This document shows positions 1-64,000 of a stretch of 64,000 nt of DNA, piece after piece. The position numbers and the translations under genes are program-made. The stretch spans positions 4,845,001-4,909,000 of the forward strand of contig NC_012491.1 of the NCBI RefSeq assembly GCF_000010165.1, read 5' to 3'. This DNA is from Brevibacillus brevis NBRC 100599 (lineage in GTDB: Bacteria > Bacillota > Bacilli > Brevibacillales > Brevibacillaceae). The notes beneath the pieces are model-generated. The model made no database searches and was not told the origin of the DNA. It saw nothing but the letters and a program-made list of their open reading frames with translations. How positions within the stretch are numbered: the first letter of the stretch is position 1; each line of letters starts with the position of its first letter.

Positions 1-203
1 CTACTCGGAAATTCTATACAGCCAAAGACATTTATCACGCTTTGAAAAACGAGATGCCAAACATCACACTCTCAACCGTTTACACCAGCCTGCGCTTTTT
101 CGTGAAAATGGGTATTTTCAAGGAGCATGTTCACCACGACTCGCCCAATCAATTTGAATGTGTGGTAACGATGGACGAAATTCAGTTGCCAGAAGTCATT
201 TGA
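1..203 (+). CDS. Fur-family regulator, C-terminal part (partial, shortened)
   Basis: Open at the left edge; the reading frame starts at base 3 and stops with TGA at 201-203. The visible 66 residues contain the end of a Fur/PerR-type winged helix: TAKDIYHALKNEMPNITLST then VYTSLRFFVKMGIF, matching the family pattern 'A..iy..l....p.isl.TvYr.L..l...Gl'. In normal Fur/PerR proteins about 60-70 more residues follow, with the His/Cys metal-binding dimerisation domain. Here the protein ends about 25 residues after the winged helix, keeping only HVHHDSPNQFEC. It is either a shortened divergent member or a gene truncated by a frame change. Family assignment is from motif only; function unknown. Confidence 0.6.
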   Translation, partial: TRKFYTAKDIYHALKNEMPNITLSTVYTSLRFFVKMGIFKEHVHHDSPNQFECVVTMDEIQLPEVI

Positions 204-227
204 TTCCTATTCCTTTTTCCTCAACGC

Positions 228-260
228 AAAAAAACTCCTGAAATCATCAGGAGTTTTTTG
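228..260. terminator. Bidirectional intrinsic terminator
   Basis: AAAAAACTCCTGA, a short loop, TCAGGAGTTTTTT. The stem is flanked by A-run and T-run, so it can end both the Fur-like gene from the left and the aldo/keto reductase gene from the right, whose stop is at 275. Confidence 0.9.
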
Positions 261-274
261 TTTGCTGTCAGCTA

Positions 275-1117
275 TTAAAAATCAAAATTATCTGGGTCTG
301 GACCAACACGGTGATTTTGATTCAGGGAATGAATCATTTCCATGTCTTCTTTCGATAGTTCGAAATCAAATACGGATGCATTCTCGACGATTCGATGCTC
401 TTTGGTCGACTTTGGAATGGTTACGACGCCATTTTGCAAATCCCAGCGTATAATGACTTGGGCAATGGACTTCCCGTGTTTTTCTGCAATTCCTTTTAGT
501 ACTGGATTGTCCAATAGCTGACCTTGCATAAGCGGAGACCATGCTTCAAATTGAATCCCTTGCTCCTTGCAGTAGGCACGCAGTTCATCTTGGGACAAGC
601 GCGGATGGAATTCCACTTGGTTGACCATCGGCTTAATTTCAGCGTCTTTAAGCAGCTCTTCTAAATGATGAACGTGGAAATTGCTCACCCCGATCGCTTT
701 TACCAATCCTTTTTTGTACAGCGTCTCCAATGCTCTCCATGCTTCTTTGAACTTTCCTTCTACCGGCCAGTGAATGAGGTACAAGTCCAAGTATTCCAGC
801 CCGAGTTTTTTCAGGCTCGTTTCATATGCTTGCAACGTTGACTCATACCCTAAATCCGCATTCCATACTTTAGAGGTAACAAAAAGATCTTCCCGAGTAA
901 TGCCCGCTTCCTGCAAACCTGCACGGATTCCACGGCCAACACCCTCTTCATTGTTATAAATAGCGGCTGTGTCGATACTGCGGTAGCCATGCTTGATTGC
1001 GTTTTTTACAGCTAGCTCAAGCTCCTGACCTTCCTCTACTTTAAAAACACCCAGACCCATCCAAGGCATTTTTACTCCGTTGTACAGTGTAGTTGTATCT
1101 TGCAAATGTTTTGGCAT
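275..1117 (-). CDS. yvgN: Aldo/keto reductase, YvgN (glyoxal/methylglyoxal reductase) type
   Basis: 280 residues, full family length. Reduces small aldehydes (methylglyoxal, glyoxal) with NADPH in the cytosol. The AKR tetrad is visible: Asp and Tyr in DTAAIYNNEEGVG (about 48-60), Lys in VTSKVWN (about 81), His in LIHWPV (about 114). The start (NGVKMPWMGLGVFKVEEG) and the end (VGPDPDNFDF) closely match Bacillus subtilis YvgN. ATG start with GGAGGAGA upstream. Divergent from an HxlR regulator across 174 bp holding a TGACTG-N4-CAGTCA dyad, so control by that regulator is plausible (inference). Confidence 0.92.
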   Translation of the reverse strand: MPKHLQDTTTLYNGVKMPWMGLGVFKVEEGQELELAVKNAIKHGYRSIDTAAIYNNEEGVGRGIRAGLQEAGITREDLFVTSKVWNADLGYESTLQAYETSLKKLGLEYLDLYLIHWPVEGKFKEAWRALETLYKKGLVKAIGVSNFHVHHLEELLKDAEIKPMVNQVEFHPRLSQDELRAYCKEQGIQFEAWSPLMQGQLLDNPVLKGIAEKHGKSIAQVIIRWDLQNGVVTIPKSTKEHRIVENASVFDFELSKEDMEMIHSLNQNHRVGPDPDNFDF

Positions 1118-1153
1118 AACTTGTCTCCTCCATCCTTGTACTCTATGTTAGTA

Positions 1154-1169
1154 TGACTGTTTCCAGTCA
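1154..1169. promoter_or_regulatory. Dyad TGACTG-TTTC-CAGTCA in the yvgN upstream region
   Basis: Perfect 6+6 inverted repeat 37 bp upstream of the yvgN start codon, in the divergent yvgN/hxlR region. Candidate operator for yvgN; the binding protein is not known. Confidence 0.45.
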
Positions 1170-1249
1170 CCTAATGTGCTTCATGTCGTTTGACAAGTGT
1201 TATTATGAGATAAACTAACGAAAAGAAAAAGTACGCACTTTTTTGTGTG

Positions 1250-1271
1250 ATAGGCACTAATAAGTACCTAT
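1250..1271. promoter_or_regulatory. Candidate HxlR operator (autoregulation)
   Basis: Imperfect 22-bp palindrome ATAGG.ACT-AATA-AGT.CCTAT, five bases before the ribosome binding site of the HxlR gene. Regulators of this family usually bind dyads next to their own start. A TTGACA hexamer at 1190-1195 may be the -35 of the hxlR promoter. Confidence 0.45.
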
Positions 1272-1291
1272 CGTTTAGGAGGAAATCAACA

Positions 1292-1651
1292 GTGAAAAAG
1301 AAGTATAACATTTCAGTGGAAGCTACACTTGAGGTCATCGGCGGTAAATGGAAATGCGTTATTTTGTGTCACCTGACTCACGGAAAAAAACGTACAAGTG
1401 AGTTGAAACGACTGATGCCGGGCATTACGCAGAAGATGCTGACACAGCAACTTAGAGAACTGGAAGAGGATGGTATCATCTGCCGGATCATTTACAATCA
1501 AGTTCCGCCCAAAGTGGAGTATGAGCTCAGCGAGTACGGCTGGACCTTGAAAAGTATTCTCGATTCGCTCTGCTTATGGGGCGAAAAGCATATCATTAAG
1601 GAGTACGGCGACAAGTATGCTGTATTGGAAGAAAGCATCTTAAATCAATAA
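1292..1651 (+). CDS. HxlR/YodB-family winged-helix regulator
   Basis: 119 residues. An in-frame ATG lies at 1247, but GTG at 1292 is preceded by TAGGAGGAAA at the right distance and matches the usual family N-terminus (MKKKYNISVEATLEVIGGKW). Core motifs: IGGKWKCVILCHL, then RTSELKRLMPGITQKMLTQQ (recognition helix) and the wing ending VEYELSEYG. Two Cys in KCVILC could be redox-sensitive, as in YodB/HypR, but sit elsewhere than the classical N-terminal Cys. It lies between two aldo/keto reductase genes, so a reactive-aldehyde or electrophile response is a reasonable guess. Confidence 0.88.
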   Translation: MKKKYNISVEATLEVIGGKWKCVILCHLTHGKKRTSELKRLMPGITQKMLTQQLRELEEDGIICRIIYNQVPPKVEYELSEYGWTLKSILDSLCLWGEKHIIKEYGDKYAVLEESILNQ

Positions 1652-1675
1652 GAGAACGGGAGTAGGTGAAGTGGC

Positions 1676-2671
1676 TTGGGAGCACTCGAAACGTCTGTCT
1701 TGCGTAAATTGGGGAGCTCAGACCTGATGCTTTCTCCACTAGGTCTCGGCTGCTGGCAGTTTAGCAATGGACACGGAATGGTGGGGAAGTTTTGGCCTGT
1801 CATTGGACCTGACGATGTTTTAAAAATTGTGCAGACGAGTTTGCATGGGGGCATTAACTGGTTTGATACCGCAGAAGTATACGGCAAAGGTCAATCAGAA
1901 CAGATGCTGGCAAAAGCCCTTAAAGACGCTGGGACACTAGCTGATTCTGCTCATATTGCGACAAAATGGTGGCCTGTATTTCGCACCGCCAAAAGCATCG
2001 GGAACACAATCGACGAGCGCATTCGTTTACTCGACAACCGCACCATCCATTTGCATCAAGTCCACCAGCCCTACTCCTTGTCATCTGTTGCAAGCGAAAT
2101 GAATGAAATGGCCAAGCTCGTCAAGCAAGGCAAGATACAGAACGTAGGCGTCAGTAATTTTTCCGCCAAAAACATGCGAGAAGCCGATCGCGTATTGCGC
2201 GAGCATGGCCTGCGTCTCATCTCCAATCAAATGAAATACAGCCTGCTGGACAGGAGAATCGAACAAAACGGGATTCTGGATACGGCAAAAGAGTTGGGCA
2301 TTGCCATTATCGCCTATTCTCCGCTTGAGCAAGGGATTCTAAGCGGGAAGTTTCATAAAAATCCAGCCCTTGTTCAGTCCATTACAGGACCCCGAAAATG
2401 GACATCACCCTTTCGTTCCACCGGGCTAAAAAAGTCCCAGCCGCTCATCACAGTCTTGGAGGAGCTTGCACGTAAATACGATGCATCCGCTACACAAATT
2501 GCCTTGAACTGGTTGATTCACGCTCATGGCGAAACGGTCTTTGCGATTCCAGGCGCGTCCAAGGTCCATCATGCGGAGGAAAATGTCAAAGCTATGCGCT
2601 TTTCTTTGACCTCGTCGGAATTGCAAGAGATCGATAAGGTTTCCAAACAAGTTCTGTCCATCAACAATTAA
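1676..2671 (+). CDS. Aldo/keto reductase (second, IolS/YccK-like subgroup)
   Basis: 331 residues; cytosolic NADPH-dependent oxidoreductase of unknown substrate. Starts with TTG behind AGGTG. AKR residues: DTAEVYGKGQSE (Asp, Tyr), IATKWWPV (Lys), HLHQVHQPY (His), and the late cofactor motif IPGASKVHHAEENVKAM, which is typical of the longer AKR members rather than of the YvgN group. It follows the HxlR gene by 24 bp on the same strand and is probably co-transcribed with it. It is not a close duplicate of the YvgN-type gene at 275-1117. Confidence 0.9.
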   Translation: MGALETSVLRKLGSSDLMLSPLGLGCWQFSNGHGMVGKFWPVIGPDDVLKIVQTSLHGGINWFDTAEVYGKGQSEQMLAKALKDAGTLADSAHIATKWWPVFRTAKSIGNTIDERIRLLDNRTIHLHQVHQPYSLSSVASEMNEMAKLVKQGKIQNVGVSNFSAKNMREADRVLREHGLRLISNQMKYSLLDRRIEQNGILDTAKELGIAIIAYSPLEQGILSGKFHKNPALVQSITGPRKWTSPFRSTGLKKSQPLITVLEELARKYDASATQIALNWLIHAHGETVFAIPGASKVHHAEENVKAMRFSLTSSELQEIDKVSKQVLSINN

Positions 2672-2684
2672 AAAAGCTGCCGAT

Positions 2685-3494
2685 CTAATTATCGACAGCC
2701 AAAATAGCGTAGTCATACACAGCTCTTCCCAGTAATCCCAGTGTGTTCAGAGCAGATTGAGCGGTTACATCTTTGGATAAGGCCGTAATCGAAAAGCAGC
2801 GATTGTTCGTATATAGCAAGCCTACATCATGCTGTCTGCCGGTATCCCAGCCGGATTTACACGGCAGTTCCCATCCATGATAATTGGATTCTTCCTCATT
2901 TGGCAATTGGGACGGCAGACCATTACGGACTTGCTGCTTTTTCATAATGGCGATCATCTCTTTGCAGGCACGCTGAGACAGAAAACTGCCCGTTGCCAAA
3001 TGACCTAGCATACTCGCAACATCCCCAGCGGTTATCTTATTGTTTTCTGTGATATCGAGTGGATAAATCATGAGTTTGCGTGAATAACAGCTTTGGTGCA
3101 TTCCCAAATCAATCATGGTCTGATCAATCTGATCTTTTCCTACCAAATCAATCAGCATATTTGTCGCCGTATTGTCGCTCTGAATAATCATGAGGGTCAC
3201 CAAGTCGCGAATCGTGAGCCTCAAGCCTGGGGATAGCGCGTACAAAATCCCCGATCCCCCTACCAGATCCTCTTGGCGTAGAACAAGCTGATCATCCAAA
3301 CGAAAATGCCCCTGCTCACTTGCCGCGAAAACGGCAGCCATGATCGGCACTTTGATGACGCTCTCCGCAATAAACAGCTCGTCCGGTACATGTTCAAAAC
3401 GGGTTTCTTTCGCTGAGCCCTGTTCCTCCACAACGACGCCCCAAGTCCCCTCCGCTTGTCCGATAATAGCCGACAACCTTTTTTCCAGCTCCAC
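2685..3494 (-). CDS. Beta-lactamase-fold serine hydrolase, class A-like, no signal peptide
   Basis: 269 residues. Serine-hydrolase motifs in order: SVIK (SxxK, about 44-47), SDN in IIQSDNTATN, and KSG in CKSGWDTG in place of KTG. A Glu-containing omega-loop-like stretch (ENNKITAGD) is present but not the classical ExxLN. No signal peptide or lipobox is visible, unlike exported penicillinases, so it probably acts in the cytosol and may not be a resistance enzyme. GTG start; the nearest SD-like sequence is rather distant. Convergent with the upstream aldo/keto reductase. A paralogue lies at 39846-40748. Confidence 0.8.
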   Translation of the reverse strand: MELEKRLSAIIGQAEGTWGVVVEEQGSAKETRFEHVPDELFIAESVIKVPIMAAVFAASEQGHFRLDDQLVLRQEDLVGGSGILYALSPGLRLTIRDLVTLMIIQSDNTATNMLIDLVGKDQIDQTMIDLGMHQSCYSRKLMIYPLDITENNKITAGDVASMLGHLATGSFLSQRACKEMIAIMKKQQVRNGLPSQLPNEEESNYHGWELPCKSGWDTGRQHDVGLLYTNNRCFSITALSKDVTAQSALNTLGLLGRAVYDYAILAVDN

Positions 3495-3660
3495 AGCTTT
3501 TCTTCCCTTCTCCCGTTGCTCGTAGTTTTTTGTTGTCCCCTGATTATCATACTATTCCGAAAACAAATCAAACAAGAGACCGTACCCGCTTACCATTCGT
3601 TTATCCATCCTAAACTTGGAAATAATACGTAAGATAAACCTACGGACAAGGTGAGGCATC

Positions 3661-4773
3661 ATGCAGAACTCCGATAAAATTGGCAGCCGTCAATTTGTCA
3701 TCCTCGTAACATTCATCACCATAGGAGATTCCATCTTGATCTTACCTTCTGTACCTGCGACTGAAGCGGGTCACGATGGATGGCTATCAGGCTTGATCGG
3801 CATGGCGCTGGGGCTAGCCATCGTATACTTGTTTTGTCTAGTCGGTCGCATCTACCCCGAACAAACGCTGATTGAAAAAAACAAGCTCATATTTGGACGT
3901 TGGCTCGGGACAGTCTTTTCCATCCTCTTTATGGGGGCCGTGTTAATCAATGGCGCAGTCTATATACGAACAATTGGCGATTTCATGACTACGCACATTA
4001 TGAAAGCAACACCTATCCAAGCTGTCATGTTTTTACTTGTTGCCTGTGCCATATACGCTGTTCGTTTAGGCCTTGAAGCTTTTGCACGGACCAGCGAAAT
4101 CTTTTTCCTCTGGTTTGTCCTTACGTTCGTTTCGTTTTTTCTTTTGTTAACCCCTCAGTTCCAATTCGTGAACCTTCTCCCCTTCTTGGAAAATGGCATG
4201 AAGCCCGTTATAAGAGGAGTATTTTCCGTGACCGCTTTTCCCTTCTCAGAGCTGGTTATTTTCCTCATGATGACTCCACTCCTAGATGCAAAACAAAAGC
4301 TCACATCTGCATTTTTGCGAGGAGCGATATACGGTGGCGTTTGTCTGCTTGCCGTCATCTTCTTATCGCTTTTAGTGCTCGGCCCAGAATTGGTTTCCCG
4401 TGAGACGTTTCCTAGCTACTCCCTCGCCAAACGAGTCCATGTAGGAGAGTTCTTTCAAAGGCAGGAAGCAATGATGGCTCTCATGTGGTTTGTCTCCATT
4501 TATTTCAAAGTCGTACTGTATATGTATGGTTTCTGTGTAGGGATAAAGCAGCTTCTCCATTTAAAGGAGCATCAGTCGCTCACCTTGCCCATTTGCATCT
4601 TATTTGTCGCCATCGCGATTATCATCGTTCCAAACCAAGCTTTTTTATACGAAACGTATACGTACTGGCCATTCTTTGATTTAACAATAGGGTTCTTGTA
4701 TCCGTTGATTCTTCTCGTCGGTTACTGGATACGGAAGCAAATGAACAACAAGCCGGCTACCCTCCAGAAGTAA
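3661..4773 (+). CDS. Spore germination permease, GerAB/YndE family (orphan)
   Basis: 370 residues, about ten hydrophobic segments: the B subunit type of germinant receptors, an APC-superfamily protein in the spore inner membrane. Typical N-terminal features are IGSRQFVILVTFITIGDSIL and LPSVPATEAGHDGWLS. ATG preceded by AAGGTGAGG. No GerAA or GerAC gene is next to it, although these usually form an A-B-C operon; the left neighbour is convergent. It may combine with A/C subunits encoded elsewhere. Specificity cannot be told from sequence. Confidence 0.88.
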   Translation: MQNSDKIGSRQFVILVTFITIGDSILILPSVPATEAGHDGWLSGLIGMALGLAIVYLFCLVGRIYPEQTLIEKNKLIFGRWLGTVFSILFMGAVLINGAVYIRTIGDFMTTHIMKATPIQAVMFLLVACAIYAVRLGLEAFARTSEIFFLWFVLTFVSFFLLLTPQFQFVNLLPFLENGMKPVIRGVFSVTAFPFSELVIFLMMTPLLDAKQKLTSAFLRGAIYGGVCLLAVIFLSLLVLGPELVSRETFPSYSLAKRVHVGEFFQRQEAMMALMWFVSIYFKVVLYMYGFCVGIKQLLHLKEHQSLTLPICILFVAIAIIIVPNQAFLYETYTYWPFFDLTIGFLYPLILLVGYWIRKQMNNKPATLQK

Positions 4774-4790
4774 GGTGTCGGCTTGTTTTA
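4749..4790 (+). terminator. Intrinsic terminator overlapping the gerAB-like stop
   Basis: ACAAGCCG (4749-4756) pairs with CGGCTTGT (4779-4786), followed by TTTTA. The left arm is inside the last codons of the permease. Confidence 0.7.
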
Positions 4791-4793
4791 TGC

Positions 4794-5474
4794 TTACAGT
4801 AGTTGTTTGATCGCTGCCACTCGCTCTGCATCGACGTATCGGAGAGCCTGTCCTTCTTCTCGTACTGCCGATCCAAAATGAACCTCTTTGACACCCGTAC
4901 GTTTCACGAGGTCTCCCACGTTAGCTAGCGACAATCCGCTTCCTGCCAAAATCGCAAGCTGTGTGTTCTCTGTCAGCTTGACGAGCTGCCCGATGCAATC
5001 AGCTCCCTCGATTGCCGTTTTTTTGCCCCCAGAAGTTAGAATCGTACGAACCTGGGGATATTCCAGAAGAATACGTGCTGCTTCCATTTGATCGACGGCA
5101 TTATCAAACGCACGGTGGAATGTCACATGTAATGAACCTGATTCACCAAGCACCTGCTCCATCCCCCTCTGATCAAGCCTATTTTCCGGAGTCAGCATGC
5201 CAATTACGACACCTGCCGCCCCAAGCTCACGGATGATACGTACATCCTGCCGCATGACAGAAAGTTCTTCTGCTGTATAGCAAAACAATTGGCTATGCGG
5301 TCGCACCATGACGTTTACGGGGATCGAAACCGCCTTGACCACTGCCTCAATCAATCCCCAGCTCGGAGTAATGCCTCCCTCCAAAATTCCCGAGATGAGC
5401 TCCAGCCTATCAGCTCCGCCCTGCTCCGCACGTTTTGCATCCTCAACTGAAGTCGCAATCACTTCCACTAGCAT
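4794..5474 (-). CDS. cutC: CutC family protein (TIM barrel)
   Basis: 226 residues, full length. CutC was linked genetically to copper homeostasis; its biochemical activity is not settled. Diagnostic segments: LVEVIATSVEDAKRAEQGGA, ADRLELISGILEGGITPSWG, VNVMVRPHSQLFCYT, VTFHRAFDNAVDQ, ILTSGGKKTAIEG and LAGSGLSLANV. ATG start behind GGAGGCGAAG. It follows the asparaginase gene by 18 bp on the same strand, so the two form an operon. Confidence 0.93.
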   Translation of the reverse strand: MLVEVIATSVEDAKRAEQGGADRLELISGILEGGITPSWGLIEAVVKAVSIPVNVMVRPHSQLFCYTAEELSVMRQDVRIIRELGAAGVVIGMLTPENRLDQRGMEQVLGESGSLHVTFHRAFDNAVDQMEAARILLEYPQVRTILTSGGKKTAIEGADCIGQLVKLTENTQLAILAGSGLSLANVGDLVKRTGVKEVHFGSAVREEGQALRYVDAERVAAIKQLL

Positions 5475-5492
5475 GATACTTCGCCTCCATTT

Positions 5493-6518
5493 TTAGCATT
5501 TGTTCAAGACAAAAACTGATCGTTTCTCCCCGACCACCAGCTGATTGTCGTTTTTAATGGCTTTTGGTGCCAGCGCATGGAGTCTGTCGATGGTTTCCGG
5601 ATTATCATACTGAATCTGCTCCAAGATCGACGCGATTATAAGCGGCCATACTAGTTCAGAGCCATTCAGTACCTTCAGCGAAAAGCTGAGTCTCTCCTTT
5701 TTCAAAGCAAAGCCGTATACGCCCATTGCTCCGCCTTTGGCGATTATATTTTCATCCATTAAAAGGGCTGTACAGATGAAGTTGTGACTGGCAATGATCT
5801 CGGGACTGCTCGTCATCCAGCCTGTCACTCTCTCTACTGCCTCACGCGTCTTCTGATCCTCGATCAGATCCGGGCACGCGAGCTTTAGATAAGCAATCGC
5901 CAGGTTCTTGAGCGGCAATGCAAAAACCGGGAAACCACAACCGTCGACACTTAGCTGGACCTGCGCTTTTGGATAGTCAGCAAGGCTGGCAAACACCTCC
6001 AAGGCCTCTTGTTGCGCTGGATGCTCTGCCTTGTAGTAATCATGAGTGGAATATCCTTGATCCTTTGACAGCGCCAAGTACCCCAAATGCTTTCCCGCAC
6101 AGTTATGAAAGAGCCTGCGCTTTTCTTTGCCTTGGGACAAGCAAGCAAACTTCGGCTCCTCGTTGAGTGGATAAGTCGGGCACGTAAGCAATTCGTTTTC
6201 CTGAATGCCGGTCTTTTGTAAAATCGACTCCAAGCGTTCTATATGATAGACTTCTCCACGATGTGAGGCTGCAAAGAGTGCTGCTTCGCCGTTATTCAGT
6301 CCGAATTTTTCATCAATTTTACGTTTGGCGATCGGAATGGCTTGAAAGGGCTTAGCTGCTGAACGCAATAAGGTGATATGATTCACATCTCCTGCCCGAT
6401 AAGCCACCTCTCCTTTTTCATTCACGCCGCACACGATGCCGTTATGTACGTTCTCCAGAATACCACCGCGATACTCTTCTACTAAAGGGACGTCTCTTAT
6501 CAAAATCACCAACTCCAC
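5493..6518 (-). CDS. Asparaginase, PF06089 (thermolabile/type III-like) family
   Basis: 341 residues. Family landmarks: HNGIVCGVNEKGEV, LLRSAAKPFQAIP, ALFAASHRGEVYHIERLES, FHNCAGKHLGYLAL and QLSVDGCGFPVFALPL. Members are related to Rhizobium AsnA-type asparaginases, distinct from the E. coli type I/II enzymes, and would release ammonia from L-asparagine. The GTG start is close to a GGAG; a GTG three codons later is an alternative. First gene of the pair with cutC. It is divergent from the queuosine operon. Confidence 0.85.
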   Translation of the reverse strand: MELVILIRDVPLVEEYRGGILENVHNGIVCGVNEKGEVAYRAGDVNHITLLRSAAKPFQAIPIAKRKIDEKFGLNNGEAALFAASHRGEVYHIERLESILQKTGIQENELLTCPTYPLNEEPKFACLSQGKEKRRLFHNCAGKHLGYLALSKDQGYSTHDYYKAEHPAQQEALEVFASLADYPKAQVQLSVDGCGFPVFALPLKNLAIAYLKLACPDLIEDQKTREAVERVTGWMTSSPEIIASHNFICTALLMDENIIAKGGAMGVYGFALKKERLSFSLKVLNGSELVWPLIIASILEQIQYDNPETIDRLHALAPKAIKNDNQLVVGEKRSVFVLNKC

Positions 6519-6616
6519 TCCATGTTGATCGATTATGAAAAAACACTAGCAGTAGCACCCTCCATCCGTCAATCTTTTTCCAAGCGATAATCCCCCCACT
6601 TTTGCGGTGATTGTTG

Positions 6617-6622
6617 TATAAT
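6617..6622 (+). promoter_or_regulatory. -10 box of the queCDEF operon promoter (candidate)
   Basis: TATAAT about 56 bp before the riboswitch aptamer. No good -35 hexamer is seen at normal spacing, so the assignment rests on the -10 and its position. Confidence 0.45.
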
Positions 6623-6660
6623 GTCTCAAGGCACCCACTTGGGTTCCACAAATAAGAAAT

Positions 6661-6753
6661 CCGTGCATCTGCACGGGAGAGGTTCGCGAACTCCCTCTAT
6701 AAAAAACTAAGCTGGATAACAGTACCTTTCTTTGGTATTGTTATTGTTTTTTT
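6661..6753 (+). ncRNA. preQ1-I riboswitch with transcription terminator
   Basis: The aptamer core is at 6678-6710: AGAGG (6678-6682) pairs with CCTCT (6694-6698), and the A-rich tail TATAAAAAACTAA (6698-6710) is the type I preQ1 pseudoknot strand. A small hairpin CCGTGC-ATCT-GCACGG (6661-6676) precedes it. The expression platform is a terminator: ATAACAGTACC (6716-6726) pairs with GGTATTGTTAT (6734-6744), then a T-run to 6753. Binding of 7-aminomethyl-7-deazaguanine should favour termination and shut down the downstream queCDEF genes that make it. Confidence 0.95.
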
Positions 6754-6810
6754 GCAGGAAAGTTCAAGAACTCTCTTTCTTCCCATTCAATTAAGAGGAG
6801 ATGGAGAGCA

Positions 6811-7482
6811 ATGATGAAAAAGGAAAAAGCCGTTGTTGTCTTTAGCGGAGGTCAGGACAGCACTACCTGCCTGTTTTGGGCAAAAGAGCAATTCGGCGAA
6901 GTAGAAACCCTCACATTTGACTACGGTCAGCGACACAAGCTGGAGATCGAGTGCGCCCAGCAAATTGCCGCAGAACTCGGCGTCAAAAACTCCGTATTGG
7001 ACATGAGCCTGTTAAACCAGCTCGCGCCCAATGCACTCACCCGCACAGATATCGACATTACCCAGGAAGAAGGCCAATTGCCATCCACGTTCGTCGACGG
7101 ACGCAACTTGTTGTTCCTTTCCTTTGCGGGCGTTTTCGCCAAGCAACGAGGAGCACGTCACTTGATTACTGGTGTATGCGAAACGGATTTTAGCGGTTAT
7201 CCCGACTGCCGTGACGCCTTTATCAAATCACTCAACGTGACATTGAATTTGTCGATGGACTATCCGTTTGTGATTCATACGCCGCTCATGTGGCTGAACA
7301 AAGCACAGACATGGAAACTGGCGGACGATCTGGGTGCCTTCACCTATATTCGCGAAAATACCCTCACCTGCTATAACGGCATCAAAGGAGACGGCTGCGG
7401 CGAATGCCCTGCCTGCCACCTGCGAAAAGCCGGTCTGGACACGTATCTTTCCGAGAAAAATCAACCTGGAGAAAAAGCCTGA
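6811..7482 (+). CDS. queC: 7-cyano-7-deazaguanine (preQ0) synthase
   Basis: 223 residues. Converts 7-carboxy-7-deazaguanine plus ammonia and ATP to preQ0 in the cytosol. The PP-loop is [14 protein letters not shown] (about 9-22); FDYGQRH follows; the zinc cluster is [19 protein letters not shown] near the C-terminus (four Cys). First gene after the preQ1 riboswitch. ATGATG start preceded by GGAG. The stop overlaps the queD start (ATGA at 7479-7484 region), showing translational coupling. Confidence 0.97.
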
Positions 7483-7970
7483 TGAGCGCGAACTTTGATT
7501 TTCGTATCGTCGATCGCATGCAGGCACTGGGTACCCATATTCAAAAATCACAGCTTCGCTACCATAACAAACGCGTTTTGGTAAGCAAGGAATTTACTTT
7601 TGACGCTGCCCATCATCTGCACGCTTATGAAGGAAAGTGCAAAAACCTCCACGGCCATACGTACACGGTCGTCTTTGGCATCAGTGGCTTTCCGGACGAG
7701 ATCGGACTCGTGATCGATTTCGGTGACATCAAGCAAATCTGGAAAGAGCACATCGAAATTTATTTGGATCATCGCTATCTGAATGAAATGCTTCCTCCGA
7801 TGAATACCACTGCTGAAAACATGGTCGTGTGGATTTTCGAAGAGATGGAAAAGCAATTGCAGTCAGATGCCTACCGCGACCGCTACGACGGCGCTCGGGT
7901 GGAGTTCGTTCGCCTGTTCGAGACACCGACCAGCTATGCCGAGGCAAGACGGGAGTGGATGATGGAATGA
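7482..7970 (+). CDS. queD: 6-carboxy-5,6,7,8-tetrahydropterin synthase
   Basis: 162 residues from the ATG that overlaps the queC stop (TGATG). Second step of the queuosine precursor route, from dihydroneopterin triphosphate. Zinc ligands: DAAHHL and NLHGHTY; catalytic Cys in GKCKNLHG; also FGDIK, LDHRYLNE, TTAENMVVWIFEEM and VRLFETPTSYAEA. An upstream in-frame ATG at 7404 lies inside queC and is not needed. The stop overlaps the queE start by ATGA. Confidence 0.96.
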   Translation: MSANFDFRIVDRMQALGTHIQKSQLRYHNKRVLVSKEFTFDAAHHLHAYEGKCKNLHGHTYTVVFGISGFPDEIGLVIDFGDIKQIWKEHIEIYLDHRYLNEMLPPMNTTAENMVVWIFEEMEKQLQSDAYRDRYDGARVEFVRLFETPTSYAEARREWMME

Positions 7971-8686
7971 TCCCGGTCTTGGAAATATTCGGCCCTACCA
8001 TTCAGGGCGAAGGAATGGTTATCGGACAAAAAACGATGTTTGTGCGAACCGCTGGCTGTGACTATCGTTGCAACTGGTGTGACTCCGCTTTTACGTGGGA
8101 TGGATCTGCCCGTGATGAAATCCGGCAAATGTCGCCCGAGGCTGTCTGGGAGGAGCTCACTCGCTTAGGCGGGGACCGTTTTTCTCATGTCACGATCTCC
8201 GGGGGAAATCCTGCGCTTTTGGCTGGCATCGGTGACTTAATCTCCCTTTTGAAGGAGCATGGCATTCGCACAGCAGTCGAAACACAAGGCAGCAAGTGGC
8301 AAGCGTGGCTTCCACTGATTGACGATATTACGCTATCTCCTAAGCCGCCTAGTTCCGGGATGCAAACAGATTTTCAAGCGCTTGATCGAATTGTGCACGA
8401 GCTCCTGGATCAAAAGCATCCAGGACTTAGTCTGAAAGTGGTTGTTTTCGACGACGCCGATTTTGCCTATGCACGAACCATCCATCAGCGCTTTCCAGGG
8501 GTTCCCTTCTACTTGCAGCCAGGAAACAGCGATCTGACTGACGCTGATACGCCTTCGCTTCGGGATAAGCTTTTGGAGAGCTTTGAATGGCTGATCGATC
8601 AGGCGATGGAGACAGCTGACATGAATGACGCGAAGGTTCTTCCCCAACTACATGCGCTTGTCTGGGGCAATAAACGAGGCGTTTAA
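7967..8686 (+). CDS. queE: 7-carboxy-7-deazaguanine synthase (radical SAM)
   Basis: 239 residues, starting at the ATG overlapping the queD stop (MIPVLEIFGPTIQGEGMVIG is the canonical QueE N-terminus). The radical-SAM cluster motif is CDYRCNWC, the CxxxCxxC form; SGGNPAL and LSPKPPSSGM are further family signatures. Converts 6-carboxytetrahydropterin to CDG using SAM and an Fe-S cluster. Third gene of the operon; 41 bp before queF. Confidence 0.96.
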   Translation: MIPVLEIFGPTIQGEGMVIGQKTMFVRTAGCDYRCNWCDSAFTWDGSARDEIRQMSPEAVWEELTRLGGDRFSHVTISGGNPALLAGIGDLISLLKEHGIRTAVETQGSKWQAWLPLIDDITLSPKPPSSGMQTDFQALDRIVHELLDQKHPGLSLKVVVFDDADFAYARTIHQRFPGVPFYLQPGNSDLTDADTPSLRDKLLESFEWLIDQAMETADMNDAKVLPQLHALVWGNKRGV

Positions 8687-8727
8687 ACGATATTTTACTT
8701 TCATGAAGAAAAGAGGACTGTACTCAT

Positions 8728-9225
8728 ATGGCACACCAACAAGAACGCGATTTATCCTCCCTCACTCTTTTGGGAAATCAAGGGACAACGTACAACTACT
8801 CCTATGATCCGAGCGTATTGGAGTCTTTTGACAACAAGCATCCGTACCGCGATTATTTCGTAAAATTCAACTGCCCGGAATTCACCAGCCTGTGCCCGAT
8901 TACCGGACAACCAGACTTTGCGACGATTTATATCAGCTACATTCCTGATATCAAAATGGTAGAGAGCAAGTCGCTCAAGCTATATTTGTTCAGCTTCCGT
9001 AATCACGGTGATTTTCACGAGGATTGCGTCAATGTTATCATGAACGATTTGATCAAGCTGATGGACCCGCGCTATATCGAGGTATGGGGCAAGTTCACTC
9101 CGCGCGGCGGCATCTCGATCGATCCGTATTGCAACTACGGGAAACCGGGGACGAAGTACGAGGAGATGGCGAGCCATCGGATGATGAATCATGATATGTA
9201 TCCGGAGAAAGTGGACAATCGGTAG
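8728..9225 (+). CDS. queF: NADPH-dependent preQ0 reductase
   Basis: 165 residues, the short (unimodular) type. Reduces the nitrile of preQ0 to the amine preQ1, the riboswitch ligand. The catalytic Cys is in [13 protein letters not shown]; the QueF signature is [32 protein letters not shown] is C-terminal. ATG behind a purine-rich AAGAGGA region. Last gene of the riboswitch-controlled operon, followed by an intrinsic terminator. Confidence 0.97.
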
Positions 9226-9249
9226 AGCGAATAGGTGATGTGAAAGGAG

Positions 9250-9283
9250 AAACCCTTATTTTTTATAGGGGTTTTTTCCTTTT
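9250..9283 (+). terminator. Intrinsic terminator of queCDEF
   Basis: AACCCTTAT, a T-rich loop, ATAGGGGTT, then TTTTTCCTTTT. Begins 25 bp after the queF stop. Confidence 0.85.
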
Positions 9284-9363
9284 CTAATTGGAAATCAAGA
9301 TCATGATCGTTGGTGAGATTCTACTCCTTCTGCTACGTTTTAGTGCGGAAGGAGGTGATTACC

Positions 9364-9567
9364 ATGACCAAGCAACTGTATTTCTATGCAAGTTTCGAAG
9401 ATGCAGCGCGACTCAATCGGGAGTTGATTCAGCTCGGCTACAGGAATTACTATCTGGAGCCACATGAACATCTGGTTGCTTTTGTTTTTGAACCAGTGAC
9501 CGAAGTGAGTCAAGCGATCTTGAGACACTTGTTTCATGCAGATGGTCCATCGCACCTAGACAACTAG
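9364..9567 (+). CDS. Small protein of unknown function (67 aa)
   Basis: 67 residues from ATG behind a near-perfect AAGGAGGTGATT (9349-9360), much better than the in-frame upstream start at 9310. Sequence: TKQLYFYASFEDAARLNREL, then a predicted beta-alpha-beta layout ending VTEVSQAILRHLFHADG. It has no signal peptide or membrane segment. I do not recognise the family. A strong hairpin (9575-9608) without a T-run follows. Confidence 0.75.
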   Translation: MTKQLYFYASFEDAARLNRELIQLGYRNYYLEPHEHLVAFVFEPVTEVSQAILRHLFHADGPSHLDN

Positions 9568-9574
9568 CTTTGCA

Positions 9575-9608
9575 GTACTGGTGCTCCTCATTTGAGGGGC
9601 ATCGGTAC
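9575..9608 (+). terminator. Strong hairpin after the 67-aa gene
   Basis: GTACTGGTGCTCCTCA (9575-9590) pairs with TGAGGGGCATCGGTAC (9593-9608), with a G.T pair. There is no T-run, so it may be a processing or stability hairpin rather than a true intrinsic terminator. Confidence 0.5.
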
Positions 9609-9698
9609 CTCCATTTACACTGTCGTTCATCTTGTGTTCATGTTCAACGATTACACTTACAAGCGTAGTCAAAAGAAATGAACAGGAGATGATCTTAC

Positions 9699-10064
9699 GT
9701 GTTAGTAGCAGCTGTGATTTTTATAAATCTTGCTCTCATTGCCTATACGATTGGGGTATGGAGCGAAAAACGTTCAGGAGAGCTAAAGTTAAAACACCTT
9801 ATCTTTTTTGGTCTTGGCTTAGCATTCGATACGATCGGAACTACGTTTATGAAACTACTTGCTGAGAACTCCAGTTTAAATTTGCATGGCATTACTGGGT
9901 TGATCGCTCTGATCTTAATGTTTTTCCATACAGTGTGGGCCTGTGTCGTCCTATGGAAAAAGAAAGAACATCAAATCAAGCAGTTCCATAAATTTAGCTT
10001 GATCGTATGGATTTTATGGCTTGTACCTTATTCCATTGGCGTCGCTTTAAGCTTTATGAAATAA
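9699..10064 (+). CDS. HsmA-like small membrane protein
   Basis: 121 residues, four hydrophobic helices: an N-terminal helix (LVAAVIFINLALIAYTIGVW), two central ones including FDTIGTTFMKLLAE, and a C-terminal helix ending SIGVALSFMK. The pattern FDTIGT, then H in LHGITG and FFHTVWA resembles the HsmA/TIGR03987 family of uncharacterised integral membrane proteins. GTG start behind AGGAG (9684-9688). Single gene followed by its own terminator. Confidence 0.75.
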   Translation: MLVAAVIFINLALIAYTIGVWSEKRSGELKLKHLIFFGLGLAFDTIGTTFMKLLAENSSLNLHGITGLIALILMFFHTVWACVVLWKKKEHQIKQFHKFSLIVWILWLVPYSIGVALSFMK

Positions 10065-10112
10065 GAATGCTCTCCATTACGCTCCGCACGCGGACAGTCT
10101 ACCTTTACCTCA

Positions 10113-10147
10113 ACCCTCTCAACCGATGAGAGGGTCTTTTGCTTTTC
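10113..10147 (+). terminator. Intrinsic terminator
   Basis: ACCCTCTCA (10113-10121) pairs with TGAGAGGGT (10127-10135), followed by CTTTTGCTTTT. Confidence 0.85.
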
Positions 10148-10286
10148 TAGTGGCTGTTTAACCCATCGTCAACTTTGCCTACCATTCGACAATATCTCTT
10201 AAAGTAATCAGAATGATAATTGTATAAGATGTAATAAATTGGCATTTTCAGAATTATACTGAACCATTTCGGAAAGGTTGATGCCC

Positions 10287-10823
10287 ATGTTTAAAAAAGC
10301 ACTTATAATCCTGTCATTAAGTTCAGTCGTCGTAGTACCCTCTCTAGCCACACAAGTCCAAGGGGCGGCGCTCGCTCCACAGGAAAAAGCAGCCACGTAT
10401 GGTGAAGAATTCTGGGTGTCGCTTACCTCACCTATTCCAGCCGGATGGGTTATCGTTAGAACGTTAGGAACGCAGAACCTGATCAGGAATGTGAGCGGTG
10501 CTTCTTATGGCACGGAGGTAGAGGTGATGCTAGCTTCGCCTATCCCCAGCGGATGGGTCATGGTTCGAGCCTTTAGAGGATCGAATGTCATCAAGAATGT
10601 GAACGGTGCTTCTTATGGTACGGAGATAGAGGTGATGCTCGCCTCACCTATTCCAGTCGGATGGGTCATGGTTCGTGCCTTTGGAGGATCGAATGTGATC
10701 AGAAATGTCAATGGTGCTCCTAACGGAACGCAGATTGAGGTAATGCAAGCCTCGCCTGTTCCTGAAGGATGGATCATTGTCAGTTCAGGTGGAAATTCGA
10801 AAGTAATAAGGAAAATTGGCTAA
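10287..10823 (+). CDS. Secreted protein of four 36-residue repeats
   Basis: 178 residues. The ATG at 10287 has AAGG at good distance and gives a classical signal peptide (MFKKALIILSLSSVVVVPSL, cleavage near VQGA-AL). The mature part is four tandem repeats of about 36 residues, each of the form YGTE.EVMLASPIP.GWVM then VRAF.GSNVI.NVNGAS. Repeats 2 and 3 are also close in DNA (10501-10608 and 10609-10716), so they duplicated recently; repeats 1 and 4 have diverged. The alternating pattern suggests a beta-rich, SH3-like or solenoid fold. No known domain recognised; function unknown. Confidence 0.8.
   Translation: MFKKALIILSLSSVVVVPSLATQVQGAALAPQEKAATYGEEFWVSLTSPIPAGWVIVRTLGTQNLIRNVSGASYGTEVEVMLASPIPSGWVMVRAFRGSNVIKNVNGASYGTEIEVMLASPIPVGWVMVRAFGGSNVIRNVNGAPNGTQIEVMQASPVPEGWIIVSSGGNSKVIRKIG
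10393..10815 (+). repeat. Four tandem 108-bp coding repeats
   Basis: In-frame repeats within the secreted protein gene, period 36 codons, each containing the SP.P.GW core. The middle two are nearly identical at DNA level. Confidence 0.8.
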
Positions 10824-10851
10824 AACAAAGCGCACATGGCAGGTATCTAGT

Positions 10852-10903
10852 CCGCAGGCTGACGTCGAAATGCAATCGGCATCAGCTTGCGGGCTTTTCT
10901 TTA
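10852..10903 (+). terminator. Intrinsic terminator
   Basis: CCGCAGGCTGA (10852-10862) pairs with TCAGCTTGCGG (10882-10892), followed by GCTTTTCTTT. Confidence 0.85.
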
Positions 10904-10962
10904 ATAACTTTCCATCCATGGTGGAATATATAAGGGGAGCAACCGTCCTAAGGAGGCCAATG

Positions 10963-11319
10963 ATGAGTACATTTTACGAGAAATACGGCGGGGAAGATAC
11001 GGTCGCGAAAGTAGTGGACTACTTTTATGATTTAGTTTTAGCTGATGACACCGTGAACCACTTTTTCAAAAACACGGATATGGAAAAACAACGTAGACAC
11101 CAAACTAAGTTCATCAGCTATGCCCTCGGTGGTCCGAATCAATACACTGGACAGTCCATGGCAAAGGTTCACGAAGGGATGAATCTGCAACCCATTCATT
11201 TTGATGCCATCGTTAAGCATTTGCGTGATGCCTTGGCTCACTTTGGTGTCAGCGAAGAGGATATTGTCGATGCTCTCGGCAAAGTAGGATCACTCCGGGA
11301 TGATATTTTGTATAAATAA
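10963..11319 (+). CDS. glbN: Truncated haemoglobin, group I
   Basis: 118 residues. Haem-binding globin with the 2-on-2 fold; members bind O2 or NO or help against nitrosative stress. Landmarks: STFYEKYGGEDTVAKVVDYF (helices A/B), FFKNTDM, then KFISYALGGPNQYTGQSM and the proximal His (F8) in KVHEGMNL; IVKHLRDALAHFGV is helix H. ATG behind AGGAGG (10951-10956). Monocistronic between two terminators. Confidence 0.93.
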   Translation: MSTFYEKYGGEDTVAKVVDYFYDLVLADDTVNHFFKNTDMEKQRRHQTKFISYALGGPNQYTGQSMAKVHEGMNLQPIHFDAIVKHLRDALAHFGVSEEDIVDALGKVGSLRDDILYK

Positions 11320-11385
11320 CCGAGCATCAAAACGCCTGATGCAATGGTTCAAGACCCCCTTCCGTTCCCGAACCAGTTCCTCTCA

Positions 11386-11420
11386 GTGGCCCTCGTTTTC
11401 GAGTGGCCATTTTTACTTTT
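11386..11420 (+). terminator. Intrinsic terminator after glbN
   Basis: GTGGCC-CTCG pairs with CGAG-TGGCCA (one bulged A), followed by TTTTTACTTTTTTC. Confidence 0.75.
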
Positions 11421-11497
11421 TTCTTACACATTTTGTAAAACTCTTAGCAACTCTATATAATAAGAGCAATATTTCAACAATGGAGGCTGATTCGCAA

Positions 11498-11677
11498 ATG
11501 AAAGATCAATATGTTGTTGGTTGGGGTACATTGGCCCTCATCAACGCTGGACTCGCTCAAGGAAAAAATCGTAGCGGTCTTAATTGGTTTTTTCTCTCTT
11601 TATTCCTCGGCCCTATCGCAACGCTAATCATTGTAGTCTGGGAAAAATTGCCCGAGCAGAAGGACTTGTCACAGTAA
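11498..11677 (+). CDS. Small membrane protein (59 aa)
   Basis: 59 residues from ATG at 11498, preceded by GGAGG at 11482-11486 (long, 11-base spacing). One clear membrane segment in the C-terminal half (LFLGPIATLIIVVWEKL), preceded by a glycine-rich amphipathic part (QYVVGWGTLALINAGLAQGK). Resembles short uncharacterised Bacillales proteins with a GP.AT.II core. It runs 23 bp ahead of a GNAT gene and is probably co-transcribed with it. Confidence 0.65.
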   Translation: MKDQYVVGWGTLALINAGLAQGKNRSGLNWFFLSLFLGPIATLIIVVWEKLPEQKDLSQ

Positions 11678-11700
11678 GGCATGTTGATAAGGAGGCACGC

Positions 11701-12174
11701 ATGATGCAAATCCGAAATATACAAGAGCAAGACTACCTCAAAGTTATTACCGTCCTTAACGATTGGTGGGGTGGGCGACAAATGTCTGATATGTTACCCA
11801 AGCTGTTTTTTATCCATTTCCAGTCAACGAGCTTTATTGTTGAAGAGAAGGGAGAAGTCATCGCGTTCCTCATCGGCTTCTTGTCCCAGACGTTGCCTGG
11901 CGAAGCTTATATTCACTTCGTCGGGGTACATCCAGACAAGCGAAAAGATGGCTGGGGACGCGAATTATACCACCATTTCTTTCAAACCGTAGAACAAAAA
12001 GGATGTAATACGATTCGATGCATTACCTCCCCTGTTAATAAAGGCTCAATCTCCTTCCACACGAAGCTAGGTTTTGTCGTTGAGAAAGGAGATAAAAGCG
12101 TGGATGGAATTGATGTGACTTCTAATTATGATGGAAAAGGAAATGACCGGGTTACTTTTGTTAAAAAGCTCTAA
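11701..12174 (+). CDS. GNAT-family N-acetyltransferase
   Basis: 157 residues; ATGATG start after AAGGAGG (11689-11695). Acetyl-CoA-dependent transferase of unknown substrate. The acetyl-CoA pocket is VHPDKRKDGWGRELYHHFF (motif A, where the usual Q/RxxGxG/A is replaced by RKDGWG), followed by SISFHTKLGFVVEKGD (motif B). Small stand-alone enzyme. Confidence 0.85.
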   Translation: MMQIRNIQEQDYLKVITVLNDWWGGRQMSDMLPKLFFIHFQSTSFIVEEKGEVIAFLIGFLSQTLPGEAYIHFVGVHPDKRKDGWGRELYHHFFQTVEQKGCNTIRCITSPVNKGSISFHTKLGFVVEKGDKSVDGIDVTSNYDGKGNDRVTFVKKL

Positions 12175-12285
12175 TCTTATTTTGGCGCTGTTTTGCTAGC
12201 TTCTCTTTTTCATTAATGTAACCCAAAAGCACCATTTCACGTACTAATCAGTAGCCACACTAAAGTAAATCTTTCACGGGGAAGG

Positions 12286-12849
12286 ATGCGGTCTGATTTG
12301 AAAAGCGCAAAAGAAATATGGGGCTGGACCAAAACATTGGGCATCTCCCTTTCACTCGCAATGCTGGTTAACGTATTTGTCCTCCAACCTTTTAAAGTGA
12401 ATGGACAATCGATGGAGCCCACTTTGCAAAACGACGAACGCATCTATGTGTCGAAATTGTCCCACACATTCTCTTATCTCCCTGAGTACAACGATATTGT
12501 CGTGATCGACAGCCGTGTAAACCGAGATCGTACGTTAAAAGATGACATCCTTGAAAATCCTCTACTCATGCTTGCCATGGGGAAAAGCGAAGCCAAAACA
12601 TTCTGGGTAAAACGAGTCATCGGAAAACCTGGCGATACGTTGGAGTTTAAGAACGAGAGCCTGTATCGGAATGGACAGCCGTTAAACGAGCCGTACATAA
12701 AAGAAAAAATGGTCGACTTACCTGACGCCAAGATCGTCATACCAGAAAACCATGTGTTTGTGATGGGGGACAATCGTAACAATAGCGATGATAGTAGAGT
12801 CATTGGCGTGATTCCACTCGATCATATTATGGGGAAAAAACTGTTTTAA
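12286..12849 (+). CDS. sipS: Signal peptidase I (type I, SipS-like)
   Basis: 187 residues, typical of Gram-positive SipS/SipT. One N-terminal membrane anchor (TLGISLSLAMLVNVFVL), then the catalytic Ser in GQSMEPTL (about 42), the catalytic Lys in FWVKRVIGKPGD and the box VMGDNRNNSDDSR. Cleaves Sec signal peptides outside the membrane. ATG at 12286 directly follows GGGGAAGG; TTG at 12298 would have better spacing and is an alternative. Other sip genes are likely elsewhere in such genomes. Confidence 0.93.
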   Translation: MRSDLKSAKEIWGWTKTLGISLSLAMLVNVFVLQPFKVNGQSMEPTLQNDERIYVSKLSHTFSYLPEYNDIVVIDSRVNRDRTLKDDILENPLLMLAMGKSEAKTFWVKRVIGKPGDTLEFKNESLYRNGQPLNEPYIKEKMVDLPDAKIVIPENHVFVMGDNRNNSDDSRVIGVIPLDHIMGKKLF

Positions 12850-12858
12850 TCAGACGTG

Positions 12859-12897
12859 AGAGAGCCTTTTCCACTGAGGAGGGCTCTCTTTCCTTTT
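12859..12897 (+). terminator. Intrinsic terminator of the signal peptidase gene
   Basis: AGAGAGCC (12859-12866) pairs with GGCTCTCT (12882-12889), followed by TTCCTTTT. Confidence 0.85.
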
Positions 12898-12977
12898 CCC
12901 AATAGACGAATGCCCGTTTCGAAACGGCTGACAAACGCATTTATTAGTGATAAATGCATGCAAAGGGGCGTTTCTTG

Positions 12978-13316
12978 ATGAGCTCTCAGCACTCTCATTC
13001 ATTACGCTTTATTCGATTTGCAGATCGACCCGGGCATTTTCATGGGTATGACACACTGACGAGCATTTCGGATCGTCATCGTCACCGAATCCGTGGCAGA
13101 ACATCGCCCCCAGAAGGAATGAGAGATCGGCACGTCCATTACTACGAAGGTACCACTACTTTTAATGATGGACATGTGCATCACTACAGGGGATGGACGG
13201 GTCCGCCTATTCCGTTGCCAGACGGAAGTCATTACCACGAGTTTTCAGGGCAAACCACTTATGATGACGGGCACACTCATTACTACCGGGGTGTAACCAG
13301 CGAGGCCCTATCTTAA
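12978..13316 (+). CDS. YmaF-family His-rich protein
   Basis: 112 residues from ATG at 12978, AAAGGGG at 12962-12968. Rich in His and built of short repeats of the type HxHxYxGxTxxxDGHxHxYxG: RDRHVHYYEGTTTFNDGHVH, YHEFSGQTTYDDGHTHYYRG and others. This is the YmaF signature (PF12788). Members are small, His-rich and of unknown role; metal binding is likely from composition (inference). No signal peptide. Convergent with cydC. Confidence 0.85.
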   Translation: MSSQHSHSLRFIRFADRPGHFHGYDTLTSISDRHRHRIRGRTSPPEGMRDRHVHYYEGTTTFNDGHVHHYRGWTGPPIPLPDGSHYHEFSGQTTYDDGHTHYYRGVTSEALS

Positions 13317-13346
13317 AAGAAAAAAGCTGTCCCTCTCCGGAACAGC
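13317..13346 (-). terminator. Terminator of the cyd operon
   Basis: Read on the minus strand: GCTGTTCC pairs with GGGACAGC (one G.T pair), followed by TTTTTTCTTTT. Sits 15 bp after the cydC stop. Confidence 0.85.
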
Positions 13347-13360
13347 CTCCCTTCCTCTTC

Positions 13361-15115
13361 TCATTTTTCCAACATGGACACCAACGGACAGTCCATTGTA
13401 TACAGGTTGCGATACCTTGGATTGTCCTGATACAACTCCTCATGTGTCCCTCGCATCGAGATGAATCCCTGCTCCATAAAAATGATCTCGTCCATTTGCT
13501 CTAACCCGCTCAAGTGGTGCGTCACCCAAATCAATGTTTTCCCTTGCAAGACACGGAAGATCGTTGCCATCAAATCGCGTTCAGTCAACGGATCTAATCC
13601 CACCGTCGGTTCATCCAGGAGAACAATCGGCTTGTTTTGCAGCAAAATCCGGGCAAGGGCAATACGTTGCCTCTCTCCGCCAGAGAAGCGCAGACCGGTT
13701 TCCTGCATCCGTGTTTGATAACCGTCTGGTAGGGATTCAATCAGCTGATCCAGACCGACTTGAGCTGTCACGGCACGAACCTCTTCATCGGACGCATCGG
13801 GTCGACCAAGCCTAATGTTATTTGCTACGGTTGTGTCAAACAAATACGGCTGCTGATTCAACACGGAAAACAAACAAGCAGAAGCCTCTTCTGACTGGAC
13901 AGGCTGTCCATTTACAGTCACCTGACCTACTTCCGGCTGTAAGGCCCCTCGAATCAAGTTCAGTATTGTCGATTTACCAGCTCCGCTGCGGCCGAGCAAC
14001 GCAATTTCCCCCCCTTGAGGCACATCAAAAGACACGTCCTGCACACTCCAACTGCTGGCTTGTGGGTAGCGAAAACGAACATGCTCGAACTTCAAAATGC
14101 CCCCAGCTTGATCTGCCACCTTTTCCTTCTGCGCTTCCACAAAGGGACGACCGCCCTCGATCTCCCGAAGCCGCTCCAGAGACTCCTTGTATTCTGGCAT
14201 TCGCACAACTGCATCAGAAATACGGGCAAACGCATCCATCAACGGAAATGCGACCAGCCCAATCGCAGCAATCAACGTAACAGGAATCTGATTCGCACCG
14301 GCAAGTCCACCCGCCCAGATGACCAGTAAGACAATGGCTCCACCGATTGCACACTGCGACATCCACTGTACTCGCCATTCTCCGCGTCGGATGCCGTTTT
14401 CGATCTGGGCAGCTGTCTTTTGCCGTCTCGAAAATAACTGGAGAAACTGCTGGGTACGACCACTAAGAATCCAATCACTCATGCCAAAAACAGCATCAGT
14501 CAACTCCCGATATGCGGCCTGTCTCTCCTGCTTGAACCGACGACTCTTGGCAATGGATGACCACAAGACTACTGCGGGTGCAACAAGCAGCAGAAAACCA
14601 CAGTACAACGCCATCAGCAGCGCGAACATCCCGTCCATTCGTCCAAGTGCCACAATCCCTGCCCCGTAGAGGAGCACCGCCGAGACGGCTGGCAGCACAA
14701 AGCGCAGATAAACATTTTGTAGTTGCTCGATGTCATCCGCTAGTACACCAAGCAGATCTCCCGTACGAAAACGAGTGCGGAGGAGCTGATCTTGCAGTTC
14801 GATTGTCTGGTACAATCGCACACGCATACGCGACAACACACGCAGAGCTGCATCATGTCCAACCAAACGTTCCAGGTACTGAATGACTGCTTTGCTAAAG
14901 CCAAATGCCCGGACAAGTACGATCGGAACATAGACCATTAAGACGTTTTCGGGCTTGAGTGCGGAGCGGGAAATCAAATACCCGGACGTATACAGCAAAG
15001 CACTCGCACATGCCACTGCCAAGGTTCCCAGCAAAGCCGCTGCGGCAAACTGCCAGAAAAACTGGCGAAAGTATGGAAGAAACCACCCCTGATTGCCTTC
15101 TCGCGCTTCCTTCAT
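13361..15115 (-). CDS. cydC: Thiol reductant ABC exporter subunit CydC
   Basis: 584 residues. Half transporter with six N-terminal membrane helices (about 20-300) and a C-terminal ATPase. Walker A GRSGAGKSTIL, signature FSGGERQRIALARIL, Walker B IVLLDEPTVGLD. The N-terminal segment with LLYTSGYLISRSALKPENVL and VRAFGFSKAVIQYLERLVGH is characteristic of CydC. With CydD it exports cysteine/glutathione-type thiols needed for bd oxidase assembly. Its start overlaps the cydD stop by 4 bp (ATGA). Naming follows E. coli; Bacillus names may be swapped. Confidence 0.93.
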   Translation of the reverse strand: MKEAREGNQGWFLPYFRQFFWQFAAAALLGTLAVACASALLYTSGYLISRSALKPENVLMVYVPIVLVRAFGFSKAVIQYLERLVGHDAALRVLSRMRVRLYQTIELQDQLLRTRFRTGDLLGVLADDIEQLQNVYLRFVLPAVSAVLLYGAGIVALGRMDGMFALLMALYCGFLLLVAPAVVLWSSIAKSRRFKQERQAAYRELTDAVFGMSDWILSGRTQQFLQLFSRRQKTAAQIENGIRRGEWRVQWMSQCAIGGAIVLLVIWAGGLAGANQIPVTLIAAIGLVAFPLMDAFARISDAVVRMPEYKESLERLREIEGGRPFVEAQKEKVADQAGGILKFEHVRFRYPQASSWSVQDVSFDVPQGGEIALLGRSGAGKSTILNLIRGALQPEVGQVTVNGQPVQSEEASACLFSVLNQQPYLFDTTVANNIRLGRPDASDEEVRAVTAQVGLDQLIESLPDGYQTRMQETGLRFSGGERQRIALARILLQNKPIVLLDEPTVGLDPLTERDLMATIFRVLQGKTLIWVTHHLSGLEQMDEIIFMEQGFISMRGTHEELYQDNPRYRNLYTMDCPLVSMLEK

Positions 15116-16857
15116 CCTTTCTCCCCCTTGGCACTAGCTGTCAACAACCGATAAAATACGCCTTTTTGTGCAACGAGCTGTTCATAGGTACCCGTTTCTA
15201 CCAGTCGTCCCTGGTCCATTACCCAAATCCAATCCATGTCTCGCATCCAATGCAAGCGATGTGTGGCCAAAAATACGCGCCTGTCCCCCAACACCGACAA
15301 CATGGTCTGTTTGAGCTCCCATTCCGTTTCAATATCTAAGTGAGCAGTCGGCTCGTCGAGCAAAATCACTGGTCGGTTACCAAGCAGCGCACGTCCTAAT
15401 GCAACCCGCTGTGACTGTCCGCCACTTAACGTGCGTCCCCCTTCGCCAATGATTTCGTCACAGCCATTTGGCAAGCTGTCCACCAGCTCTCCCAGACCGA
15501 CATCACGAATCACCTGCTCCACCTGTTCCTGCGTCGCTTCCGGTTCATAGAAGCGAATGTTATCCGTCAACGATTGATTGAATAAATACGGATGCTGTGG
15601 AATGTAAGCGATTTGCCGCTGCCACTCCTGCTTCGCATCCCACGAAATGGGTTGACCATTTACTTGTATCACGCCAGCTTCGGGTTCAGAAAAGCCGCCT
15701 AGCACTCCGAGAAGGGTTGATTTTCCTGCCCCGCTCGCCCCTACAATGCCCACTCTTCTCCTATTGCTGCCCAATTCCGCGGATACCTCACCCAGTACCT
15801 GTCTGCCATCCTCACCGACGACCCGAATATCGGACAAGGTAATCGTTCCATTCCATACACCTGTCACAGATGTCTGACTAACCGTTACTTCCGGTTCCGC
15901 CTTATGTTCATCTGTAGCGGCCCTATCGATAATGGTACGAATCGTCTCCAGCGCTTCCTTGCCATCCAATGAGGCATGATAATCCGATCCAAGCATCCGT
16001 ACTGGCAAAAAGTATTCTGGTGCAAGAATCAGGATGACCAATGCCGTTTCAAAGCCAACGTTCCCTTCAATCAGCCGCAACCCAAGACCAACCGCCACAA
16101 ACGCAACTGACAGCATGCTGAAAAAGTCGAGTGCCAAAGAAGACAAGAAGGCCACGCGCAACGTTCGCATCGTAGCGGATCGATATTGATCGCTCACTCT
16201 TCCGACAGTCTCCCCGTGGTCTTTGCTGCGTCCCAAAAACCGGAGCGTCGCAAGCCCGCGGAGCGAATCGGTGAAATGATGGGAAAGCATTCGATACGAT
16301 CGCCATTGTTTGTCTGCCTGTTTACGCGCCGCCAGACCGAGAACGATAAAAAATCCGATGAGAACCGGCATCGTTACTATCAGGATTAGTCCAGAAATCA
16401 CATCTTGCCTGTAGACAAATGCCAGAAGCGGAAACGTAACAAAAACCATATCCAGCGTACGCGGAACAGACAACTCCAGGTAGGTACGTACACGATCTAC
16501 CCCTTCCAGAACAAGCGTAACAAGCTTTCCGCTTCCTTCACTGGCTGCAAAACGTGGACCACGCTCGAACAATCGGGATAGAACGCGCCCTTGCAAAGAC
16601 TCACTGGCAGCTTCTGCAAAACGGCCAGCGACTTTCTTTTGTAGCCAAACGATGGTATGGCGAGCGACTATCAGGACCAAAAACAGGGCAAGCGGCTGAT
16701 ACGCCATCTGAACCGTTTGACCTTCAAACAAGATCGCAATCGACTTCGCCAAAAACAAGGCCTGACCGATAATCGCCGCACTTTGCAGGAGGGAAAGACC
16801 GGCTAGCAGCAGCATAACCGGTCGGATTCCTTGTAAGCGGAACAATTCCTTGTCCAT
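15112..16857 (-). CDS. cydD: Thiol reductant ABC exporter subunit CydD
   Basis: 581 residues, fused permease-ATPase. Membrane domain to about residue 310; then Walker A GASGAGKSTLLG, signature LSGGQSQRVALGRAL and Walker B VILLDEPTAHLD. Partner of CydC in a heterodimeric exporter. The start codon overlaps the cydB stop by one base and the stop overlaps the cydC start, so the operon is tightly coupled. Confidence 0.93.
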   Translation of the reverse strand: MDKELFRLQGIRPVMLLLAGLSLLQSAAIIGQALFLAKSIAILFEGQTVQMAYQPLALFLVLIVARHTIVWLQKKVAGRFAEAASESLQGRVLSRLFERGPRFAASEGSGKLVTLVLEGVDRVRTYLELSVPRTLDMVFVTFPLLAFVYRQDVISGLILIVTMPVLIGFFIVLGLAARKQADKQWRSYRMLSHHFTDSLRGLATLRFLGRSKDHGETVGRVSDQYRSATMRTLRVAFLSSLALDFFSMLSVAFVAVGLGLRLIEGNVGFETALVILILAPEYFLPVRMLGSDYHASLDGKEALETIRTIIDRAATDEHKAEPEVTVSQTSVTGVWNGTITLSDIRVVGEDGRQVLGEVSAELGSNRRRVGIVGASGAGKSTLLGVLGGFSEPEAGVIQVNGQPISWDAKQEWQRQIAYIPQHPYLFNQSLTDNIRFYEPEATQEQVEQVIRDVGLGELVDSLPNGCDEIIGEGGRTLSGGQSQRVALGRALLGNRPVILLDEPTAHLDIETEWELKQTMLSVLGDRRVFLATHRLHWMRDMDWIWVMDQGRLVETGTYEQLVAQKGVFYRLLTASAKGEKG

Positions 16858-17870
16858 TAGTACTCCAAATGATCCTTTTCAGTGACTCGTTTGTGGAAAA
16901 CGAAGTAGCTCCAAGCCTGATAGGCTAGCACAAACGGTAAAAGCACTGCTGCAACAATGGTCATTGCTTTTAACGTGTATGGACTCGAAGCAGCATTATA
17001 AAGGGTCAAATCAAACGCACTATCAATCGTGCTGACCATCACCCGTGGGAACAAACCGATAAACATCGAGACGAACGTCAACAGGATCATCGCACCTGTC
17101 ATCCCGAAAGCCCAGCCTTCTCTGCCTTGTCTCAAGTAGTGACGAGCCAGTACAAAAGCGATAACACCTAAGAGTACCGCTACTGTCAACAATACACCCT
17201 GCCGCTCAAACAGATCCGTTACCATGAATGTCCACCCTACAAGCACTGCCATGAGAACCGCCTGCATCGGTAACAGCTTTGCTGCCAGTACACGTGATTT
17301 TTCACGCAGCTCGCCCACAGTGCGCAGCGAGATAAAGTTCAGACCGTGCAACAAGCATAGTCCTGTAACTGTCACACCTGCCCACAACGAGTATCCATTC
17401 ACAATATCAGAGAAGCCCGCAGTCATTTCCATATTCTGATCAATCGGCACACCCTTCACCAAGCTGGCAAACACCATTCCGAACAACATCGGCGGGACAA
17501 AGCTTCCAATCAGAATCGCTGCGTCCCACGTCTTTTTCCAAGCCTCGCCTTTCCCTTTGCCTCTAAATTCAAAGGCTACCCCTCGCCCAATCAACGCAAG
17601 CAGAATCAGCGTAAGCACGAGATAATATCCGCTAAACATCGTGGAATACCACTCTGGAAACGCTGCGAACATCGCACCAGCGGCTGTAATCAGCCACACT
17701 TCATTGGCATCCCAGAACGGGCCAATCGTATTGATCAGAACCCGGGTTTGCAAATCATTTCGTGATAGCAGGCGTGTCGCCATGCCGACCCCAAAGTCGA
17801 ACCCTTCGAGAAAGAAAAATCCGGTAAACAGTACGGCAATGAGCAGGAACCACAGTTCATTAAGCTCCAT
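16857..17870 (-). CDS. cydB: Cytochrome bd ubiquinol oxidase subunit II
   Basis: 337 residues from ATG at 17870, which has AAGGAG eight bases upstream; GTG at 17879 is in frame but too close to that site. Eight to nine membrane helices. N-terminus MELNELWFLLIAVLFTGFFF then EGFDFGVGMATR is canonical. Structural partner of CydA in the high-affinity quinol oxidase. Overlaps the cydA stop by 11 bp. Confidence 0.95.
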   Translation of the reverse strand: MELNELWFLLIAVLFTGFFFLEGFDFGVGMATRLLSRNDLQTRVLINTIGPFWDANEVWLITAAGAMFAAFPEWYSTMFSGYYLVLTLILLALIGRGVAFEFRGKGKGEAWKKTWDAAILIGSFVPPMLFGMVFASLVKGVPIDQNMEMTAGFSDIVNGYSLWAGVTVTGLCLLHGLNFISLRTVGELREKSRVLAAKLLPMQAVLMAVLVGWTFMVTDLFERQGVLLTVAVLLGVIAFVLARHYLRQGREGWAFGMTGAMILLTFVSMFIGLFPRVMVSTIDSAFDLTLYNAASSPYTLKAMTIVAAVLLPFVLAYQAWSYFVFHKRVTEKDHLEY

Positions 17871-19275
17871 AACGTTCACTCCTTACACGATCAAATGGAT
17901 CCTGAAGCTGCAAATCCTCTACTTCCTCATGACCATCCAATTCCGGTCCTTTTTTGGCCACACGAGCAAACAGATAAGCCAAGAGGCACAGCAGGATGAG
18001 ATAAATCGTCGTGAAGGCGATGAGAGAGAACCATACCGCTCCTGTGCTAATGCTTGGGGAAACCGAATCTTCAACACGCAACAGCCCAAATACCGTCCAT
18101 GGCTGACGACCTACCTCCGTCATGATCCACCCCGCTGAGTTTGCGATGAATGGCAACGAGATACCCGCAACCATCAGCTGCATGAATCGCTTATTTGGCT
18201 GTTCCAGCTTTTTGCGTAAAGCGAGATATGCCCCGTACAAAGCCAGTAAAATCATCGCACTACCGCCCGCCACCATGATGCGGAAGCTCCAGAAGGTCGT
18301 CCGAACTGGTGGGATGTAGTTTCCTGGACCGTAGGTTTTCTCATACTCTGCCTGCAATTCCAGCATGCCCGGTACAGAACCTGAAAGCGAGTTGTACGTC
18401 AAAACGCTAAGCAAGTAAGGAATTTTTATTTCAAAGCCGTTTTCTTGTTTTTCTGGATCAATCGTTGCAAAAACCGTCCAGGGAGCTGGGTCAGCGCTTG
18501 TTTTCCACAGCCCTTCACTCGCTGCCATTTTCATCGGTTGGGTAGCAACCAAATACTGTGCCTGACCATGACCAAATTGAGCAATAGCGAGCGAGGAAAT
18601 CAATGCGACCACGATCGCAATTTTGAAAGATTGCACAAAGAATGTAACATCTTGTTTTTTCAACAGCTTCCAAGCACTGATACCTGCTACCAGGAAGGCA
18701 CCTGTCGCAATTGCCGCAAATACGGTATGCGGGAATTCATATAGTAATTGTCCATTGGTAAGAAGAGCAAAGAAATCGACCATCTCTGCACGTCCGTTAT
18801 TGATAGCGAAGCCAACTGGCTGCTGCATGAACGAGTTGGCTGCCAGAATCCAAAGAGCCGAAAGAATCGTTCCGATGGATACGAGCCAAATACATGCGAG
18901 ATGCACACCTTTGGACAAACGATCCCAACCAAACACCCATAGTCCAATAAAAGTCGATTCGAGGAAAAATGCTAAGAGGGCCTCAATCGCTAGTGGTGTC
19001 CCAAATACGTCACCGACGAATCGTGAGAAATCAGACCAGTTCATCCCAAATTGGAACTCCTGCATAATCCCTGTCACAATCCCGACAGCAAAATTGATGA
19101 GCAAAAAGGTTCCCCAAAACTTGGCCATCTTTTTGTACAAATCATTCTTTTTTACTACATACATCGTTTCCATAATGGCTACCAATAAAGACAGCCCAAT
19201 GGAAATCGGCACAAAAACAAAATGAAAGATCGTTGTTATCGCAAATTGAAGTCGTCCCAAATCCACTATGTCCAT
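17860..19275 (-). CDS. cydA: Cytochrome bd ubiquinol oxidase subunit I
   Basis: 471 residues from ATG at 19275 (AAAGGGA upstream; TTG at 19281 is the alternative). Haem ligands: His at about 18 in TTIFHFVFVPISIG, and the His in LLYEFPHTVFAAIATG; the quinol-side GWIMTEVGRQPW motif is present. It is about 50 residues shorter than E. coli CydA, consistent with the short Q-loop form of Bacillus/Geobacillus. First gene of cydABDC; the promoter -10 lies between two Rex boxes. Confidence 0.96.
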   Translation of the reverse strand: MDIVDLGRLQFAITTIFHFVFVPISIGLSLLVAIMETMYVVKKNDLYKKMAKFWGTFLLINFAVGIVTGIMQEFQFGMNWSDFSRFVGDVFGTPLAIEALLAFFLESTFIGLWVFGWDRLSKGVHLACIWLVSIGTILSALWILAANSFMQQPVGFAINNGRAEMVDFFALLTNGQLLYEFPHTVFAAIATGAFLVAGISAWKLLKKQDVTFFVQSFKIAIVVALISSLAIAQFGHGQAQYLVATQPMKMAASEGLWKTSADPAPWTVFATIDPEKQENGFEIKIPYLLSVLTYNSLSGSVPGMLELQAEYEKTYGPGNYIPPVRTTFWSFRIMVAGGSAMILLALYGAYLALRKKLEQPNKRFMQLMVAGISLPFIANSAGWIMTEVGRQPWTVFGLLRVEDSVSPSISTGAVWFSLIAFTTIYLILLCLLAYLFARVAKKGPELDGHEEVEDLQLQDPFDRVRSERYGA

Positions 19276-19356
19276 GTACAAGATCCCTTTCTATTCGCGT
19301 TTTGGCCTTTATGTACCAGAATTATATCTGTGGGGAAACCGGCATACATGACGACT

Positions 19357-19374
19357 TTGTGAAAAACATCACAA
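19357..19374. promoter_or_regulatory. Rex operator 1 (cydA)
   Basis: TTGTGA-AAAACA-TCACAA, a perfect match to the Rex consensus TTGTGA-N6-TCACAA. About 80 bp upstream of the cydA start, immediately downstream of the -10 box. Confidence 0.92.
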
Positions 19375-19379
19375 TTATA
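19374..19379 (-). promoter_or_regulatory. -10 box of the cydABDC promoter
   Basis: TATAAT on the minus strand, exactly bracketed by the two Rex boxes. The -35 (AATTAT at 19397-19402, 17-bp spacer) is weak. Confidence 0.65.
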
Positions 19380-19396
19380 CGTGAAAAAATTCACAA
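19379..19396. promoter_or_regulatory. Rex operator 2 (cydA)
   Basis: ACGTGA-AAAAAT-TCACAA: one half perfect, the other differing in two bases. Starts 22 bp from operator 1, about two helical turns, so two Rex dimers could bind on one face and cover the -10 and spacer. Confidence 0.85.
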
Positions 19397-19556
19397 ATAA
19401 TTCTCTCTCCTGTAACCCCCTTTTCGCATTCATCTTCGTGAGAGAGTTTTTTGATTTACCCAGTATATCTCCGGTCATGTGTCATTGTAGCAGGACTTTT
19501 GACCCTAGAGGGTGTCTGATTCGTTACATGATTTTTAACACTCTGTGACGGCACAT
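19397..19556. other. Gap between cydA control region and next terminator
   Basis: No gene seen. CTCTCTC (from about 19404) and GAGAGAG followed by TTTTTTG (to about 19453) could form a long-loop hairpin on the plus strand, but no plus-strand gene precedes it. Otherwise featureless. Confidence 0.4.
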
Positions 19557-19584
19557 AGAAAAATGGGCCCTGTATTAGGCCCAT
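19557..19584 (-). terminator. Terminator of the ECF sigma operon
   Basis: Minus strand: ATGGGCC, 8-base loop region, GGCCCAT, then TTTTTC. 84 bp after the stop of the membrane partner gene. Confidence 0.7.
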
Positions 19585-19668
19585 CTTGAGTGGAATACCT
19601 AGACGATCACCGACCTCGAAAAGCAATCGAAGTCAGTGTGCCGCGGTACGTGGTTAAGTAATAACTGC

Positions 19669-20403
19669 TTATTTTTTAATAGTGAAGGATTTGATGATGT
19701 TGCCAAGGGTCGTAGTATCAAGGTCCTTCTGATGGTACAGCTCAACCGTAAATCCTTCATGCTCCCAAATCACGATTCCGTTAGCGAAATATACCTTTTT
19801 CCCGCCAATGGTTTCGATCTTGACACCCTCTGTCGTGTTGATGCCGTTTTCGCCACCCTTTGAAATCAAGAAGGAAATAAACTCTTCCTCTTTTTCATAC
19901 TGAACTTCTACCATACCCTCGGCTTGAATGAGGGTGTTGTAATTGGAATAATGCTCTGGCATCCATGTCGGTGCGGGAAAGTCCATTTTGCTAGCTGCGC
20001 GTGCTTCTTCCAATGTCATCTGTGGGTGTTCCTTTAGTTCTATAGGTGTATTGCTTCCTTGGGTATTGGACTGTGTAGCAGGCAGCTCTTTATCGTATTG
20101 GGTAATTTCCATGTTCCCCACCTGAAAGCGTGCCAAGATCGTCTGGAGCATTCCTTGGGCAAACGACGTAGTCGAGAATGCACCTAACAGGCAAACAACA
20201 GCAACAGCACTAACTGTGGCGGCTTTCCATTTATTCATTTTCATATAAATCCCGTCCTTTTCATGTAGTTGTATGTTTCCTGATTCCAATTTGAATTTCA
20301 ACCGATTGTATATGTTGACTTTTGGAGTGGCGTCATCCAGCTCCAGATCAGTAAGCAAGTCGGTGAGTTCACGAAAATCGTCGAGATTATGCTTACTCTT
20401 CAT
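19669..20403 (-). CDS. DUF4367-type membrane protein, probable sigma-factor partner
   Basis: 244 residues. A cytosolic N-terminal part (1-55) carries an LTDLLTDLELDDATPKVNIY segment; one membrane helix follows (about 59-80, KWKAATVSAVAVVCLLGAF); the outer domain resembles DUF4367: ASKMDFPAPTWMPEHYSNYN, VQYEKEEEFISFLISKGG, VWEHEGFTVELYHQ. It overlaps the end of the ECF sigma gene by 11 bp, so the two are co-translated. By position and topology it is likely an anti-sigma or sensor for that sigma factor; it lacks a clear zinc HxxxCxxC anti-sigma motif. Confidence 0.8.
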   Translation of the reverse strand: MKSKHNLDDFRELTDLLTDLELDDATPKVNIYNRLKFKLESGNIQLHEKDGIYMKMNKWKAATVSAVAVVCLLGAFSTTSFAQGMLQTILARFQVGNMEITQYDKELPATQSNTQGSNTPIELKEHPQMTLEEARAASKMDFPAPTWMPEHYSNYNTLIQAEGMVEVQYEKEEEFISFLISKGGENGINTTEGVKIETIGGKKVYFANGIVIWEHEGFTVELYHQKDLDTTTLGNIIKSFTIKK

Positions 20404-20977
20404 AACGGAAGCCCCCTTTTTGCAATTCCATTTGCAGCTTTTTCAAGCATCTGTAGAGCACGACGCCAATATTTGAACCACTCACACCAAGCAGTTCTGC
20501 GATTTCTGCGTTTTTAAGACCAGCCGCATATTTCATGGCGATAATATTGCGTTCCTTGTCACTCAGCTTCGTCAGCGCTTGAAATAAGGCTTGATGATTG
20601 TCGTCGCGGATCACGATGTCCTCCGGTGACGACTTCGGCAAGACCAAATTCAGAATCGAATCCAATGAAAAGCTGATTCTTTTTTTCTGTGAGCGGAAGT
20701 AATCTGTCACCGCGTTTCTAGCGATCGCAAACAACCAGACCTCAAAGTTTGATTTATCCGGCGAGAAGCTGCTGTATTTTGAAATCACCATTTCAAACAC
20801 ATGACTGCATATTTCTTCCGCTGTGTAGTGATTATTGATACGATAGCAAATATATTTGTAGACGCGCTTATAGTACGCCCCATAAATGTGGGTAAAAGTT
20901 TCGGTCGACATGCCTTCCACTTGCTTTTCGTGTTCTTCTGTTTGGCAGATGCCTGTGTTCACTGGGGCAATCTCCAA
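20393..20977 (-). CDS. ECF-family RNA polymerase sigma factor
   Basis: 194 residues, TTG start behind GGGAGGGGAAG. Region 2: YKRVYKYICYRINNHYTAEE, then FEVWLFAIARNAVTDYFRSQ, the -10 recognition helix. Region 4: LTKLSDKERNIIAMKYAAGL followed by KNAEIAELLGVSGSNIGVVL, the -35 recognition helix. Envelope-stress type sigma factor controlled by its membrane partner downstream. No promoter of matching type could be assigned upstream. Confidence 0.9.
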   Translation of the reverse strand: MEIAPVNTGICQTEEHEKQVEGMSTETFTHIYGAYYKRVYKYICYRINNHYTAEEICSHVFEMVISKYSSFSPDKSNFEVWLFAIARNAVTDYFRSQKKRISFSLDSILNLVLPKSSPEDIVIRDDNHQALFQALTKLSDKERNIIAMKYAAGLKNAEIAELLGVSGSNIGVVLYRCLKKLQMELQKGGFRYEE

Positions 20978-21105
20978 CTACTTCCCCTCCCTTCTGGATG
21001 GAATAAACAAATTGCGCAATTTGTTTGGTTGTGAGCCTCACGATAGTTAATACGGCAAAAGTAGAAATGTATTAACAACGTTTTTCAAGGATCGGAGGAA
21101 ATAAC

Positions 21106-21501
21106 GTGTGGATACCCTATGAAGAAATAAGGAGACACCCCGCTGATTTTCGGGTGAAGTATCGATTTTACTCGGAAAATGAAGGCGGGAGAAAGTCGAC
21201 ACCGTTTCAAGGCTATCGAAGTGATTTTTCTTACGAGGGGGATGACATAAGCATAACAGGCATCTTTGCCATCCATCCTGAATTTGAGGATGATCACGGA
21301 GAAATCATTTTAGATAACACAAGCCCTGTTCCTACAGAAGGAACTGCACGCATGTGGATCCTTTTCCCCCATATGCGTAAAGAGGTCCACACAAAAAGAA
21401 TGGAGCTTGGCGTGATCGGATATTTTATGGAAGGCCCGAAAAGAGTAGCGGTAGTCGAAACAATAGAAATAATCGGCCTGCATTTAAATCCACACTCGTA
21501 A
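21106..21501 (+). CDS. EF-Tu domain III-like orphan protein
   Basis: 131 residues, GTG start preceded by GGAGG (21094-21098). It aligns by eye with the last beta-barrel domain of elongation factor Tu: ENEGGRKSTPFQGYRSDFSY corresponds to EF-Tu EEGGRHTPFF.NYRPQF, and ELGVIGYFMEGPKRVAVVET to the closing strands (LRFAIREGGRTVGAGVV). No GTPase domain is present. Function unknown; similar stand-alone proteins occur in Bacillales as far as I recall. Divergent from the ECF sigma gene. Confidence 0.7.
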   Translation: MWIPYEEIRRHPADFRVKYRFYSENEGGRKSTPFQGYRSDFSYEGDDISITGIFAIHPEFEDDHGEIILDNTSPVPTEGTARMWILFPHMRKEVHTKRMELGVIGYFMEGPKRVAVVETIEIIGLHLNPHS

Positions 21502-21542
21502 AATGCATCTGATCTTGGAGGTAAACAAATGACGGAAAAAAA

Positions 21543-21574
21543 AGCAGGCTGTCAACGAATGACATCCTGCTTTT
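21543..21574. terminator. Bidirectional terminator
   Basis: AGCAGG.TGTCA pairs with TGACA.CCTGCT around a 5-base loop. On the minus strand it is followed by eight T, on the plus strand by TTTT, so it serves the pentapeptide gene from the right and the EF-Tu-like gene from the left. Confidence 0.8.
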
Positions 21575-21580
21575 GGTTCA

Positions 21581-22444
21581 TTATTTAGCCCAATGCGATG
21601 GACGGGTGAACGATGGTGGCAGCTTGGTGCTTGCATCGCCCTTCGCCGCGTTGAGCTGAACCTGCGTGAGAAACAACGTCTCCGTCAAGTTCGCTCCGCT
21701 CACGTCTGAATCGCGAAAATCAGCACCAATGAGGTCAGCTCCCCGCAAATCTGCTCCTCTCAGATCAGCAGCAATCAAATAAGCACCGCGCAATTGGGCT
21801 CCTCGCAAATCAGCGCCTTTGAGCTTGGCACCGATGAGATCAGCGCCTCGACCGTAGGACTTTCCTTGCTTGCCCCCTTTGTACTTGGCAACAGCGTCCT
21901 TGCGTACCAGTTCACTTGTCCGTAGCAATAGTTCGTTAACTTTTGCTCGATGAAGAGCGACGTCCAGCTTCAGGATGGCCTCGGGACTCTGATCCGCCAA
22001 GCGCTGTGTCTCCTCCAAAGCTTCCTGCAACGCGGGATGGAGGGACTGGGCAGCTTCCTTGGTCAACGCCTCCGTCATATACCAGAGAAGCTCATGAAGC
22101 TGCCACACGATCGGAAATACTTCGTACATTTGTTTCGCTGATCCGGGTTCTTTACGCCAATCTTGGCCCCCATAAGTGACTTGAGACACCTTTTGACCCG
22201 CTCCAAAACAATCGTAGACCGTACAACCGCGAAAGCCGATGTCTCTCAGCTTTGTGTGAACACCACACCGGAAGTCTGCCTGTAAGTTACTACAGGGCTT
22301 GCCTGCGTCTTTATTGATAGCAAAGTCAGAGGAAGCAGCAAAAGGCAATGCCACACAGCACAAGCCAAAGCAGCTTTCACAGTCACCTTGAAGATGACCG
22401 CGACTGTTATTGTTAGATTGGATGTGTTCTTGATGCGTAGCCAT
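21581..22444 (-). CDS. Pentapeptide-repeat protein with Cys-rich N-terminal domain
   Basis: 287 residues from ATG at 22444 (AGGAGG nine bases upstream). The N-terminal 75 residues contain GDCESCFGLCCVALPF, GKPCSNL, FRCGVH, RGCTVYDCFGAG: a CxxCxxxCC-type cluster as in zinc/iron-binding YkgJ-like domains. A helical middle region (about 100-200) is followed by about eleven pentapeptide repeats (ADLIGAKLKGADLRGAQLRG onward), forming a right-handed quadrilateral helix. DNA-mimic or scaffold roles are known for other pentapeptide proteins, but none can be assigned here. Confidence 0.85.
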   Translation of the reverse strand: MATHQEHIQSNNNSRGHLQGDCESCFGLCCVALPFAASSDFAINKDAGKPCSNLQADFRCGVHTKLRDIGFRGCTVYDCFGAGQKVSQVTYGGQDWRKEPGSAKQMYEVFPIVWQLHELLWYMTEALTKEAAQSLHPALQEALEETQRLADQSPEAILKLDVALHRAKVNELLLRTSELVRKDAVAKYKGGKQGKSYGRGADLIGAKLKGADLRGAQLRGAYLIAADLRGADLRGADLIGADFRDSDVSGANLTETLFLTQVQLNAAKGDASTKLPPSFTRPSHWAK

Positions 22445-22516
22445 AGTAATGATCCTCCTGGAAAAAAACACGATTCTCTCGCGTGTGGCGAAAAGAATCG
22501 TGCTACTTTAACCTGT

Positions 22517-22596
22517 GAAAAACATCTCGATGTTTTTCATAAAACAGAATGTGACCGCTTGCGGTCTTCAAATAAACGGTCAATACCGTTTATTTG
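22517..22596 (+). repeat. Three-palindrome element, copy 1
   Basis: Palindrome A GAAAAACATC-TC-GATGTTTTTC (22517-22538), 14-base spacer, palindrome B GACCGC-TT-GCGGTC (22553-22566), then C CAAATAAACGGT-CAAT-ACCGTTTATTTG (22569-22596; arms of 12). The SpoIIP-like gene's stop codon lies inside arm C. The reverse complement of copy 2 at 49496-49571 matches in order and spacing. Confidence 0.85.
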
Positions 22597-24428
22597 AATG
22601 CGATTTGAGATTCGATCAGGTAATTCCCAAAGACTTCGGCAAAGGCTTCTGCTGTATTATAGCCTTCTTCCAAGGTGTTGTTCGTACCACCGAATTCCAA
22701 AAGCAGGGCTCCCTCTGAAATGGACTGATTGTACACCCCATTCCCTTGATTTGAACCTTTCAGGATAATCCCCCGCGACAAACCGGGATAAGAGGCTTCC
22801 AGACGGGCGTTCAGCTCTTCTGCCAGCTTTTTGTTCGCCAGATGGTTCGGGTTCGCTGTTCCGATTACAAACAGCATCCGGGAATAGGTTTTGCCATTGA
22901 TCGTGATCGCTACCTTGCTGCGTGGCTCATCACTGTCCCGATGAATATCGAATATGTACTGCAAGTGCGGACTGGTTGCAGCCGCTGCCGCTACCGCCTT
23001 GTACGACTCGGTATAAGACATCGAGTAGCTTTTATTTTGTTCCCTCAATCTCTGAGCGAAATCGTCCTGGCTCGCCATTGCTGAAATACCTCTTGCTTGC
23101 AACAGCTCGCCCAGCCTTTTTCCAACAAGCGTGATGTTAATCTCGGGATCATCTACCGAGCTCCCTTGTTGGTTCCGTGCAACATTTCGCCATGACTCAC
23201 GATTATGGGTGTGATAGATATACACTTTCTCGTTTCCAATCATCCCACTGTTGTACTCGTACGTTGCTCCTGTCGGTGGCAGAGTACCCGCTGGTTGAAT
23301 CTTATCTACGATCCACCCCGCGATGTAGGCGGTCGAATTGTCTGCCAGCCTGATGAGGTACCAGTCTCCTACGGTTTGCACAACCGGGAATACTTGTCCG
23401 GGTTGAACGGTTCCGATAATGGCATGATCGGTTGTGGGACCGTTACGGATGTTGGAATCAGGATTTTTGACGCGAATCTGTAGTTCTTGTACAGAGGGAG
23501 GCGGTGTTGTTGGCAAAGTCGCTGGTGCCCCCGGTGTTGGAATCGACGGTGGCTGAACGCCCCCAGTCTGTTCCATTGGTTTGAAGATATAGGCATAGGT
23601 CCCGTTAAAGTTGATGGTGTACCAGCCATTTGCATATCCGTAATGATTGATTGTCATCCCGCCATGGATTTCACCAATGACGGTACCAAGAATATCTGGC
23701 TGTGCATAAACTTCATAGCCTTCGGTTAATACGATTGTCCCTTGCCCGAATCCACTCCCTGTATTGGATGGGAGTACAGGAGGGGGAGGGGGTGGTGCTG
23801 GAATTGTTGTCGGGTCTGGGATTTGTGCTGGTACCTGGGGTGGTTTTGGTGGTGGTGGTGCCGTTGTCTCCGTCAAGAAACTAGCTTTCACCCAGCCGTT
23901 CTTTTGATCCGACAGCTTAATTTGTGCCCATTCCCCTTGCTTTCTCATTTGCAAAAACACACCGTTATTGTCGATGATCTGCAAAATTTGTGCAGTGGGA
24001 TTTGGTTCTGCCCGAACATTCAGCATGTCCACATTGCTTTTGACATATTTGATCTGTGGAACTTCTATCATTTTCACATACTTATTATTGATCCATCCGG
24101 TATTGCCGTTCGGCAGCTTTACCTGTGTCCAATCTTTTTGCTGTTTGGTGATTGGCAATCGCGTCGCTTTTTTGAGTGTTGCAACAATCTGGGTAGTCGT
24201 ACCTGGCTCGCTTCGAATATTTAACTGATCGACCGCCACTTCTACATGGGTGGCCGCTCGCGCAATGGACAGAGGCATCAGCAAAATCAGAAAGAAAACA
24301 GCTAGCAAGCTGACATTTACTCGTAAAAGCAAGTTCCTCGTTCCCCTCTGTTTTTCTCTTATTTTTGGAAAATCCGCTAATAGAAAGAACTTCTCGATTC
24401 GTCCGCATATTCCTTCATGTTTTGACAT
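22590..24428 (-). CDS. SpoIIP-domain cell-wall hydrolase with four SH3b domains
   Basis: 612 residues. Cytosolic stub, a membrane anchor or signal (about 34-58, LLAVFFLILLMPLSIARAA), SH3b domains at about 60-118, 125-185, 228-285 and 315-378 (LNIRSEPG, LNVRAEPN, NIRNGP cores), proline-rich linkers (APPPPKPP, IPAPPPPPP), and a C-terminal SpoIIP domain (about 400-610). Catalytic/metal motifs: YIYHTHNRESW, FDIHRDSDEP, LLEFGGTNN. SpoIIP is an amidase/endopeptidase in forespore engulfment; this is much longer than the usual 400-residue form, so it may be a paralogue with a different wall-binding role. Its SD is weak. Confidence 0.88.
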   Translation of the reverse strand: MSKHEGICGRIEKFFLLADFPKIREKQRGTRNLLLRVNVSLLAVFFLILLMPLSIARAATHVEVAVDQLNIRSEPGTTTQIVATLKKATRLPITKQQKDWTQVKLPNGNTGWINNKYVKMIEVPQIKYVKSNVDMLNVRAEPNPTAQILQIIDNNGVFLQMRKQGEWAQIKLSDQKNGWVKASFLTETTAPPPPKPPQVPAQIPDPTTIPAPPPPPPVLPSNTGSGFGQGTIVLTEGYEVYAQPDILGTVIGEIHGGMTINHYGYANGWYTINFNGTYAYIFKPMEQTGGVQPPSIPTPGAPATLPTTPPPSVQELQIRVKNPDSNIRNGPTTDHAIIGTVQPGQVFPVVQTVGDWYLIRLADNSTAYIAGWIVDKIQPAGTLPPTGATYEYNSGMIGNEKVYIYHTHNRESWRNVARNQQGSSVDDPEINITLVGKRLGELLQARGISAMASQDDFAQRLREQNKSYSMSYTESYKAVAAAAATSPHLQYIFDIHRDSDEPRSKVAITINGKTYSRMLFVIGTANPNHLANKKLAEELNARLEASYPGLSRGIILKGSNQGNGVYNQSISEGALLLEFGGTNNTLEEGYNTAEAFAEVFGNYLIESQIAFK

Positions 24429-24509
24429 CTTTTGCTCTCAAAACAGCAATAACGTCACGATCTTTCTATCTCCTGAAAATAGTGACGTATTTGCTAGAAA
24501 AAAGTTACA

Positions 24510-24539
24510 GAAAAAAGGATGAAGCAAAAAGCCTCACCC
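24510..24539 (-). terminator. Terminator of the GNAT-RidA gene
   Basis: Minus strand: GGGTGAGGC, TTTTT loop, GCTTCATCC (two G.T pairs), then TTTTTTC. Confidence 0.75.
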
Positions 24540-24563
24540 TTTTCTTTCTCCTCTATTTCCTTC

Positions 24564-25508
24564 CTACCATTTCGCTGCCCAAGCTTCTATCTCCACTTTG
24601 AGCGAAGGGACTGCCAATGACGGGACGTAAGACATGGTCATCGCTGGCGGTGTCCCCCCATGGAACTTCTCCCACACTTGATTAAAATGCTTCCAATCCA
24701 TTTGCTCGGTTGCCCATATATTGATTTTGATGATATGGTCCGCAGTTACGGACTCACTTTCAAAATTGCGCAGTATGTTCTGTAGCGTGTTTTCTACTTG
24801 TTCTTTCATATTTGTCGGCAACTCTCCGTGAAGGTCCATTCCTACCTGCCCAGAAAGTATGAGCAAATCGGCTCCTTTTGGAACGACCGTCAGATGTGTA
24901 TAGGGTCCCATAGGCGGAGCAACTGTACCAGGATTTTTGCGCTGAACCTTGGGCTTCACCTGGTCGGCTTGTTCTTCTTTGACGATCGCCAGTGTTTGGT
25001 GATCTTCCCACCGTCCATTAATTTTCACGTTTTTCTTGGCAATCCCTTCCTTGTGGAAACCAGCTTTTAGCAGCACCTTGATCGAGCCTATATTATGCGG
25101 CATCACTCCTGCTTCCAAACGGTGAAGACCTAATGTATCGAAGGCATAGTCAACGACGAGCTTTACGGCTTCCGTCATGTAGCCTTTTCCATTATGCTCT
25201 TTGTCCAGGAAGTAGCCGATCCAGCAGCTTTGCAGATTAACTCTTACGACCTCTGAAAGGATGACTTCCCCAATGATTTCATCCTGTCCTTTTTTTGCGA
25301 TGACAAAAGCATATCCTCTGTCTTCTTCTTTTAATGCCATCGCGCTCTTGATCCTGTCGATTTGTCCTTCCAGCGTGTAAAACGCCTCTTCTCTCGTCCC
25401 TGTGAAGTTTTGAAAGAAGTCTCTGTTTCTCAATTCAAGCGCCAAGAGGCTCTGTGCATCCGATTCTTGTACCAGTCTTACGTAAATGCTCTCTCCGTTT
25501 CTTTGCAT
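24564..25508 (-). CDS. GNAT acetyltransferase fused to RidA/YjgF domain
   Basis: 314 residues from ATG at 25508, with AAAGGGAG nine bases upstream; the frame stays open upstream through two terminator hairpins, which are not coding. N-terminal half (about 1-175): RimJ-type GNAT with YFLDKEHNGKGYMTEAVKLV (acetyl-CoA site) and IGSIKVLLKAGFHKEG. C-terminal part (about 185-314): RidA-like fold with GPYTHLTVVPKGADLLILSG, QVGMDLHGELP, NTLQNILRNFES, IKINIWATE and PSLAVPSLKVEIEAWAA. RidA clears reactive enamines; the usual catalytic Arg position (R105) appears to be occupied by the V/PSLAVP region without Arg, so activity may differ. The fusion is unusual. Confidence 0.85.
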   Translation of the reverse strand: MQRNGESIYVRLVQESDAQSLLALELRNRDFFQNFTGTREEAFYTLEGQIDRIKSAMALKEEDRGYAFVIAKKGQDEIIGEVILSEVVRVNLQSCWIGYFLDKEHNGKGYMTEAVKLVVDYAFDTLGLHRLEAGVMPHNIGSIKVLLKAGFHKEGIAKKNVKINGRWEDHQTLAIVKEEQADQVKPKVQRKNPGTVAPPMGPYTHLTVVPKGADLLILSGQVGMDLHGELPTNMKEQVENTLQNILRNFESESVTADHIIKINIWATEQMDWKHFNQVWEKFHGGTPPAMTMSYVPSLAVPSLKVEIEAWAAKW

Positions 25509-25526
25509 ACAATCCATCTCCCTTTT

Positions 25527-25548
25527 TCGAAATAAAAAAACACCACAG
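25527..25548 (-). terminator. Tandem terminator 2 (in front of GNAT-RidA)
   Basis: Centre near 25552 on the plus strand: minus-strand CACCGCAGGA, TT, TCCTGTGGTG followed by TTTTTTT. It ends immediately before the SD of the GNAT-RidA gene, so it may attenuate read-through. Confidence 0.7.
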
Positions 25549-25571
25549 GAAATCCTGCGGTGCCCTAAAAA

Positions 25572-25604
25572 GAAAACCACAGGAATGCGACCTGTGGCGT
25601 TTTT
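25572..25604 (-). terminator. Tandem terminator 1 after the 35-aa gene
   Basis: Minus strand: CCACAGG, TCGCATT loop, CCTGTGG followed by TTTTCTTTTT. Lies about 45 bp after the stop of the small gene. Confidence 0.75.
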
Positions 25605-25646
25605 CCACTGTATCCTGATGAATCCCACTACATCAAAGGATGGTCG

Positions 25647-25754
25647 CTATATCCGTTTTTGGACATACTTCTCCCGTGATTGAGCCAGATCAAAGAAAAC
25701 AGCGGTGGAGTATCCAATTCCTTTTGGCAAAGACAGTAATGATCTTTTTTTCAT
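25647..25754 (-). CDS. 35-residue peptide with sequestered ribosome binding site
   Basis: MKKRSLLSLPKGIGYSTAVF then FDLAQSREKYVQKRI. ATG at 25754 preceded by AAAGGAGG eight bases upstream, the best kind of SD. A good promoter (TTGCCA-N17-TATACT) lies about 100 bp upstream, and two terminators follow, so this is a complete small transcription unit. The SD is inside an inverted repeat (25696-25715 with 25757-25780) formed with the gene's own codons 10-16, so translation should be hidden in the folded RNA. The peptide is basic at both ends with a mildly hydrophobic middle. Could be a regulatory leader, a type I toxin-like peptide or a secreted signal; not recognised. Confidence 0.6.
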   Translation of the reverse strand: MKKRSLLSLPKGIGYSTAVFFDLAQSREKYVQKRI

Positions 25755-25780
25755 GTGGATACCCTCCTTTCCGCTGTTTT
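25696..25780. promoter_or_regulatory. Long inverted repeat hiding the SD of the 35-aa gene
   Basis: Plus strand AAAACAGCGGTGGAGTATCC (25696-25715) is complementary to 25757-25780 (GGATAC, CCTCC, CCGCTGTTTT) with a small bulge. In the minus-strand RNA this pairs the AAAGGAGG and its flanks with codons of the same gene, leaving the start codon in the loop. Confidence 0.75.
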
Positions 25781-25854
25781 TACGTGCATACCATTTCGAT
25801 ATAGAGACGGTCGTAGCAACAACCGTTACATTATTATCCAGAAACTACTCCACA

Positions 25855-25883
25855 AGTATAGCGGCAAATGACATTACTGGCAA
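25855..25883 (-). promoter_or_regulatory. Sigma-A type promoter of the 35-aa gene
   Basis: -35 TTGCCA (25878-25883) and -10 TATACT (25855-25860), spacer exactly 17. Overlaps the end of the preceding 69-aa gene on the same strand. Confidence 0.75.
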
Positions 25884-25888
25884 CAGCA

Positions 25889-26098
25889 TCAGTGTCTCTT
25901 TTTGCCGTTTCGCCAAAGCATATACACATTCGCAATGGAGGTCAGTACAAGTAGACCCAACAGGATGTTTGTGACAATCAATGTGTTCGTCAAATGCTGA
26001 ATAGGTGCATGAATCACAGATACAACGCTCATCAGCTTGTTCGGAATATCATTGATCGAGGCAACCAGATTATTGAAATACTGCACATAGTCCCCCAA
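25889..26098 (-). CDS. Small membrane protein (69 aa)
   Basis: TTG start with AGGAGG nine bases upstream. N-terminal amphipathic part (GDYVQYFNNLVASINDIPNK), then a membrane helix (about 38-60, TLIVTNILLGLLVLTSIANV) and a basic tail (RNGKKRH). Size and layout recall holin-like or small regulatory membrane proteins, but no family is recognised. It precedes the 35-aa gene on the same strand. Confidence 0.6.
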   Translation of the reverse strand: MGDYVQYFNNLVASINDIPNKLMSVVSVIHAPIQHLTNTLIVTNILLGLLVLTSIANVYMLWRNGKKRH

Positions 26099-26265
26099 AC
26101 CAGAAAACCTCCTCTTGCATACCTTATCCCGTCCATAGCCTTTGATAAAATTCGCCGCCTTACTCCACTGAAGAAGAATAGATCCATTTTTTTGTGGAAC
26201 AATGAAAAGAAGAGAAGATTTTCATCATTCATAATCTGATTGCAAGAAAGAAGGGAGCTACCTTT

Positions 26266-26799
26266 ATGACGATTCAACGTTTTGTTCGGGAGTCGCGCAC
26301 GTTTAAGGCAAGCCATGTGCTGCCCCCAGATACAAACAATCACAATACGCTGTTCGGCGGCAGGCTGATGGCGCATATCGACGATGTTGCATCGATCTCT
26401 GCCATGAAGCATGCCCGGGGGCCGGTTGTGACCGCCTCCACAGATTCCGTCGACTTTTTGCAGCCAATCCGGGTGGACAATGAGGTTGCACTCGAAGCCT
26501 TCGTCATATGGACGCATAACACGTCGATGGAGGTATTCGTCAAAATTGTTGCGGAGGATTTGCTAACGGGCGTACGATGCGTCTGTGCCACATCCTTTCT
26601 CACGTTTGTAGCGATTGGCGAGGATGGGCGGCCTACCCCTGTACCCAAGATCGTGCCGGAGACGGAAGAGGAGGTATTCCTGCACAATGGTGCTGACGAG
26701 CGTGCTGCGGTACGAAAAATCAGGCGCAAGGATAACAAGCATCTCGCGGATATGCTCGGAACGAGACGTCCGTGGGAGCCATTACTGAACACCCCGTAA
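26266..26799 (+). CDS. Acyl-CoA thioesterase, hot-dog fold (YkhA type)
   Basis: 177 residues. Hydrolyses acyl-CoA to free acid and CoA in the cytosol. Hot-dog signature: HVLPPDTNNHNTLFGGRLMA with the conserved N and D (HIDDVASISAMKHAR), then STDSVDFLQPIRVDN and ATSFLTFVAIGEDG. ATG at 26266 behind AAGAAAGAAGGGAG. Monocistronic, ended by a strong inverted repeat shared with the convergent GNAT gene. Confidence 0.9.
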   Translation: MTIQRFVRESRTFKASHVLPPDTNNHNTLFGGRLMAHIDDVASISAMKHARGPVVTASTDSVDFLQPIRVDNEVALEAFVIWTHNTSMEVFVKIVAEDLLTGVRCVCATSFLTFVAIGEDGRPTPVPKIVPETEEEVFLHNGADERAAVRKIRRKDNKHLADMLGTRRPWEPLLNTP

Positions 26800-26800
26800 C

Positions 26801-26842
26801 GCCAAAAGTCCCCTTACCTTTTACAGGCAGGGGACTTTTGGC
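26801..26842. terminator. Bidirectional terminator
   Basis: GCCAAAAGTCCCCT (26801-26814) pairs with AGGGGACTTTTGGC (26829-26842), a perfect 14-bp stem ending in A/T runs, between convergent genes. Confidence 0.85.
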
Positions 26843-26872
26843 TGTAGCTTCCTACCTTCAGCCAGCAGCTTT

Positions 26873-27370
26873 TTAAACAACGCACAAGCGATAGTGGAGA
26901 AAGTCATCCGGTGTTTCCGACTCCATGTCATAGGGTTCGAATCCATTTTTCAGCAACACTTTTTGCGAGGAGATGTTATCCAGTGTGGTTTTCGCACAGA
27001 TCATTCTGACATTCAAGTGGGGAGCATGCCCCTCCAAAAAGAGCTTCAGTGCCTGTGAAGCCACTCCTTTTCCAGCGGTATCTTCCCCGACTCGATAGCC
27101 GAGATGTCCGATTCCTTCGTCTTTCTCGATGTCTACCAAATTCATTCTGCCCAAGATGTCACCCTGGCTGTTTTTGATGAGGCCAAAAAACGAGATACCT
27201 TGCTCCTGCTCGTCGAGCAAGGCTTGCAGCCCCCGTAAAAAATGGTCATATTGGTAGTAAGAGTCTCCCCGGCTGGGAACCGATTTTTCGAAAAAGGCGC
27301 GATTACGCACTTCAAATTGAAACAAGCTGGCTGCATCTTGTATGCTTAATTTTTCGACAGTAATCATCAT
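26873..27370 (-). CDS. GNAT-family N-acetyltransferase (RimJ/RimL type)
   Basis: 165 residues. Typical layout: SIQDAASLFQFEVRNRAFFE at the start, GHLGYRVGEDTAGKGVASQA for acetyl-CoA binding, ICAKTTLDNISSQKVLLKNG and FEPYDME near the end. ATGATG start after AAAGGA. The start region overlaps the upstream region of a small divergent membrane gene. Substrate unknown; related in sequence style to the GNAT half of the GNAT-RidA fusion. Confidence 0.88.
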   Translation of the reverse strand: MMITVEKLSIQDAASLFQFEVRNRAFFEKSVPSRGDSYYQYDHFLRGLQALLDEQEQGISFFGLIKNSQGDILGRMNLVDIEKDEGIGHLGYRVGEDTAGKGVASQALKLFLEGHAPHLNVRMICAKTTLDNISSQKVLLKNGFEPYDMESETPDDFLHYRLCVV

Positions 27371-27401
27371 GAGTACGTATCCTTTCTTGAATCGAGGTGG
27401 A

Positions 27402-27590
27402 ATGAATTTGGCAGTTGCTTATTTGGAAGAAGGCACGTTTATCGCCTTTATTGCCTTTACGATATTTTTCTTTGTCGCTTACAAGCTCGATCAGATTTCG
27501 TTTGTTTCGTTCATTGTGTCCTTGGCCGTCTCGGCTTGCGTTCACGCTGCCTTCTATTGGTTAATTGTAAAATATTGGCCGTTTTTTTAA
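27402..27590 (+). CDS. Small membrane protein (62 aa)
   Basis: Two hydrophobic helices (TFIAFIAFTIFFFVAYKL and FVSFIVSLAVSACVHAAFYW). ATG at 27402 follows GAGGTGG closely; another ATG at 27369 has no SD. The gene is divergent from the GNAT gene with only 31 bp between starts, and runs up to the WG-repeat gene's terminator. Hypothetical but likely real from composition. Confidence 0.55.
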   Translation: MNLAVAYLEEGTFIAFIAFTIFFFVAYKLDQISFVSFIVSLAVSACVHAAFYWLIVKYWPFF

Positions 27591-27596
27591 TAGCAC

Positions 27597-27626
27597 GTAA
27601 AAAGGCGCAGGATGAACACCCGCGCC
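27597..27626 (-). terminator. Terminator of the WG-repeat gene
   Basis: Minus strand: GGCGC, GGGTGTTCATCCT, GCGCC followed by TTTTTAC. Confidence 0.75.
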
Positions 27627-27641
27627 TGTATGTTTATCTGC

Positions 27642-30551
27642 TCACAGCTTCGCTTCATAGGCCGCCAACAATTGAGCCGCTTGCTTGTTGTACTGGTTGA
27701 CCAAGCCTTGAATGGCTTTTTGCCACTCGGCTTGTGGGAGCGGCACTCGCAGTTGATTGGCTGGCTTTCCATTCACGATCAGTGCTGTTGTGAGCATTTG
27801 CTGTTGTGCGTCACTGAGTGAAGTCGTCGTTAACACCTTTGGCTTGAGCACTTTTTTTCCTTTCAGGGAACGCATGAGCTCTGTCATCAAAATGTGCTGA
27901 TACTCCGCGTACAAATTCATGGTCATGTAGTAGCTCATTCCCTCTCGTACCGGCACAATTCCCCGCTTCTGTGCCCACTCCATCACCTGTGGCGCCGTCA
28001 TCGCTTGGCTTGTTTTGCCTGTCGCCATGAAATAAGCCACTCGGAACATATCCTCGTCACTCATAACAGAGCAGTTCTCATCTGCCTTGACGATTCCCTT
28101 GGACACCAGCTCAGCAAGTACCGCCTGCTTTCCTGCATCCTTCGGCAGATTTAAATAAAGCGCCAGATTGGCAAAAAAGTGGCTCTCGCTGTTGCCTCCA
28201 GCTGGCCAGCTATACGGTTTGCCGAAATCGATCAGCTCAAGCGGGCGTGCTCGCATTGTATCCGAGTAGGCCGTAAACGATTGGAACGTGATCGGACTAT
28301 AGGAGACCACAGGTTTTTTCGTCAGGAATCTTGTAGCAAACTGCTCTTGCCCACCTTGATCGAGATAACCGAACTGGTCTTTGGTTGTGAATACATAAGG
28401 CGTCTGAACGTCTGCCTCGCTCCACACTTGTGGGAATACTTTGCTTGTTGGCAAAATCGCCTCATATTTGGCCGCTGTCAGCACCTTTCCTTCCAGCGAC
28501 ATAAGGCCGTACAATCCCGTCTTCTTGTCCTGGTAGGCAATGGCACCCGTCTTAAGATCATATACGTGCATATACTTCATGGACTGATAATCGCCCGTGC
28601 TTAAGCGGAGCAACTGTGGTGAATAGACATCCCATCCTGTAGTTGACTGAATCAATACCCGATCAAAATAAGATTCCGTGTGAAAACCGTTCACGCTCGT
28701 GAGCTTGCTTACGAGCTGGTTCCCTTCTTGCGCCCATACATCCTGGGTGCCGTCCAACCGTGCTGTCATCACGATCTTTTGATTTTGTACTATCATTTGG
28801 TTTGCATCACGATACACAAAATCGCTCACGGCCTGGAGTTGCCCGTCATCGACCTTGATCATCGCCATTCCGACATTCCCCGCTCTCACACCCATCGTGT
28901 ATACGGAATCAGCAACTTTGATCAAGGTAAGAGGCGGTCCGTCGTTGCCTGATTTCCACACCGCGACTTTGATCTCCGTAGTCAACAGCTTGCCATCAGG
29001 GGTATAAAGATCCGCCCAATCGTGATCCATTGCAACGATGACATTGGTATCGGAATCCATATAAACATATTGGTAGAGCTTGCTGATTGGTTGGTTCGTC
29101 TTGCGGTCCACAATCATCTCGCCTTTTCCCGGCTCATACTTTTTCGTCAAATCATCGGACAACGTATTGGGATTGACAGCTTCTATTTGTTTCCCACCGA
29201 TGCTGTATCGCAGCACCCTTCCATCCGGCTCTGTTACCAGCACCTCCCCCGTTACTCCCTCGTGGCGAATGATTCGATTCTCAACAGGAGACAGGACCAA
29301 GCCTTCATCTTCAGAATAAAGTCCGATTTTGTTTCCGTCCTTAATGCTAAGCATGCTGTAGCTGCCCAACGTCACATACGAGTCGAACCAAAAATCTGGC
29401 TCCTTGACTTCTTTTCCCCAGCCTGGGAGGATCGCTTTTTTCCCATCGCTGCGGACGAGCAAGCGCGCCGCTGGCGGACCTTCTACCGAAGAATAAGTGA
29501 ACGGTATGACCGTTCCTCCTCCAACCTGGACGACTCCGTACAGATTCGTCTTAGGGTCCTGTCCCAACACATAGCTGCCATGCAAAAACTGGGCACCTTT
29601 TTTCAATGGATGTGACGTACCTTTGGATCTAGAATGATAAGTAATGATATCTCCAGAAACCGTGTAGTACACATCCGTATTTTGCTCGATCGCCACTTCT
29701 TTATATATGGGCTCTGCCAGCATTCGTCCGTCCTTCCACAGCCCTTGTCCCTTGGGGCCGATCACCTGAAAGTATCCATTGTTCCAAATATAGAGCGCAT
29801 TGTATTTCGGCTCGAGTACGTACTTGCCATTGCGATCAATCAAGCCTTCTTTTCCACCGGATCGCACCTTGAGATAGGCAGTGTCAGGACCGCCTTCGTT
29901 TGGAATCAGTTCTGCTTTTGGCAGCGCAAACAGCTTTTTGCCGGAAGCAGGATCGTACATGATGAGCTCTTTGGGAGTAGTCGCGACGAAATAACGCTTT
30001 TGCTCCGCCTCTTTATTTTCCGTCTGATCAGGAGCAACGAGTTGTACCATCGACAGCTTGCCTGCAACTGGCGGAATCAGCACCTTTCCATCTACATGGA
30101 TCACCATCGATGATTTTCCTGAGAACATAATCGCTGTCCCCTGCTCATTGGATAAATAATACGGATGCGCCCCAGCAAACTTCATGGTCGACAGCTTGTT
30201 CGTCTTCAAATCGATATATTGGAACCAGCCGCCTTTTTGAACAATCGCGATATTTTTGGAATCCGGAATGTCGATATAATCCCAAATCGCGGGAGTTATT
30301 TCTTTCCCTGTCCGCGCGTCGAGAATTCCTTTTTTACCGCCCTTTGTTACGATCATGTTTTTGGAAGATAGCTCAAAATCATCATAAATGGCCTGAGTGA
30401 CCAGCTTGTTACCGTCCGTAAAACCGATCTTGTAGTCTGTTGTATACGGCTGAATCTGGGAAAACGTAGCCGCATGGACAGAAGAAGTCCACGCACTTGC
30501 CCCGAGTACGACCGCCGTAACGAGACTCACGGTTTTTGTTTTTATGTTCAT
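27642..30551 (-). CDS. Exported WG-repeat protein (969 aa)
   Basis: ATG at 30551 (GGGAGG eight bases upstream), signal peptide to about residue 28 (LVTAVVLGASAWTSSVHA). Many WG-type repeats, for example GGKKGILDARTGKEITPAIW, GGKEGLIDRNGKYVLEPKYN and KTGLYGLMSLEGKVLTAAKY. The repeats suggest a beta-propeller or solenoid outside the membrane. The last 250 residues differ: a helical region resembling degenerate S-layer-homology segments (LVSKGIVKADENCSVMSDED, QVMEWAQKRGIVPVREG). Function unknown; envelope protein. Confidence 0.85.
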   Translation of the reverse strand: MNIKTKTVSLVTAVVLGASAWTSSVHAATFSQIQPYTTDYKIGFTDGNKLVTQAIYDDFELSSKNMIVTKGGKKGILDARTGKEITPAIWDYIDIPDSKNIAIVQKGGWFQYIDLKTNKLSTMKFAGAHPYYLSNEQGTAIMFSGKSSMVIHVDGKVLIPPVAGKLSMVQLVAPDQTENKEAEQKRYFVATTPKELIMYDPASGKKLFALPKAELIPNEGGPDTAYLKVRSGGKEGLIDRNGKYVLEPKYNALYIWNNGYFQVIGPKGQGLWKDGRMLAEPIYKEVAIEQNTDVYYTVSGDIITYHSRSKGTSHPLKKGAQFLHGSYVLGQDPKTNLYGVVQVGGGTVIPFTYSSVEGPPAARLLVRSDGKKAILPGWGKEVKEPDFWFDSYVTLGSYSMLSIKDGNKIGLYSEDEGLVLSPVENRIIRHEGVTGEVLVTEPDGRVLRYSIGGKQIEAVNPNTLSDDLTKKYEPGKGEMIVDRKTNQPISKLYQYVYMDSDTNVIVAMDHDWADLYTPDGKLLTTEIKVAVWKSGNDGPPLTLIKVADSVYTMGVRAGNVGMAMIKVDDGQLQAVSDFVYRDANQMIVQNQKIVMTARLDGTQDVWAQEGNQLVSKLTSVNGFHTESYFDRVLIQSTTGWDVYSPQLLRLSTGDYQSMKYMHVYDLKTGAIAYQDKKTGLYGLMSLEGKVLTAAKYEAILPTSKVFPQVWSEADVQTPYVFTTKDQFGYLDQGGQEQFATRFLTKKPVVSYSPITFQSFTAYSDTMRARPLELIDFGKPYSWPAGGNSESHFFANLALYLNLPKDAGKQAVLAELVSKGIVKADENCSVMSDEDMFRVAYFMATGKTSQAMTAPQVMEWAQKRGIVPVREGMSYYMTMNLYAEYQHILMTELMRSLKGKKVLKPKVLTTTSLSDAQQQMLTTALIVNGKPANQLRVPLPQAEWQKAIQGLVNQYNKQAAQLLAAYEAKL

Positions 30552-30674
30552 TGGTGATTGGCCTCCCTTGTCAAACATTCCCTTCCTTTGACGCTTCGTT
30601 GGGCGAAATAGTTTCGTTGCACTTTTTCAAGCAACTGGAACCTTTTCTTTCCCTCCACTCGCTTTTAAGCGTGC

Positions 30675-30680
30675 TATAAT
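30675..30680 (+). promoter_or_regulatory. -10 box of the AI-2E family gene
   Basis: TATAAT, 75 bp before the start codon; -35 not clear. A small hairpin AGTGCT-GAAAAG-AGCACT (30721-30738) lies in the leader just before the SD. Confidence 0.45.
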
Positions 30681-30754
30681 TGTTCACACCGACGCAGTAT
30701 AATCATCGTATACGGATGGGAGTGCTGAAAAGAGCACTTGGAAAGGATGTTCCC

Positions 30755-31816
30755 ATGAATTTCTTTGCTGCCGCCTTGCAAAAGCCGGATGTAAGACGAT
30801 TTGGGATTTTGGCGTTGTTTTGTTTGTTGCTTTACTCCTTGGGAAGTATGCTGAACATGGTTTTGCTTACCTTTTTAGTTACCTATTTAATGAATCGGCT
30901 GCATCAATACCTCACGCGTGTCACACACAAAGTCGTGCCGATCCATCCCAAGCTGATTCTCATTTTTCTCTATATGTTGCTGACGTTCTTTCTCGTTGTA
31001 GGTGGGATGAAAGCCATTCCGGCTCTGATTCACCAAACCGGACAATTGTTCCATTCCATCGAGGAAGTGTACCACCAAAATCAGAACAATGAGTTTGCCC
31101 CCTATCTTATGTCTGTTGTTGGGAAGCTAGATATGAAGGGCATCGTTCAAGGCAGCCTTGATTTTCTCGCAGTGGTCAGAAACGTTGGGTTCAATGTCTT
31201 TCTGGCAATTATTTTGAGCCTGTTTTTCCTGCTCGGCAAAGACAATGTCGTTACGTTTACCGCTCAATTTCGTACGAGCAAATTATCCTGGTTATACAAC
31301 GAGATCGCCTACTTCAGTCAAAAGTTCATCCTGACCTTTGGCAAAGTAATCGAAACACAGTTGTTGATCGCCTTATTCAATACGACCTTCACCGTCATCG
31401 GTCTATGGATCATGGGCTTTCCGAATCTATTGGGACTCGCGATCATGGTCTTCATACTGGGACTCATTCCGGTTGCAGGTGTCGCCATTTCATTGATTCC
31501 ACTCAGTGCCATCGCCTTCAGTGTCGGTGGTATCCCAACCGTCGTCTATTTGCTCATCTTCATCATGGTGGTTCACGCGCTGGAAGCATATGTGTTGAAT
31601 CCTCGCTTAATGGCGACGAAGACTCACTTGCCAATTTTCTACACGTTTATCGTTTTGATCTTTTCAGAGCATTTCTTTGGAGTATGGGGACTAATTGTTG
31701 GAATTCCGTCCTTTGTTTTCTTGCTCGACATCTTGGAAGTGAAGAAAATGGAACAACCCCCTACCAAAAATAAATCTGTTCCAAAGGATGCACGAGATGT
31801 GCAAGTCAACACGTAA
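30755..31816 (+). CDS. AI-2E family (UPF0118) membrane transporter
   Basis: 353 residues from ATG at 30755 with AAAGGA upstream (longer in-frame starts at 30680 and 30716 lack an SD). About eight membrane helices. Family signs: VVPIHPKLILIFLYMLLTFF, FNVFLAIILSLFFLLGKD, FGKVIETQLLIALFNTTFTV, and the C-terminal segment VVHALEAYVLNPRLMATKTH then LPIFYTFIVLI. Members export small molecules or exchange Na+/H+; the name AI-2E is not proof of autoinducer export. Monocistronic. Confidence 0.88.
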   Translation: MNFFAAALQKPDVRRFGILALFCLLLYSLGSMLNMVLLTFLVTYLMNRLHQYLTRVTHKVVPIHPKLILIFLYMLLTFFLVVGGMKAIPALIHQTGQLFHSIEEVYHQNQNNEFAPYLMSVVGKLDMKGIVQGSLDFLAVVRNVGFNVFLAIILSLFFLLGKDNVVTFTAQFRTSKLSWLYNEIAYFSQKFILTFGKVIETQLLIALFNTTFTVIGLWIMGFPNLLGLAIMVFILGLIPVAGVAISLIPLSAIAFSVGGIPTVVYLLIFIMVVHALEAYVLNPRLMATKTHLPIFYTFIVLIFSEHFFGVWGLIVGIPSFVFLLDILEVKKMEQPPTKNKSVPKDARDVQVNT

Positions 31817-31832
31817 CATGATGGACATAGAG

Positions 31833-31863
31833 AAGGAGCCCCTCGTGAAAAGGGCTCCTTTTT
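31833..31863. terminator. Terminator between convergent genes
   Basis: AAGGAGCCC (31833-31841) pairs with GGGCTCCTT (31852-31860) followed by TTT. Confidence 0.85.
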
Positions 31864-31867
31864 GCCT

Positions 31868-32752
31868 TTACTTGCCTTCAAACCATTTGATCAAAGCTTG
31901 CGTGCCGCTATCTGCCTCGCCGTTTGCTGCCAGTTCTTCATAAAGCGATTTGGAGAGTGCGAGTCCTGGTGTCATCAGCCCCATTTCCTCCGCTGCTTCC
32001 AAGGCGATCCCCATGTCCTTGATAAAATGTTTGACGTAAAAGCCAGGGGCAAAGTTGCCTGCGATCATGCGCGGCGCCAGATTGGACAGCGACCAGCTGC
32101 CTGCGGCCCCCGCTCCAATGCTCGTCAGCACTTTCTCTGGATCCAGGCCTGCTTTTTTCGCATACGCGATCGCTTCACATACACCGATCATGTTCGTCGC
32201 AATGCAAATCTGGTTGCACATTTTCGTATGCTGACCTGCACCTGGTCCACCCTGCAACACGACGTTTGTCCCCATGATCGTAAACACAGGCTCCATCGCA
32301 TCAAATACTTCCTGATCGCCACCAACCATGATGGTCAGTCGCGCTTCACGTGCCCCCACATCTCCACCGGAGACAGGCGCATCTAGGGAATGCAGCTCGT
32401 GCTTTTTGGCTTCCTCATAAATATGTTTCGCCAGCGACGGCTTTGATGTCGTCATATCGATCAAATAAGTGCCCGGCTTCGCATTTGCCACAATTCCATC
32501 CGCGCCGAGATACACTTCCTCGACATCAGATGGGTAACCCACCATAGTGATGATGACGTTTGCCTCTTTTGCGAGCTCACTGACATGTTCCTTCCAAATC
32601 GCGCCGGCTGCCAGCAAATCTGCCGCTTTTTCCTTTGTCCGCGTGTACACCAGCACTGTATATCCTGCTTGCAGAAAATGGTTTGCCATGCTTTTCCCCA
32701 TGACACCCGTTCCTACAAATCCAATGATTCTTTCACTTACAGGTAAAGCCAT
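31868..32752 (-). CDS. ykwC: Beta-hydroxyacid dehydrogenase, YkwC orthologue
   Basis: 294 residues from ATG at 32752 (AAGGAG eight bases upstream; GTG at 32761 too close). NAD(P)-binding IIGFVGTGVMGKSMA, substrate-binding DAPVSGGDVGAREA, catalytic Lys in GQHTKMCNQICIA, and GAAGSWSLSNLAPRM, HFIKDMGIALEAAEEMG. Nearly every block matches B. subtilis YkwC. The family oxidises 3-hydroxyisobutyrate or reduces tartronate semialdehyde; the actual substrate is unknown. Divergent from the Crp/Fnr regulator. Confidence 0.92.
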   Translation of the reverse strand: MALPVSERIIGFVGTGVMGKSMANHFLQAGYTVLVYTRTKEKAADLLAAGAIWKEHVSELAKEANVIITMVGYPSDVEEVYLGADGIVANAKPGTYLIDMTTSKPSLAKHIYEEAKKHELHSLDAPVSGGDVGAREARLTIMVGGDQEVFDAMEPVFTIMGTNVVLQGGPGAGQHTKMCNQICIATNMIGVCEAIAYAKKAGLDPEKVLTSIGAGAAGSWSLSNLAPRMIAGNFAPGFYVKHFIKDMGIALEAAEEMGLMTPGLALSKSLYEELAANGEADSGTQALIKWFEGK

Positions 32753-32857
32753 GTGAACCACTCCTTCGTTTCTCTCTTTCCTATTCTCTCGACAATTGTA
32801 CTTCTCGAATCTATCCGAATATTCCTGCTACGCGTCTTCTGTGTTTCCATGCAAAAA

Positions 32858-32871
32858 GGGACATATGTCCT
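32858..32871. promoter_or_regulatory. Palindrome GGACATATGTCC in the ykwC/crp region
   Basis: Perfect 12-bp palindrome (32859-32870) flanked by A5 on the left and T8 on the right. With no loop it is a poor terminator and a better operator candidate, perhaps for the adjacent Crp/Fnr regulator. A -10-like TATAAC lies at 32908-32913. Confidence 0.4.
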
Positions 32872-32943
32872 TTTTTTTCGCGCGCAAATGTCTTTTACTA
32901 GAGAGGGTATAACCTGCAAGCAAACGAGCAGGAGGCTTGATAC

Positions 32944-33642
32944 ATGAAAGAACTTCACGACCGTACCCTTTTGCATACGTTGGTGCAAAATAGTCCCTTG
33001 CCCGATATTTTTGATGCCGTTACTCTCCATGAAATGCGCCTGTATCAGGCTGAGAAGGGTGATATCCTCTGTTCGAAGGGCGATCAGCTTCACCATATGT
33101 ACTTCATTCTGAAGGGAAAAATCAAAATTTTCACGACGCTCCCTAATGGAAAATCGTTGTTGCTTCGCTTTAACAATCCACTCGCGATTATCGGAGACGT
33201 CGAGTATGTCACACAATGCGAGGTTCGCAATACGGTTGAGTTTGTCCATCGAAGTCTCGTGGTTAGTCTCCCCTTTCACGTTTTGCAGGAAAAGTACCAG
33301 AACCACCCGCCTTTTTTGCAATTCATTCTTCATAAAATCAGTCACAAGCTGTATACATCATCGAACTCCACCAGCCTGAACCTGCTGTATCCCGTGGAGA
33401 ATCGCTTTGCCAGCTATTTGCTCTCCACATTGTCCAGCGATACAGGGTCGACGGCTTCCGAGGAGCTAAAGACGGCGAAGCTAACAGAGGTTGCCGAGCT
33501 GTTGGGTACGAGCTATCGGCATTTGAACCGGGTCATCCGCAATCTTTGCGCAGCATCCGTGATCGAACGCAAAAAAAGCGCACTAATTATCAAGGATCGA
33601 GAAAAAATCAGTGAGCTTTCAAGCGGAAACATCTATGAGTGA
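32944..33642 (+). CDS. Crp/Fnr-family regulator (YeiL-like)
   Basis: 232 residues. N-terminal cyclic-nucleotide-binding-like barrel (about 30-125: LYQAEKGDILCSKGDQLHHM, YFILKGKIKIFTTLPNGKSL), dimerisation helix (about 125-150), C-terminal HTH (AKLTEVAELLGTSYRHLNRV, IRNLCAASVIERKKSA). No Cys cluster as in Fnr, so not an Fe-S sensor of that kind. ATG after AGGAGG. It is followed after 23 bp by a YdcZ-type transporter, a pairing seen in other Firmicutes, so it probably controls it. Confidence 0.88.
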   Translation: MKELHDRTLLHTLVQNSPLPDIFDAVTLHEMRLYQAEKGDILCSKGDQLHHMYFILKGKIKIFTTLPNGKSLLLRFNNPLAIIGDVEYVTQCEVRNTVEFVHRSLVVSLPFHVLQEKYQNHPPFLQFILHKISHKLYTSSNSTSLNLLYPVENRFASYLLSTLSSDTGSTASEELKTAKLTEVAELLGTSYRHLNRVIRNLCAASVIERKKSALIIKDREKISELSSGNIYE

Positions 33643-33665
33643 TCAACCACATAGGAGGTCTTATT

Positions 33666-34094
33666 GTGCAAGGCATTCTCTTTTCGTTACTCGCTGGCGT
33701 TTTTATTTGTCTGCAAAGCGTGTTCAATGCGCAAGCCAGTACAAAGCTCGGATTGTGGCAAACCAATGCAATTGTTCATGCCGTAGGCTTTCTTGTATCG
33801 TTCTCGATCTTTCTTTACGTTCGTGATGGCGATTGGAAAAGCATCGGGGAAGTGAACAAGGTGTATTTGCTTGGGGGCGTTTTCGGGGCAGTGATCGTTT
33901 TTAGTGTGATGAAAGGCATTACGTCCATCGGGCCTGCTTATGCCGTATCGATTCTGCTCATTTCACAATTGCTCGTCGCTCTGCTCATTGATTCACTCGG
34001 CCTGTTCGGTGTGCAAAAGGTTCCAATCACCTTGAACAAGATCATCGGAATCGGCATCATGATCGCAGGCGTAGTCGTTTTCAAACTCAAATAA
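33666..34094 (+). CDS. DMT-family transporter, YdcZ/DUF606
   Basis: 142 residues, five membrane helices; GTG start seven bases after AGGAGG (33653-33658). Family signs: LAGVFICLQSVFNAQASTKL, GLWQTNAIVHAVGFLVSFSI, GGVFGAVIVFSVMKGITSIG, PAYAVSILLISQLLVALLID. Half-size relative of EamA transporters, presumably a dimer; substrate unknown. In operon with the Crp/Fnr regulator. Confidence 0.88.
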   Translation: MQGILFSLLAGVFICLQSVFNAQASTKLGLWQTNAIVHAVGFLVSFSIFLYVRDGDWKSIGEVNKVYLLGGVFGAVIVFSVMKGITSIGPAYAVSILLISQLLVALLIDSLGLFGVQKVPITLNKIIGIGIMIAGVVVFKLK

Positions 34095-34098
34095 AGGA

Positions 34099-34118
34099 GG
34101 AGGGCATTATCGCCCTCC
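34099..34118. terminator. Hairpin between convergent genes
   Basis: GGAGGGC-ATTATC-GCCCTCC. No T-run, so a weak terminator candidate. Confidence 0.4.
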
Positions 34119-34119
34119 C

Positions 34120-35232
34120 CTACAGGATCAATTGCTCCGGATTCAGCCCCAGCAACGCCTCATGTACAAACCTTCCGTCTTTTCGAATGAGTACATCGTC
34201 AAACCAGATTTCGCCGCCACCGTATTCCGGACGCTGAATGCAGATCAGGTCCCAATGAATCGCACTGCGGTTGCCGTTATCCGCCTGATCATAGGCACGA
34301 CCCGGTGTGAGATGGAAGCTGCCAGCGATTTTTTCATCAAACAAAGTATCCCCCATCGGGTGCAAAATGTACGGGTTAAACGCAATGGCGAATTCACCGA
34401 TGTAGCGTGCCCCCTCGTCCGTGTCCAATATTTCGATAAGCTTGTCTGTATGGTTAGCGTACACCTCGACAATCTTTCCCTCTCGAAAAGTAAACCGGAC
34501 GTTTTCAAACGTTGTTCCTTTGAAGTTGCTGGGCGTATTGTAGCTGATCGTCCCGTGAATCGAATCGCGCACGGGAGAGGTATACACTTCGCCATCGGGA
34601 ATGTTTCGTTTGCCTACCGCTGTCCGCGTCCCAATTCCTTTGATCGAAAACGTCAGGTCTGTCCCTGGTCCGACGATGCGCACCTTGTCCGTTTTGTCCA
34701 TGAGGTCGTACAACGGCTGGCACGCTTCGGCCATTTTCCGATAATCGAGTGAACATACGTTGAAATAAAAATCTTCAAATGCATCTGTCGTCATGTTGGC
34801 CTTTTGAGCAAGGGCCGAGGTCGGGTAGTTTATGCGCAGTCCTGTAATTTGATTGTCGACATGATGGAAAATGGAATCATACGCTTCTGCGTACAGACGG
34901 TATTTCTCCTGCGGAACATCCTTCATCTCACTGTCATTTGTCTCGCCATGAATGCCGATATAGCCCTGTATGCCAAACCACAGGTCCTTTTCCAACTGAA
35001 CGGTCTGGGCAAGCTGCTCTTCGGTTAGCCCTTTCAACCATTCCCGCTGGACCTTTGGCCGTACAAAACGCAGGTGAGGATACGCTCCCTTCGCATACAG
35101 GCGCTTCACCAACTCCATTGCCAGCGCTTCTCCTTCATCCACGACCATGATCATAATATGCTGCTTAGCTTGCACATCCAGGCTGTACGAAATTAAGTTG
35201 TCGGCTATTTTGCCTAGTCTTTCATCTCTCAT
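34120..35232 (-). CDS. M29-family metallo-aminopeptidase (AmpS/PepS type)
   Basis: 370 residues. Cytosolic, two-metal (Co/Zn) enzyme removing N-terminal residues from peptides. Motifs with likely metal ligands: RNIPDGEVYTSPVRDSIHG (Glu), YIGEFAIAFN (Glu), AGSFHLTPGRAYDQAD (His, Tyr/Asp), NRSAIHWDLICIQ (His, Asp). The N-terminal domain begins RLGKIADNLISYSLDVQ. ATG start. The upstream region is filled by repeat elements. It could digest peptides imported by the Opp system downstream, but that is inference. Confidence 0.9.
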   Translation of the reverse strand: MRDERLGKIADNLISYSLDVQAKQHIMIMVVDEGEALAMELVKRLYAKGAYPHLRFVRPKVQREWLKGLTEEQLAQTVQLEKDLWFGIQGYIGIHGETNDSEMKDVPQEKYRLYAEAYDSIFHHVDNQITGLRINYPTSALAQKANMTTDAFEDFYFNVCSLDYRKMAEACQPLYDLMDKTDKVRIVGPGTDLTFSIKGIGTRTAVGKRNIPDGEVYTSPVRDSIHGTISYNTPSNFKGTTFENVRFTFREGKIVEVYANHTDKLIEILDTDEGARYIGEFAIAFNPYILHPMGDTLFDEKIAGSFHLTPGRAYDQADNGNRSAIHWDLICIQRPEYGGGEIWFDDVLIRKDGRFVHEALLGLNPEQLIL

Positions 35233-35325
35233 CGCGCACGCATCCTTTCAGATTTTCATTGCTCTTCCAGCATAACGCGCGTTTGTCAGAGGAATATCAT
35301 CTGAAAACAAGTGATCACCACACTG

Positions 35326-35548
35326 TTGTGGTCGGGAGAAGCCCTGCCACATGTTTTCCAGTCGCCTATATCCTCTCTTCGTTCGGGCGGTCTCCTTCCA
35401 AACATGTGGCAGGGCTTTCGGACAGCAGTAAATTCCTTCGTGTTATTAAAACGTTTTGCAAGTTAACGCAAGGAAGCTTGTGAAAGTCAATTCAGTTGAA
35501 ATAGAACATCTTAGAACCACTTTCAACGAATGAACGATTAGCTACGTA
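35326..35548 (+). repeat. Repeat module A, copy 1
   Basis: About 223 bp starting TTGTGGTCGGGAGAAG. It contains an 18-bp perfect inverted repeat AAGCCCTGCCACATGTTT (35339-35356) / complement (35400-35417) around a 43-base loop that includes TCGTTCGGGCGGTCTCCTTC. A second smaller pair TGAAAGT/ACTTTCA follows. It joins directly to module B. The same module with about 80% identity by eye is at 50709-50929. No coding frame is plausible. Confidence 0.85.
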
Positions 35549-35748
35549 GGAAGAAGCGAATTTCCAGTCCAAGCGCCTCTGGAGCCCAACCTAGCTTCGG
35601 AATAAATGGCGGGGAATTTAAGCTTCACTTATGAAATACTTCCTCGAAACTTCTACGTTTGAAGCGCTCCCGCCATTTATTCCGAAGCGGACAGTCACAC
35701 TTCTTGCGGGGCGTAGGCCGAAGCGTAGACTGGAAATTCGCTTCTTCC
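35549..35748 (+). repeat. Repeat module B, copy 1 (structured 200-bp element)
   Basis: Ends are 21-bp perfect inverted repeats (35549-35569 and 35728-35748), core GAAGCGAATTTCCAGTC. Inside is a 20-bp perfect inverted repeat GCTTCGGAATAAATGGCGGG (35594-35613 with 35669-35688) and a third pair GCTTCA/TGAAGC (35622-35627, 35660-35665): a long, three-tier hairpin. Conserved single-stranded parts include CAAGCGCCTCTGGAGCCC and GCGGGGCGTAGGCCGAAGCG. Other copies: 45355-45553 (inverted) and 50930-51120. Confidence 0.9.
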
Positions 35749-35806
35749 TCCCACTCGAGTCACTTATAAACGAAAAAGCGATGCTAATGCACCGCTTCTC
35801 CATGAT

Positions 35807-36280
35807 TCACTTTCCTAACCGCTTGTGCTGGACATCCTCCACACGCTGACTGATCCTCGCAAGTACAAAGGAAATAATGACCGAGAATATCACAATGCCG
35901 TAAAATCCAGCACCGATCCCTATGCCAATCCCTCCAGCGAAAAAGATCATGGCTGCGGAGGTCAGGCCTTTTACTTTCAAGCCGTCCTTCAAGATAACGC
36001 CTGCTCCCAAAAACCCAAGACCTGTGACAATCTGCGCAGCCAAGCGCATCGGGTCCATCATCGTTCCGTTGCCAGGCGCACTGTACAGCTTTGTGCTGTA
36101 AATGGAAACGAGTGTGATGAGCGTGCAGGCTACAGACACGTACATATACGTTTTCAGCCCGGCAGGCTTGTTTCTGTGCGAGCGATCCCACCCGATGAAC
36201 AAACCGAGAATCGCGCTCACCACTACCCGCACATACATTTCCAAGTCATACTGCACATACAACCATTGAAGAGTCTCCAT
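35807..36280 (-). CDS. MgtC/SapB-family membrane protein (short form)
   Basis: 157 residues from ATG at 36280 with AAGGTG upstream; the longer open frame lacks an SD. Four to five membrane helices. Signature: AILGLFIGWDRSHRNKPAGL, then KTYMYVSVACTLITLVSIYS, AAQIVTGLGFLGAGVILKDG and LTSAAMIFFAGGIGIGIGAG. The C-terminal soluble domain of Salmonella MgtC is absent, as in most Bacillus forms. Possible role in Mg2+ limitation or ATP synthase control; not certain here. Confidence 0.9.
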   Translation of the reverse strand: METLQWLYVQYDLEMYVRVVVSAILGLFIGWDRSHRNKPAGLKTYMYVSVACTLITLVSIYSTKLYSAPGNGTMMDPMRLAAQIVTGLGFLGAGVILKDGLKVKGLTSAAMIFFAGGIGIGIGAGFYGIVIFSVIISFVLARISQRVEDVQHKRLGK

Positions 36281-36361
36281 CCTCGTCACCTTCTTATTGC
36301 GATAGAGACATGATATGTGCAGATCCGAAAAATAGACCCAGCATCGGAAACTTTTTAAACA

Positions 36362-36388
36362 GAAAAACGGACGCCTGTTAACCGTCCG
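36362..36388 (-). terminator. Terminator after the 130-aa membrane gene
   Basis: Minus strand: CGGACG, GTTAACAGG, CGTCCG, followed by TTTTTC. 82 bp after the stop at 36470. Confidence 0.7.
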
Positions 36389-36469
36389 CTTGTAGCTTGT
36401 ACAACTATTCCAATGTTTTAAATTTAAGGACGGTATCATGCAGGCTACAAATAATCTGACATCCCTTTA

Positions 36470-36862
36470 TTAAGGTCGATATCCGTACATACTGAAAACA
36501 AACAGCAAGCATAGATAGATAATCGCTGCGGGTACAATGGTAAGAGAAATGAGAAACCGTTTCTTCACACCGTTGGCATTTCGAAACAGCCAAAAGTAGA
36601 TGAACAGCAGGATGAGAAGAAATGGGACAAAATAAAAGCCGAGCATGAGTCCCACCCAATCCGAGTTGGTTTCCCAGAACTTCTCTGGCACGGGCACCCG
36701 ATGATATTCACTATATATCTCTTCTTTACGAGAGATAAATAGGTAAGATAGCACGAGATAGTAACCGAATATAACGAATTTCAGCCAAGGCTTGATCTGT
36801 TTCGCGGCGAGTGTTATGGAAAAAACGATTCCCAGAATAAACCATAATGCCATGTATTTCAT
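36470..36862 (-). CDS. Four-helix membrane protein, unknown
   Basis: 130 residues. Helices at about 4-20, 28-44, 72-94 and 105-125 (YMALWFILGIVFSITLA, FVIFGYYLVLSYLFIS, GLMLGFYFVPFLLILLFIYF, FLISLTIVPAAIIYLCLLFV). A polar loop KEEIYSEYHRVPVPEKFWET separates helices 2 and 3. ATG behind GGAGGGAT. No family recognised. Confidence 0.75.
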   Translation of the reverse strand: MKYMALWFILGIVFSITLAAKQIKPWLKFVIFGYYLVLSYLFISRKEEIYSEYHRVPVPEKFWETNSDWVGLMLGFYFVPFLLILLFIYFWLFRNANGVKKRFLISLTIVPAAIIYLCLLFVFSMYGYRP

Positions 36863-36956
36863 CTGGATCCCTCCTACGAAGGATTATAGGGATCCGTTCT
36901 GTTGGAGATAAGTACCAACTTTTTTTGGTACCTCACCCCTCACGTGATTACAAGAG

Positions 36957-36985
36957 TCGACAAAATTTGGAATCCTTCCTATAAT
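36957..36985 (+). promoter_or_regulatory. Sigma-A type promoter of the wecA/tagO-like gene
   Basis: -35 TCGACA (36957-36962), -10 TATAAT (36980-36985), spacer 17. A palindrome GTACCAA...TTGGTAC (36912-36930) lies just upstream and could be an operator. Confidence 0.7.
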
Positions 36986-37049
36986 AGACTTGTCAAACAA
37001 CACGGTATGCGGGTATCTTTGCATATAGAAAGCTCACTACCTGTAGGAG

Positions 37050-38018
37050 ATGGTCACGATAACGTACGCTCTTTCGTTTTTACTGTCGTTTTGTATCGTT
37101 ATGGTGCTGATTCCGCCTCTGGCTAAATTGGCATTTCGCCTTGATTTTGTGGACAAGCCACGTAAAGACGTGGAAAGAAAAATTCACCGGGAGCCTATCC
37201 CCTTGACCGCCAGCTACGCTATTTTTGTCGGCTTTGCTGCATCGTTTTTGCTCTTCTCGAAAGAATCGACTGGGCAAACGATCGCTGTTCTGTCAGGCTC
37301 ACTACTGCTGCTGATTATCGGTACCATTGATGACTGGTACAAAACGCAAGGCAAGGATTTTTCCGCCCTGCCCAAGCTGATCGTCCAAATATCAGCCGCT
37401 GTGATTGTCTACTTGTCGGGTATTACTTTTTCCGGCTTTTACAATCCATTGAGTGGCGAATACATACTGCTCCCGCAATGGTTGCAGTTCATCCTGACCA
37501 TCCTGTGGATTTTCGGAGTAACGACGGTCATCAATTTTTCGGATGGCATGGACGGTTTGGCTGGAGGGCTTTCTGCGATCTCCGCAGGCACTCTCTTCGT
37601 AGTCGCTTTGGTAAAAGGACAAAGCACATCTGCGATTATGGCCATCAGTCTGATCGGTGTTGCCCTGGCTTATCTGCGGTACAACAAACCGCCGGCCAAA
37701 ATTTTCATGGGAGATGCAGGCGCGACCTTCCTCGGCTTTATCTTGGCGGTTATCGCGTTGGATGGTGCTTTTAAGCAGGCAACTGTTCTCTCCTTGTTCA
37801 TTCCGATTTTAGCACTCGGTGTGCCGATTTTTGATAATCTGTTTGTGGTGACCAAGCGCTTCCTGCAAGGAAAGCCGATCTACCAAGCAGATGCCAGTCA
37901 GGTTCATTATCGCCTGCTGCGTTCTGGACTTAATCCAAAACAAGTCGTCACCTTCCTGTGCTTGATCAGTGTTTGCTTTAGTCTGACGTCTATTATCCTG
38001 CTCCTGCTCGGAGTATAG
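37050..38018 (+). CDS. Undecaprenyl-phosphate sugar-1-phosphate transferase (WecA/TagO family)
   Basis: 322 residues, about ten to eleven membrane helices. Transfers GlcNAc-1-P or a similar sugar phosphate from UDP-sugar to undecaprenyl phosphate, the first step of teichoic acid or cell-surface polysaccharide synthesis. Motifs: GTIDDWYKTQ (Mg-binding DD), INFSDGMDGLAGGLSA, AKIFMGDAGATFLGF, and SQVHYRLLRSGL in place of the HHRL motif. AGGAG is unusually close to the ATG. No other wall-polymer gene is adjacent. TagO is the likely role but not proven. Confidence 0.9.
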   Translation: MVTITYALSFLLSFCIVMVLIPPLAKLAFRLDFVDKPRKDVERKIHREPIPLTASYAIFVGFAASFLLFSKESTGQTIAVLSGSLLLLIIGTIDDWYKTQGKDFSALPKLIVQISAAVIVYLSGITFSGFYNPLSGEYILLPQWLQFILTILWIFGVTTVINFSDGMDGLAGGLSAISAGTLFVVALVKGQSTSAIMAISLIGVALAYLRYNKPPAKIFMGDAGATFLGFILAVIALDGAFKQATVLSLFIPILALGVPIFDNLFVVTKRFLQGKPIYQADASQVHYRLLRSGLNPKQVVTFLCLISVCFSLTSIILLLLGV

Positions 38019-38036
38019 TTATTTATCGGTCACAAC

Positions 38037-38077
38037 GAAAAATGCCGCTTGGGTCTAATCCCTGCGGCATTTTTTTA
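38037..38077. terminator. Bidirectional terminator
   Basis: AATGCCGC (38041-38048) pairs with GCGGCATT (38064-38071), A-run before and T7 after; between convergent genes. Confidence 0.9.
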
Positions 38078-38084
38078 TGAGCGA

Positions 38085-38948
38085 TCATGCGAAGTCTCTC
38101 TTCGCTGTCGTGGTTGTCTGAAACGTCTGGAAGCCTGTCCGTTCGTACAACGCTATCGCGGATTCGTTGTGAGTACCTGTGACGAGATACGGCTGCAAGC
38201 CCTTTTCCAGCGTCTGGTTCACAAAAAAGCGGACAAGCTCTTTACCGTAGCCTTTGCCTTGATGCACGGGATCTACGAATACATCGTAGACTTCGCCATG
38301 TCCTGTGATGATCAAGGAGCCTACAAATACTCCCTCATGCTCGAACAAATAAATGTCCTCCCTCATCTCACCCAGCAACCAGCTTTTCCATGCGTTCATC
38401 GTTTTCTCAGGATAGTCTGCCAATCGGTATGGCTGAAGATCGATGCCTTTGCGCACCTCATAGTAGGCGTCACTCTGCGATTGAATGTACATATCCATAT
38501 CAGACTCCGAGAATTTTCGTACGTCCAGTGTCGGCGCAGGCCCGATCTCTCCTGTGTATTTCATCAGATGATGTCCCCAGATAGAAGCAAAGCCTCTCTT
38601 GGCAAAAAAATCAGCACCTTGCCCGTGGTCTACCCGATAGGTAGCCATGACTGCCCTCGGCTTCTCCTCGTGCTGTTGCAGGTCCAGCCATAGCTGATCG
38701 AACAGCCGGGAGCCGATTCCTCGCTTTCGATGGTCTGGTCGTGTATAGACGTATATTTCTGCTGTCCCGTCTTCTCCAGAGGAGTTCAAATCATATGTTC
38801 CGCAGCCGATGAGTTGATCGTTTTCCTCCCAGATGAAAACCGTAGCTTTTTCCACGATATCAACAATCTCTTCTGTCCTCCAAAGCATCCCCTCGCCAAT
38901 CATCGTCACGATTGACTCTTTGTCATTGGATTGTGCTTGTCGTATCAT
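38085..38948 (-). CDS. Two-domain GNAT acetyltransferase
   Basis: 287 residues with two GNAT units. Domain 1 (about 1-130): IYVYTRPDHRKRGIGSRLFD (acetyl-CoA loop RKRGIG). Domain 2 (about 140-287): VYDVFVDPVHQGKGYGKELV (QGKGYG) and ESAIALYERTGFQTFQTT. The tandem layout is like mycothiol synthase-type proteins, but Firmicutes do not make mycothiol, so the substrate is open. The next gene upstream on the same strand is an exonuclease, 25 bp away. Confidence 0.88.
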   Translation of the reverse strand: MIRQAQSNDKESIVTMIGEGMLWRTEEIVDIVEKATVFIWEENDQLIGCGTYDLNSSGEDGTAEIYVYTRPDHRKRGIGSRLFDQLWLDLQQHEEKPRAVMATYRVDHGQGADFFAKRGFASIWGHHLMKYTGEIGPAPTLDVRKFSESDMDMYIQSQSDAYYEVRKGIDLQPYRLADYPEKTMNAWKSWLLGEMREDIYLFEHEGVFVGSLIITGHGEVYDVFVDPVHQGKGYGKELVRFFVNQTLEKGLQPYLVTGTHNESAIALYERTGFQTFQTTTTAKRDFA

Positions 38949-38973
38949 CTACGCACTCCTCCGCTCTCTCCCG

Positions 38974-39693
38974 CTAGCTCTGCTGGAAAGTTGCTGCTTC
39001 TGCGGCTTTTTCCAACTTCTTGCGATGTTGCAGGCAAGCCTCGCACCTTCTGCTTTTTCGTCCGAAAGCCGTGTAGTATTTGCTTTTTTTGCAAGACCGG
39101 CACGTAATGTACAACGAGCTCGACAAATTGTAGTTCTCTTCTGGCGTGTTTTCTTTCAAGTGTACGGTCTTGTTATATTTGATCAGCAAATGAGCTGTGT
39201 GGATAGCATCGACCAAGGCCGAGTGCAGCCTGCCCTCCTGGATGATTCCTGCCGTGTCGATCGCTTCTTTCAGACTCATCTGTTTGCGATCAGCCAAAAG
39301 CAGGCTAATTGGCGGCTGGATGTCATTGTAATTGCGCATCCAGTTGAAGTCCAAACCGAACCGCGCACAATGCTCGATCATCAGCCGCTTGTCGTCTTGC
39401 CCCCATGTGCACAGGTAGTATTCAGAATCGTTGCCAATCCACTTCAGAAATTCTGCGAATGCCCGGCGAAACGGGATAAAGGTTGGCATGTTCTCTTTAT
39501 CGAGACCGATGAACTTACGGGTTCTCTCTGAGATTCGGCGCTCGATGGCTGGAAAGGTATAGCGCTGAAATGTGTCGACCTCCACGCCATTTTTTCCGGG
39601 TACGACTTTTGCCGCTCCGATCTCAATAATTTCCGGAATCTTGTCTCTCTGATAAGTCAGTGTCGTTTCAAGGTCAAAAACAATGATCTGCAA
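38974..39693 (-). CDS. DEDDh 3'-5' exonuclease (KapD-like) with C-terminal Cys motif
   Basis: 239 residues, TTG start after AGGATGTGA. Exo I: FDLETTLTYQRDKIPEIIEI (DxE); Exo II: YLCTWGQDDKRLMIEHC; Exo III: HSALVDAIHTAHLL (HxxxxD). Closest by eye to KapD, a sporulation-linked exonuclease. Unusual extra: a C-terminal CRSCKKSKYYTAFGRKSRRC then EACLQ, i.e. CxxC...CxxC, likely a small zinc ribbon that could help bind RNA or DNA. Confidence 0.85.
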   Translation of the reverse strand: MQIIVFDLETTLTYQRDKIPEIIEIGAAKVVPGKNGVEVDTFQRYTFPAIERRISERTRKFIGLDKENMPTFIPFRRAFAEFLKWIGNDSEYYLCTWGQDDKRLMIEHCARFGLDFNWMRNYNDIQPPISLLLADRKQMSLKEAIDTAGIIQEGRLHSALVDAIHTAHLLIKYNKTVHLKENTPEENYNLSSSLYITCRSCKKSKYYTAFGRKSRRCEACLQHRKKLEKAAEAATFQQS

Positions 39694-39845
39694 GCGTAAT
39701 CACATCCTGTATGTATTGTCTCTATTATGGCTTGGATCGGGTACAGAAAGCAAAACAAAGACAAAAGGGCTACCTGATTGAAATGAAAAAGGATAAGAAC
39801 CCATCGGATTCCTACCCTTGTTTATCTGTTTCGCTTGATGGTAAC

Positions 39846-40748
39846 TCAATCTGCTGTACGTACATTTATCGCTTGCTCATAAATGGCCTTTGCAACACGG
39901 GCGATGGTAAGTTCTGCGGCTTCTGTGTCAGTCACATCGCGTGATAAGGCAGTGATCGCAACCATCCCTTTTTCTTCGGGCAAATAAATGATGCCAGCAT
40001 CATTGACGACTGCATTGACGGTCCCTGTCTTATGCGCGACCTTTGTTCCTTCTGGCAACAAGTACGGCAGACGACTGTTGTAATGCTGACGTCTCATGAT
40101 GTCTAGCATCAGCTCGCAGGAGGCTTCCGTGAGAATTTCTTTTCGCGCAATCATGATAAGCAGGCGGTTCAGCTCGGAAGGTGTCGCTACGTTATTGTCA
40201 CGGGTAGGCATCGATACATCGTGGAGCAATTCGTAATTGCCTGACTCCTCCCGTCGCATGAACTCATCGAACCCCGCCTGCGAAGGTGCAGGCTCATTCA
40301 TACCTACACAGTGGTTGAGGAGCTCCCAGCAATTATGCCGCAAATGAATCTGCGAAAGACCCAGCTCATGCATGTGCTCATTCACCTTGTCAATGCCGCC
40401 GATCAGCTCGAGGATTTGGTCCGTCGCATAGTTATCGCTGACAATCGTCATTAGTGTCGCCAAGTCTTTGACCGTTAAGGCTGCTCCGGCATCCAGCTCT
40501 TGCAAAATGCCTGACCCCGGCACGCGATCCTCCCATTTCAGTGTCACACGCTGGTCGAGACGGATTCGTCCTGCTTCCACCTCGCGCATCATGGTGACCA
40601 TGATCGGAATTTTGAATGCACTCGCCAGTTGAAACAGCTCTTCATCCAGATGTCCTGCTGTCTCTCCTGTTTCCAAATGCATAGCTGCGATTCCAAAAAT
40701 ACCGGGTGCTTCCTTTAGCACGTCTTCTACTACTTGCTGCCATGTCAT
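39846..40748 (-). CDS. Beta-lactamase-fold serine hydrolase, class A-like, no signal peptide
   Basis: 300 residues from ATG at 40748 (GGAGGAATTTTC upstream; the frame is open further up but overlaps the previous gene). Motifs: SAFK (SxxK, about 42-45), SDN in TIVSDNYATDQ, and KTG in VAHKTGTVNAV; all closer to true class A enzymes than the paralogue at 2685-3494. No signal peptide or lipobox. A CWELLNHCVGMNEP insertion with two Cys follows the SDN region. It lies 74 bp after an oligopeptide-binding lipoprotein gene on the same strand. Cytosolic serine peptidase/hydrolase is the safest call. Confidence 0.82.
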   Translation of the reverse strand: MTWQQVVEDVLKEAPGIFGIAAMHLETGETAGHLDEELFQLASAFKIPIMVTMMREVEAGRIRLDQRVTLKWEDRVPGSGILQELDAGAALTVKDLATLMTIVSDNYATDQILELIGGIDKVNEHMHELGLSQIHLRHNCWELLNHCVGMNEPAPSQAGFDEFMRREESGNYELLHDVSMPTRDNNVATPSELNRLLIMIARKEILTEASCELMLDIMRRQHYNSRLPYLLPEGTKVAHKTGTVNAVVNDAGIIYLPEEKGMVAITALSRDVTDTEAAELTIARVAKAIYEQAINVRTAD

Positions 40749-40822
40749 GAAAATTCCTCCCCCATCGCTCGCGAAACGGCCCACACATGGATTTTCGTAT
40801 CGGCCATTTCTTTTCAGCGCTA

Positions 40823-42460
40823 TTATTCTTTGTATCCCCACTTGAAGTCGATGTAGCCCAAAGGATCGACCGTGATGCCTTTTACCTTTTCATTTTGCAC
40901 CCATGAATTGACACTGGAGTACACACCCGTGACCGGCATTTCTTCCATCAGGATGCTCTCCGCTTCAACCAGATACTGATTGCGTTTGGCCTCATCTGGT
41001 TCGGCGTACGCCTTTTTCACCAGTTCTACGTACTTCTCACTAAACCAGAAGGTAGAGTTATTGGAGCTGTACTTCTCCATCATCAGCTCCAGGAAGTTGA
41101 CGGAGTCGTTGTAATCTCCCGTCCAACCTGTTCGGGAAATCATGTACTTCCCTTGCTCCTGATCGTCAAACATGACCTTCAATTCTTTGTTAATCAGCTT
41201 GACGTCCACACCGAGAGCTTGCTTCCATTGCGCCTGCAACGCTTCGGCAATCTTCTTGTTGAGGTCGGAGGTATTGTAAAGGTAGGTGATTTCGGGCAGC
41301 TTAGTGATACCCATCTCCTTCATTCCTTCTGCCAATAACTGTTTCGCCGTCTCCACATCGTTATCCTTGAAATATCCTTCCGGCTTTAGAGAAGCGGAAA
41401 GTGGGACGAAGCCCATCAAGGGGGTCTGTCCAGCCTGACCAATGTTTTCAGCAATGTCACTACGGTTGATCGCGTAGGCAAACGCTTTGCGGATTTTGCT
41501 ATTCGTAAATGGCGGCTTCTGTGTCTGGAACAAGAGATAGTAGTTGGTCGCACGTTTCATGGTTTGCAGCTTGCCTTCGTCGCGCAACGGTCCAATGGCA
41601 TCCGCAGGTAGTCCACTAATCGGGCCGCCTGCCCAATCCAGCTCGCCGCTATTGAACAGCTCCAGCTCGGTATTCGTATCTTCGATCATGGAAAACTCGA
41701 TTTCGTTAAACTTCACGACGTCTTTGTCCCAATAGTGCTCGTTTTTCGCCAGCTCAATTTTGTTTTTATGCTGCCAGTTCACCAGCTTGAACGGCCCATT
41801 GGTCACGATGGATTCGGGCTTTTTCGCCCAATCGGGATTGGCTTCTACCACCTCTTGATTGACCGGATAGTAGAAGGTCGCAAGTGTCAGGAAGTAAGGA
41901 GTGGGGTTTTCCAAGGTGACTTGCAGTGTCTTGTCATTGACGACCTTAATGCCGACATCCTCTGCTTTCGCCTTTCCTTCGTAAAAGGCACGGGCATTTT
42001 TGATTGGATAGTACTTGTAGGCGGAGCCGCTGGCTGTCTTCGGATTGAGCACGCGCATCCAGCCGAAGGCGAAGTCTTGAGCCGTAACCGGGTCACCATT
42101 GCTCCATTTGCTGTCGCGTAAAGTAAAGGTGTACACCTTTTTGTCCGCCGATACTTGAATGTCGGATGCAACGGAATGGACTGGCTTGCCATCCTTGTCC
42201 AATCGAACGAGTCCGTCGTATAACGAACGGATGAAGGCACCAGAAATCACATCGTTGGACATGCCTGAATCAAGTGTTTCAGGCTCGGCAGCATTCATGT
42301 GCAACGTCTGCTCTACCGCACTCTGCACAGTTTCCTGCTGTGTTGGCGTTGGTTGCTGCTTGTCTGGTGTGGTTTGAGTCGGCGTATTGCCGCTGCTACA
42401 GCCTGCAACTAGTCCTGTAAGCAAAACGAAGAGACTCGTCATGACAACTGGTCTTTTCAT
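40823..42460 (-). CDS. Oligopeptide-binding lipoprotein (OppA family, SBP family 5)
   Basis: 545 residues from ATG at 42460 with AGGGGG upstream. Lipoprotein signal LTGLVAGC-SSGN (Cys about 21). Family 5 binding-protein blocks: AAEPETLDSGMSNDVISGAF, LRDSKWSNGDPVTAQDFAFG, WMRVLNPKTASGSAYKYYPI, NGPFKLVNWQHKNKIELAKN, KIRKAFAYAINRSDI. Closest to Gram-positive OppA (DtpP-like) proteins with general peptide specificity. No permease gene is adjacent; it may feed the Opp permease at 43.4-47.5 kb. A CodY-like box lies 43-57 bp upstream of the start. Confidence 0.9.
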   Translation of the reverse strand: MKRPVVMTSLFVLLTGLVAGCSSGNTPTQTTPDKQQPTPTQQETVQSAVEQTLHMNAAEPETLDSGMSNDVISGAFIRSLYDGLVRLDKDGKPVHSVASDIQVSADKKVYTFTLRDSKWSNGDPVTAQDFAFGWMRVLNPKTASGSAYKYYPIKNARAFYEGKAKAEDVGIKVVNDKTLQVTLENPTPYFLTLATFYYPVNQEVVEANPDWAKKPESIVTNGPFKLVNWQHKNKIELAKNEHYWDKDVVKFNEIEFSMIEDTNTELELFNSGELDWAGGPISGLPADAIGPLRDEGKLQTMKRATNYYLLFQTQKPPFTNSKIRKAFAYAINRSDIAENIGQAGQTPLMGFVPLSASLKPEGYFKDNDVETAKQLLAEGMKEMGITKLPEITYLYNTSDLNKKIAEALQAQWKQALGVDVKLINKELKVMFDDQEQGKYMISRTGWTGDYNDSVNFLELMMEKYSSNNSTFWFSEKYVELVKKAYAEPDEAKRNQYLVEAESILMEEMPVTGVYSSVNSWVQNEKVKGITVDPLGYIDFKWGYKE

Positions 42461-42502
42461 GCTGTACCCCCTTGTTTGAGTCGGATATCTGATTATTGAA
42501 TA

Positions 42503-42517
42503 AATATTCTGCAAATT
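42503..42517 (-). promoter_or_regulatory. Candidate CodY box upstream of the lone SBP gene
   Basis: Minus strand AATTTGCAGAATATT, two mismatches to the consensus AATTTTCWGAAAATT. CodY commonly represses peptide uptake genes in Firmicutes. Confidence 0.5.
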
Positions 42518-42621
42518 CCGTGCCATTCGTGTTTTCGGTTGTTCTTTTGTTAGTTTTATTCTCTGCGGAATACTTTTACCAGAGTCGGTCCGACAAGTTT
42601 CTACCAATAGTCTCTGTCACG

Positions 42622-42654
42622 CAAAAAAGAAGTATTCATCGTTGAATACTTCTA
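42622..42654 (-). terminator. Terminator of the YezD-DUF2325 operon
   Basis: Minus strand: AGAAGTATTCA, ACGA, TGAATACTTCT followed by TTTTTGC. Perfect 11-bp stem. Confidence 0.88.
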
Positions 42655-42683
42655 TTCATTCGCGCATATGGGAGCTGTCCTCT

Positions 42684-42965
42684 CTAGCTTATCGCTGGTT
42701 CATAAATGGCTACCGCATCACATGACCGCCGGCAAAAAACGATCGGGACATGCTTTTGCTTCGCCAGCTTCTTTATATTTTTACTCAAGCTGTGACTCAC
42801 GAAGTTAATAAAGACAAGAACAAGCTCCGTATCAGAAGGAATCGTCGCCTTCACATCGGATTTTTTGCGACCTGATACGTGATAGACATTCTGGAACCCT
42901 TTGTTTTGCAACAAGCTCTCGATTTCTCCTACCCGATCTCCTCCAACCACAAGAACGCCTGCCAT
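42684..42965 (-). CDS. DUF2325 family protein
   Basis: 93 residues. Family blocks: AGVLVVGGDRVGEIESLLQN at the N-terminus (Rossmann-like strand and G-loop), VYHVSGRKKSDVKATIPSDT, LVLVFINFVSHSLSKNIKKL, VPIVFCRRSCDAV at the end. Role unknown. In operon with a YezD-like gene; 36 bp between them. Confidence 0.88.
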   Translation of the reverse strand: MAGVLVVGGDRVGEIESLLQNKGFQNVYHVSGRKKSDVKATIPSDTELVLVFINFVSHSLSKNIKKLAKQKHVPIVFCRRSCDAVAIYEPAIS

Positions 42966-43001
42966 AGTCCTTCCTCCTCTCTTTTCCCCATGCTTTTTCT
43001 T

Positions 43002-43196
43002 CTATTTTCCGGTCCGCGCTTGCGAAATCTTTGCCTCAGGCTTTTCCACCGGGAGTCTGTATTTTTCCGTTCGCTCAATCTGAACGACCTGTGAATCGTG
43101 GACCACAATATGTATGGAGCCGTATTCCAGACCGTCCAGTGCGCGTGCGATTTTCTCAAGTAAGAGATCATCTAGGGAAACCTCATTCTTTGCCAC
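43002..43196 (-). CDS. yezD: YezD family (DUF2292) small protein
   Basis: 64 residues from GTG at 43196 behind AAGGTGA. LLEKIARALDGLEYGSIHIV and VHDSQVVQIERTEKYRLP match the YezD/DUF2292 family nearly throughout. Such proteins often sit in sulfur-assimilation operons of Bacillales, but here the partner is DUF2325 only. A strong promoter is 70-100 bp upstream. Confidence 0.85.
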   Translation of the reverse strand: MAKNEVSLDDLLLEKIARALDGLEYGSIHIVVHDSQVVQIERTEKYRLPVEKPEAKISQARTGK

Positions 43197-43267
43197 GGGG
43201 ATCACCTTCCTCTTTTGTCAAAATCAATACATATTATTCCTACCTACTTAGTGTGTTTTATAGTCTG

Positions 43268-43297
43268 ATAATACCCCTTGATCCCGACTGCTGTCAA
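43268..43297 (-). promoter_or_regulatory. Sigma-A type promoter of yezD
   Basis: Minus strand -35 TTGACA (43292-43297), spacer 18, -10 TATTAT (43268-43273). Confidence 0.75.
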
Positions 43298-43363
43298 TGT
43301 CAAACAGTTTAGGCATCAAGAGGCTTTTCTCACCTCATTCTCCTTCGATTGACTTCATTCCCG

Positions 43364-44329
43364 TTACACCAAATGGCAGGCGACAAATCGGTCCGTGCTA
43401 ACCTCACGAAAAGCAGGCATTTCCTGTCGGCAAATCTCTTTCACATACGGGCAGCGCGTGTGGAATTTGCATCCTGCCGGAGGATTCGCCGGACTTGGCA
43501 TGTCTCCCTGCAGGACAATGCGTTCGCGCTTGTACTTTGGGATCGGGAGCGGCACAGAGGAGAGCAATGCTTTCGTGTACGGATGGAGCGGCTCCAAAAA
43601 CAACTCATCACGAGATGCCAGCTCCAGCAATGATCCCAAATACATGACCCCGATCCTCGTGCACAGATGCTCCACGACGCTCAAATCATGGGAAATAAAT
43701 AAGTACGTCAGCTTCCTTTGCTCCTGCAACTCTGCAAACAAATTGATGATTTGGGCTTGGATCGACACATCCAGAGCAGATACTGGCTCATCCGCGACGA
43801 TAAAATCAGGATTCATCATAATGGCTCGTGCGATACCGATCCGTTGACGCTGACCTCCCGAGAACTCATGCGGATACCGATCAACATGATAGGGCGCCAA
43901 TCCACATAAATTCATGACCTCTAAGACCCTTTCCCTGACCTCCGCTTGTGGAAGCAGCCCGTGATCAAGCAGCGCTTCTCCCAGTGCTTCTCCGATTCTC
44001 ACGCGCGGATTCAGCGAGCTGTACGGGTCTTGAAAAATATATTGCATCCGTGGACGCAATGCTCGGAGCTCTTGGCGATTTAAAGCGTGCACATCGATAC
44101 CCTGGAAGCGGACTTCTCCCTCTGTCTTTTCCAAAAGGCGAAGGATGGTGCGACCTGTCGTACTTTTCCCGCTGCCGGATTCACCGACCAGCCCGAACGT
44201 CTCCCCTTTTTGAATCGAAAAGCTGACGTCATCCACTGCTTTAACCTGGCCGATCGTCCTGCCTAATAGCCCTCCGGTAATCGGGTAATATTTTTTCAAT
44301 CGGCGCACTTCCAGCAAATTATTTTCCAC
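43364..44329 (-). CDS. oppF: Oligopeptide ABC transporter ATPase OppF
   Basis: 321 residues from GTG at 44329 with GAGGAG seven bases upstream; it overlaps the oppD stop by 11 bp. Walker A GESGSGKSTTGR, Q-loop QYIFQDPYSSLNPR, signature SGGQRQRIGIARA, Walker B FIVADEPVSALD, and the C-terminal oligo_HPY segment with CKFHTRCPYVKEIC (Cys set that binds an Fe-S cluster in related DppD/F). Cytosolic energy-coupling subunit. Confidence 0.93.
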   Translation of the reverse strand: MENNLLEVRRLKKYYPITGGLLGRTIGQVKAVDDVSFSIQKGETFGLVGESGSGKSTTGRTILRLLEKTEGEVRFQGIDVHALNRQELRALRPRMQYIFQDPYSSLNPRVRIGEALGEALLDHGLLPQAEVRERVLEVMNLCGLAPYHVDRYPHEFSGGQRQRIGIARAIMMNPDFIVADEPVSALDVSIQAQIINLFAELQEQRKLTYLFISHDLSVVEHLCTRIGVMYLGSLLELASRDELFLEPLHPYTKALLSSVPLPIPKYKRERIVLQGDMPSPANPPAGCKFHTRCPYVKEICRQEMPAFREVSTDRFVACHLV

Positions 44330-45305
44330 CGGCGATCTCCTCCTCATACAGCCAGCACGCGACCTTTCTACCGTCTCCCCCATCACGCAAAGGCGGCTGC
44401 TTCACCCGGCAAATGGCCAAGCACTGATCGCATCGCTCAAGAAAATAGCAGGCTTCACCGAGTGTCGTCGGATTCGGTACTTGACCAGGGATGGAATACA
44501 GCTTGGCTCTGCGTTGATTCAACACAGGCTTGGAGCGGAGCAAGCCTTGTGTATACGGATGCTTCGGCTCCTCAAACAGCTCGACGACCGGAGACACCTC
44601 TACCACTTTCCCTGCGTACATCACGACCACTTGATCGGCCATTTCCGCAACAACACCCAGATCATGCGTGATAAATAGAATCGCAGTTTGGGCTTCCTCC
44701 TTGATTTTGCGAAGTAGATCGAGAATTTGTGCCTGAATGGTCACATCCAAAGCAGTCGTCGGCTCATCGGCGATCAACAGGCGCGGATTGCAGGATATTG
44801 CGATCGCAATCATTATGCGTTGCAGCATGCCTCCGCTCAATTCATGGGGGTATGATTTTGCGATTTCTTTTGCCCGTGGGATTCCGACTAGCTCGATCAG
44901 TTCAATGGCTCGTGCTTGGGCTACTTTTTTGCTTAAGCCCTGATGCTCCATGATCGGTTCCATGATTTGCTCACCGATGGTCAGTACGGGATTGAGGGAC
45001 GACATCGGCTCTTGAAAAATCATGGCCAGCTCATTGCCGCGGAGCTTGCGCATTTCTTCTTTGCTAACTTTTCGCAGATCACGGCCTGCAAACCATATCT
45101 CACCCGAAACGATACTGCCTACCGCCTCTGGGATTAGTCCCATCAATGACATGGCTGCCGCGCTTTTGCCGCAGCCTGACTCGCCTACGATGCATACGGT
45201 CTCTCCTTCATGGATACGCAGATCGAGGGCATCGACTGCTTTGACCACGCCTTGTTCGGACTTGAAGTAGGTGCTTACATTTTGGATTTCGACTAGAGCA
45301 TTCAT
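44319..45305 (-). CDS. oppD: Oligopeptide ABC transporter ATPase OppD
   Basis: 328 residues. Walker A GESGCGKSAAAM, Q-loop IFQEPMSSLNPV, signature SGGMLQRIMIAIA, Walker B LLIADEPTTALD, C-terminal CYFLERCDQCLAICRVKQPP (Cys cluster). Preceded by a 311-bp gap that holds a repeat element, so mRNA from the permease genes must run through that hairpin. Confidence 0.93.
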   Translation of the reverse strand: MNALVEIQNVSTYFKSEQGVVKAVDALDLRIHEGETVCIVGESGCGKSAAAMSLMGLIPEAVGSIVSGEIWFAGRDLRKVSKEEMRKLRGNELAMIFQEPMSSLNPVLTIGEQIMEPIMEHQGLSKKVAQARAIELIELVGIPRAKEIAKSYPHELSGGMLQRIMIAIAISCNPRLLIADEPTTALDVTIQAQILDLLRKIKEEAQTAILFITHDLGVVAEMADQVVVMYAGKVVEVSPVVELFEEPKHPYTQGLLRSKPVLNQRRAKLYSIPGQVPNPTTLGEACYFLERCDQCLAICRVKQPPLRDGGDGRKVACWLYEEEIAGGK

Positions 45306-45354
45306 GCTTGGCTCACCTGCCTTTTCTTGTATTTGAAGAAGCTGTAGTGGGGAG

Positions 45355-45553
45355 GGAGAAGTGATTTCCAGTCTACGCTTCGGCCTACGCCCCGCAAAGA
45401 TGTATCACTGTCCGCTTCGAAAAAAATGGCGGGAGCGCTTCAAACGTAGAAGTTTCAGGGGAGTAATCCATGAGTGAAGCTGAAATTCCCCGCCATTTTT
45501 TCCGAAGCTGGGATGGGCTCCAGAGGCGCTTGGACTGGAAATCACTTCTCCCT
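45355..45553 (-). repeat. Repeat module B, copy 2 (inverted; inside the opp operon)
   Basis: Terminal inverted repeats GGGAGAAGTGATTTCCAGTC (45355-45374) and its exact complement (45534-45553). Inner arms 45415-45434 and 45490-45509. Against copy 1, GAAGCGAATT changes to GAAGTGATT with matching changes in the opposite arm, and ATAAAT/ATTTAT changes to AAAAAT/ATTTTT. Module A is missing here. The gap 45306-45616 holds nothing else. Confidence 0.9.
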
Positions 45554-45616
45554 GCGCTGCTTCAGTTTTATCTTGAAAGTAGGTTCAAGAAGTTATAAAT
45601 CATTCAAAAACACCCA

Positions 45617-46543
45617 TCAACGCTTCTGCTTCGGGTCCAAAGCATCTCGCAATCCATCCCCCAGCAAATTAATCGAGATGACAGTAGCGAAAATAGCAAT
45701 ACCCGGAGGAACCCACAGCCATGGTCTTTTCTGAAAATCGATTAAGGTATTCGCTGCATCCATCATATTGCCCCATGTCGGGGTTGGCGGGACGACTCCG
45801 AGGCCGAAGTACGATAATACGGATTCGCTCAGGATCGCACCACCGACGTTCAAGGTGGCAACGACAATCAAGAGTGGTGTCAGATTGGGCAGCAAATGGA
45901 AGAACAGCTTGCGTCTGTCGCGCAGACCGAGTACTTCTGCTGCTTGCATGAATTCACTTTCACGCAGGGTGAGCATCTGGCTGCGGACCATTCGCGCCAA
46001 GCCGGGCCAGCCGATCAGGCTCAGCATGACCATGACGATATAAATGCGGTAGTCGGTCGGGATTTTCCACTCGGAGAGGACTGCGCCCATAATAAACAAG
46101 AGCGGCAGACCAGGAATGGTCATGAGCACGTCTGCTACACGCATGATTACTTGATCGACCCATCCGCGGTAAAAGCCAGCCAGTGCCCCGAGAAGGGCGC
46201 CAATGGAAACGGAGAGCACCATGGAAGCAATGCCGACTGTCAATGAGATTCGGCCAGCCTGCATCAATCGCGTCAAAATGTCTCTGCCCAAGCTGTCCGT
46301 CCCGAGCCAATGGGAGAAGCTTGGCGGCTTGTTGATCATGGCCGTATTAATCTTGCCGGATGCGTACGGAGAAAAAAACGGACCGATGAAGCATCCCACT
46401 GCCATAACGAGTAAAAACACAAGTCCAACCATGGCCAGACGCTTCTTTTTCAGTCGCAAAAAAGCCTCGTGCCACAAGGAAGAACGCAACGTTACCTGCT
46501 CCGGTCTCGTCACCTCCGCTACTTCACTTACCGTCGATGCCAT
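45617..46543 (-). CDS. oppC: Oligopeptide ABC transporter permease OppC
   Basis: 308 residues, six membrane helices. N-terminal OppC_N segment (RLKKKRLAMVGLVFLLVMAV), HWLGTDSLGRDILTRLMQAG typical of OppC/DppC, and the EAA loop EFMQAAEVLGLRDRRKLFFH. ATG behind GGAGGGG. 13 bp after oppB. Confidence 0.93.
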   Translation of the reverse strand: MASTVSEVAEVTRPEQVTLRSSLWHEAFLRLKKKRLAMVGLVFLLVMAVGCFIGPFFSPYASGKINTAMINKPPSFSHWLGTDSLGRDILTRLMQAGRISLTVGIASMVLSVSIGALLGALAGFYRGWVDQVIMRVADVLMTIPGLPLLFIMGAVLSEWKIPTDYRIYIVMVMLSLIGWPGLARMVRSQMLTLRESEFMQAAEVLGLRDRRKLFFHLLPNLTPLLIVVATLNVGGAILSESVLSYFGLGVVPPTPTWGNMMDAANTLIDFQKRPWLWVPPGIAIFATVISINLLGDGLRDALDPKQKR

Positions 46544-46556
46544 CGTTTTTCCCCTC

Positions 46557-47513
46557 CTATTTCAACCGAACCCGTGGGTCGGCCACTCTGTACAGCAAAT
46601 CAGCAGATAAGTTTCCGATGACGGTGAGAATCGCCAGGAACATCGTAAAGCCCATCAAGAGCGGGTAGTCCCGTACAGAAAACGCCTGCATGTACAACTG
46701 TCCGACACCGGGCCAGTTAAAGATTTTTTCCGTGATGATCGCCCCACCAAACAGAGCTGGCAGCTCAAAGCCTAACAGTGTAATGGCAGGCAGAAGCGCA
46801 TTGCGCAGCGCGTGCTTGTGCAGGACGACTTTTTCCTTCAGGCCTTTTGCCCGGGCCGTGCGCACGAAGTCTTGTTGAATGACCTCCAGCATGTTCGTGC
46901 GGAAATAGCGGGTCAGCGTCCCCACGCTCAGCAAAGTTAGCACCGTCACAGGCAAAAACATATGCTGAACCACGTCCCACGCATAGGTGAGCCCTGTTTC
47001 CTTGCTGCCGATCATCATCATGCCCCCTGCGGGAAACAGCTTGGCATCGACGGCAAACAACTTGATAAACAGCAGCCCAACGAAAAAGACAGGCAGCGAC
47101 ATCGCAGCAAAAACACCGATCGTCACGAGCGCATCGAACCAGGAATGCTGCCTTGCAGCAGACAGAACTCCGATTGAGATCGCGATCAGCCATGTAAAAA
47201 AGGTGGAGGTAATCGCCAGCAAAAACGAATTCCAGATGTAATCGTTTAGCAGCGACATCACCGGCTGTTGGTATTGCAGAGAATAACCAAAATCGCCTTG
47301 GAGGGCGTTTTTCATCCAGATGAAATACCGTTCGACGACAGGCTTATCCAGCCCGTACATCGCTTTTAGCTCCAGCTTTCGTTCGGCTGTCAGCTTGAGA
47401 CTCGTATCGACGAAATCACCGGGCGTTAGGGCATACAGGAAAAAAATTAAAATGGATGCGCCGAAGAGCGTCAATGCCATGTAAAAGACCCTTTTCAGGA
47501 AGTAGGACGTCAT
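46557..47513 (-). CDS. oppB: Oligopeptide ABC transporter permease OppB
   Basis: 318 residues from ATG at 47513 (AAAGGAGG upstream). Six membrane helices; MTSYFLKRVFYMALTLFGAS at the start, EAA loop FVRTARAKGLKEKVVLHKHA, and LFGGAIITEKIFNWPGVGQL near the end. It is separated from the binding-protein gene by 86 bp containing a strong terminator. Confidence 0.93.
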   Translation of the reverse strand: MTSYFLKRVFYMALTLFGASILIFFLYALTPGDFVDTSLKLTAERKLELKAMYGLDKPVVERYFIWMKNALQGDFGYSLQYQQPVMSLLNDYIWNSFLLAITSTFFTWLIAISIGVLSAARQHSWFDALVTIGVFAAMSLPVFFVGLLFIKLFAVDAKLFPAGGMMMIGSKETGLTYAWDVVQHMFLPVTVLTLLSVGTLTRYFRTNMLEVIQQDFVRTARAKGLKEKVVLHKHALRNALLPAITLLGFELPALFGGAIITEKIFNWPGVGQLYMQAFSVRDYPLLMGFTMFLAILTVIGNLSADLLYRVADPRVRLK

Positions 47514-47536
47514 CGTTTGCCTCCTTTCATGCTTGG

Positions 47537-47568
47537 GAAAAAAAGAAAGCCCAGCCCCAGGGCCGGGC
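47537..47568 (-). terminator. Internal terminator between SBP gene and oppB
   Basis: Minus strand: GCCCGGCCC-TG-GGGCTGGGC followed by TTTCTTTTTTT. Partial read-through would give more binding protein than permease, a common arrangement. Confidence 0.85.
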
Positions 47569-47599
47569 ACAACATTCGTGAGTCAGTTACTCGAACTTG

Positions 47600-49348
47600 T
47601 TACTCGATTTTGATGCCAGGCAGGCTGGTCGAAATGCCCGTGAACGGATTCGGCTCCAAGCCCTTGATCTTGCCGTTGTGCGCAGACAAAATTTTGCGGT
47701 AGCCGAGGAGGATGTACGGTGGATCATCGCTCAACTCTTTGTACAGATCTTTGTAGATTGCTTTGCGCTTCTCGATGTCCAGCGTAGATAGGCCTGCTTC
47801 CAGCAATTCGTCTACTTTGGCATTGGAGTAGCCATTCGTTCCGGTAAATCCGCTCTTACCCTTTTTCGTCGAGAAGGCGTCTACACCGTCATCTGGATCG
47901 ATCAGCATCGTGGTTGAGAACGAAGCGAGGTCGTGATCGCCTTTTTCCGTCCGTGCCAATACGGCGTTGTAGTCCATCATTTCTGCTTCAAACTGGATGC
48001 CCAGCTCTTTGTAGTTTTCTTTGGCAATCGGGATCAGAACTTCTCCCAGCTTTCCTTTTGTCGTGTAGTAATGCACGATCAGCTTTTGTCCGTCTTTTTC
48101 ACGGATTCCATCCGCGCCAGGCTTCCAGCCCGCTTCATCCAGGAGCTGCTTCGCCTTTTCCGGATTGTAGGCGTACGGATTGACATCCTCCGTATAGGCC
48201 CAGGAAACAGGGCTGATCGGTACATTGGCGACTTGCGCGTATCCTTGGTAGGTCAGATCCAGAATCTTTTGGCGATCCAGTCCGTAAATGAAGGCTTGGC
48301 GGACGCGCTTGTCTTTGAAAAATGGCTTGGAATGATTGAACTTGATGTACGAATAAGCGCTGGATGTGTACAGATTGATATTCACATATCCCAGCTCTTG
48401 CAGCTGCTCGATGTTATCCGAGTTGACGGTAAAGGAGTTGTAATCCATTTCCCCTGTCTGGATAAACTGTAGAGCGTCGCCCTCTGTCGTCTTGTAGATA
48501 AAGTGCTCAACCTGCGGCTTGCCCTTGTAATAGTGCTCGTTTGCGAGATAGCGGACTTCTTGACCAGGAATGTACGCTTCCAATTTATAAGGTCCAGCTC
48601 CTAATGGCTTGCCGTGTAAGGTGCGGAGATACTCCAAATTGCCTGGTTTGTACTCCTTGCCGTAGTACGCTTTGGAGAGCACCTGCCCGCCTAACAGGAC
48701 AAGAGACTTGGCGTTCACTTTTTCCGTCGTGATCTGGATCTTCTGTGGATCAATCACCTTGATCCCTTCGATCGTGTTCGCTTTTCTTTCCTTGTATTCA
48801 CGACCACCCTTGATACTTGCTACGAAAATGTCCGTTTCGCCGTCGTACGTTTTGTCATGCAGAATCGTCAGTGTAAAGGCTACATCCTCTGCCGTCAGCG
48901 GTGAACCATCGCTGAATTTCAGATTCGGTCTCAGGTGGAACGTATACGTAAGCTGGTCAGGTGATACATCCCATTTTTCCGCGAGCTTGGGTACTGGCTT
49001 TCCTGTCGCATCGACATCGACCAGTGATTCGAAAATCGCTGAGGTGACGTTGCCATCGTAGCCGTTGTGGTAAAAAAACGGGTTAAACACGCCGCCCGGC
49101 TCTGTCAGCCCCGCAATGAATGTATCGGTCCTTTTGGCTGCGGCTTCCGGTAGCTTGGATAAATCCGTAGCCAAATTGATGCCGTCTTTTATGTCTTGCA
49201 CCTTGCTGGCAGCAGGTGCTGTTGCATCTGCCGACGGAGTTGCCGTTTGTGTCGAGGTAGCTGGCGCGCTGCCTTCTGAGCTGCACCCTGTGACCAGGAG
49301 CGTTCCTAGCAGTAAAGTTGAAATGATTTGCGAAAGCCTTTTTCTCAT
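47600..49348 (-). CDS. Peptide-binding lipoprotein (SBP family 5) of the Opp system
   Basis: 582 residues. Lipobox LLVTGC-SSEG (Cys about 22), a Ser/Thr/Ala-rich linker, then family 5 blocks: TFHLRPNLKFSDGSPLTAED, GAGPYKLEAYIPGQEVRYLA, RVRQAFIYGLDRQKILDLTY, QLLDEAGWKPGADGIREKDG. It is closer to AppA/DppE-type proteins than to the lone SBP at 40823-42460. First gene of SBP-oppB-oppC-oppD-oppF, with an excellent promoter at 49455-49483. Confidence 0.92.
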   Translation of the reverse strand: MRKRLSQIISTLLLGTLLVTGCSSEGSAPATSTQTATPSADATAPAASKVQDIKDGINLATDLSKLPEAAAKRTDTFIAGLTEPGGVFNPFFYHNGYDGNVTSAIFESLVDVDATGKPVPKLAEKWDVSPDQLTYTFHLRPNLKFSDGSPLTAEDVAFTLTILHDKTYDGETDIFVASIKGGREYKERKANTIEGIKVIDPQKIQITTEKVNAKSLVLLGGQVLSKAYYGKEYKPGNLEYLRTLHGKPLGAGPYKLEAYIPGQEVRYLANEHYYKGKPQVEHFIYKTTEGDALQFIQTGEMDYNSFTVNSDNIEQLQELGYVNINLYTSSAYSYIKFNHSKPFFKDKRVRQAFIYGLDRQKILDLTYQGYAQVANVPISPVSWAYTEDVNPYAYNPEKAKQLLDEAGWKPGADGIREKDGQKLIVHYYTTKGKLGEVLIPIAKENYKELGIQFEAEMMDYNAVLARTEKGDHDLASFSTTMLIDPDDGVDAFSTKKGKSGFTGTNGYSNAKVDELLEAGLSTLDIEKRKAIYKDLYKELSDDPPYILLGYRKILSAHNGKIKGLEPNPFTGISTSLPGIKIE

Positions 49349-49454
49349 GGTGATCCTCCTTCATATGCACTCACTCAGTGAAACCGTTCCTCCGGTGGTC
49401 CGGTCGGATCAAAAAATAATAACTTATAATTCCTACATGTTTACTATGAATTAG

Positions 49455-49483
49455 ATTATAGGTATCTACACCTGAACGGTCAA
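49455..49483 (-). promoter_or_regulatory. Sigma-A type promoter of the opp operon
   Basis: Minus strand -35 TTGACC (49478-49483), spacer exactly 17, -10 TATAAT (49455-49460). Leader of about 100 bases. Confidence 0.85.
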
Positions 49484-49495
49484 CATTTTTTTCCA

Positions 49496-49571
49496 AACAA
49501 AACGGTCATGACCGTTTTGTTGACCGCAAGCGGTCGCATCCACCTTTATGAAAAACGTCGAGACGTTTTTC
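49496..49571 (-). repeat. Three-palindrome element, copy 2 (inverted)
   Basis: C' AACAAAACGGTCA-TGACCGTTTTGTT (49496-49521, palindrome of 13+13), B' GACCGC-AA-GCGGTC (49522-49535), 14-base spacer, A' GAAAAACGTC-GA-GACGTTTTTC (49550-49571). Directly upstream of the opp promoter and after the end of the phosphotransferase gene. Confidence 0.85.
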
Positions 49572-49589
49572 ACAGAAAAAAAGCCCCGA

Positions 49590-50537
49590 TTATTCGAAGC
49601 TCTCATAAGTGGCATGTCTTTTATACGGAATGCCTAGTTTTTCAAATGCCTGCATCACGAATAGAGAATGTCGCTCGCGCATGGTTTTCTCCATACTCTT
49701 TTCCAATCCCCAATCAGATAGATTCGAGGCTGGCCGCAGTGCAGCGCACAAATCCCAGTACGGAAGCTGGGTGTAATCGAGAGTCTTGCTGCCAGATTGA
49801 TAGCAAAGGGTAAAATCATTCATGGCCTCCACTCCAAATGCCCACAAAATCTCCAGTCTGGCATTGCCGAGATCAGACAAGGGGTCGCCTGTCGCAGCGT
49901 CCTCCCAATCGATAACTGCAGCCAGCTTCTCTTCCTTCCACATCGTATTTCCTGGCCAGAAATCGCCATGCAAAAGCGATGCTGCATTCGCTTGACGTAG
50001 CGGCCAAACGGACTCCAGCACTTCGCGAATGAGTCCCTCATCCAATGATTTGTCCAGGATCGCAGATCTTTTGTAGAGCTTTTCCGTTATCGCTTCTTCT
50101 TGTTTCGGCAAATAAGTGCCAGCCAGCCTAGAAGCGTCTACCGAATGGATGCGAACCAGCACCTCAGCTGCTTGCTTTAGATAGCTGGATAAGTCGGCTG
50201 GTTTGGTGACTGTCTGGCCTTCTATGAATTCGATGACAAGGCACGGTGTGGGAAATATCTCGCTGGATGCTTCGAGATGATAGGGCGTTGGAGTCGGCAA
50301 GTCAGCGGACTTCAGTATTTGCAAAAGTTTGAATTCATCTGATGCGATCTGCGGATTTCGCTTGAGGTCAGCCTGACCATGCTCGCGGACGACTACTATT
50401 TTCTTCTTGCCGTCAGGAATCTCCATTTCAAGCGCGGTGACCTGTGCAGAAATCCCTCCTTTTAGCTCCCATGCACGGAGGAGCTTGGCAGACGGGTTCA
50501 TGTTATGTACCAGGCGTGTCCATTTCTCATCCATCAT
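49590..50537 (-). CDS. Aminoglycoside phosphotransferase-fold kinase (APH family)
   Basis: 315 residues from ATG at 50537 (GGGGGAAAC upstream). Protein-kinase-like fold: LLHGDFWPGNTMW (Brenner motif HxDxxxxN with HGD), AAVIDWEDAATGDPLSDLGN (DxD metal site). The family phosphorylates small molecules; resistance is not implied. Separated from the Opp operon by the three-palindrome element. Confidence 0.88.
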   Translation of the reverse strand: MMDEKWTRLVHNMNPSAKLLRAWELKGGISAQVTALEMEIPDGKKKIVVVREHGQADLKRNPQIASDEFKLLQILKSADLPTPTPYHLEASSEIFPTPCLVIEFIEGQTVTKPADLSSYLKQAAEVLVRIHSVDASRLAGTYLPKQEEAITEKLYKRSAILDKSLDEGLIREVLESVWPLRQANAASLLHGDFWPGNTMWKEEKLAAVIDWEDAATGDPLSDLGNARLEILWAFGVEAMNDFTLCYQSGSKTLDYTQLPYWDLCAALRPASNLSDWGLEKSMEKTMRERHSLFVMQAFEKLGIPYKRHATYESFE

Positions 50538-50708
50538 GTTTCCCCCTTTATTCTCCACTGTCTGATTATCTATACAGCCCTACCTTCATTATATCAATGT
50601 ACGATTCTATTTCTGTAAAAAAGGATTGGACATGTGCGAAGCATTTATCGTTGGCTACGTAGTTTTCGTCAGTTGATGATGATGTTGAAAAAAGATGTAT
50701 TCCATCGA

Positions 50709-50929
50709 TTGTGGTCGGAGAAGCCCTGCCACATGTTTTCCAGTCGCCTGTATCCTCTCTTCGTTCGGGCGGTCTCCTTCCAAACATGTGACAGTGCTTC
50801 CGGAAAGCTGTAGATTCTTTCGTAGGTTTAAAACGTTTTGCAAGTAAACTCATGGAAGCTTCTGAAAGTCAATGCAGTTAGCACAAACCATCTTAGATCC
50901 ACTTTCAATGAACTAACGAAAAGCTCGTA
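50709..50929 (+). repeat. Repeat module A, copy 2
   Basis: Same order as 35326-35548. The inverted repeat is at 50721-50738 / 50782-50799, with two mismatches in the right arm (ACAGTG for GCAGGG), so one arm has started to decay. Joined directly to module B copy 3. Confidence 0.85.
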
Positions 50930-51120
50930 GGAAGAAGCCAATTCCCAGTCCAAGCGCCTCTGGAGCCCGCCTCAGCTTCGTAATAAATGGCGGGGAATTT
51001 CAGCTTTTATTACATACAAAAACGCCTGCGCGTTTTCGGGTTTGAAGCGCGTAACGAAGCGGACAGTGATACCCCTTGCGGGGCGTAGGCCGAAGCGTAG
51101 ACTGGAAATTCGCTTCTTCC
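50930..51120 (+). repeat. Repeat module B, copy 3
   Basis: Terminal arms 50930-50950 and 51100-51120 with two mismatches. The inner left arm GCTTCGTAATAAATGGCGGG is kept, but the right half of the inner stem is replaced by a different hairpin, AAAACGC-CTGC-GCGTTTT; TAACGAAGC remains and keeps pairing with GCTTCGT. The gap 50538-51188 holds nothing else that I recognise. Confidence 0.88.
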
Positions 51121-51147
51121 CCCCACCACAGCAGCGTTTATTATCCT

Positions 51148-51181
51148 ATAAAAAAGCCAGTACCAAGAGGTGTACCGGCTT
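51148..51181 (-). terminator. Terminator of the VOC gene
   Basis: Minus strand: AAGCCGGTAC, ACCTCTTG, GTACTGGCTT followed by TTTTATAG. Confidence 0.8.
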
Positions 51182-51188
51182 TTCAATA

Positions 51189-51569
51189 TCATCTTTTCGG
51201 TAAATGAATCTGCCAGGATAATCCGTAACGATCTTGAACCCATCCGAACTTTTCACTGAACGGATATTGCCCGAGCGGCATGAGTATTTGTCCATCTGCG
51301 GAAAGCTGTCCGAAAACCCGATCAACCTCTTCCTCCGTATCGCAGTCCACAAACAACGAAATCGCCGGAGTAAAAGCATGATAGTCACCGTTCGTATTGT
51401 CGATACACATAAAGGTCTGGTCTTTTAAGGTGAAAGTAGCGTGCAGGACTTGTCCATTCTCGTGATGCAATACCTGCCTGATTTCGGAGCGATCAAAAAT
51501 AGAAGTGTAAAACTTCATCGCTTCTTCCGCTTGTCCGTGGAACATGAAAAACGTAGTGATAGCTTGCAC
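51189..51569 (-). CDS. VOC/PhnB-like protein
   Basis: 126 residues from GTG at 51569 with GGGAG nine bases upstream. Beta-alpha-beta-beta-beta units: TTFFMFHGQAEEAMKFYTSI, FTLKDQTFMCIDNTNGD, FSEKFGWVQDRYGLSWQIHL. The PhnB/3-demethylubiquinone methyltransferase-like family (PF06983) of unknown function in most Firmicutes. Confidence 0.87.
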   Translation of the reverse strand: MQAITTFFMFHGQAEEAMKFYTSIFDRSEIRQVLHHENGQVLHATFTLKDQTFMCIDNTNGDYHAFTPAISLFVDCDTEEEVDRVFGQLSADGQILMPLGQYPFSEKFGWVQDRYGLSWQIHLPKR

Positions 51570-51803
51570 TGACAATCACTCCCTTTCGTGATGTTATACA
51601 CCTCCATTCTGCCCATTCCTCAAATATGCATAACTATGCCCCATCCGGGATATACCATACTTTTTTCTCAAGGTCCCATTTAGCCCCCGGACTCTTTGCA
51701 TAGTCTTTCTCAACAAAGGGACTGTTCAATGAAAATAAGGTTCTAGACTGACCAGAAAGTCATTGCCGTTATAACATCCTTAACTGAATACTATCTCTCT
51801 TTC

Positions 51804-52529
51804 TCATTTATTGTGATTGATAAAAATAGTATCACCAGGACTTATATCGTAAACTGTTAAATCTTTAACATCAGAAAGCAAAGCAGAGAGTTCGCTTGGC
51901 CGACCAGTTAAAAAATCAAATACGCCAAAATGTGTCGGTATAACATTTTTTATATTTAGCAGGCGGACTGCCTTAGCAGCCTCTCTGGGGGACATCGTAT
52001 AAGCATCACCGATAGGCAATAATGCCAGGTCTGGAACGTATAATTCAGCAATTAGAGCCATATCACCAAATACGTTTGTATCCCCAGCGTGATAGACAGT
52101 GTATCCATTTTCGAATTTGATTACGTACCCCATAGGCTCCCCGCCATAGAGAATCTGATCACCATCAACGAAAGCCGAGGAATGGTCTGCATGTACAGCA
52201 GTAACCGCTATATCTTCAAATTGTCGAGTTCCACCTTTATTTATGGCAACGATATTTTGAACACCTTTTTTCTGGAGAATAAACGCCAGTTCCCAGCCTG
52301 CCAATACGCTGGCACCTGTTTTTTGCGCAAGCCAAACGACATCTTCAGCATGATCTCGATGTGCATGTGTTAAAAAAATGTAATCTACTTTTTCTATGTT
52401 TTTAATCGTTTCGGGACAGGAGGGATTGTTTTTAATCCATGGATCAATAAGTATTTTTTTATTTCCAGATGTTTCTATATAAAATCCACCAAAACCAATC
52501 CAGGTAAAAGAAATATTTCGGTTTAACAT
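51804..52529 (-). CDS. Metallo-beta-lactamase fold hydrolase (UPF0173-like)
   Basis: 241 residues. Metal site: THAHRDHAED (HxHxDH), HADHSS, YHAGDTNVFGD (Asp), PTHFGVFDF (His). The lack of a signal peptide suggests a cytosolic enzyme with an unknown substrate. Third gene of an AT-rich MerR-CMD-MBL set; 15 bp after the CMD gene. Confidence 0.9.
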   Translation of the reverse strand: MLNRNISFTWIGFGGFYIETSGNKKILIDPWIKNNPSCPETIKNIEKVDYIFLTHAHRDHAEDVVWLAQKTGASVLAGWELAFILQKKGVQNIVAINKGGTRQFEDIAVTAVHADHSSAFVDGDQILYGGEPMGYVIKFENGYTVYHAGDTNVFGDMALIAELYVPDLALLPIGDAYTMSPREAAKAVRLLNIKNVIPTHFGVFDFLTGRPSELSALLSDVKDLTVYDISPGDTIFINHNK

Positions 52530-52544
52530 GTTGATACTCCCCTT

Positions 52545-52922
52545 TTATAAATTTCTAGCTGTAAAAACTTCCTTAGCTGCATTCAGTCCATTTAAAGCGG
52601 CGGGGAAACCAGCATAAACGGCCATTTGCATCATTATTTCCATGATCTCTTCTTTTGTCCATCCAACATTTAAGGCACCGTTAATATGAACTTTCAGTTG
52701 AGGAATTGCGTACCCAAGAGCGGTTAAGGCTGCAACGGTCGCAATCTCACGAGATTTCAAGTCCAATCCTGGTCGGCTATAGATGTCCCCAAATGGGAAT
52801 TCAACTAAAAAACGTTCAAAGTCAGGCGCGATTCCTTTCAAAAACTCGCGAGTATGAACACCAGATTCTCCGACAACCTGATTCATTACTTGTGAACCGA
52901 CTTCATACCTTATTTCAGCCAT
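52545..52922 (-). CDS. Carboxymuconolactone decarboxylase-like protein
   Basis: 125 residues from ATG at 52922 (GAGGAT upstream); overlaps the MerR stop by 8 bp. CMD fold: [60 protein letters not shown]. It lacks the CxxC of AhpD-type peroxidase partners and so is of the decarboxylase-like branch; the true reaction is unknown. Confidence 0.9.
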
Positions 52923-53334
52923 CTTTAAAATCCTCCACTTCATTGTTATCTGTACCTTCAATGTAACTCTCATAAAATGAAATTTTTAGAGTTACAGCAT
53001 TTATAAATAATTCAATATTTCGTTGTTGTTCGAGCAACTTATTCCGATGATCCATAAGAATCGAAAGTCGATTCCTAACTGGTTCTTTGGGCATCTCCCC
53101 GGATTCCAAACGTTCAAGTATGCAGCCATCTTTTGTGAACTCCGAAATATCTTCAAGTGACATCCCTGTTTTTTTGAGAGTTGCCATGAAAATAAGAAAG
53201 TTTACATCAGAATCCCTAAATTCGCGTATTCCATTTTGGGATCTCTTTATTTTAGGAAATAACCCACTTCTTTCATAAAATCGAATGGTATGTGCAGAAA
53301 GTCCGGTTCTTTCCGCAACTTCTTTAATATTCAT
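52915..53334 (-). CDS. MerR-family regulator
   Basis: 139 residues. N-terminal winged helix: [20 protein letters not shown] and [20 protein letters not shown]; coiled coil about 80-125 ([20 protein letters not shown]). The C-terminal sensor part is short. First gene of its operon; the promoter has the 19-bp spacer typical of MerR-activated promoters, so it likely controls its own operon. Confidence 0.92.
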
Positions 53335-53368
53335 TTCGAGGAGCTCCTTCGGTTGTCGACTTGGTCCA

Positions 53369-53399
53369 ATCTTACACCTTTGAGTTGACTCTAAGTCAA
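53369..53399 (-). promoter_or_regulatory. MerR-type promoter/operator with 19-bp spacer
   Basis: Minus strand -35 TTGACT (53394-53399), 19-bp spacer containing the dyad TTGACT-TAG-AGTCAA, -10 TAAGAT (53369-53374). Confidence 0.8.
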
Positions 53400-53449
53400 G
53401 TTGCCCGTTTGCTTAACCCATTCAGTCAAAAACGTTATTGTTGGAGTCG

Positions 53450-53474
53450 AAAAAGACAGGCAAACGCCTGTCTT
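53450..53474 (-). terminator. Terminator of capA-like gene
   Basis: Minus strand: AAGACAGGC-GTTT-GCCTGTCTT followed by TTTCG. Confidence 0.85.
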
Positions 53475-53517
53475 AGTTAATGTTTTTTCACACGCAGAGA
53501 AATGATGCGACGACTCG

Positions 53518-54576
53518 CTATTGAGGCTTAGACTCGGTTACCTCCCCTTTTTCGGATATGCTCGCCCCATAGGAAATGCGGTTGAGCTTATCGATGATCC
53601 GCTGTTTGTTTTTCTCGTCCATCGGAGCAGGCTGACCGTTCGTGAGCTTCACCGGGATTACGCGGCTCTTGCTCCCGTCTTTTGAAAAGGTCAGTTGGAC
53701 CATCATGGCTTCGCGACCTTTCGGATTGCGCGAGGTGGTAAACACAAAATTCCCTACACTGTAGTAAATCGGCGCCTTTTTATAAAACTCAACGCCCATA
53801 ATCGAATGGCTATGCGACCCGACAATGGCATCCACACCGCTGTCGATCAGCTTTTTCGCCATCTCACGCGCATATGGTTCTGGGTAATCCTTATATTCCT
53901 GATTCCAGTGCATGACCGCTATCGTAATGTCTGACTCTGCCACTGCCTTTTTTACATAGGACAGCATTGGCTCATACGAGTAAGCATGCGCGAGACCTGG
54001 CTTGTTTTTTCGCGCATACCAGCGCTCATTTGGAAGGACACGGCTGATCCCGATGATTGCCACGCGTTTTCCCTTGATCGTTTGGATGTAGGGAGCGAAT
54101 GCTTCTTCCTCGTTTTTCCCTGCCCCCACGTAACCGATCTTTGCCTTTTTCAGATGCTCCATCGTGTCAGTGAGCGCGTCCATTCCGTAATCCAGCGAAT
54201 GATTATTCGCCAGGTTGACCACGTCGAAGCCCGCGTTCACGAGCCCCTTCAACGACTCTGGCTTCGCACGATAGGTATATTCCTTTTTCTCCGGACGTCC
54301 CCGCGTACTGACTGGTGTCTCCAGATTGCCAATCGTCAGGTCTGCCTGCTTGAGAAAATCGGCGGTTTTTTGAAACGGATAATCTACGCCGTACCGTCCG
54401 ATCTGATTCCCAACGCTCTTATCCAAAATCATATCCCCGACAAAGGCTACCTGAATGGAATCCTGCTCCTGCACCTCCCCTTCGCTACTCGCCTCGACGG
54501 CGCCAGATTCCGTTCCCATCGCAACACAGAGCATCCATGTAGCTACCACCATAACAGCGTGTTTCCATCGTCTCAT
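53518..54576 (-). CDS. CapA-family metallophosphatase-like protein
   Basis: 352 residues from ATG at 54576 (GAGG seven bases upstream). Signal/anchor at 5-25 (HAVMVVATWMLCVAMG). PGA_cap domain: VAFVGDMILDKSVGN, TIGNLETPVST, VVNLANNHSLDYG, AVMHWNQEY, IVGSHSHSIMGVEFY. Related to capsule/poly-gamma-glutamate protein CapA. No capB/C neighbour, so not a PGA operon. Divergent from the LuxR regulator. Confidence 0.9.
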   Translation of the reverse strand: MRRWKHAVMVVATWMLCVAMGTESGAVEASSEGEVQEQDSIQVAFVGDMILDKSVGNQIGRYGVDYPFQKTADFLKQADLTIGNLETPVSTRGRPEKKEYTYRAKPESLKGLVNAGFDVVNLANNHSLDYGMDALTDTMEHLKKAKIGYVGAGKNEEEAFAPYIQTIKGKRVAIIGISRVLPNERWYARKNKPGLAHAYSYEPMLSYVKKAVAESDITIAVMHWNQEYKDYPEPYAREMAKKLIDSGVDAIVGSHSHSIMGVEFYKKAPIYYSVGNFVFTTSRNPKGREAMMVQLTFSKDGSKSRVIPVKLTNGQPAPMDEKNKQRIIDKLNRISYGASISEKGEVTESKPQ

Positions 54577-54820
54577 CTTCATGCCTCTTTCGCCCACTTC
54601 TCTTTTTTGCTTCCATTCTAGAAGCGGCGGGATGTGAAGCCTGTTGAAGCATGTCTGGCTTCCGTGGAAATTTCTCGCCGAAAAGTGACGGGCATGCAAA
54701 AGATGGCGGTTTGGGGCCTGCTCCTCAAGTCAAAATATTCCTCATTTTTCCAAATGTCGATTTTTGCCGATTACAAGTATAATGGACACATAAAATTCTA
54801 ATACATAGGACGGTATAAAC

Positions 54821-57415
54821 ATGCTCCATCATTCCATTATGCTGAAAACCAAAACAGCTATGCCCGCCGTTCGGTCGAATAGCGTTCACAGGAGCCGACT
54901 GCTGCAAAAAATGGACGCTGGTCTACAATGCCGACTAACCGCACTGTACGCCCCAGCCGGTTACGGAAAAACGACCTTGCTCAGTCAATGGGCTCATCAG
55001 TACGGCGGTTCCACCGTATGGCTCTCACTCGATGAGATGGATAATGACCTGATTCGCTTTTGGAGATACATCGTATTTACGCTGTCCGAATCTGGATTCG
55101 CTGAACTCTCCGAGCGAATGGAACCAGCCATGAAGGCAACCAGTCATACCTCGATCTTTACCTTCATCGATTCTCTGCTCAATGAACTCGCTGCTACGAC
55201 ACAGCCACTTGCTATCATTCTCGATGACTATCACGTAATCTCGGATGAGACGATTCACAACAGCTTGGCTTATTTTTTGGAATATCTCCCGAGTCACGTC
55301 CATCTGTACATCGCCAGTCGCAACACGTTGCCTTTTTCTACAGTCAAATGGAACGTACGCCATGAAGTATGTCACATTGAGGCAGGACAATTTCTTTTCA
55401 GTTATCAAGAGACAGATAGCTTTTATCGGCAGGTTCACGATTTACCTCTGACCGAAACCCAAATTGAACAGCTAGTGAAAAGTACGGAGGGCTGGATCGC
55501 CGGCTTGCAGCTCGCAGCTATTTCACTCGTGAATACGGAGAATCACGATCAATTTTTCGCCGGATTTACTGGATCTCATCGCAATATCTCAGAGTATTTG
55601 TTTCATGAGGTAATCATGCGACTTCCGGAAGAGGAGCGCAGCTTCTTGCTCAAAACCTCTGTGCTGGCGAGAATGGACGCTCACGTATGCCAAGCTCTGA
55701 CCAGCCTGCCCCAGTGCCAACAAATGCTGACCCGCTTGCACCGCCAAAACATTTTTTTAATCCCGCTGGATGATTATGGGACGTGGTATCGATACCATCA
55801 CTTGTTTGCCGATTTTTTGCTCAGTCAATTGGAGCAGACGGCTCCCGGAGAAGCACGTAAGCTGCATCGGCTAGCCAGTGAGAGCTATGCGGAGCGTGGA
55901 ATGATGGACGAAGCGATCGAACATGCGATTGCCGCTGCCGATTATACGCTGGCTGCAAGCTTCCTTGCGCAACATATTCCGGTACTGCTCCAACGCGGCG
56001 AGTTTTCCAGCTTTCTCAGAACGCTGGACAGCATCCCTGATCACGCGAACCATTTCTCACCACTTTTTCGCCTGATCTATGTGTTCCTCTTGGTTGCTTG
56101 CGGTTTTACGGATCGGGCAGAGCTTGCCCTCACCCAATTGGAGCAAAGCGCTGCGAGCCTGGAAGACTCGACGGAGCATCAACAGTTTTTGAGCGGGCTG
56201 TTTTTTGTGCGAGCGAATCTAGTGTTTGCAACCGGAGATTTTGAGAGCTGGATTGCCAGTTCCTCACAGTTAAGTGGTGAGCTGCCAGAGAGTCCGTTGT
56301 TTTACCATTTTAATTACAACACGACTGAGCCGTTTATTCGCCGTACGCGATTCGGGTTAAAAGGGATGCTGTCTGATCAAACAGAGGCTGTCGGCAAGCA
56401 TTTTTCCAGCATACTCGAAGCTCATGGCTGGAAGGATTCTCTGATCAACCTGTACACCATTCAGGCGTTGGCGGAGGGGCTGTATGAGGAAAACAGGCTG
56501 GAAGAAAGCCTCGATCATCTTCAGCGAGTTCGTTTAGTCGCACTTCAAAAACAAATACCTGGCCTGCTCGTCCCCTATGCGCTGACATCCGCCAAGCACA
56601 AGCTAGTGGAGGGGAATTTTGTTGCGGCACGAAAAATCATTTCAGAGACACGGGAGACGGTCACAAGCTGGGGTGGTTCTTATTGGTTAAACCCATTACA
56701 AGCATTTCTCGCACACATCGCGATCCAGGAAGGGGACATTGCTTTGGCAAAAACGGAGTTGTCCAAGCTTCCCCCTTCCATTTTGAATCAGCCTAGCATT
56801 CAGAGAGAATTAGAGGTTTTGACCTATGTCCGTTTGCTGCTCGCCCAGCAGCAGGAGCAGGAAGCCTTACGTATTTTAACGATCCTAAAGCCATCCAGTA
56901 TTCGCGAGGAGCTGTTGATCAGCCAAGTAGACATCGCCATTCTGCAAGCGCTCGCCCACCAACAGTGCGGCAACAAAAAAGAAGCACTGGCTTTCCTCCA
57001 CGAAGCACTCTTGATTGGGGGAAACAACTGCTACGTCCGAAGCTTTCTGGACGAAGGTACGGCGATGTCTCACCTCTTGCACGATTACCAGCTACGCTTG
57101 AAAAAACGATCCCAACAGCCAGGTCCGTCCGTACCAGCAGCGTACGTCAACCAGCTACTATCCCTTTTCCCTAAGAAAATGGAGAAAAGAAAAGCTCCTT
57201 TGATCGAGCCGCTAACTGGAAAAGAAATGATTATCCTTTCCATGCTGGCCGAAGGAGCATCCAACAAGATGATCGCCGATGAGCTAGGGAATACGCTCGG
57301 GACCGTCAAGGTGTATTTGCATCGGATATATGGCAAGCTCGGTGTCACCAATCGCACTCAGGCTCTTCTGAAAGCCCAAGAAATTTCGCTGTTAGAAAAT
57401 AGCCCTGTTGATTAA
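54821..57415 (+). CDS. MalT-type LuxR-family transcriptional regulator
   Basis: 864 residues. N-terminal STAND ATPase: Walker A LYAPAGYGKTTLLSQW, Walker B PLAIILDDYHVI; winged-helix/TPR middle; C-terminal LuxR HTH at about 800-860 (LTGKEMIILSMLAEGASNKM, IADELGNTLGTVKVYLHRIY). Ligand-activated LAL-type regulator; the inducer is unknown. A TATAAT at 54778-54783 lies 37 bp upstream. Its stop overlaps that of the convergent NmrA gene. Confidence 0.92.
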   Translation: MLHHSIMLKTKTAMPAVRSNSVHRSRLLQKMDAGLQCRLTALYAPAGYGKTTLLSQWAHQYGGSTVWLSLDEMDNDLIRFWRYIVFTLSESGFAELSERMEPAMKATSHTSIFTFIDSLLNELAATTQPLAIILDDYHVISDETIHNSLAYFLEYLPSHVHLYIASRNTLPFSTVKWNVRHEVCHIEAGQFLFSYQETDSFYRQVHDLPLTETQIEQLVKSTEGWIAGLQLAAISLVNTENHDQFFAGFTGSHRNISEYLFHEVIMRLPEEERSFLLKTSVLARMDAHVCQALTSLPQCQQMLTRLHRQNIFLIPLDDYGTWYRYHHLFADFLLSQLEQTAPGEARKLHRLASESYAERGMMDEAIEHAIAAADYTLAASFLAQHIPVLLQRGEFSSFLRTLDSIPDHANHFSPLFRLIYVFLLVACGFTDRAELALTQLEQSAASLEDSTEHQQFLSGLFFVRANLVFATGDFESWIASSSQLSGELPESPLFYHFNYNTTEPFIRRTRFGLKGMLSDQTEAVGKHFSSILEAHGWKDSLINLYTIQALAEGLYEENRLEESLDHLQRVRLVALQKQIPGLLVPYALTSAKHKLVEGNFVAARKIISETRETVTSWGGSYWLNPLQAFLAHIAIQEGDIALAKTELSKLPPSILNQPSIQRELEVLTYVRLLLAQQQEQEALRILTILKPSSIREELLISQVDIAILQALAHQQCGNKKEALAFLHEALLIGGNNCYVRSFLDEGTAMSHLLHDYQLRLKKRSQQPGPSVPAAYVNQLLSLFPKKMEKRKAPLIEPLTGKEMIILSMLAEGASNKMIADELGNTLGTVKVYLHRIYGKLGVTNRTQALLKAQEISLLENSPVD

Positions 57416-58278
57416 CGGAACTTTTCACTATGTTCTTGCAGAAAAGCGTCCAGCTTGCGAGGTTCTCTGCCGAGGACACGCCATACATCGTCTGTCGGCT
57501 TTTCCGGGATCGCTACTGACATCGCTTGAATTTCAACGACATGACTGGCGAGCCACTCCGGCATGTTTCCATACTCCATCAGATCACGTCGGAGTGCTTC
57601 GCTATCCTTGTTGATGTACGTTATCGGGCGGTCAAGCAGCTCTGACAGCTTGCTCGCAATTTGCGAATAGCTGAAAACCTCAGAACCCGTCAGTGTGTAT
57701 ACACGACCTGCTTTTTCGGGATGGGTCAATGCCTCTGCGGCAACATCGGCGATATCCCGGCAATCGATAAAGTTGCAGGCTGTTTCGCCCATCGCACCGA
57801 AGAAAACATGTTGCGTCTGAATTGTCGGTGCGAAACGGAGCAGATTCTGCATAAAGGCGTACGGTCGAAGCACAGTATTTTTCATACCCGATTCTAATAA
57901 AGTTCTCTCGATTTCCTGGTGCCATCTCGCTACGGCGACTGGCGCCTTTTCGTCGTAGGCTGGACTGGATATTTTCACAATGTGTTGGATTCCAGCCTCA
58001 GCTGCTATGCGAATCATCGCTGTTTCCAGCTCGACCTGATCGGGACTGTTTGAAAGGGAAAGGAAAAGCTGATTCGCACCTGTGAATGCTGTGCGCAATG
58101 ATTCAGGGTCAGAAGCTTCCGCTGCTGCGACTTCCACCGTAGATTCTGCCCGTTCTCCCATTAGCATCTGAAGTTTTTCCGGTGTTCTGCTCAATGCCCG
58201 AGTTGGGACACCAAGCTCTATCAATCGTTTCAAAAGTGCACGTCCTATGGTTCCTGTCGCTCCCATAACTACGATCAT
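57412..58278 (-). CDS. NmrA-like NAD(P)-binding protein (atypical SDR)
   Basis: 288 residues. N-terminal VVMGATGTIGRALLKRLIEL (GxxGxxG), then VKISSPAYDEKAPVAVARWH and VLRPYAFMQNLLRFAP, CNFIDCRDIADVAAEALTHP. No YxxxK catalytic pair in standard place. Similar to quinone-reductase/azoreductase-like SDR proteins that sense or reduce quinones. Last gene of the MarR-controlled cluster. Confidence 0.87.
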   Translation of the reverse strand: MIVVMGATGTIGRALLKRLIELGVPTRALSRTPEKLQMLMGERAESTVEVAAAEASDPESLRTAFTGANQLFLSLSNSPDQVELETAMIRIAAEAGIQHIVKISSPAYDEKAPVAVARWHQEIERTLLESGMKNTVLRPYAFMQNLLRFAPTIQTQHVFFGAMGETACNFIDCRDIADVAAEALTHPEKAGRVYTLTGSEVFSYSQIASKLSELLDRPITYINKDSEALRRDLMEYGNMPEWLASHVVEIQAMSVAIPEKPTDDVWRVLGREPRKLDAFLQEHSEKFR

Positions 58279-58310
58279 TATCTATCTCTCCTCCGTAACT
58301 GATTCCATTT

Positions 58311-58787
58311 TTATTGGTCATGGCTGATGGCACTACGCCACCGCCATGTGATTAACGTGCTGGCGATTATCGCTGATAGCGGGAAGTCGATCCAGACACG
58401 GCTTAGCCAAGCTAACGATTCACCGGGAGCAACGATGACGAGTAACTCCGTTGTTAGCCATGCTGCCAACAGACCGATCACCGCCATTGTCATCCCCATA
58501 ACCGCTACCAGCGCCAAATGAGGCGTGTGGGTGACCCAACGTTTATGTATACCTTGGCTCTGTAACCATCGTCCAAGCAGTGCGGCAATCAATGCAGATG
58601 TTCCGCCAATCGTGGTCAATGCTCCTATTTGCAGCCCTTTGTCAGCGGTGATCCATCCTCCAATGCTCGCCATGATTGCAGGAGACAAATAAGCCATGAC
58701 GACCTCTCGCCATAAAACAAACAATTTCCGCTCGGGACTTGCCCTCTTGATCGGATAAACACCTCCCGATTTTGCAGGATCATGCAT
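58311..58787 (-). CDS. Four-helix membrane protein, MarR cluster
   Basis: 158 residues from ATG at 58787 (GGAGG eight bases upstream). Helices: YLSPAIMASIGGWIT, LTTIGGTSALIAALLG, LALVAVMGMTMAVIGLLAAW and FPLSAIIASTLITW. The arrangement resembles DUF2798-like membrane proteins, but this is not certain. First gene after the MarR-like operator; 32 bp before the NmrA gene. Confidence 0.75.
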   Translation of the reverse strand: MHDPAKSGGVYPIKRASPERKLFVLWREVVMAYLSPAIMASIGGWITADKGLQIGALTTIGGTSALIAALLGRWLQSQGIHKRWVTHTPHLALVAVMGMTMAVIGLLAAWLTTELLVIVAPGESLAWLSRVWIDFPLSAIIASTLITWRWRSAISHDQ

Positions 58788-58820
58788 GTTTTTCACCTCC
58801 TTTCCCTTGTTCTGAATAAG

Positions 58821-58840
58821 TAATTAGGAACCTAACTATA
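58821..58840. promoter_or_regulatory. Candidate MarR operator 1
   Basis: TAATTAGGAACCTAACTA (58821-58838), an 18-bp near-palindrome, 34 bp before the membrane-protein gene. Right half CCTAACTA is identical to operator 2. Confidence 0.65.
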
Positions 58841-58884
58841 TAAGAGTGAAAATGGGCTAGCTGCCTAGCCCGCTTTACTGCTTA

Positions 58885-59415
58885 CTATTCTTCTGTCAGT
58901 GCCGAGATGCCTTGTGTCACGCGGCCTAGCAGGTCGAGAAACACACTGCGCTCCTGAGTATTGAGCAATCCGACCATCGCTTCCAATCTCGCAAAGTGCT
59001 CAGGCGCCATTTCACGCAGCTTACTAGCCCCGAGCTCCGTTAACATGACCGATTTTTGCCTGCCATCTTTTGCACTCGCTCGTCGTGAGACTAGGCCGTC
59101 GCGCTCGAGGATGTCGATCAGACCGGTAACAGTTGCACGTGTTACACCCAGATGCTCTGCCAATTGTGACGGCAGTACTTCCCCTCCGTTATCTTCAAGG
59201 TCTGCCAACAACCGATATCGTCCCGTTGATAAGCCGAATCTGGCAAAATGTATTTCGGCCGCATGCCCTAGCTTGGCTCCTGCCTCCATCAGCCTGGCGG
59301 CGACGAGTATAGCTTGTGCATCAACATCGAGTCCATACCGGTCAATCTGGCGTTGCGATTGAACTAGCGATGGGATCGCATCTTCTTGTTTTCTTCCGTT
59401 TGAATGGTTTGTCAT
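58885..59415 (-). CDS. MarR-family regulator
   Basis: 176 residues. Winged helix: LADLEDNGGEVLPSQLAEHL, GVTRATVTGLIDILERDGLV (recognition helix), SRRASAKDGRQKSVMLTELG (wing). An N-terminal extension of about 35 residues is present. The start ATG has no good SD; operator 2 occupies that place, so the transcript may be nearly leaderless. Likely represses itself and the membrane-protein/NmrA operon. Confidence 0.9.
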   Translation of the reverse strand: MTNHSNGRKQEDAIPSLVQSQRQIDRYGLDVDAQAILVAARLMEAGAKLGHAAEIHFARFGLSTGRYRLLADLEDNGGEVLPSQLAEHLGVTRATVTGLIDILERDGLVSRRASAKDGRQKSVMLTELGASKLREMAPEHFARLEAMVGLLNTQERSVFLDLLGRVTQGISALTEE

Positions 59416-59420
59416 AGATA

Positions 59421-59438
59421 TAGTATGGCACCTAACTA
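59421..59438. promoter_or_regulatory. Candidate MarR operator 2
   Basis: TAGTATGGCACCTAACTA, 6-23 bp upstream of the marR start; aligns with operator 1 in 13 of 18 positions. Confidence 0.6.
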
Positions 59439-59460
59439 TCTTCCTGTCAACACGTCCCCT

Positions 59461-60231
59461 CTATTTCGGTGCCATTCTGATTGCCCCATCCAGCCGGATC
59501 GTTTCTCCATTCAACATCGGATTGGTGAGGATGCTGTTCACGAGCATCGCGTATTCTTTCGGGTCACCCATGCGAGCGGGAAAAGGAACAGTCGCACCCA
59601 ACGCTGCTTTTTCAGAGCGCGGGAGCTGATCGAACATCGGCGTGTCAAATAGCCCTGGAGCAATCGCCATCACGCGTATGCCATACCAAGCCAGATCTCT
59701 TGCTAGCGGCAGGGTCATACTTACAATTCCGCCTTTGGAGGCGCTATAGGCAACCTGCCCCACCTGTCCTTCAAAAGCCGCCACCGATGCGGTATTAATG
59801 ATGACACCTCGCTCCCCCTGTTGGTTCGGCTCGTTTCCTACCATTTGCTCCACCGCCAACCGAATAACATTAAAAGTACCGATCAGATTGACTGAAATGA
59901 CTTTGCTGAAGGATTCCAGTGGATGTGGACCGCTTCTCGACAGCGTTTTTTGTGCCAAACCAATCCCCGCACAGTTGACCACAGCGTGAATCGTACCGAA
60001 TGTGCCAGCAGCCTGATCAATGGCCTCCCTTACACTCGCCTCACTAATAACATCGGTATGCACGAACAAAGCATTCTCGCGCCCCAACTCATTCGCCAGC
60101 GCTTGCCCCTTCTCTACCGTCAAATCAAGAATGGCTACTTTTCCCCCGTGTTGAACTACATTCCTCACAGCGGCTTCTCCCAAACCGGAAGCACCACCCG
60201 TTACAATGGCAACCACTTCCCGCATATCCAA
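59461..60231 (-). CDS. Short-chain dehydrogenase (HSD17B10-like 3-hydroxyacyl-CoA DH)
   Basis: 256 residues, TTG at 60231 eight bases after AGGGAG; ATG at 60225 is an alternative. Rossmann [26 protein letters not shown], catalytic Ser in [27 protein letters not shown] (Tyr, Lys). The long insert [20 protein letters not shown] and [20 protein letters not shown] resemble type 2 3-hydroxyacyl-CoA dehydrogenases. Same strand as marR, 45 bp before it. Confidence 0.9.
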
Positions 60232-60577
60232 GCCATTCTCTCCCTTCCTCTGCTATTGCATCCACATTCAGAAAAAAGCTCTGCAAGTTGGATACCAACC
60301 AAGCTCCCCCTTGTGGCACGTAGTTTTTCCGAAGCGACAAGCAGACTGCACCTTCTCAAATCCAAACAGGTGTGAGACAGCTGTGTCCGGGCAAAGGACA
60401 GTTGTGCTTATCCATCTCCAACATTTTGCGAGGGCGTGCGGCCCGGCCCTTAGAAATCTTCATGCCTAAAATAAGTAGGTAACCATTCTGTGGGTTCATC
60501 CGTCTGCTATATAGGAGAATTTTACTAATCATACATACACCTATTTCGAAGTAGTCAGACGAACTGGAGATGATCTC
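60232..60577. other. Gap with no gene recognised
   Basis: 346 bp between divergent SDR and GNAT genes. No clear promoter, terminator or small gene. A TATATA-like stretch near 60511 might be part of the GNAT promoter. Confidence 0.4.
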
Positions 60578-61051
60578 ATGAGTCCTATGGTTTTTTTCAA
60601 AAAGGCTGTCCCCGCGAACGCGGAACAACTCACCCAAATTGCCACTCGCTGCTTCGCAGAAGACGTCCAAAAGTACGGAGAGGGCCCTGCCGGACATGAC
60701 CAGCCTGACCAGCATATTTTATTCATGCAAAAGGCCCATTACTATACGATCTTGCTGGATGACCAGATCGTCGGCGGTTTTTGCCTCATTCCAGTCGACC
60801 ATGAGCATTTGGAGCTGGGGATCATTTATGTCGATCCTGATAAGCAAAACCTGCGTATCGGAAGCCAAACCATGCAGTTCATGGAGGCAGCGTATCCACA
60901 CATCAAAAAGTGGACGCTCGATACTGGCTATGAAGCGGTGCGCAACCAACACTTCTACGAGAAATGCGGTTACAAAAAGGTCGGCGAGACCGAGCCAAAC
61001 GCAACAAATGGTTTTTATAAATTCAGGTACGAAAAACGGATACCTAAATAG
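60578..61051 (+). CDS. GNAT-family N-acetyltransferase
   Basis: 157 residues; ATG after GGAGATGATCTC. IIYVDPDKQNLRIGSQTMQF is the acetyl-CoA segment, RNQHFYEKCGYKKVGE the C-terminal one. An acidic/His loop GEGPAGHDQPDQHILFMQKA is near the N-terminus. Substrate unknown. Monocistronic with its own terminator. Confidence 0.87.
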   Translation: MSPMVFFKKAVPANAEQLTQIATRCFAEDVQKYGEGPAGHDQPDQHILFMQKAHYYTILLDDQIVGGFCLIPVDHEHLELGIIYVDPDKQNLRIGSQTMQFMEAAYPHIKKWTLDTGYEAVRNQHFYEKCGYKKVGETEPNATNGFYKFRYEKRIPK

Positions 61052-61063
61052 ATAGATGGAAAC

Positions 61064-61100
61064 GGGAGAACAGCTACAGGCCGTTCTCCCTTTTTCTTTT
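61064..61100 (+). terminator. Terminator between convergent GNAT and tctC
   Basis: GGGAGAAC (61064-61071) pairs with GTTCTCCC (61083-61090), then TTTTTCTTTT. Confidence 0.88.
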
Positions 61101-61107
61101 GTCGCCC

Positions 61108-62106
61108 TTATTTTCGAATGCCCTTCTTGGTCGCCAATTCCAAGTAGTATGTTGTTTCTGCCTGTGTTTCCTTCGTAAATGCTTCACTTACCGCATATGC
61201 CGGCTCCACATGGATTTCACTCAGCTTTTGCAAAAAGGCTGGGTCTTTTTCCATCTTGGCAATCGCTTCTTCCCACTTGCGGATAATCGACGCTGGCGTT
61301 CCTTTGGCAAACGACACTCCCGTCCACCAGAAAACCGACAAGCCTTGAATCCCTTGCTCCTCCGCAGTAGGAACGTCAGGCAGGAACGGACTTCGCGTGT
61401 CACCGGATACGGCGAGGATTTTGACCTTGCCCGCTTTCAGCATCGGCATGATCTCCCCCACGGTATGCACCGCCAAAATCGCGTGCCCTCCAGCGACTTT
61501 CGGGACGGAGTCGGATGCGCCTTTCGTCACGATCATTCTCGTCTTGGCGAAGTCAGCCCCAATCACATCCAACCACTCTGCTACCCCAAAAGCGGAAAAA
61601 CCTGCTGGACCTACAGAAGTCCATGTTAACTGCTCCGGATTCGCACGAACCCACGCGGAAAATTCAGCGAAATCTTTCCAAGGTGCGTCGGCTTTCACAG
61701 CAAAAGCAAGCGTTCCTTTGCCAATCCTGGCTGCATAGACTTGATCCTCGCTTGTAATCGGCGGTGCTTTCATCCCGGCAGCGAGCATCGTCGTATTGGA
61801 TACATTGACAGCAAGCGCTGTGTAACCATCGTTTTTGGCTTGCTTTAAAGCATACTCCGCTCCTACCGCCCCACCACCTCCCGCCTTGTTGACGACGACG
61901 ATGGGCTGCCCCCATTCCTTGCTCAAGTAATCTGCTGCCGCTCTGGCTACGAGATCGACTCCGCCCCCGGCAGAATACGGCACGATATACTCCACCTGCT
62001 TCGATGGATAAGCCAACTCGGCTGTACCTTGATTTCCACATGCGCTAACAGCTGCCGCCAAAAGTAACGACAGGATGACAGCCGCCCATTGTTTATACCT
62101 TTTCAA
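61108..62106 (-). CDS. tctC: Tripartite tricarboxylate transporter binding protein TctC
   Basis: 332 residues from TTG at 62106 with GGAGG eight bases upstream. Lipoprotein: LLLAAAVSAC-GNQG. TctC/Bug fold: YPSKQVEYIVPYSAGGGVDL, VVNKAGGGGAVGAEYALKQA, KVKILAVSGDTRSPFLPDVP, TAEEQGIQGLSVFWWTGVSF. Captures a carboxylate outside the membrane and delivers it to TctAB. Ligand unknown. Confidence 0.92.
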   Translation of the reverse strand: MKRYKQWAAVILSLLLAAAVSACGNQGTAELAYPSKQVEYIVPYSAGGGVDLVARAAADYLSKEWGQPIVVVNKAGGGGAVGAEYALKQAKNDGYTALAVNVSNTTMLAAGMKAPPITSEDQVYAARIGKGTLAFAVKADAPWKDFAEFSAWVRANPEQLTWTSVGPAGFSAFGVAEWLDVIGADFAKTRMIVTKGASDSVPKVAGGHAILAVHTVGEIMPMLKAGKVKILAVSGDTRSPFLPDVPTAEEQGIQGLSVFWWTGVSFAKGTPASIIRKWEEAIAKMEKDPAFLQKLSEIHVEPAYAVSEAFTKETQAETTYYLELATKKGIRK

Positions 62107-62119
62107 TGACTCTTCCTCC

Positions 62120-63646
62120 CTACGCGACATCTACTCCCCGGTCACGCTCTTCTTTCAGCCTTTGCTGTGTCCGACGGTTCAGCACCAATGAGATGATCAA
62201 GAGTGCTCCAGCTGCCAGCAAGATGGTCAACGATAGAGGTCGAAACAAAACAATACTGAAATCACCCGCGCCCATCGCCATCGTTTGAATGAAGGATTCT
62301 TCCAGAAGCGGTCCCAAAATGAAGCACAACACCAGCGGAACAACGGGCCATTTATATTTGGAGAAAACATACCCAAGTCCGCCAAACAGAAACGCTACCC
62401 ACACATCAAACATGCTGTTGCGCACACTGTATGCCCCAATCGTGCAGAACATCAGGATGATTGGAGCCATGATGCCATACGGTACCCTCGTCAATTTGAC
62501 CCACACCCATACCATCGGGAGGTTCAGCACGAGAAGCATCGCATTCCCCACGAACATCGAAGCGATGACCGTCCAGACAAAGCTCGCATTTTGTTCAAAC
62601 AAAACAGGGCCTGGCGTCAAACCGTAGATCATCAATCCTGCCAACAAAATCGCCAGTGGCGGTGAGGAAGGAATCCCGAGCGAAAACAGCGGGATGAAGC
62701 CCGCACTGCTCGTCGCATTATTCGCTGCTTCTGGTGCTGCCACCCCTTCGATCGCTCCCTGACCAAACTTCTCGGGATGCTTCGATAGCTTTTTCTCCAT
62801 ATCGTACGCCAAAAACGACGTGATCGCAGCCGAACAGCCTGGCAGCAATCCAAGAAAAAAGCCGATAATTCCGCCCCTCAGCATAGGCCCAGCACTTACT
62901 CTCAAGTCTTCCTTTTTCGGGTAGACACTACCTGGCTTGCCAAGCAGGGTAGCTGTGCGTTTTTCATCAATCCCTTTGAGGACTTCCGTAATCGCAAACA
63001 ACCCGATAATGATGCTAATCATGTCAAAACCGCCGACCAATGCGGGCACGCCGTAATCAAAGCGCGGCATGCCCGAAGAGGGTCCCAGTCCAACTAGAGC
63101 GAGCGTATAGCCGAATGCCCCCATCAAAAACGATTTGACCAATGATCCTCCTGATAGACTGACCATCAGCGTGAGAGCCAAAATCATCAGCGCAAAGTAT
63201 TCAGGCGGTCCGAATTTTAAGGCTTGATCTGCCAAAATCGGTGCGAAAAAGACGAGGCCGATTACGCCCAGTACCCCTGCACCAAACGAAGCCAGTGCGG
63301 ATATCCCTAATGCTGGCCCACCTCTCCCTTTTTTCGCGAGCGGATAGCCATCCAAACACGTGGGGACTGACGATAGCTCCCCCGGGATATTGAGCAGAAT
63401 GGCAGTCGTCGAACCGCCGTACATGGCACCGTAATAAATCCCTGCCAGCATGATCATCCCTTGTGTCGGCTCCAGTACGGCTGTCACCGGAAGTAGAATC
63501 GCGATGGCAGAAGTGGGACCGAGACCGGGCAATACGCCTACAAAGGTGCCAATAAGAGCGCCGAGTGCCGCCATGAGCAGATGCTCCGGCGTGAGGGCTG
63601 AAGCAAAACCAGCCAGTAGTAATTGGAACGTCTCGATGATCAGCAC
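62120..63646 (-). CDS. tctA: Tripartite tricarboxylate transporter large permease TctA
   Basis: 508 residues, about eleven to twelve helices. Signature: ALIGTFVGVLPGLGPTSAIA, GIYYGAMYGGSTTAILLNIP, GELSSVPTCLDGYPLAKKGR, and the repeated inner motif FFLGLLPGCSAAITSFLAYD. GTG at 63646 overlaps the AAGGAGG, an unusual arrangement; the true start could be a few codons later. 13 bp before tctC and 18 bp after tctB. Confidence 0.93.
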   Translation of the reverse strand: MLIIETFQLLLAGFASALTPEHLLMAALGALIGTFVGVLPGLGPTSAIAILLPVTAVLEPTQGMIMLAGIYYGAMYGGSTTAILLNIPGELSSVPTCLDGYPLAKKGRGGPALGISALASFGAGVLGVIGLVFFAPILADQALKFGPPEYFALMILALTLMVSLSGGSLVKSFLMGAFGYTLALVGLGPSSGMPRFDYGVPALVGGFDMISIIIGLFAITEVLKGIDEKRTATLLGKPGSVYPKKEDLRVSAGPMLRGGIIGFFLGLLPGCSAAITSFLAYDMEKKLSKHPEKFGQGAIEGVAAPEAANNATSSAGFIPLFSLGIPSSPPLAILLAGLMIYGLTPGPVLFEQNASFVWTVIASMFVGNAMLLVLNLPMVWVWVKLTRVPYGIMAPIILMFCTIGAYSVRNSMFDVWVAFLFGGLGYVFSKYKWPVVPLVLCFILGPLLEESFIQTMAMGAGDFSIVLFRPLSLTILLAAGALLIISLVLNRRTQQRLKEERDRGVDVA

Positions 63647-63664
63647 CTCCTTATCATGCTTGCT

Positions 63665-64000
63665 CTAAAACCAATCGCCTCCAGGCAGCGTGATATGCAG
63701 CGAGTAGATGAACACCACATACAGCCCCCCTGTCAAAAGGACGGAGTACACGATGGACGTACGCCACCGATAGCTGCCGATCAATATAAAAAATGCAAAG
63801 GAGACAAAGAGCGTCGCCATTGTGTAGCCGATCGCACCGAGCAGCCAGACATACAGCAACAGGAATAAAAAGCAAAGCAGCAGGCGCAGCCTTTTTCCAG
63901 GAAAAAGCGGTCCGGGATTTGGCGAAGAGGCTTCCTCCGTCACCCGGAATGATTGGACCAGCAGCACACCCCCGAGCATAAAAAACAAAAAGCCGAGAAT
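63665..64000 (-). CDS. tctB: Tripartite tricarboxylate transporter small permease TctB (partial)
   Basis: The last 111 residues; the N-terminus lies beyond the right edge. Four small helices, with SPNPGPLFPGKRLRLLLCF and LLLYVWLLGAIGYTMATLFV, SFAFFILIGSYRWRTSIVYS, and an end LHITLPGGDWF that is typical of TctB. Gene order here is tctB-tctA-tctC, rather than the commoner C-B-A. Confidence 0.87.
   Translation of the reverse strand: MLGFLFFMLGGVLLVQSFRVTEEASSPNPGPLFPGKRLRLLLCFLFLLLYVWLLGAIGYTMATLFVSFAFFILIGSYRWRTSIVYSVLLTGGLYVVFIYSLHITLPGGDWF

Follow-up and report, generated by a model that had tools for sequence, protein, structure and literature searches.

The stretch of Brevibacillus brevis NBRC 100599 DNA analysed here (the window, 64,000 nucleotides) carries on its minus strand a gene encoding a RimJ/RimL-like GNAT protein fused to a Rid domain (24564..25508; ATG at 25508, SD at 25522-25518). 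Upstream on the same strand lies a leader ORF of 35 codons (MKKRSLLSLPKGIGYSTAVFFDLAQSREKYVQKRI, 25754-25647) that ends in the stop codon TAG at 25649-25647. Both had been proposed in the initial annotation, made from the letters alone; the ORF was found at these positions, and the Pfam domains Acetyltransf_3 and Ribonuc_L-PSP were found in the downstream protein. The annotation had also placed a promoter, TTGCCA-N17-TATACT, ahead of the leader. This sequence is present at 25855..25883 on the minus strand with 10/12 consensus matches and is kept only in close Brevibacillus relatives, but the scan gave 1 promoter-like site compared to 2.0 ± 1.5 in shuffled sequences, which is not above chance. 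It is a plausible candidate for the leader promoter. A 69-residue ORF just upstream (25889-26098, minus strand) had no family match in Pfam or NCBIfam and was placed outside the unit because its surroundings are not the same in some close relatives (L022 and L025). Elsewhere in the window, a second GNAT-like ORF was annotated by eye at 26873-27370 (minus strand) and a PreQ1 riboswitch (Rfam RF00522, 46.3 bits) was detected at 6673-6716 (plus strand).

The first 21 codons of the leader ORF (25692..25754, minus strand), ending in GYSTAVFF, form a conserved core that is under selection at the peptide level across 137 distinct leaders, with the consensus MKK[RK]SLxxLSxGxG[YF]STAVFF. In the 62 distinct leaders among the matches listed, K2, K3 and G12 were invariant and L6 and L9 nearly so, at positions (codons 2-13) that lie outside the search pattern, and all four Gly codons are in use at G12 across leaders. 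For codon pairs with a single difference in these 62 leaders, the ratio of synonymous to non-synonymous changes was 6709:2344 in frame, compared to 1159:8211 and 952:8381 in the other two frames; the counts were taken over related sequences, and the pairs are not independent events. Random codon drift of the 35-residue frame had been named beforehand as the result that would count against the unit, and the opposite was found. Selection thus keeps the amino acids of the leader peptide and leaves third codon positions free, and this codon-independent conservation up to F21 is the pattern expected of an arrest peptide. Past F21 the sequences diverge, the frame used for the C-terminal part of the ORF varies between lineages, and RNA rather than peptide is the conserved layer. 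The presence of an SD in the leaders together with in-frame purifying selection predicts that the ORF is translated. The peptide is basic and polar with a GYSTAVFF end, and no protein family match was found in Pfam or NCBIfam; a weak Pfam match to YecU (E 0.09) was taken as chance. In one Brevibacillus leader (L037, G009 1501-1620) an extra base splits the MKKRSL frame from STAVFF while the rest of the unit is intact, a sign of leader decay or of an error in sequencing.

Within the genus, the leader was matched in 18/26 genomes at the DNA level and in 18/26 at the peptide level. Among 399 sampled genomes of the class it was found in 57 with a query of the window's type (E 0.001) and in 61 with a query of the Rid type (E 0.01), at one place in each, that is, as a single copy in ~15% of sampled Bacilli genomes. 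A phylum-wide draw gave matches in 7/398 genomes, all of the same class. When 84,980 species were scanned with a degenerate DNA pattern encoding G[YF]STAVFF, at least 119 loci were returned. The true matches among those listed are from Paenibacillus, Brevibacillus, Lysinibacillus, Bacillus, Metabacillus, Sporosarcina, Virgibacillus, Vagococcus, one Clostridium and others, and the remaining listed matches are chance occurrences in unrelated genes. No motif match was found in viral contigs. The leaders fall into two types. In type A, the window's type (41 leaders), the ORF runs to an element that we call region 0, which is followed by four pairing arms and a GNAT gene; in 20 of these leaders the GNAT is fused to Rid. 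In type B, the Rid-only type (96 leaders), the ORF is exactly 21 codons long in 94 and is followed by a hairpin carrying a conserved motif and then by a Rid gene, and terminators are absent. Five Lysinibacillus type B leaders (L109, L152, L159, L173 and L181) have a post-stop motif of the form GGG..CCC followed by six T, which is terminator-like. At one further locus upstream of a Rid gene (L251, G003), a GGGAGTGTCC-like SD and GACGAGGTG remain and the STAVFF ORF is absent; this looks like a decayed type B leader.

The gene context of the leader is fixed. All 134 testable leaders precede a GNAT, GNAT-Rid or Rid gene (Rid in 94/94 type B and GNAT in 40/40 type A leaders), the other three of the 137 having too little downstream sequence to be counted. 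No STAVF motif was found upstream of ten related GNAT/Rid genes that do not adjoin a detected leader. The closest solved structure to the GNAT domain is annotated as a ribosomal-protein-S5-alanine N-acetyltransferase. The Rid domain of the window's protein has Met (PAMT/PSMT) where active, deaminating Rid proteins have the catalytic Arg, and all ten Rid-only proteins inspected behind type B leaders have PAMT or PSMT at this position; the conserved Arg of the imine-deaminating Rid proteins (RidA, Rid1-3) is therefore absent. From their sequences, the Arg-less Rid-only proteins are possibly a distinct Rid subfamily. Rid4-7 likewise do not have the catalytic Arg (PMC4433059).

The SD of the leader had been predicted to be hidden in a hairpin formed with codons 10-16 of the same ORF. 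We recovered the hairpin, but with a different partner. Its 5' arm (25757..25780, minus strand) holds the SD GGAGGG (25767-25762), and positions 25780-25757 pair with 25715-25696, a 3' arm that corresponds to codons 14-19 (GGA TAC TCC ACC GCT GTT). The hairpin has a folding energy of -27.3 kcal/mol (z -4.1), and 0/200 shuffles were as stable. When arms were swapped between species, each leader's own arms paired better than swapped ones, with 0/2000 permutations as good in either leader type; for codons 2-9, used as a negative control, pairing was worse than swapped. In 25 type A leaders, changes on both sides were seen at 3/9 pairs of the helix. An unbiased scan of all segment pairs in type B put two helices at the top, the post-stop hairpin at z -7.8 and the SD helix at z -7.5. 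Swap tests keep shared ancestry, and part of the signal may reflect inheritance. Comparison of the leaders shows that the SD helix is real and that compensatory changes maintain it. The probable role of the SD hairpin is to restrict loading on the leader to a single early ribosome.

Past codon 21, the first conserved RNA element is the motif CACGGGAGAAGTATGTCC (25661..25678, minus strand), which lies 14-15 nt past codon 21 in most leaders in any reading frame. Its general form, GGG[AT]nnnGTnYGYC, was recognised in 103/137 leaders at 13-16 nt past codon 21, and the frames differ. In Rid-only leaders the motif is located in the loop of a covarying hairpin (z -7.8), and no covariation was seen in its closing stem in the window's type. 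A pairing of the motif with the ridA SD, suspected by eye in one subgroup (L057 and L088-L090), was absent from the unbiased segment scan and was rejected.

Region 0 (AGCGACC, 25642..25648, minus strand) follows, and pairs with the loop of a downstream hairpin formed by arms 1 and 2 (hairpin 1:2). This helix shows compensatory changes: in 26 leaders, 98.7% of cells are standard pairs and changes on both sides occur at 3/6 pairs. The swap test gave 0/5000, and with sliding partners as a control the whole structure fell from 95% to 32-57% paired. Region 0 is positioned 104-108 nt from the ATG in nearly every type A leader. A helper element (CAGTGGAAAA, 25601..25610, minus strand) carries GTGG, whose partner in the antitermination fold is the CCAC of arm 1; this pairing holds in 82.5% of cells and has no double changes. 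Region 0 and the helper close a three-way junction in the ON fold of L001, L062, L123, L045, L132 and L207.

The region beyond had been described as two tandem terminators, the second adjoining the SD of the GNAT-RidA gene. Two hairpins with U tracts were recovered in a terminator scan (3 sites compared to 0.8 ± 0.9 expected), and ~20 nt separate the end of the second from the SD of the GNAT-Rid gene. The first of these is hairpin 1:2 (CCACAGGTCGCATTCCTGTGG, 25577..25597, minus strand), which has a U-rich tail in the window's lineage; the hairpin (CCACAGGUCGCuuCCUGUGG), whose loop is complementary to region 0, is paired in 100% of cells. The second (3:4) is formed by CACCGCAGGATTTCCTGTGGTG and a following U run (25541..25562, minus strand), and was identified by the terminator scan and by tail comparison. 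Between them, arms 2 and 3 can form an alternative helix (CCTGTGGT..ACCGCAGG, 25553..25584, minus strand), which is paired in 98.6% of cells with wobble changes only; variation in helix 2:3 and hairpin 1:2 consists mostly of G-U wobbles. In many relatives, complementary ACAU..AUGU is added in the spacer, which terminators do not need, and the self-complementarity of the spacer exceeded that of shuffles (0/300; swap test 24/5000). Because the 9 nt behind the hairpins hold on average 7.2 T for 3:4 and 4.7 T for 1:2, we take 3:4 as the terminator and 1:2 as mostly not one. Of the two proposed terminators, then, the second stands, whereas in relatives the first is mostly found without a strong U tract and is more plausibly an anti-antiterminator, although the window's own hairpin 1:2, with its U-rich tail, may terminate too. 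The pairings 0:1, 1:2, 2:3 and 3:4 share arms, are mutually exclusive, end in an intrinsic terminator and are paired in 95-100% of cells. On these pairings, the window-type leader is better read as a putative four-arm attenuator with an anti-antiterminator (1:2), an antiterminator (2:3) and a terminator (3:4). Two leaders are natural simplified switches: in L011 (G017), hairpin 1:2 and region 0 are lost together, and in L151 a single hairpin with a U tract is left and still pairs with region 0 (AACGAC/GTCGTT).

The initial annotation had suggested that the peptide is a regulatory leader and that anti-termination could switch on the GNAT-RidA gene, and the conservation of peptide, helices and gene context strongly supports this suggestion. 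We consider it probable that transcription of the GNAT-Rid gene is controlled in cis by the unit, which would work as a leader-peptide attenuator and give read-through when the ribosome stalls or does not initiate. In the proposed mechanism, a first ribosome would bind the leader SD while the SD hairpin is still open and would translate MKKRSLxxLxxGxGYSTAVFF, whereupon the SD hairpin would re-form and limit reloading. A ribosome that reaches the stop codon would cover region 0, allowing hairpin 1:2 to form; terminator arm 4 would then be paired and transcription would stop. With a ribosome stalled near GYSTAVFF, or never loaded, region 0 would take the loop of arm 1, arm 2 would be free for arm 3, the terminator would be blocked and the GNAT-Rid gene would be transcribed. 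The position of the ORF end fits this arrangement. Type A stop codons lie from 4 nt before the start of region 0 to 44 nt after it, never upstream of the reach of region 0, and none of the 41 leaders has a stop before nt 102; 94/96 Rid-only leaders stop exactly after codon 21. A ribosome at the type A stop codon therefore covers region 0 or has passed through it, and a ribosome at codon 21 is short of it.

Step-wise folding with a ribosome at the stop codon gave 1:2 once arm 2 was made (6.6 expected pairs, with zero for 0:1), and with a ribosome stalled at codon 21 it gave 0:1 (7.1) and 2:3 (7.7) once arm 3 was made. At the arm-3 stage, 2:3 already outcompetes 1:2 in both ribosome states, and in the complete leader the equilibrium pairing of arm 4 was 0.92 with a stalled ribosome compared to 0.99 with one at the stop codon. 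Antitermination at equilibrium was rejected, as folding does not separate the states and only the kinetic version stands. Since equilibrium folding hardly distinguishes the two ribosome states, we infer that the switch must be kinetic, as in other attenuators. Our leading guess for the trigger of the presumed arrest is an inhibitor of translation that targets the peptidyl transferase centre. Arrest by chloramphenicol and linezolid is reported to be best with Ala, and next best with Ser/Thr, in the penultimate position (PMC8987054), and by analogy the Ser-Thr-Ala run of the leader suits peptidyl-transferase inhibitors.

The same leader could work with the opposite polarity, a ribosome held at STAVFF being repressive, or mainly through mRNA stability or translation. 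The Rid-only leaders lend this some weight: they share peptide, SD helix and motif with the window's type but have no terminators, so that their type must act at the level of mRNA stability or translation and the ancestral output was probably not termination. The poor separation of the two ribosome states by equilibrium folding also leaves room for it, but the conserved and compensated layout of region 0, 1:2, 2:3 and 3:4 in the window's type fits a stall that turns the gene on, and we judge this reading unlikely. We hold it improbable that the motif GGG[AT]nnnGTnYGYC is a ligand-sensing, riboswitch-like element to which the ORF is accessory. Its constant distance whatever the frame would suit such an element, as would its place in a hairpin loop in the Rid-only type, where the hairpin covaries strongly; peptide conservation with free third positions is unexpected for a passenger ORF, the closing stem does not covary in the window's type, and this short motif has no match among Rfam families.

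That the leader peptide is a trans-acting small protein seems highly improbable, even though its 21 residues are very strongly conserved over many genera, since it occurs once per genome, always directly before one gene family, with a C-terminal part whose frame differs by lineage and without a protein family match. The initial annotation had also raised a type I toxin mRNA with a self-sequestered SD. The small ORF, the SD in a hairpin and the terminators recall such an mRNA, but the fixed context before GNAT/Rid genes, a cis tie to one gene family in every testable leader, and the basic and polar, family-less peptide with its GYSTAVFF end make this suggestion barely credible, and the partner of the SD lies inside the coding sequence rather than in an antisense RNA. 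A consensus scan of the plus strand at 25400-26300, a weak test for an antisense RNA, showed no promoter-like site. Programmed -1 frameshifting on U UUU UUC in the Rid-only type was rejected, as the site is immediately followed by a stop codon; a slippery heptamer is absent from the window's type.

Attenuators of the trp type have four arms with mutually exclusive pairings 1:2, 2:3 and 3:4 that are read by a leader ribosome. The leader described here differs from them in having no run of a single amino acid and in an extra region 0 that must be covered for 1:2 to form. The yjhQ gene encodes a GNAT protein. The toiL uORF of E. coli topAI-yjhQ resembles the present leader as a uORF that senses ribosome-targeting antibiotics, and differs in that it occludes the topAI ribosome-binding site and works through Rho-dependent termination, and also in its peptide and organism (PMC12121999). 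For vmlR of B. subtilis, the leader-ribosome logic of stalling and read-through has been proved (PMC9226507). There, as proposed here and likewise in Bacilli, the position of the ribosome on a short ORF sets an anti-antiterminator, an antiterminator and an intrinsic terminator; in contrast, its ORF codes for the tripeptide Met-Ile-Asn and lies within the anti-antiterminator hairpin, its SD is single-stranded and its gene encodes an ABCF protein (PMC9226507). The present leader instead has a conserved 21-residue peptide, an SD paired to codons 14-19, coupling via region 0 and the hairpin loop, and a GNAT/Rid gene. For erm leader peptides, drug-dependent arrest is reported to refold RNA hairpins so that the downstream gene is switched on (PMC5118997); control there is mostly at erm translation, and peptide and gene are unrelated. 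The uORFC-6-1 motif before hflX is a Bacillales leader ORF found computationally, with an RNA structure that covaries and an Arg-Leu-Arg motif that resembles an arrest sequence, and differs in peptide, structure and gene (PMC8632094).

The leader matched no Rfam covariance model at gathering or relaxed thresholds, and no Pfam or NCBIfam family covers it. A literature search on the leader peptide, RidA leaders and GNAT-Rid fusions found no description of the leader; most subscription journals lay outside this search, and novelty is provisional. The kind of mechanism is already known, and the leader family, the peptide, the SD tied to putative arrest codons and the region-0 device appear to be new.

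Together, these results add to the few ribosome-read attenuators an apparently undescribed, ancient leader peptide with a near-invariant GYSTAVFF end and an RNA switch. We tentatively suggest that GYSTAVFF could be a new nascent-chain sensor across Bacillales that arrests on a specific inhibitor or metabolite, with the Arg-less Rid and GNAT proteins under its control providing the matching detoxification or ribosome protection. One leader common to Rid-only, GNAT-only and fused genes joins an Arg-less Rid subfamily and a RimJ-like GNAT. This offers a handle on Rid/GNAT function, as a compound that stalls the leader should point to the substrate.
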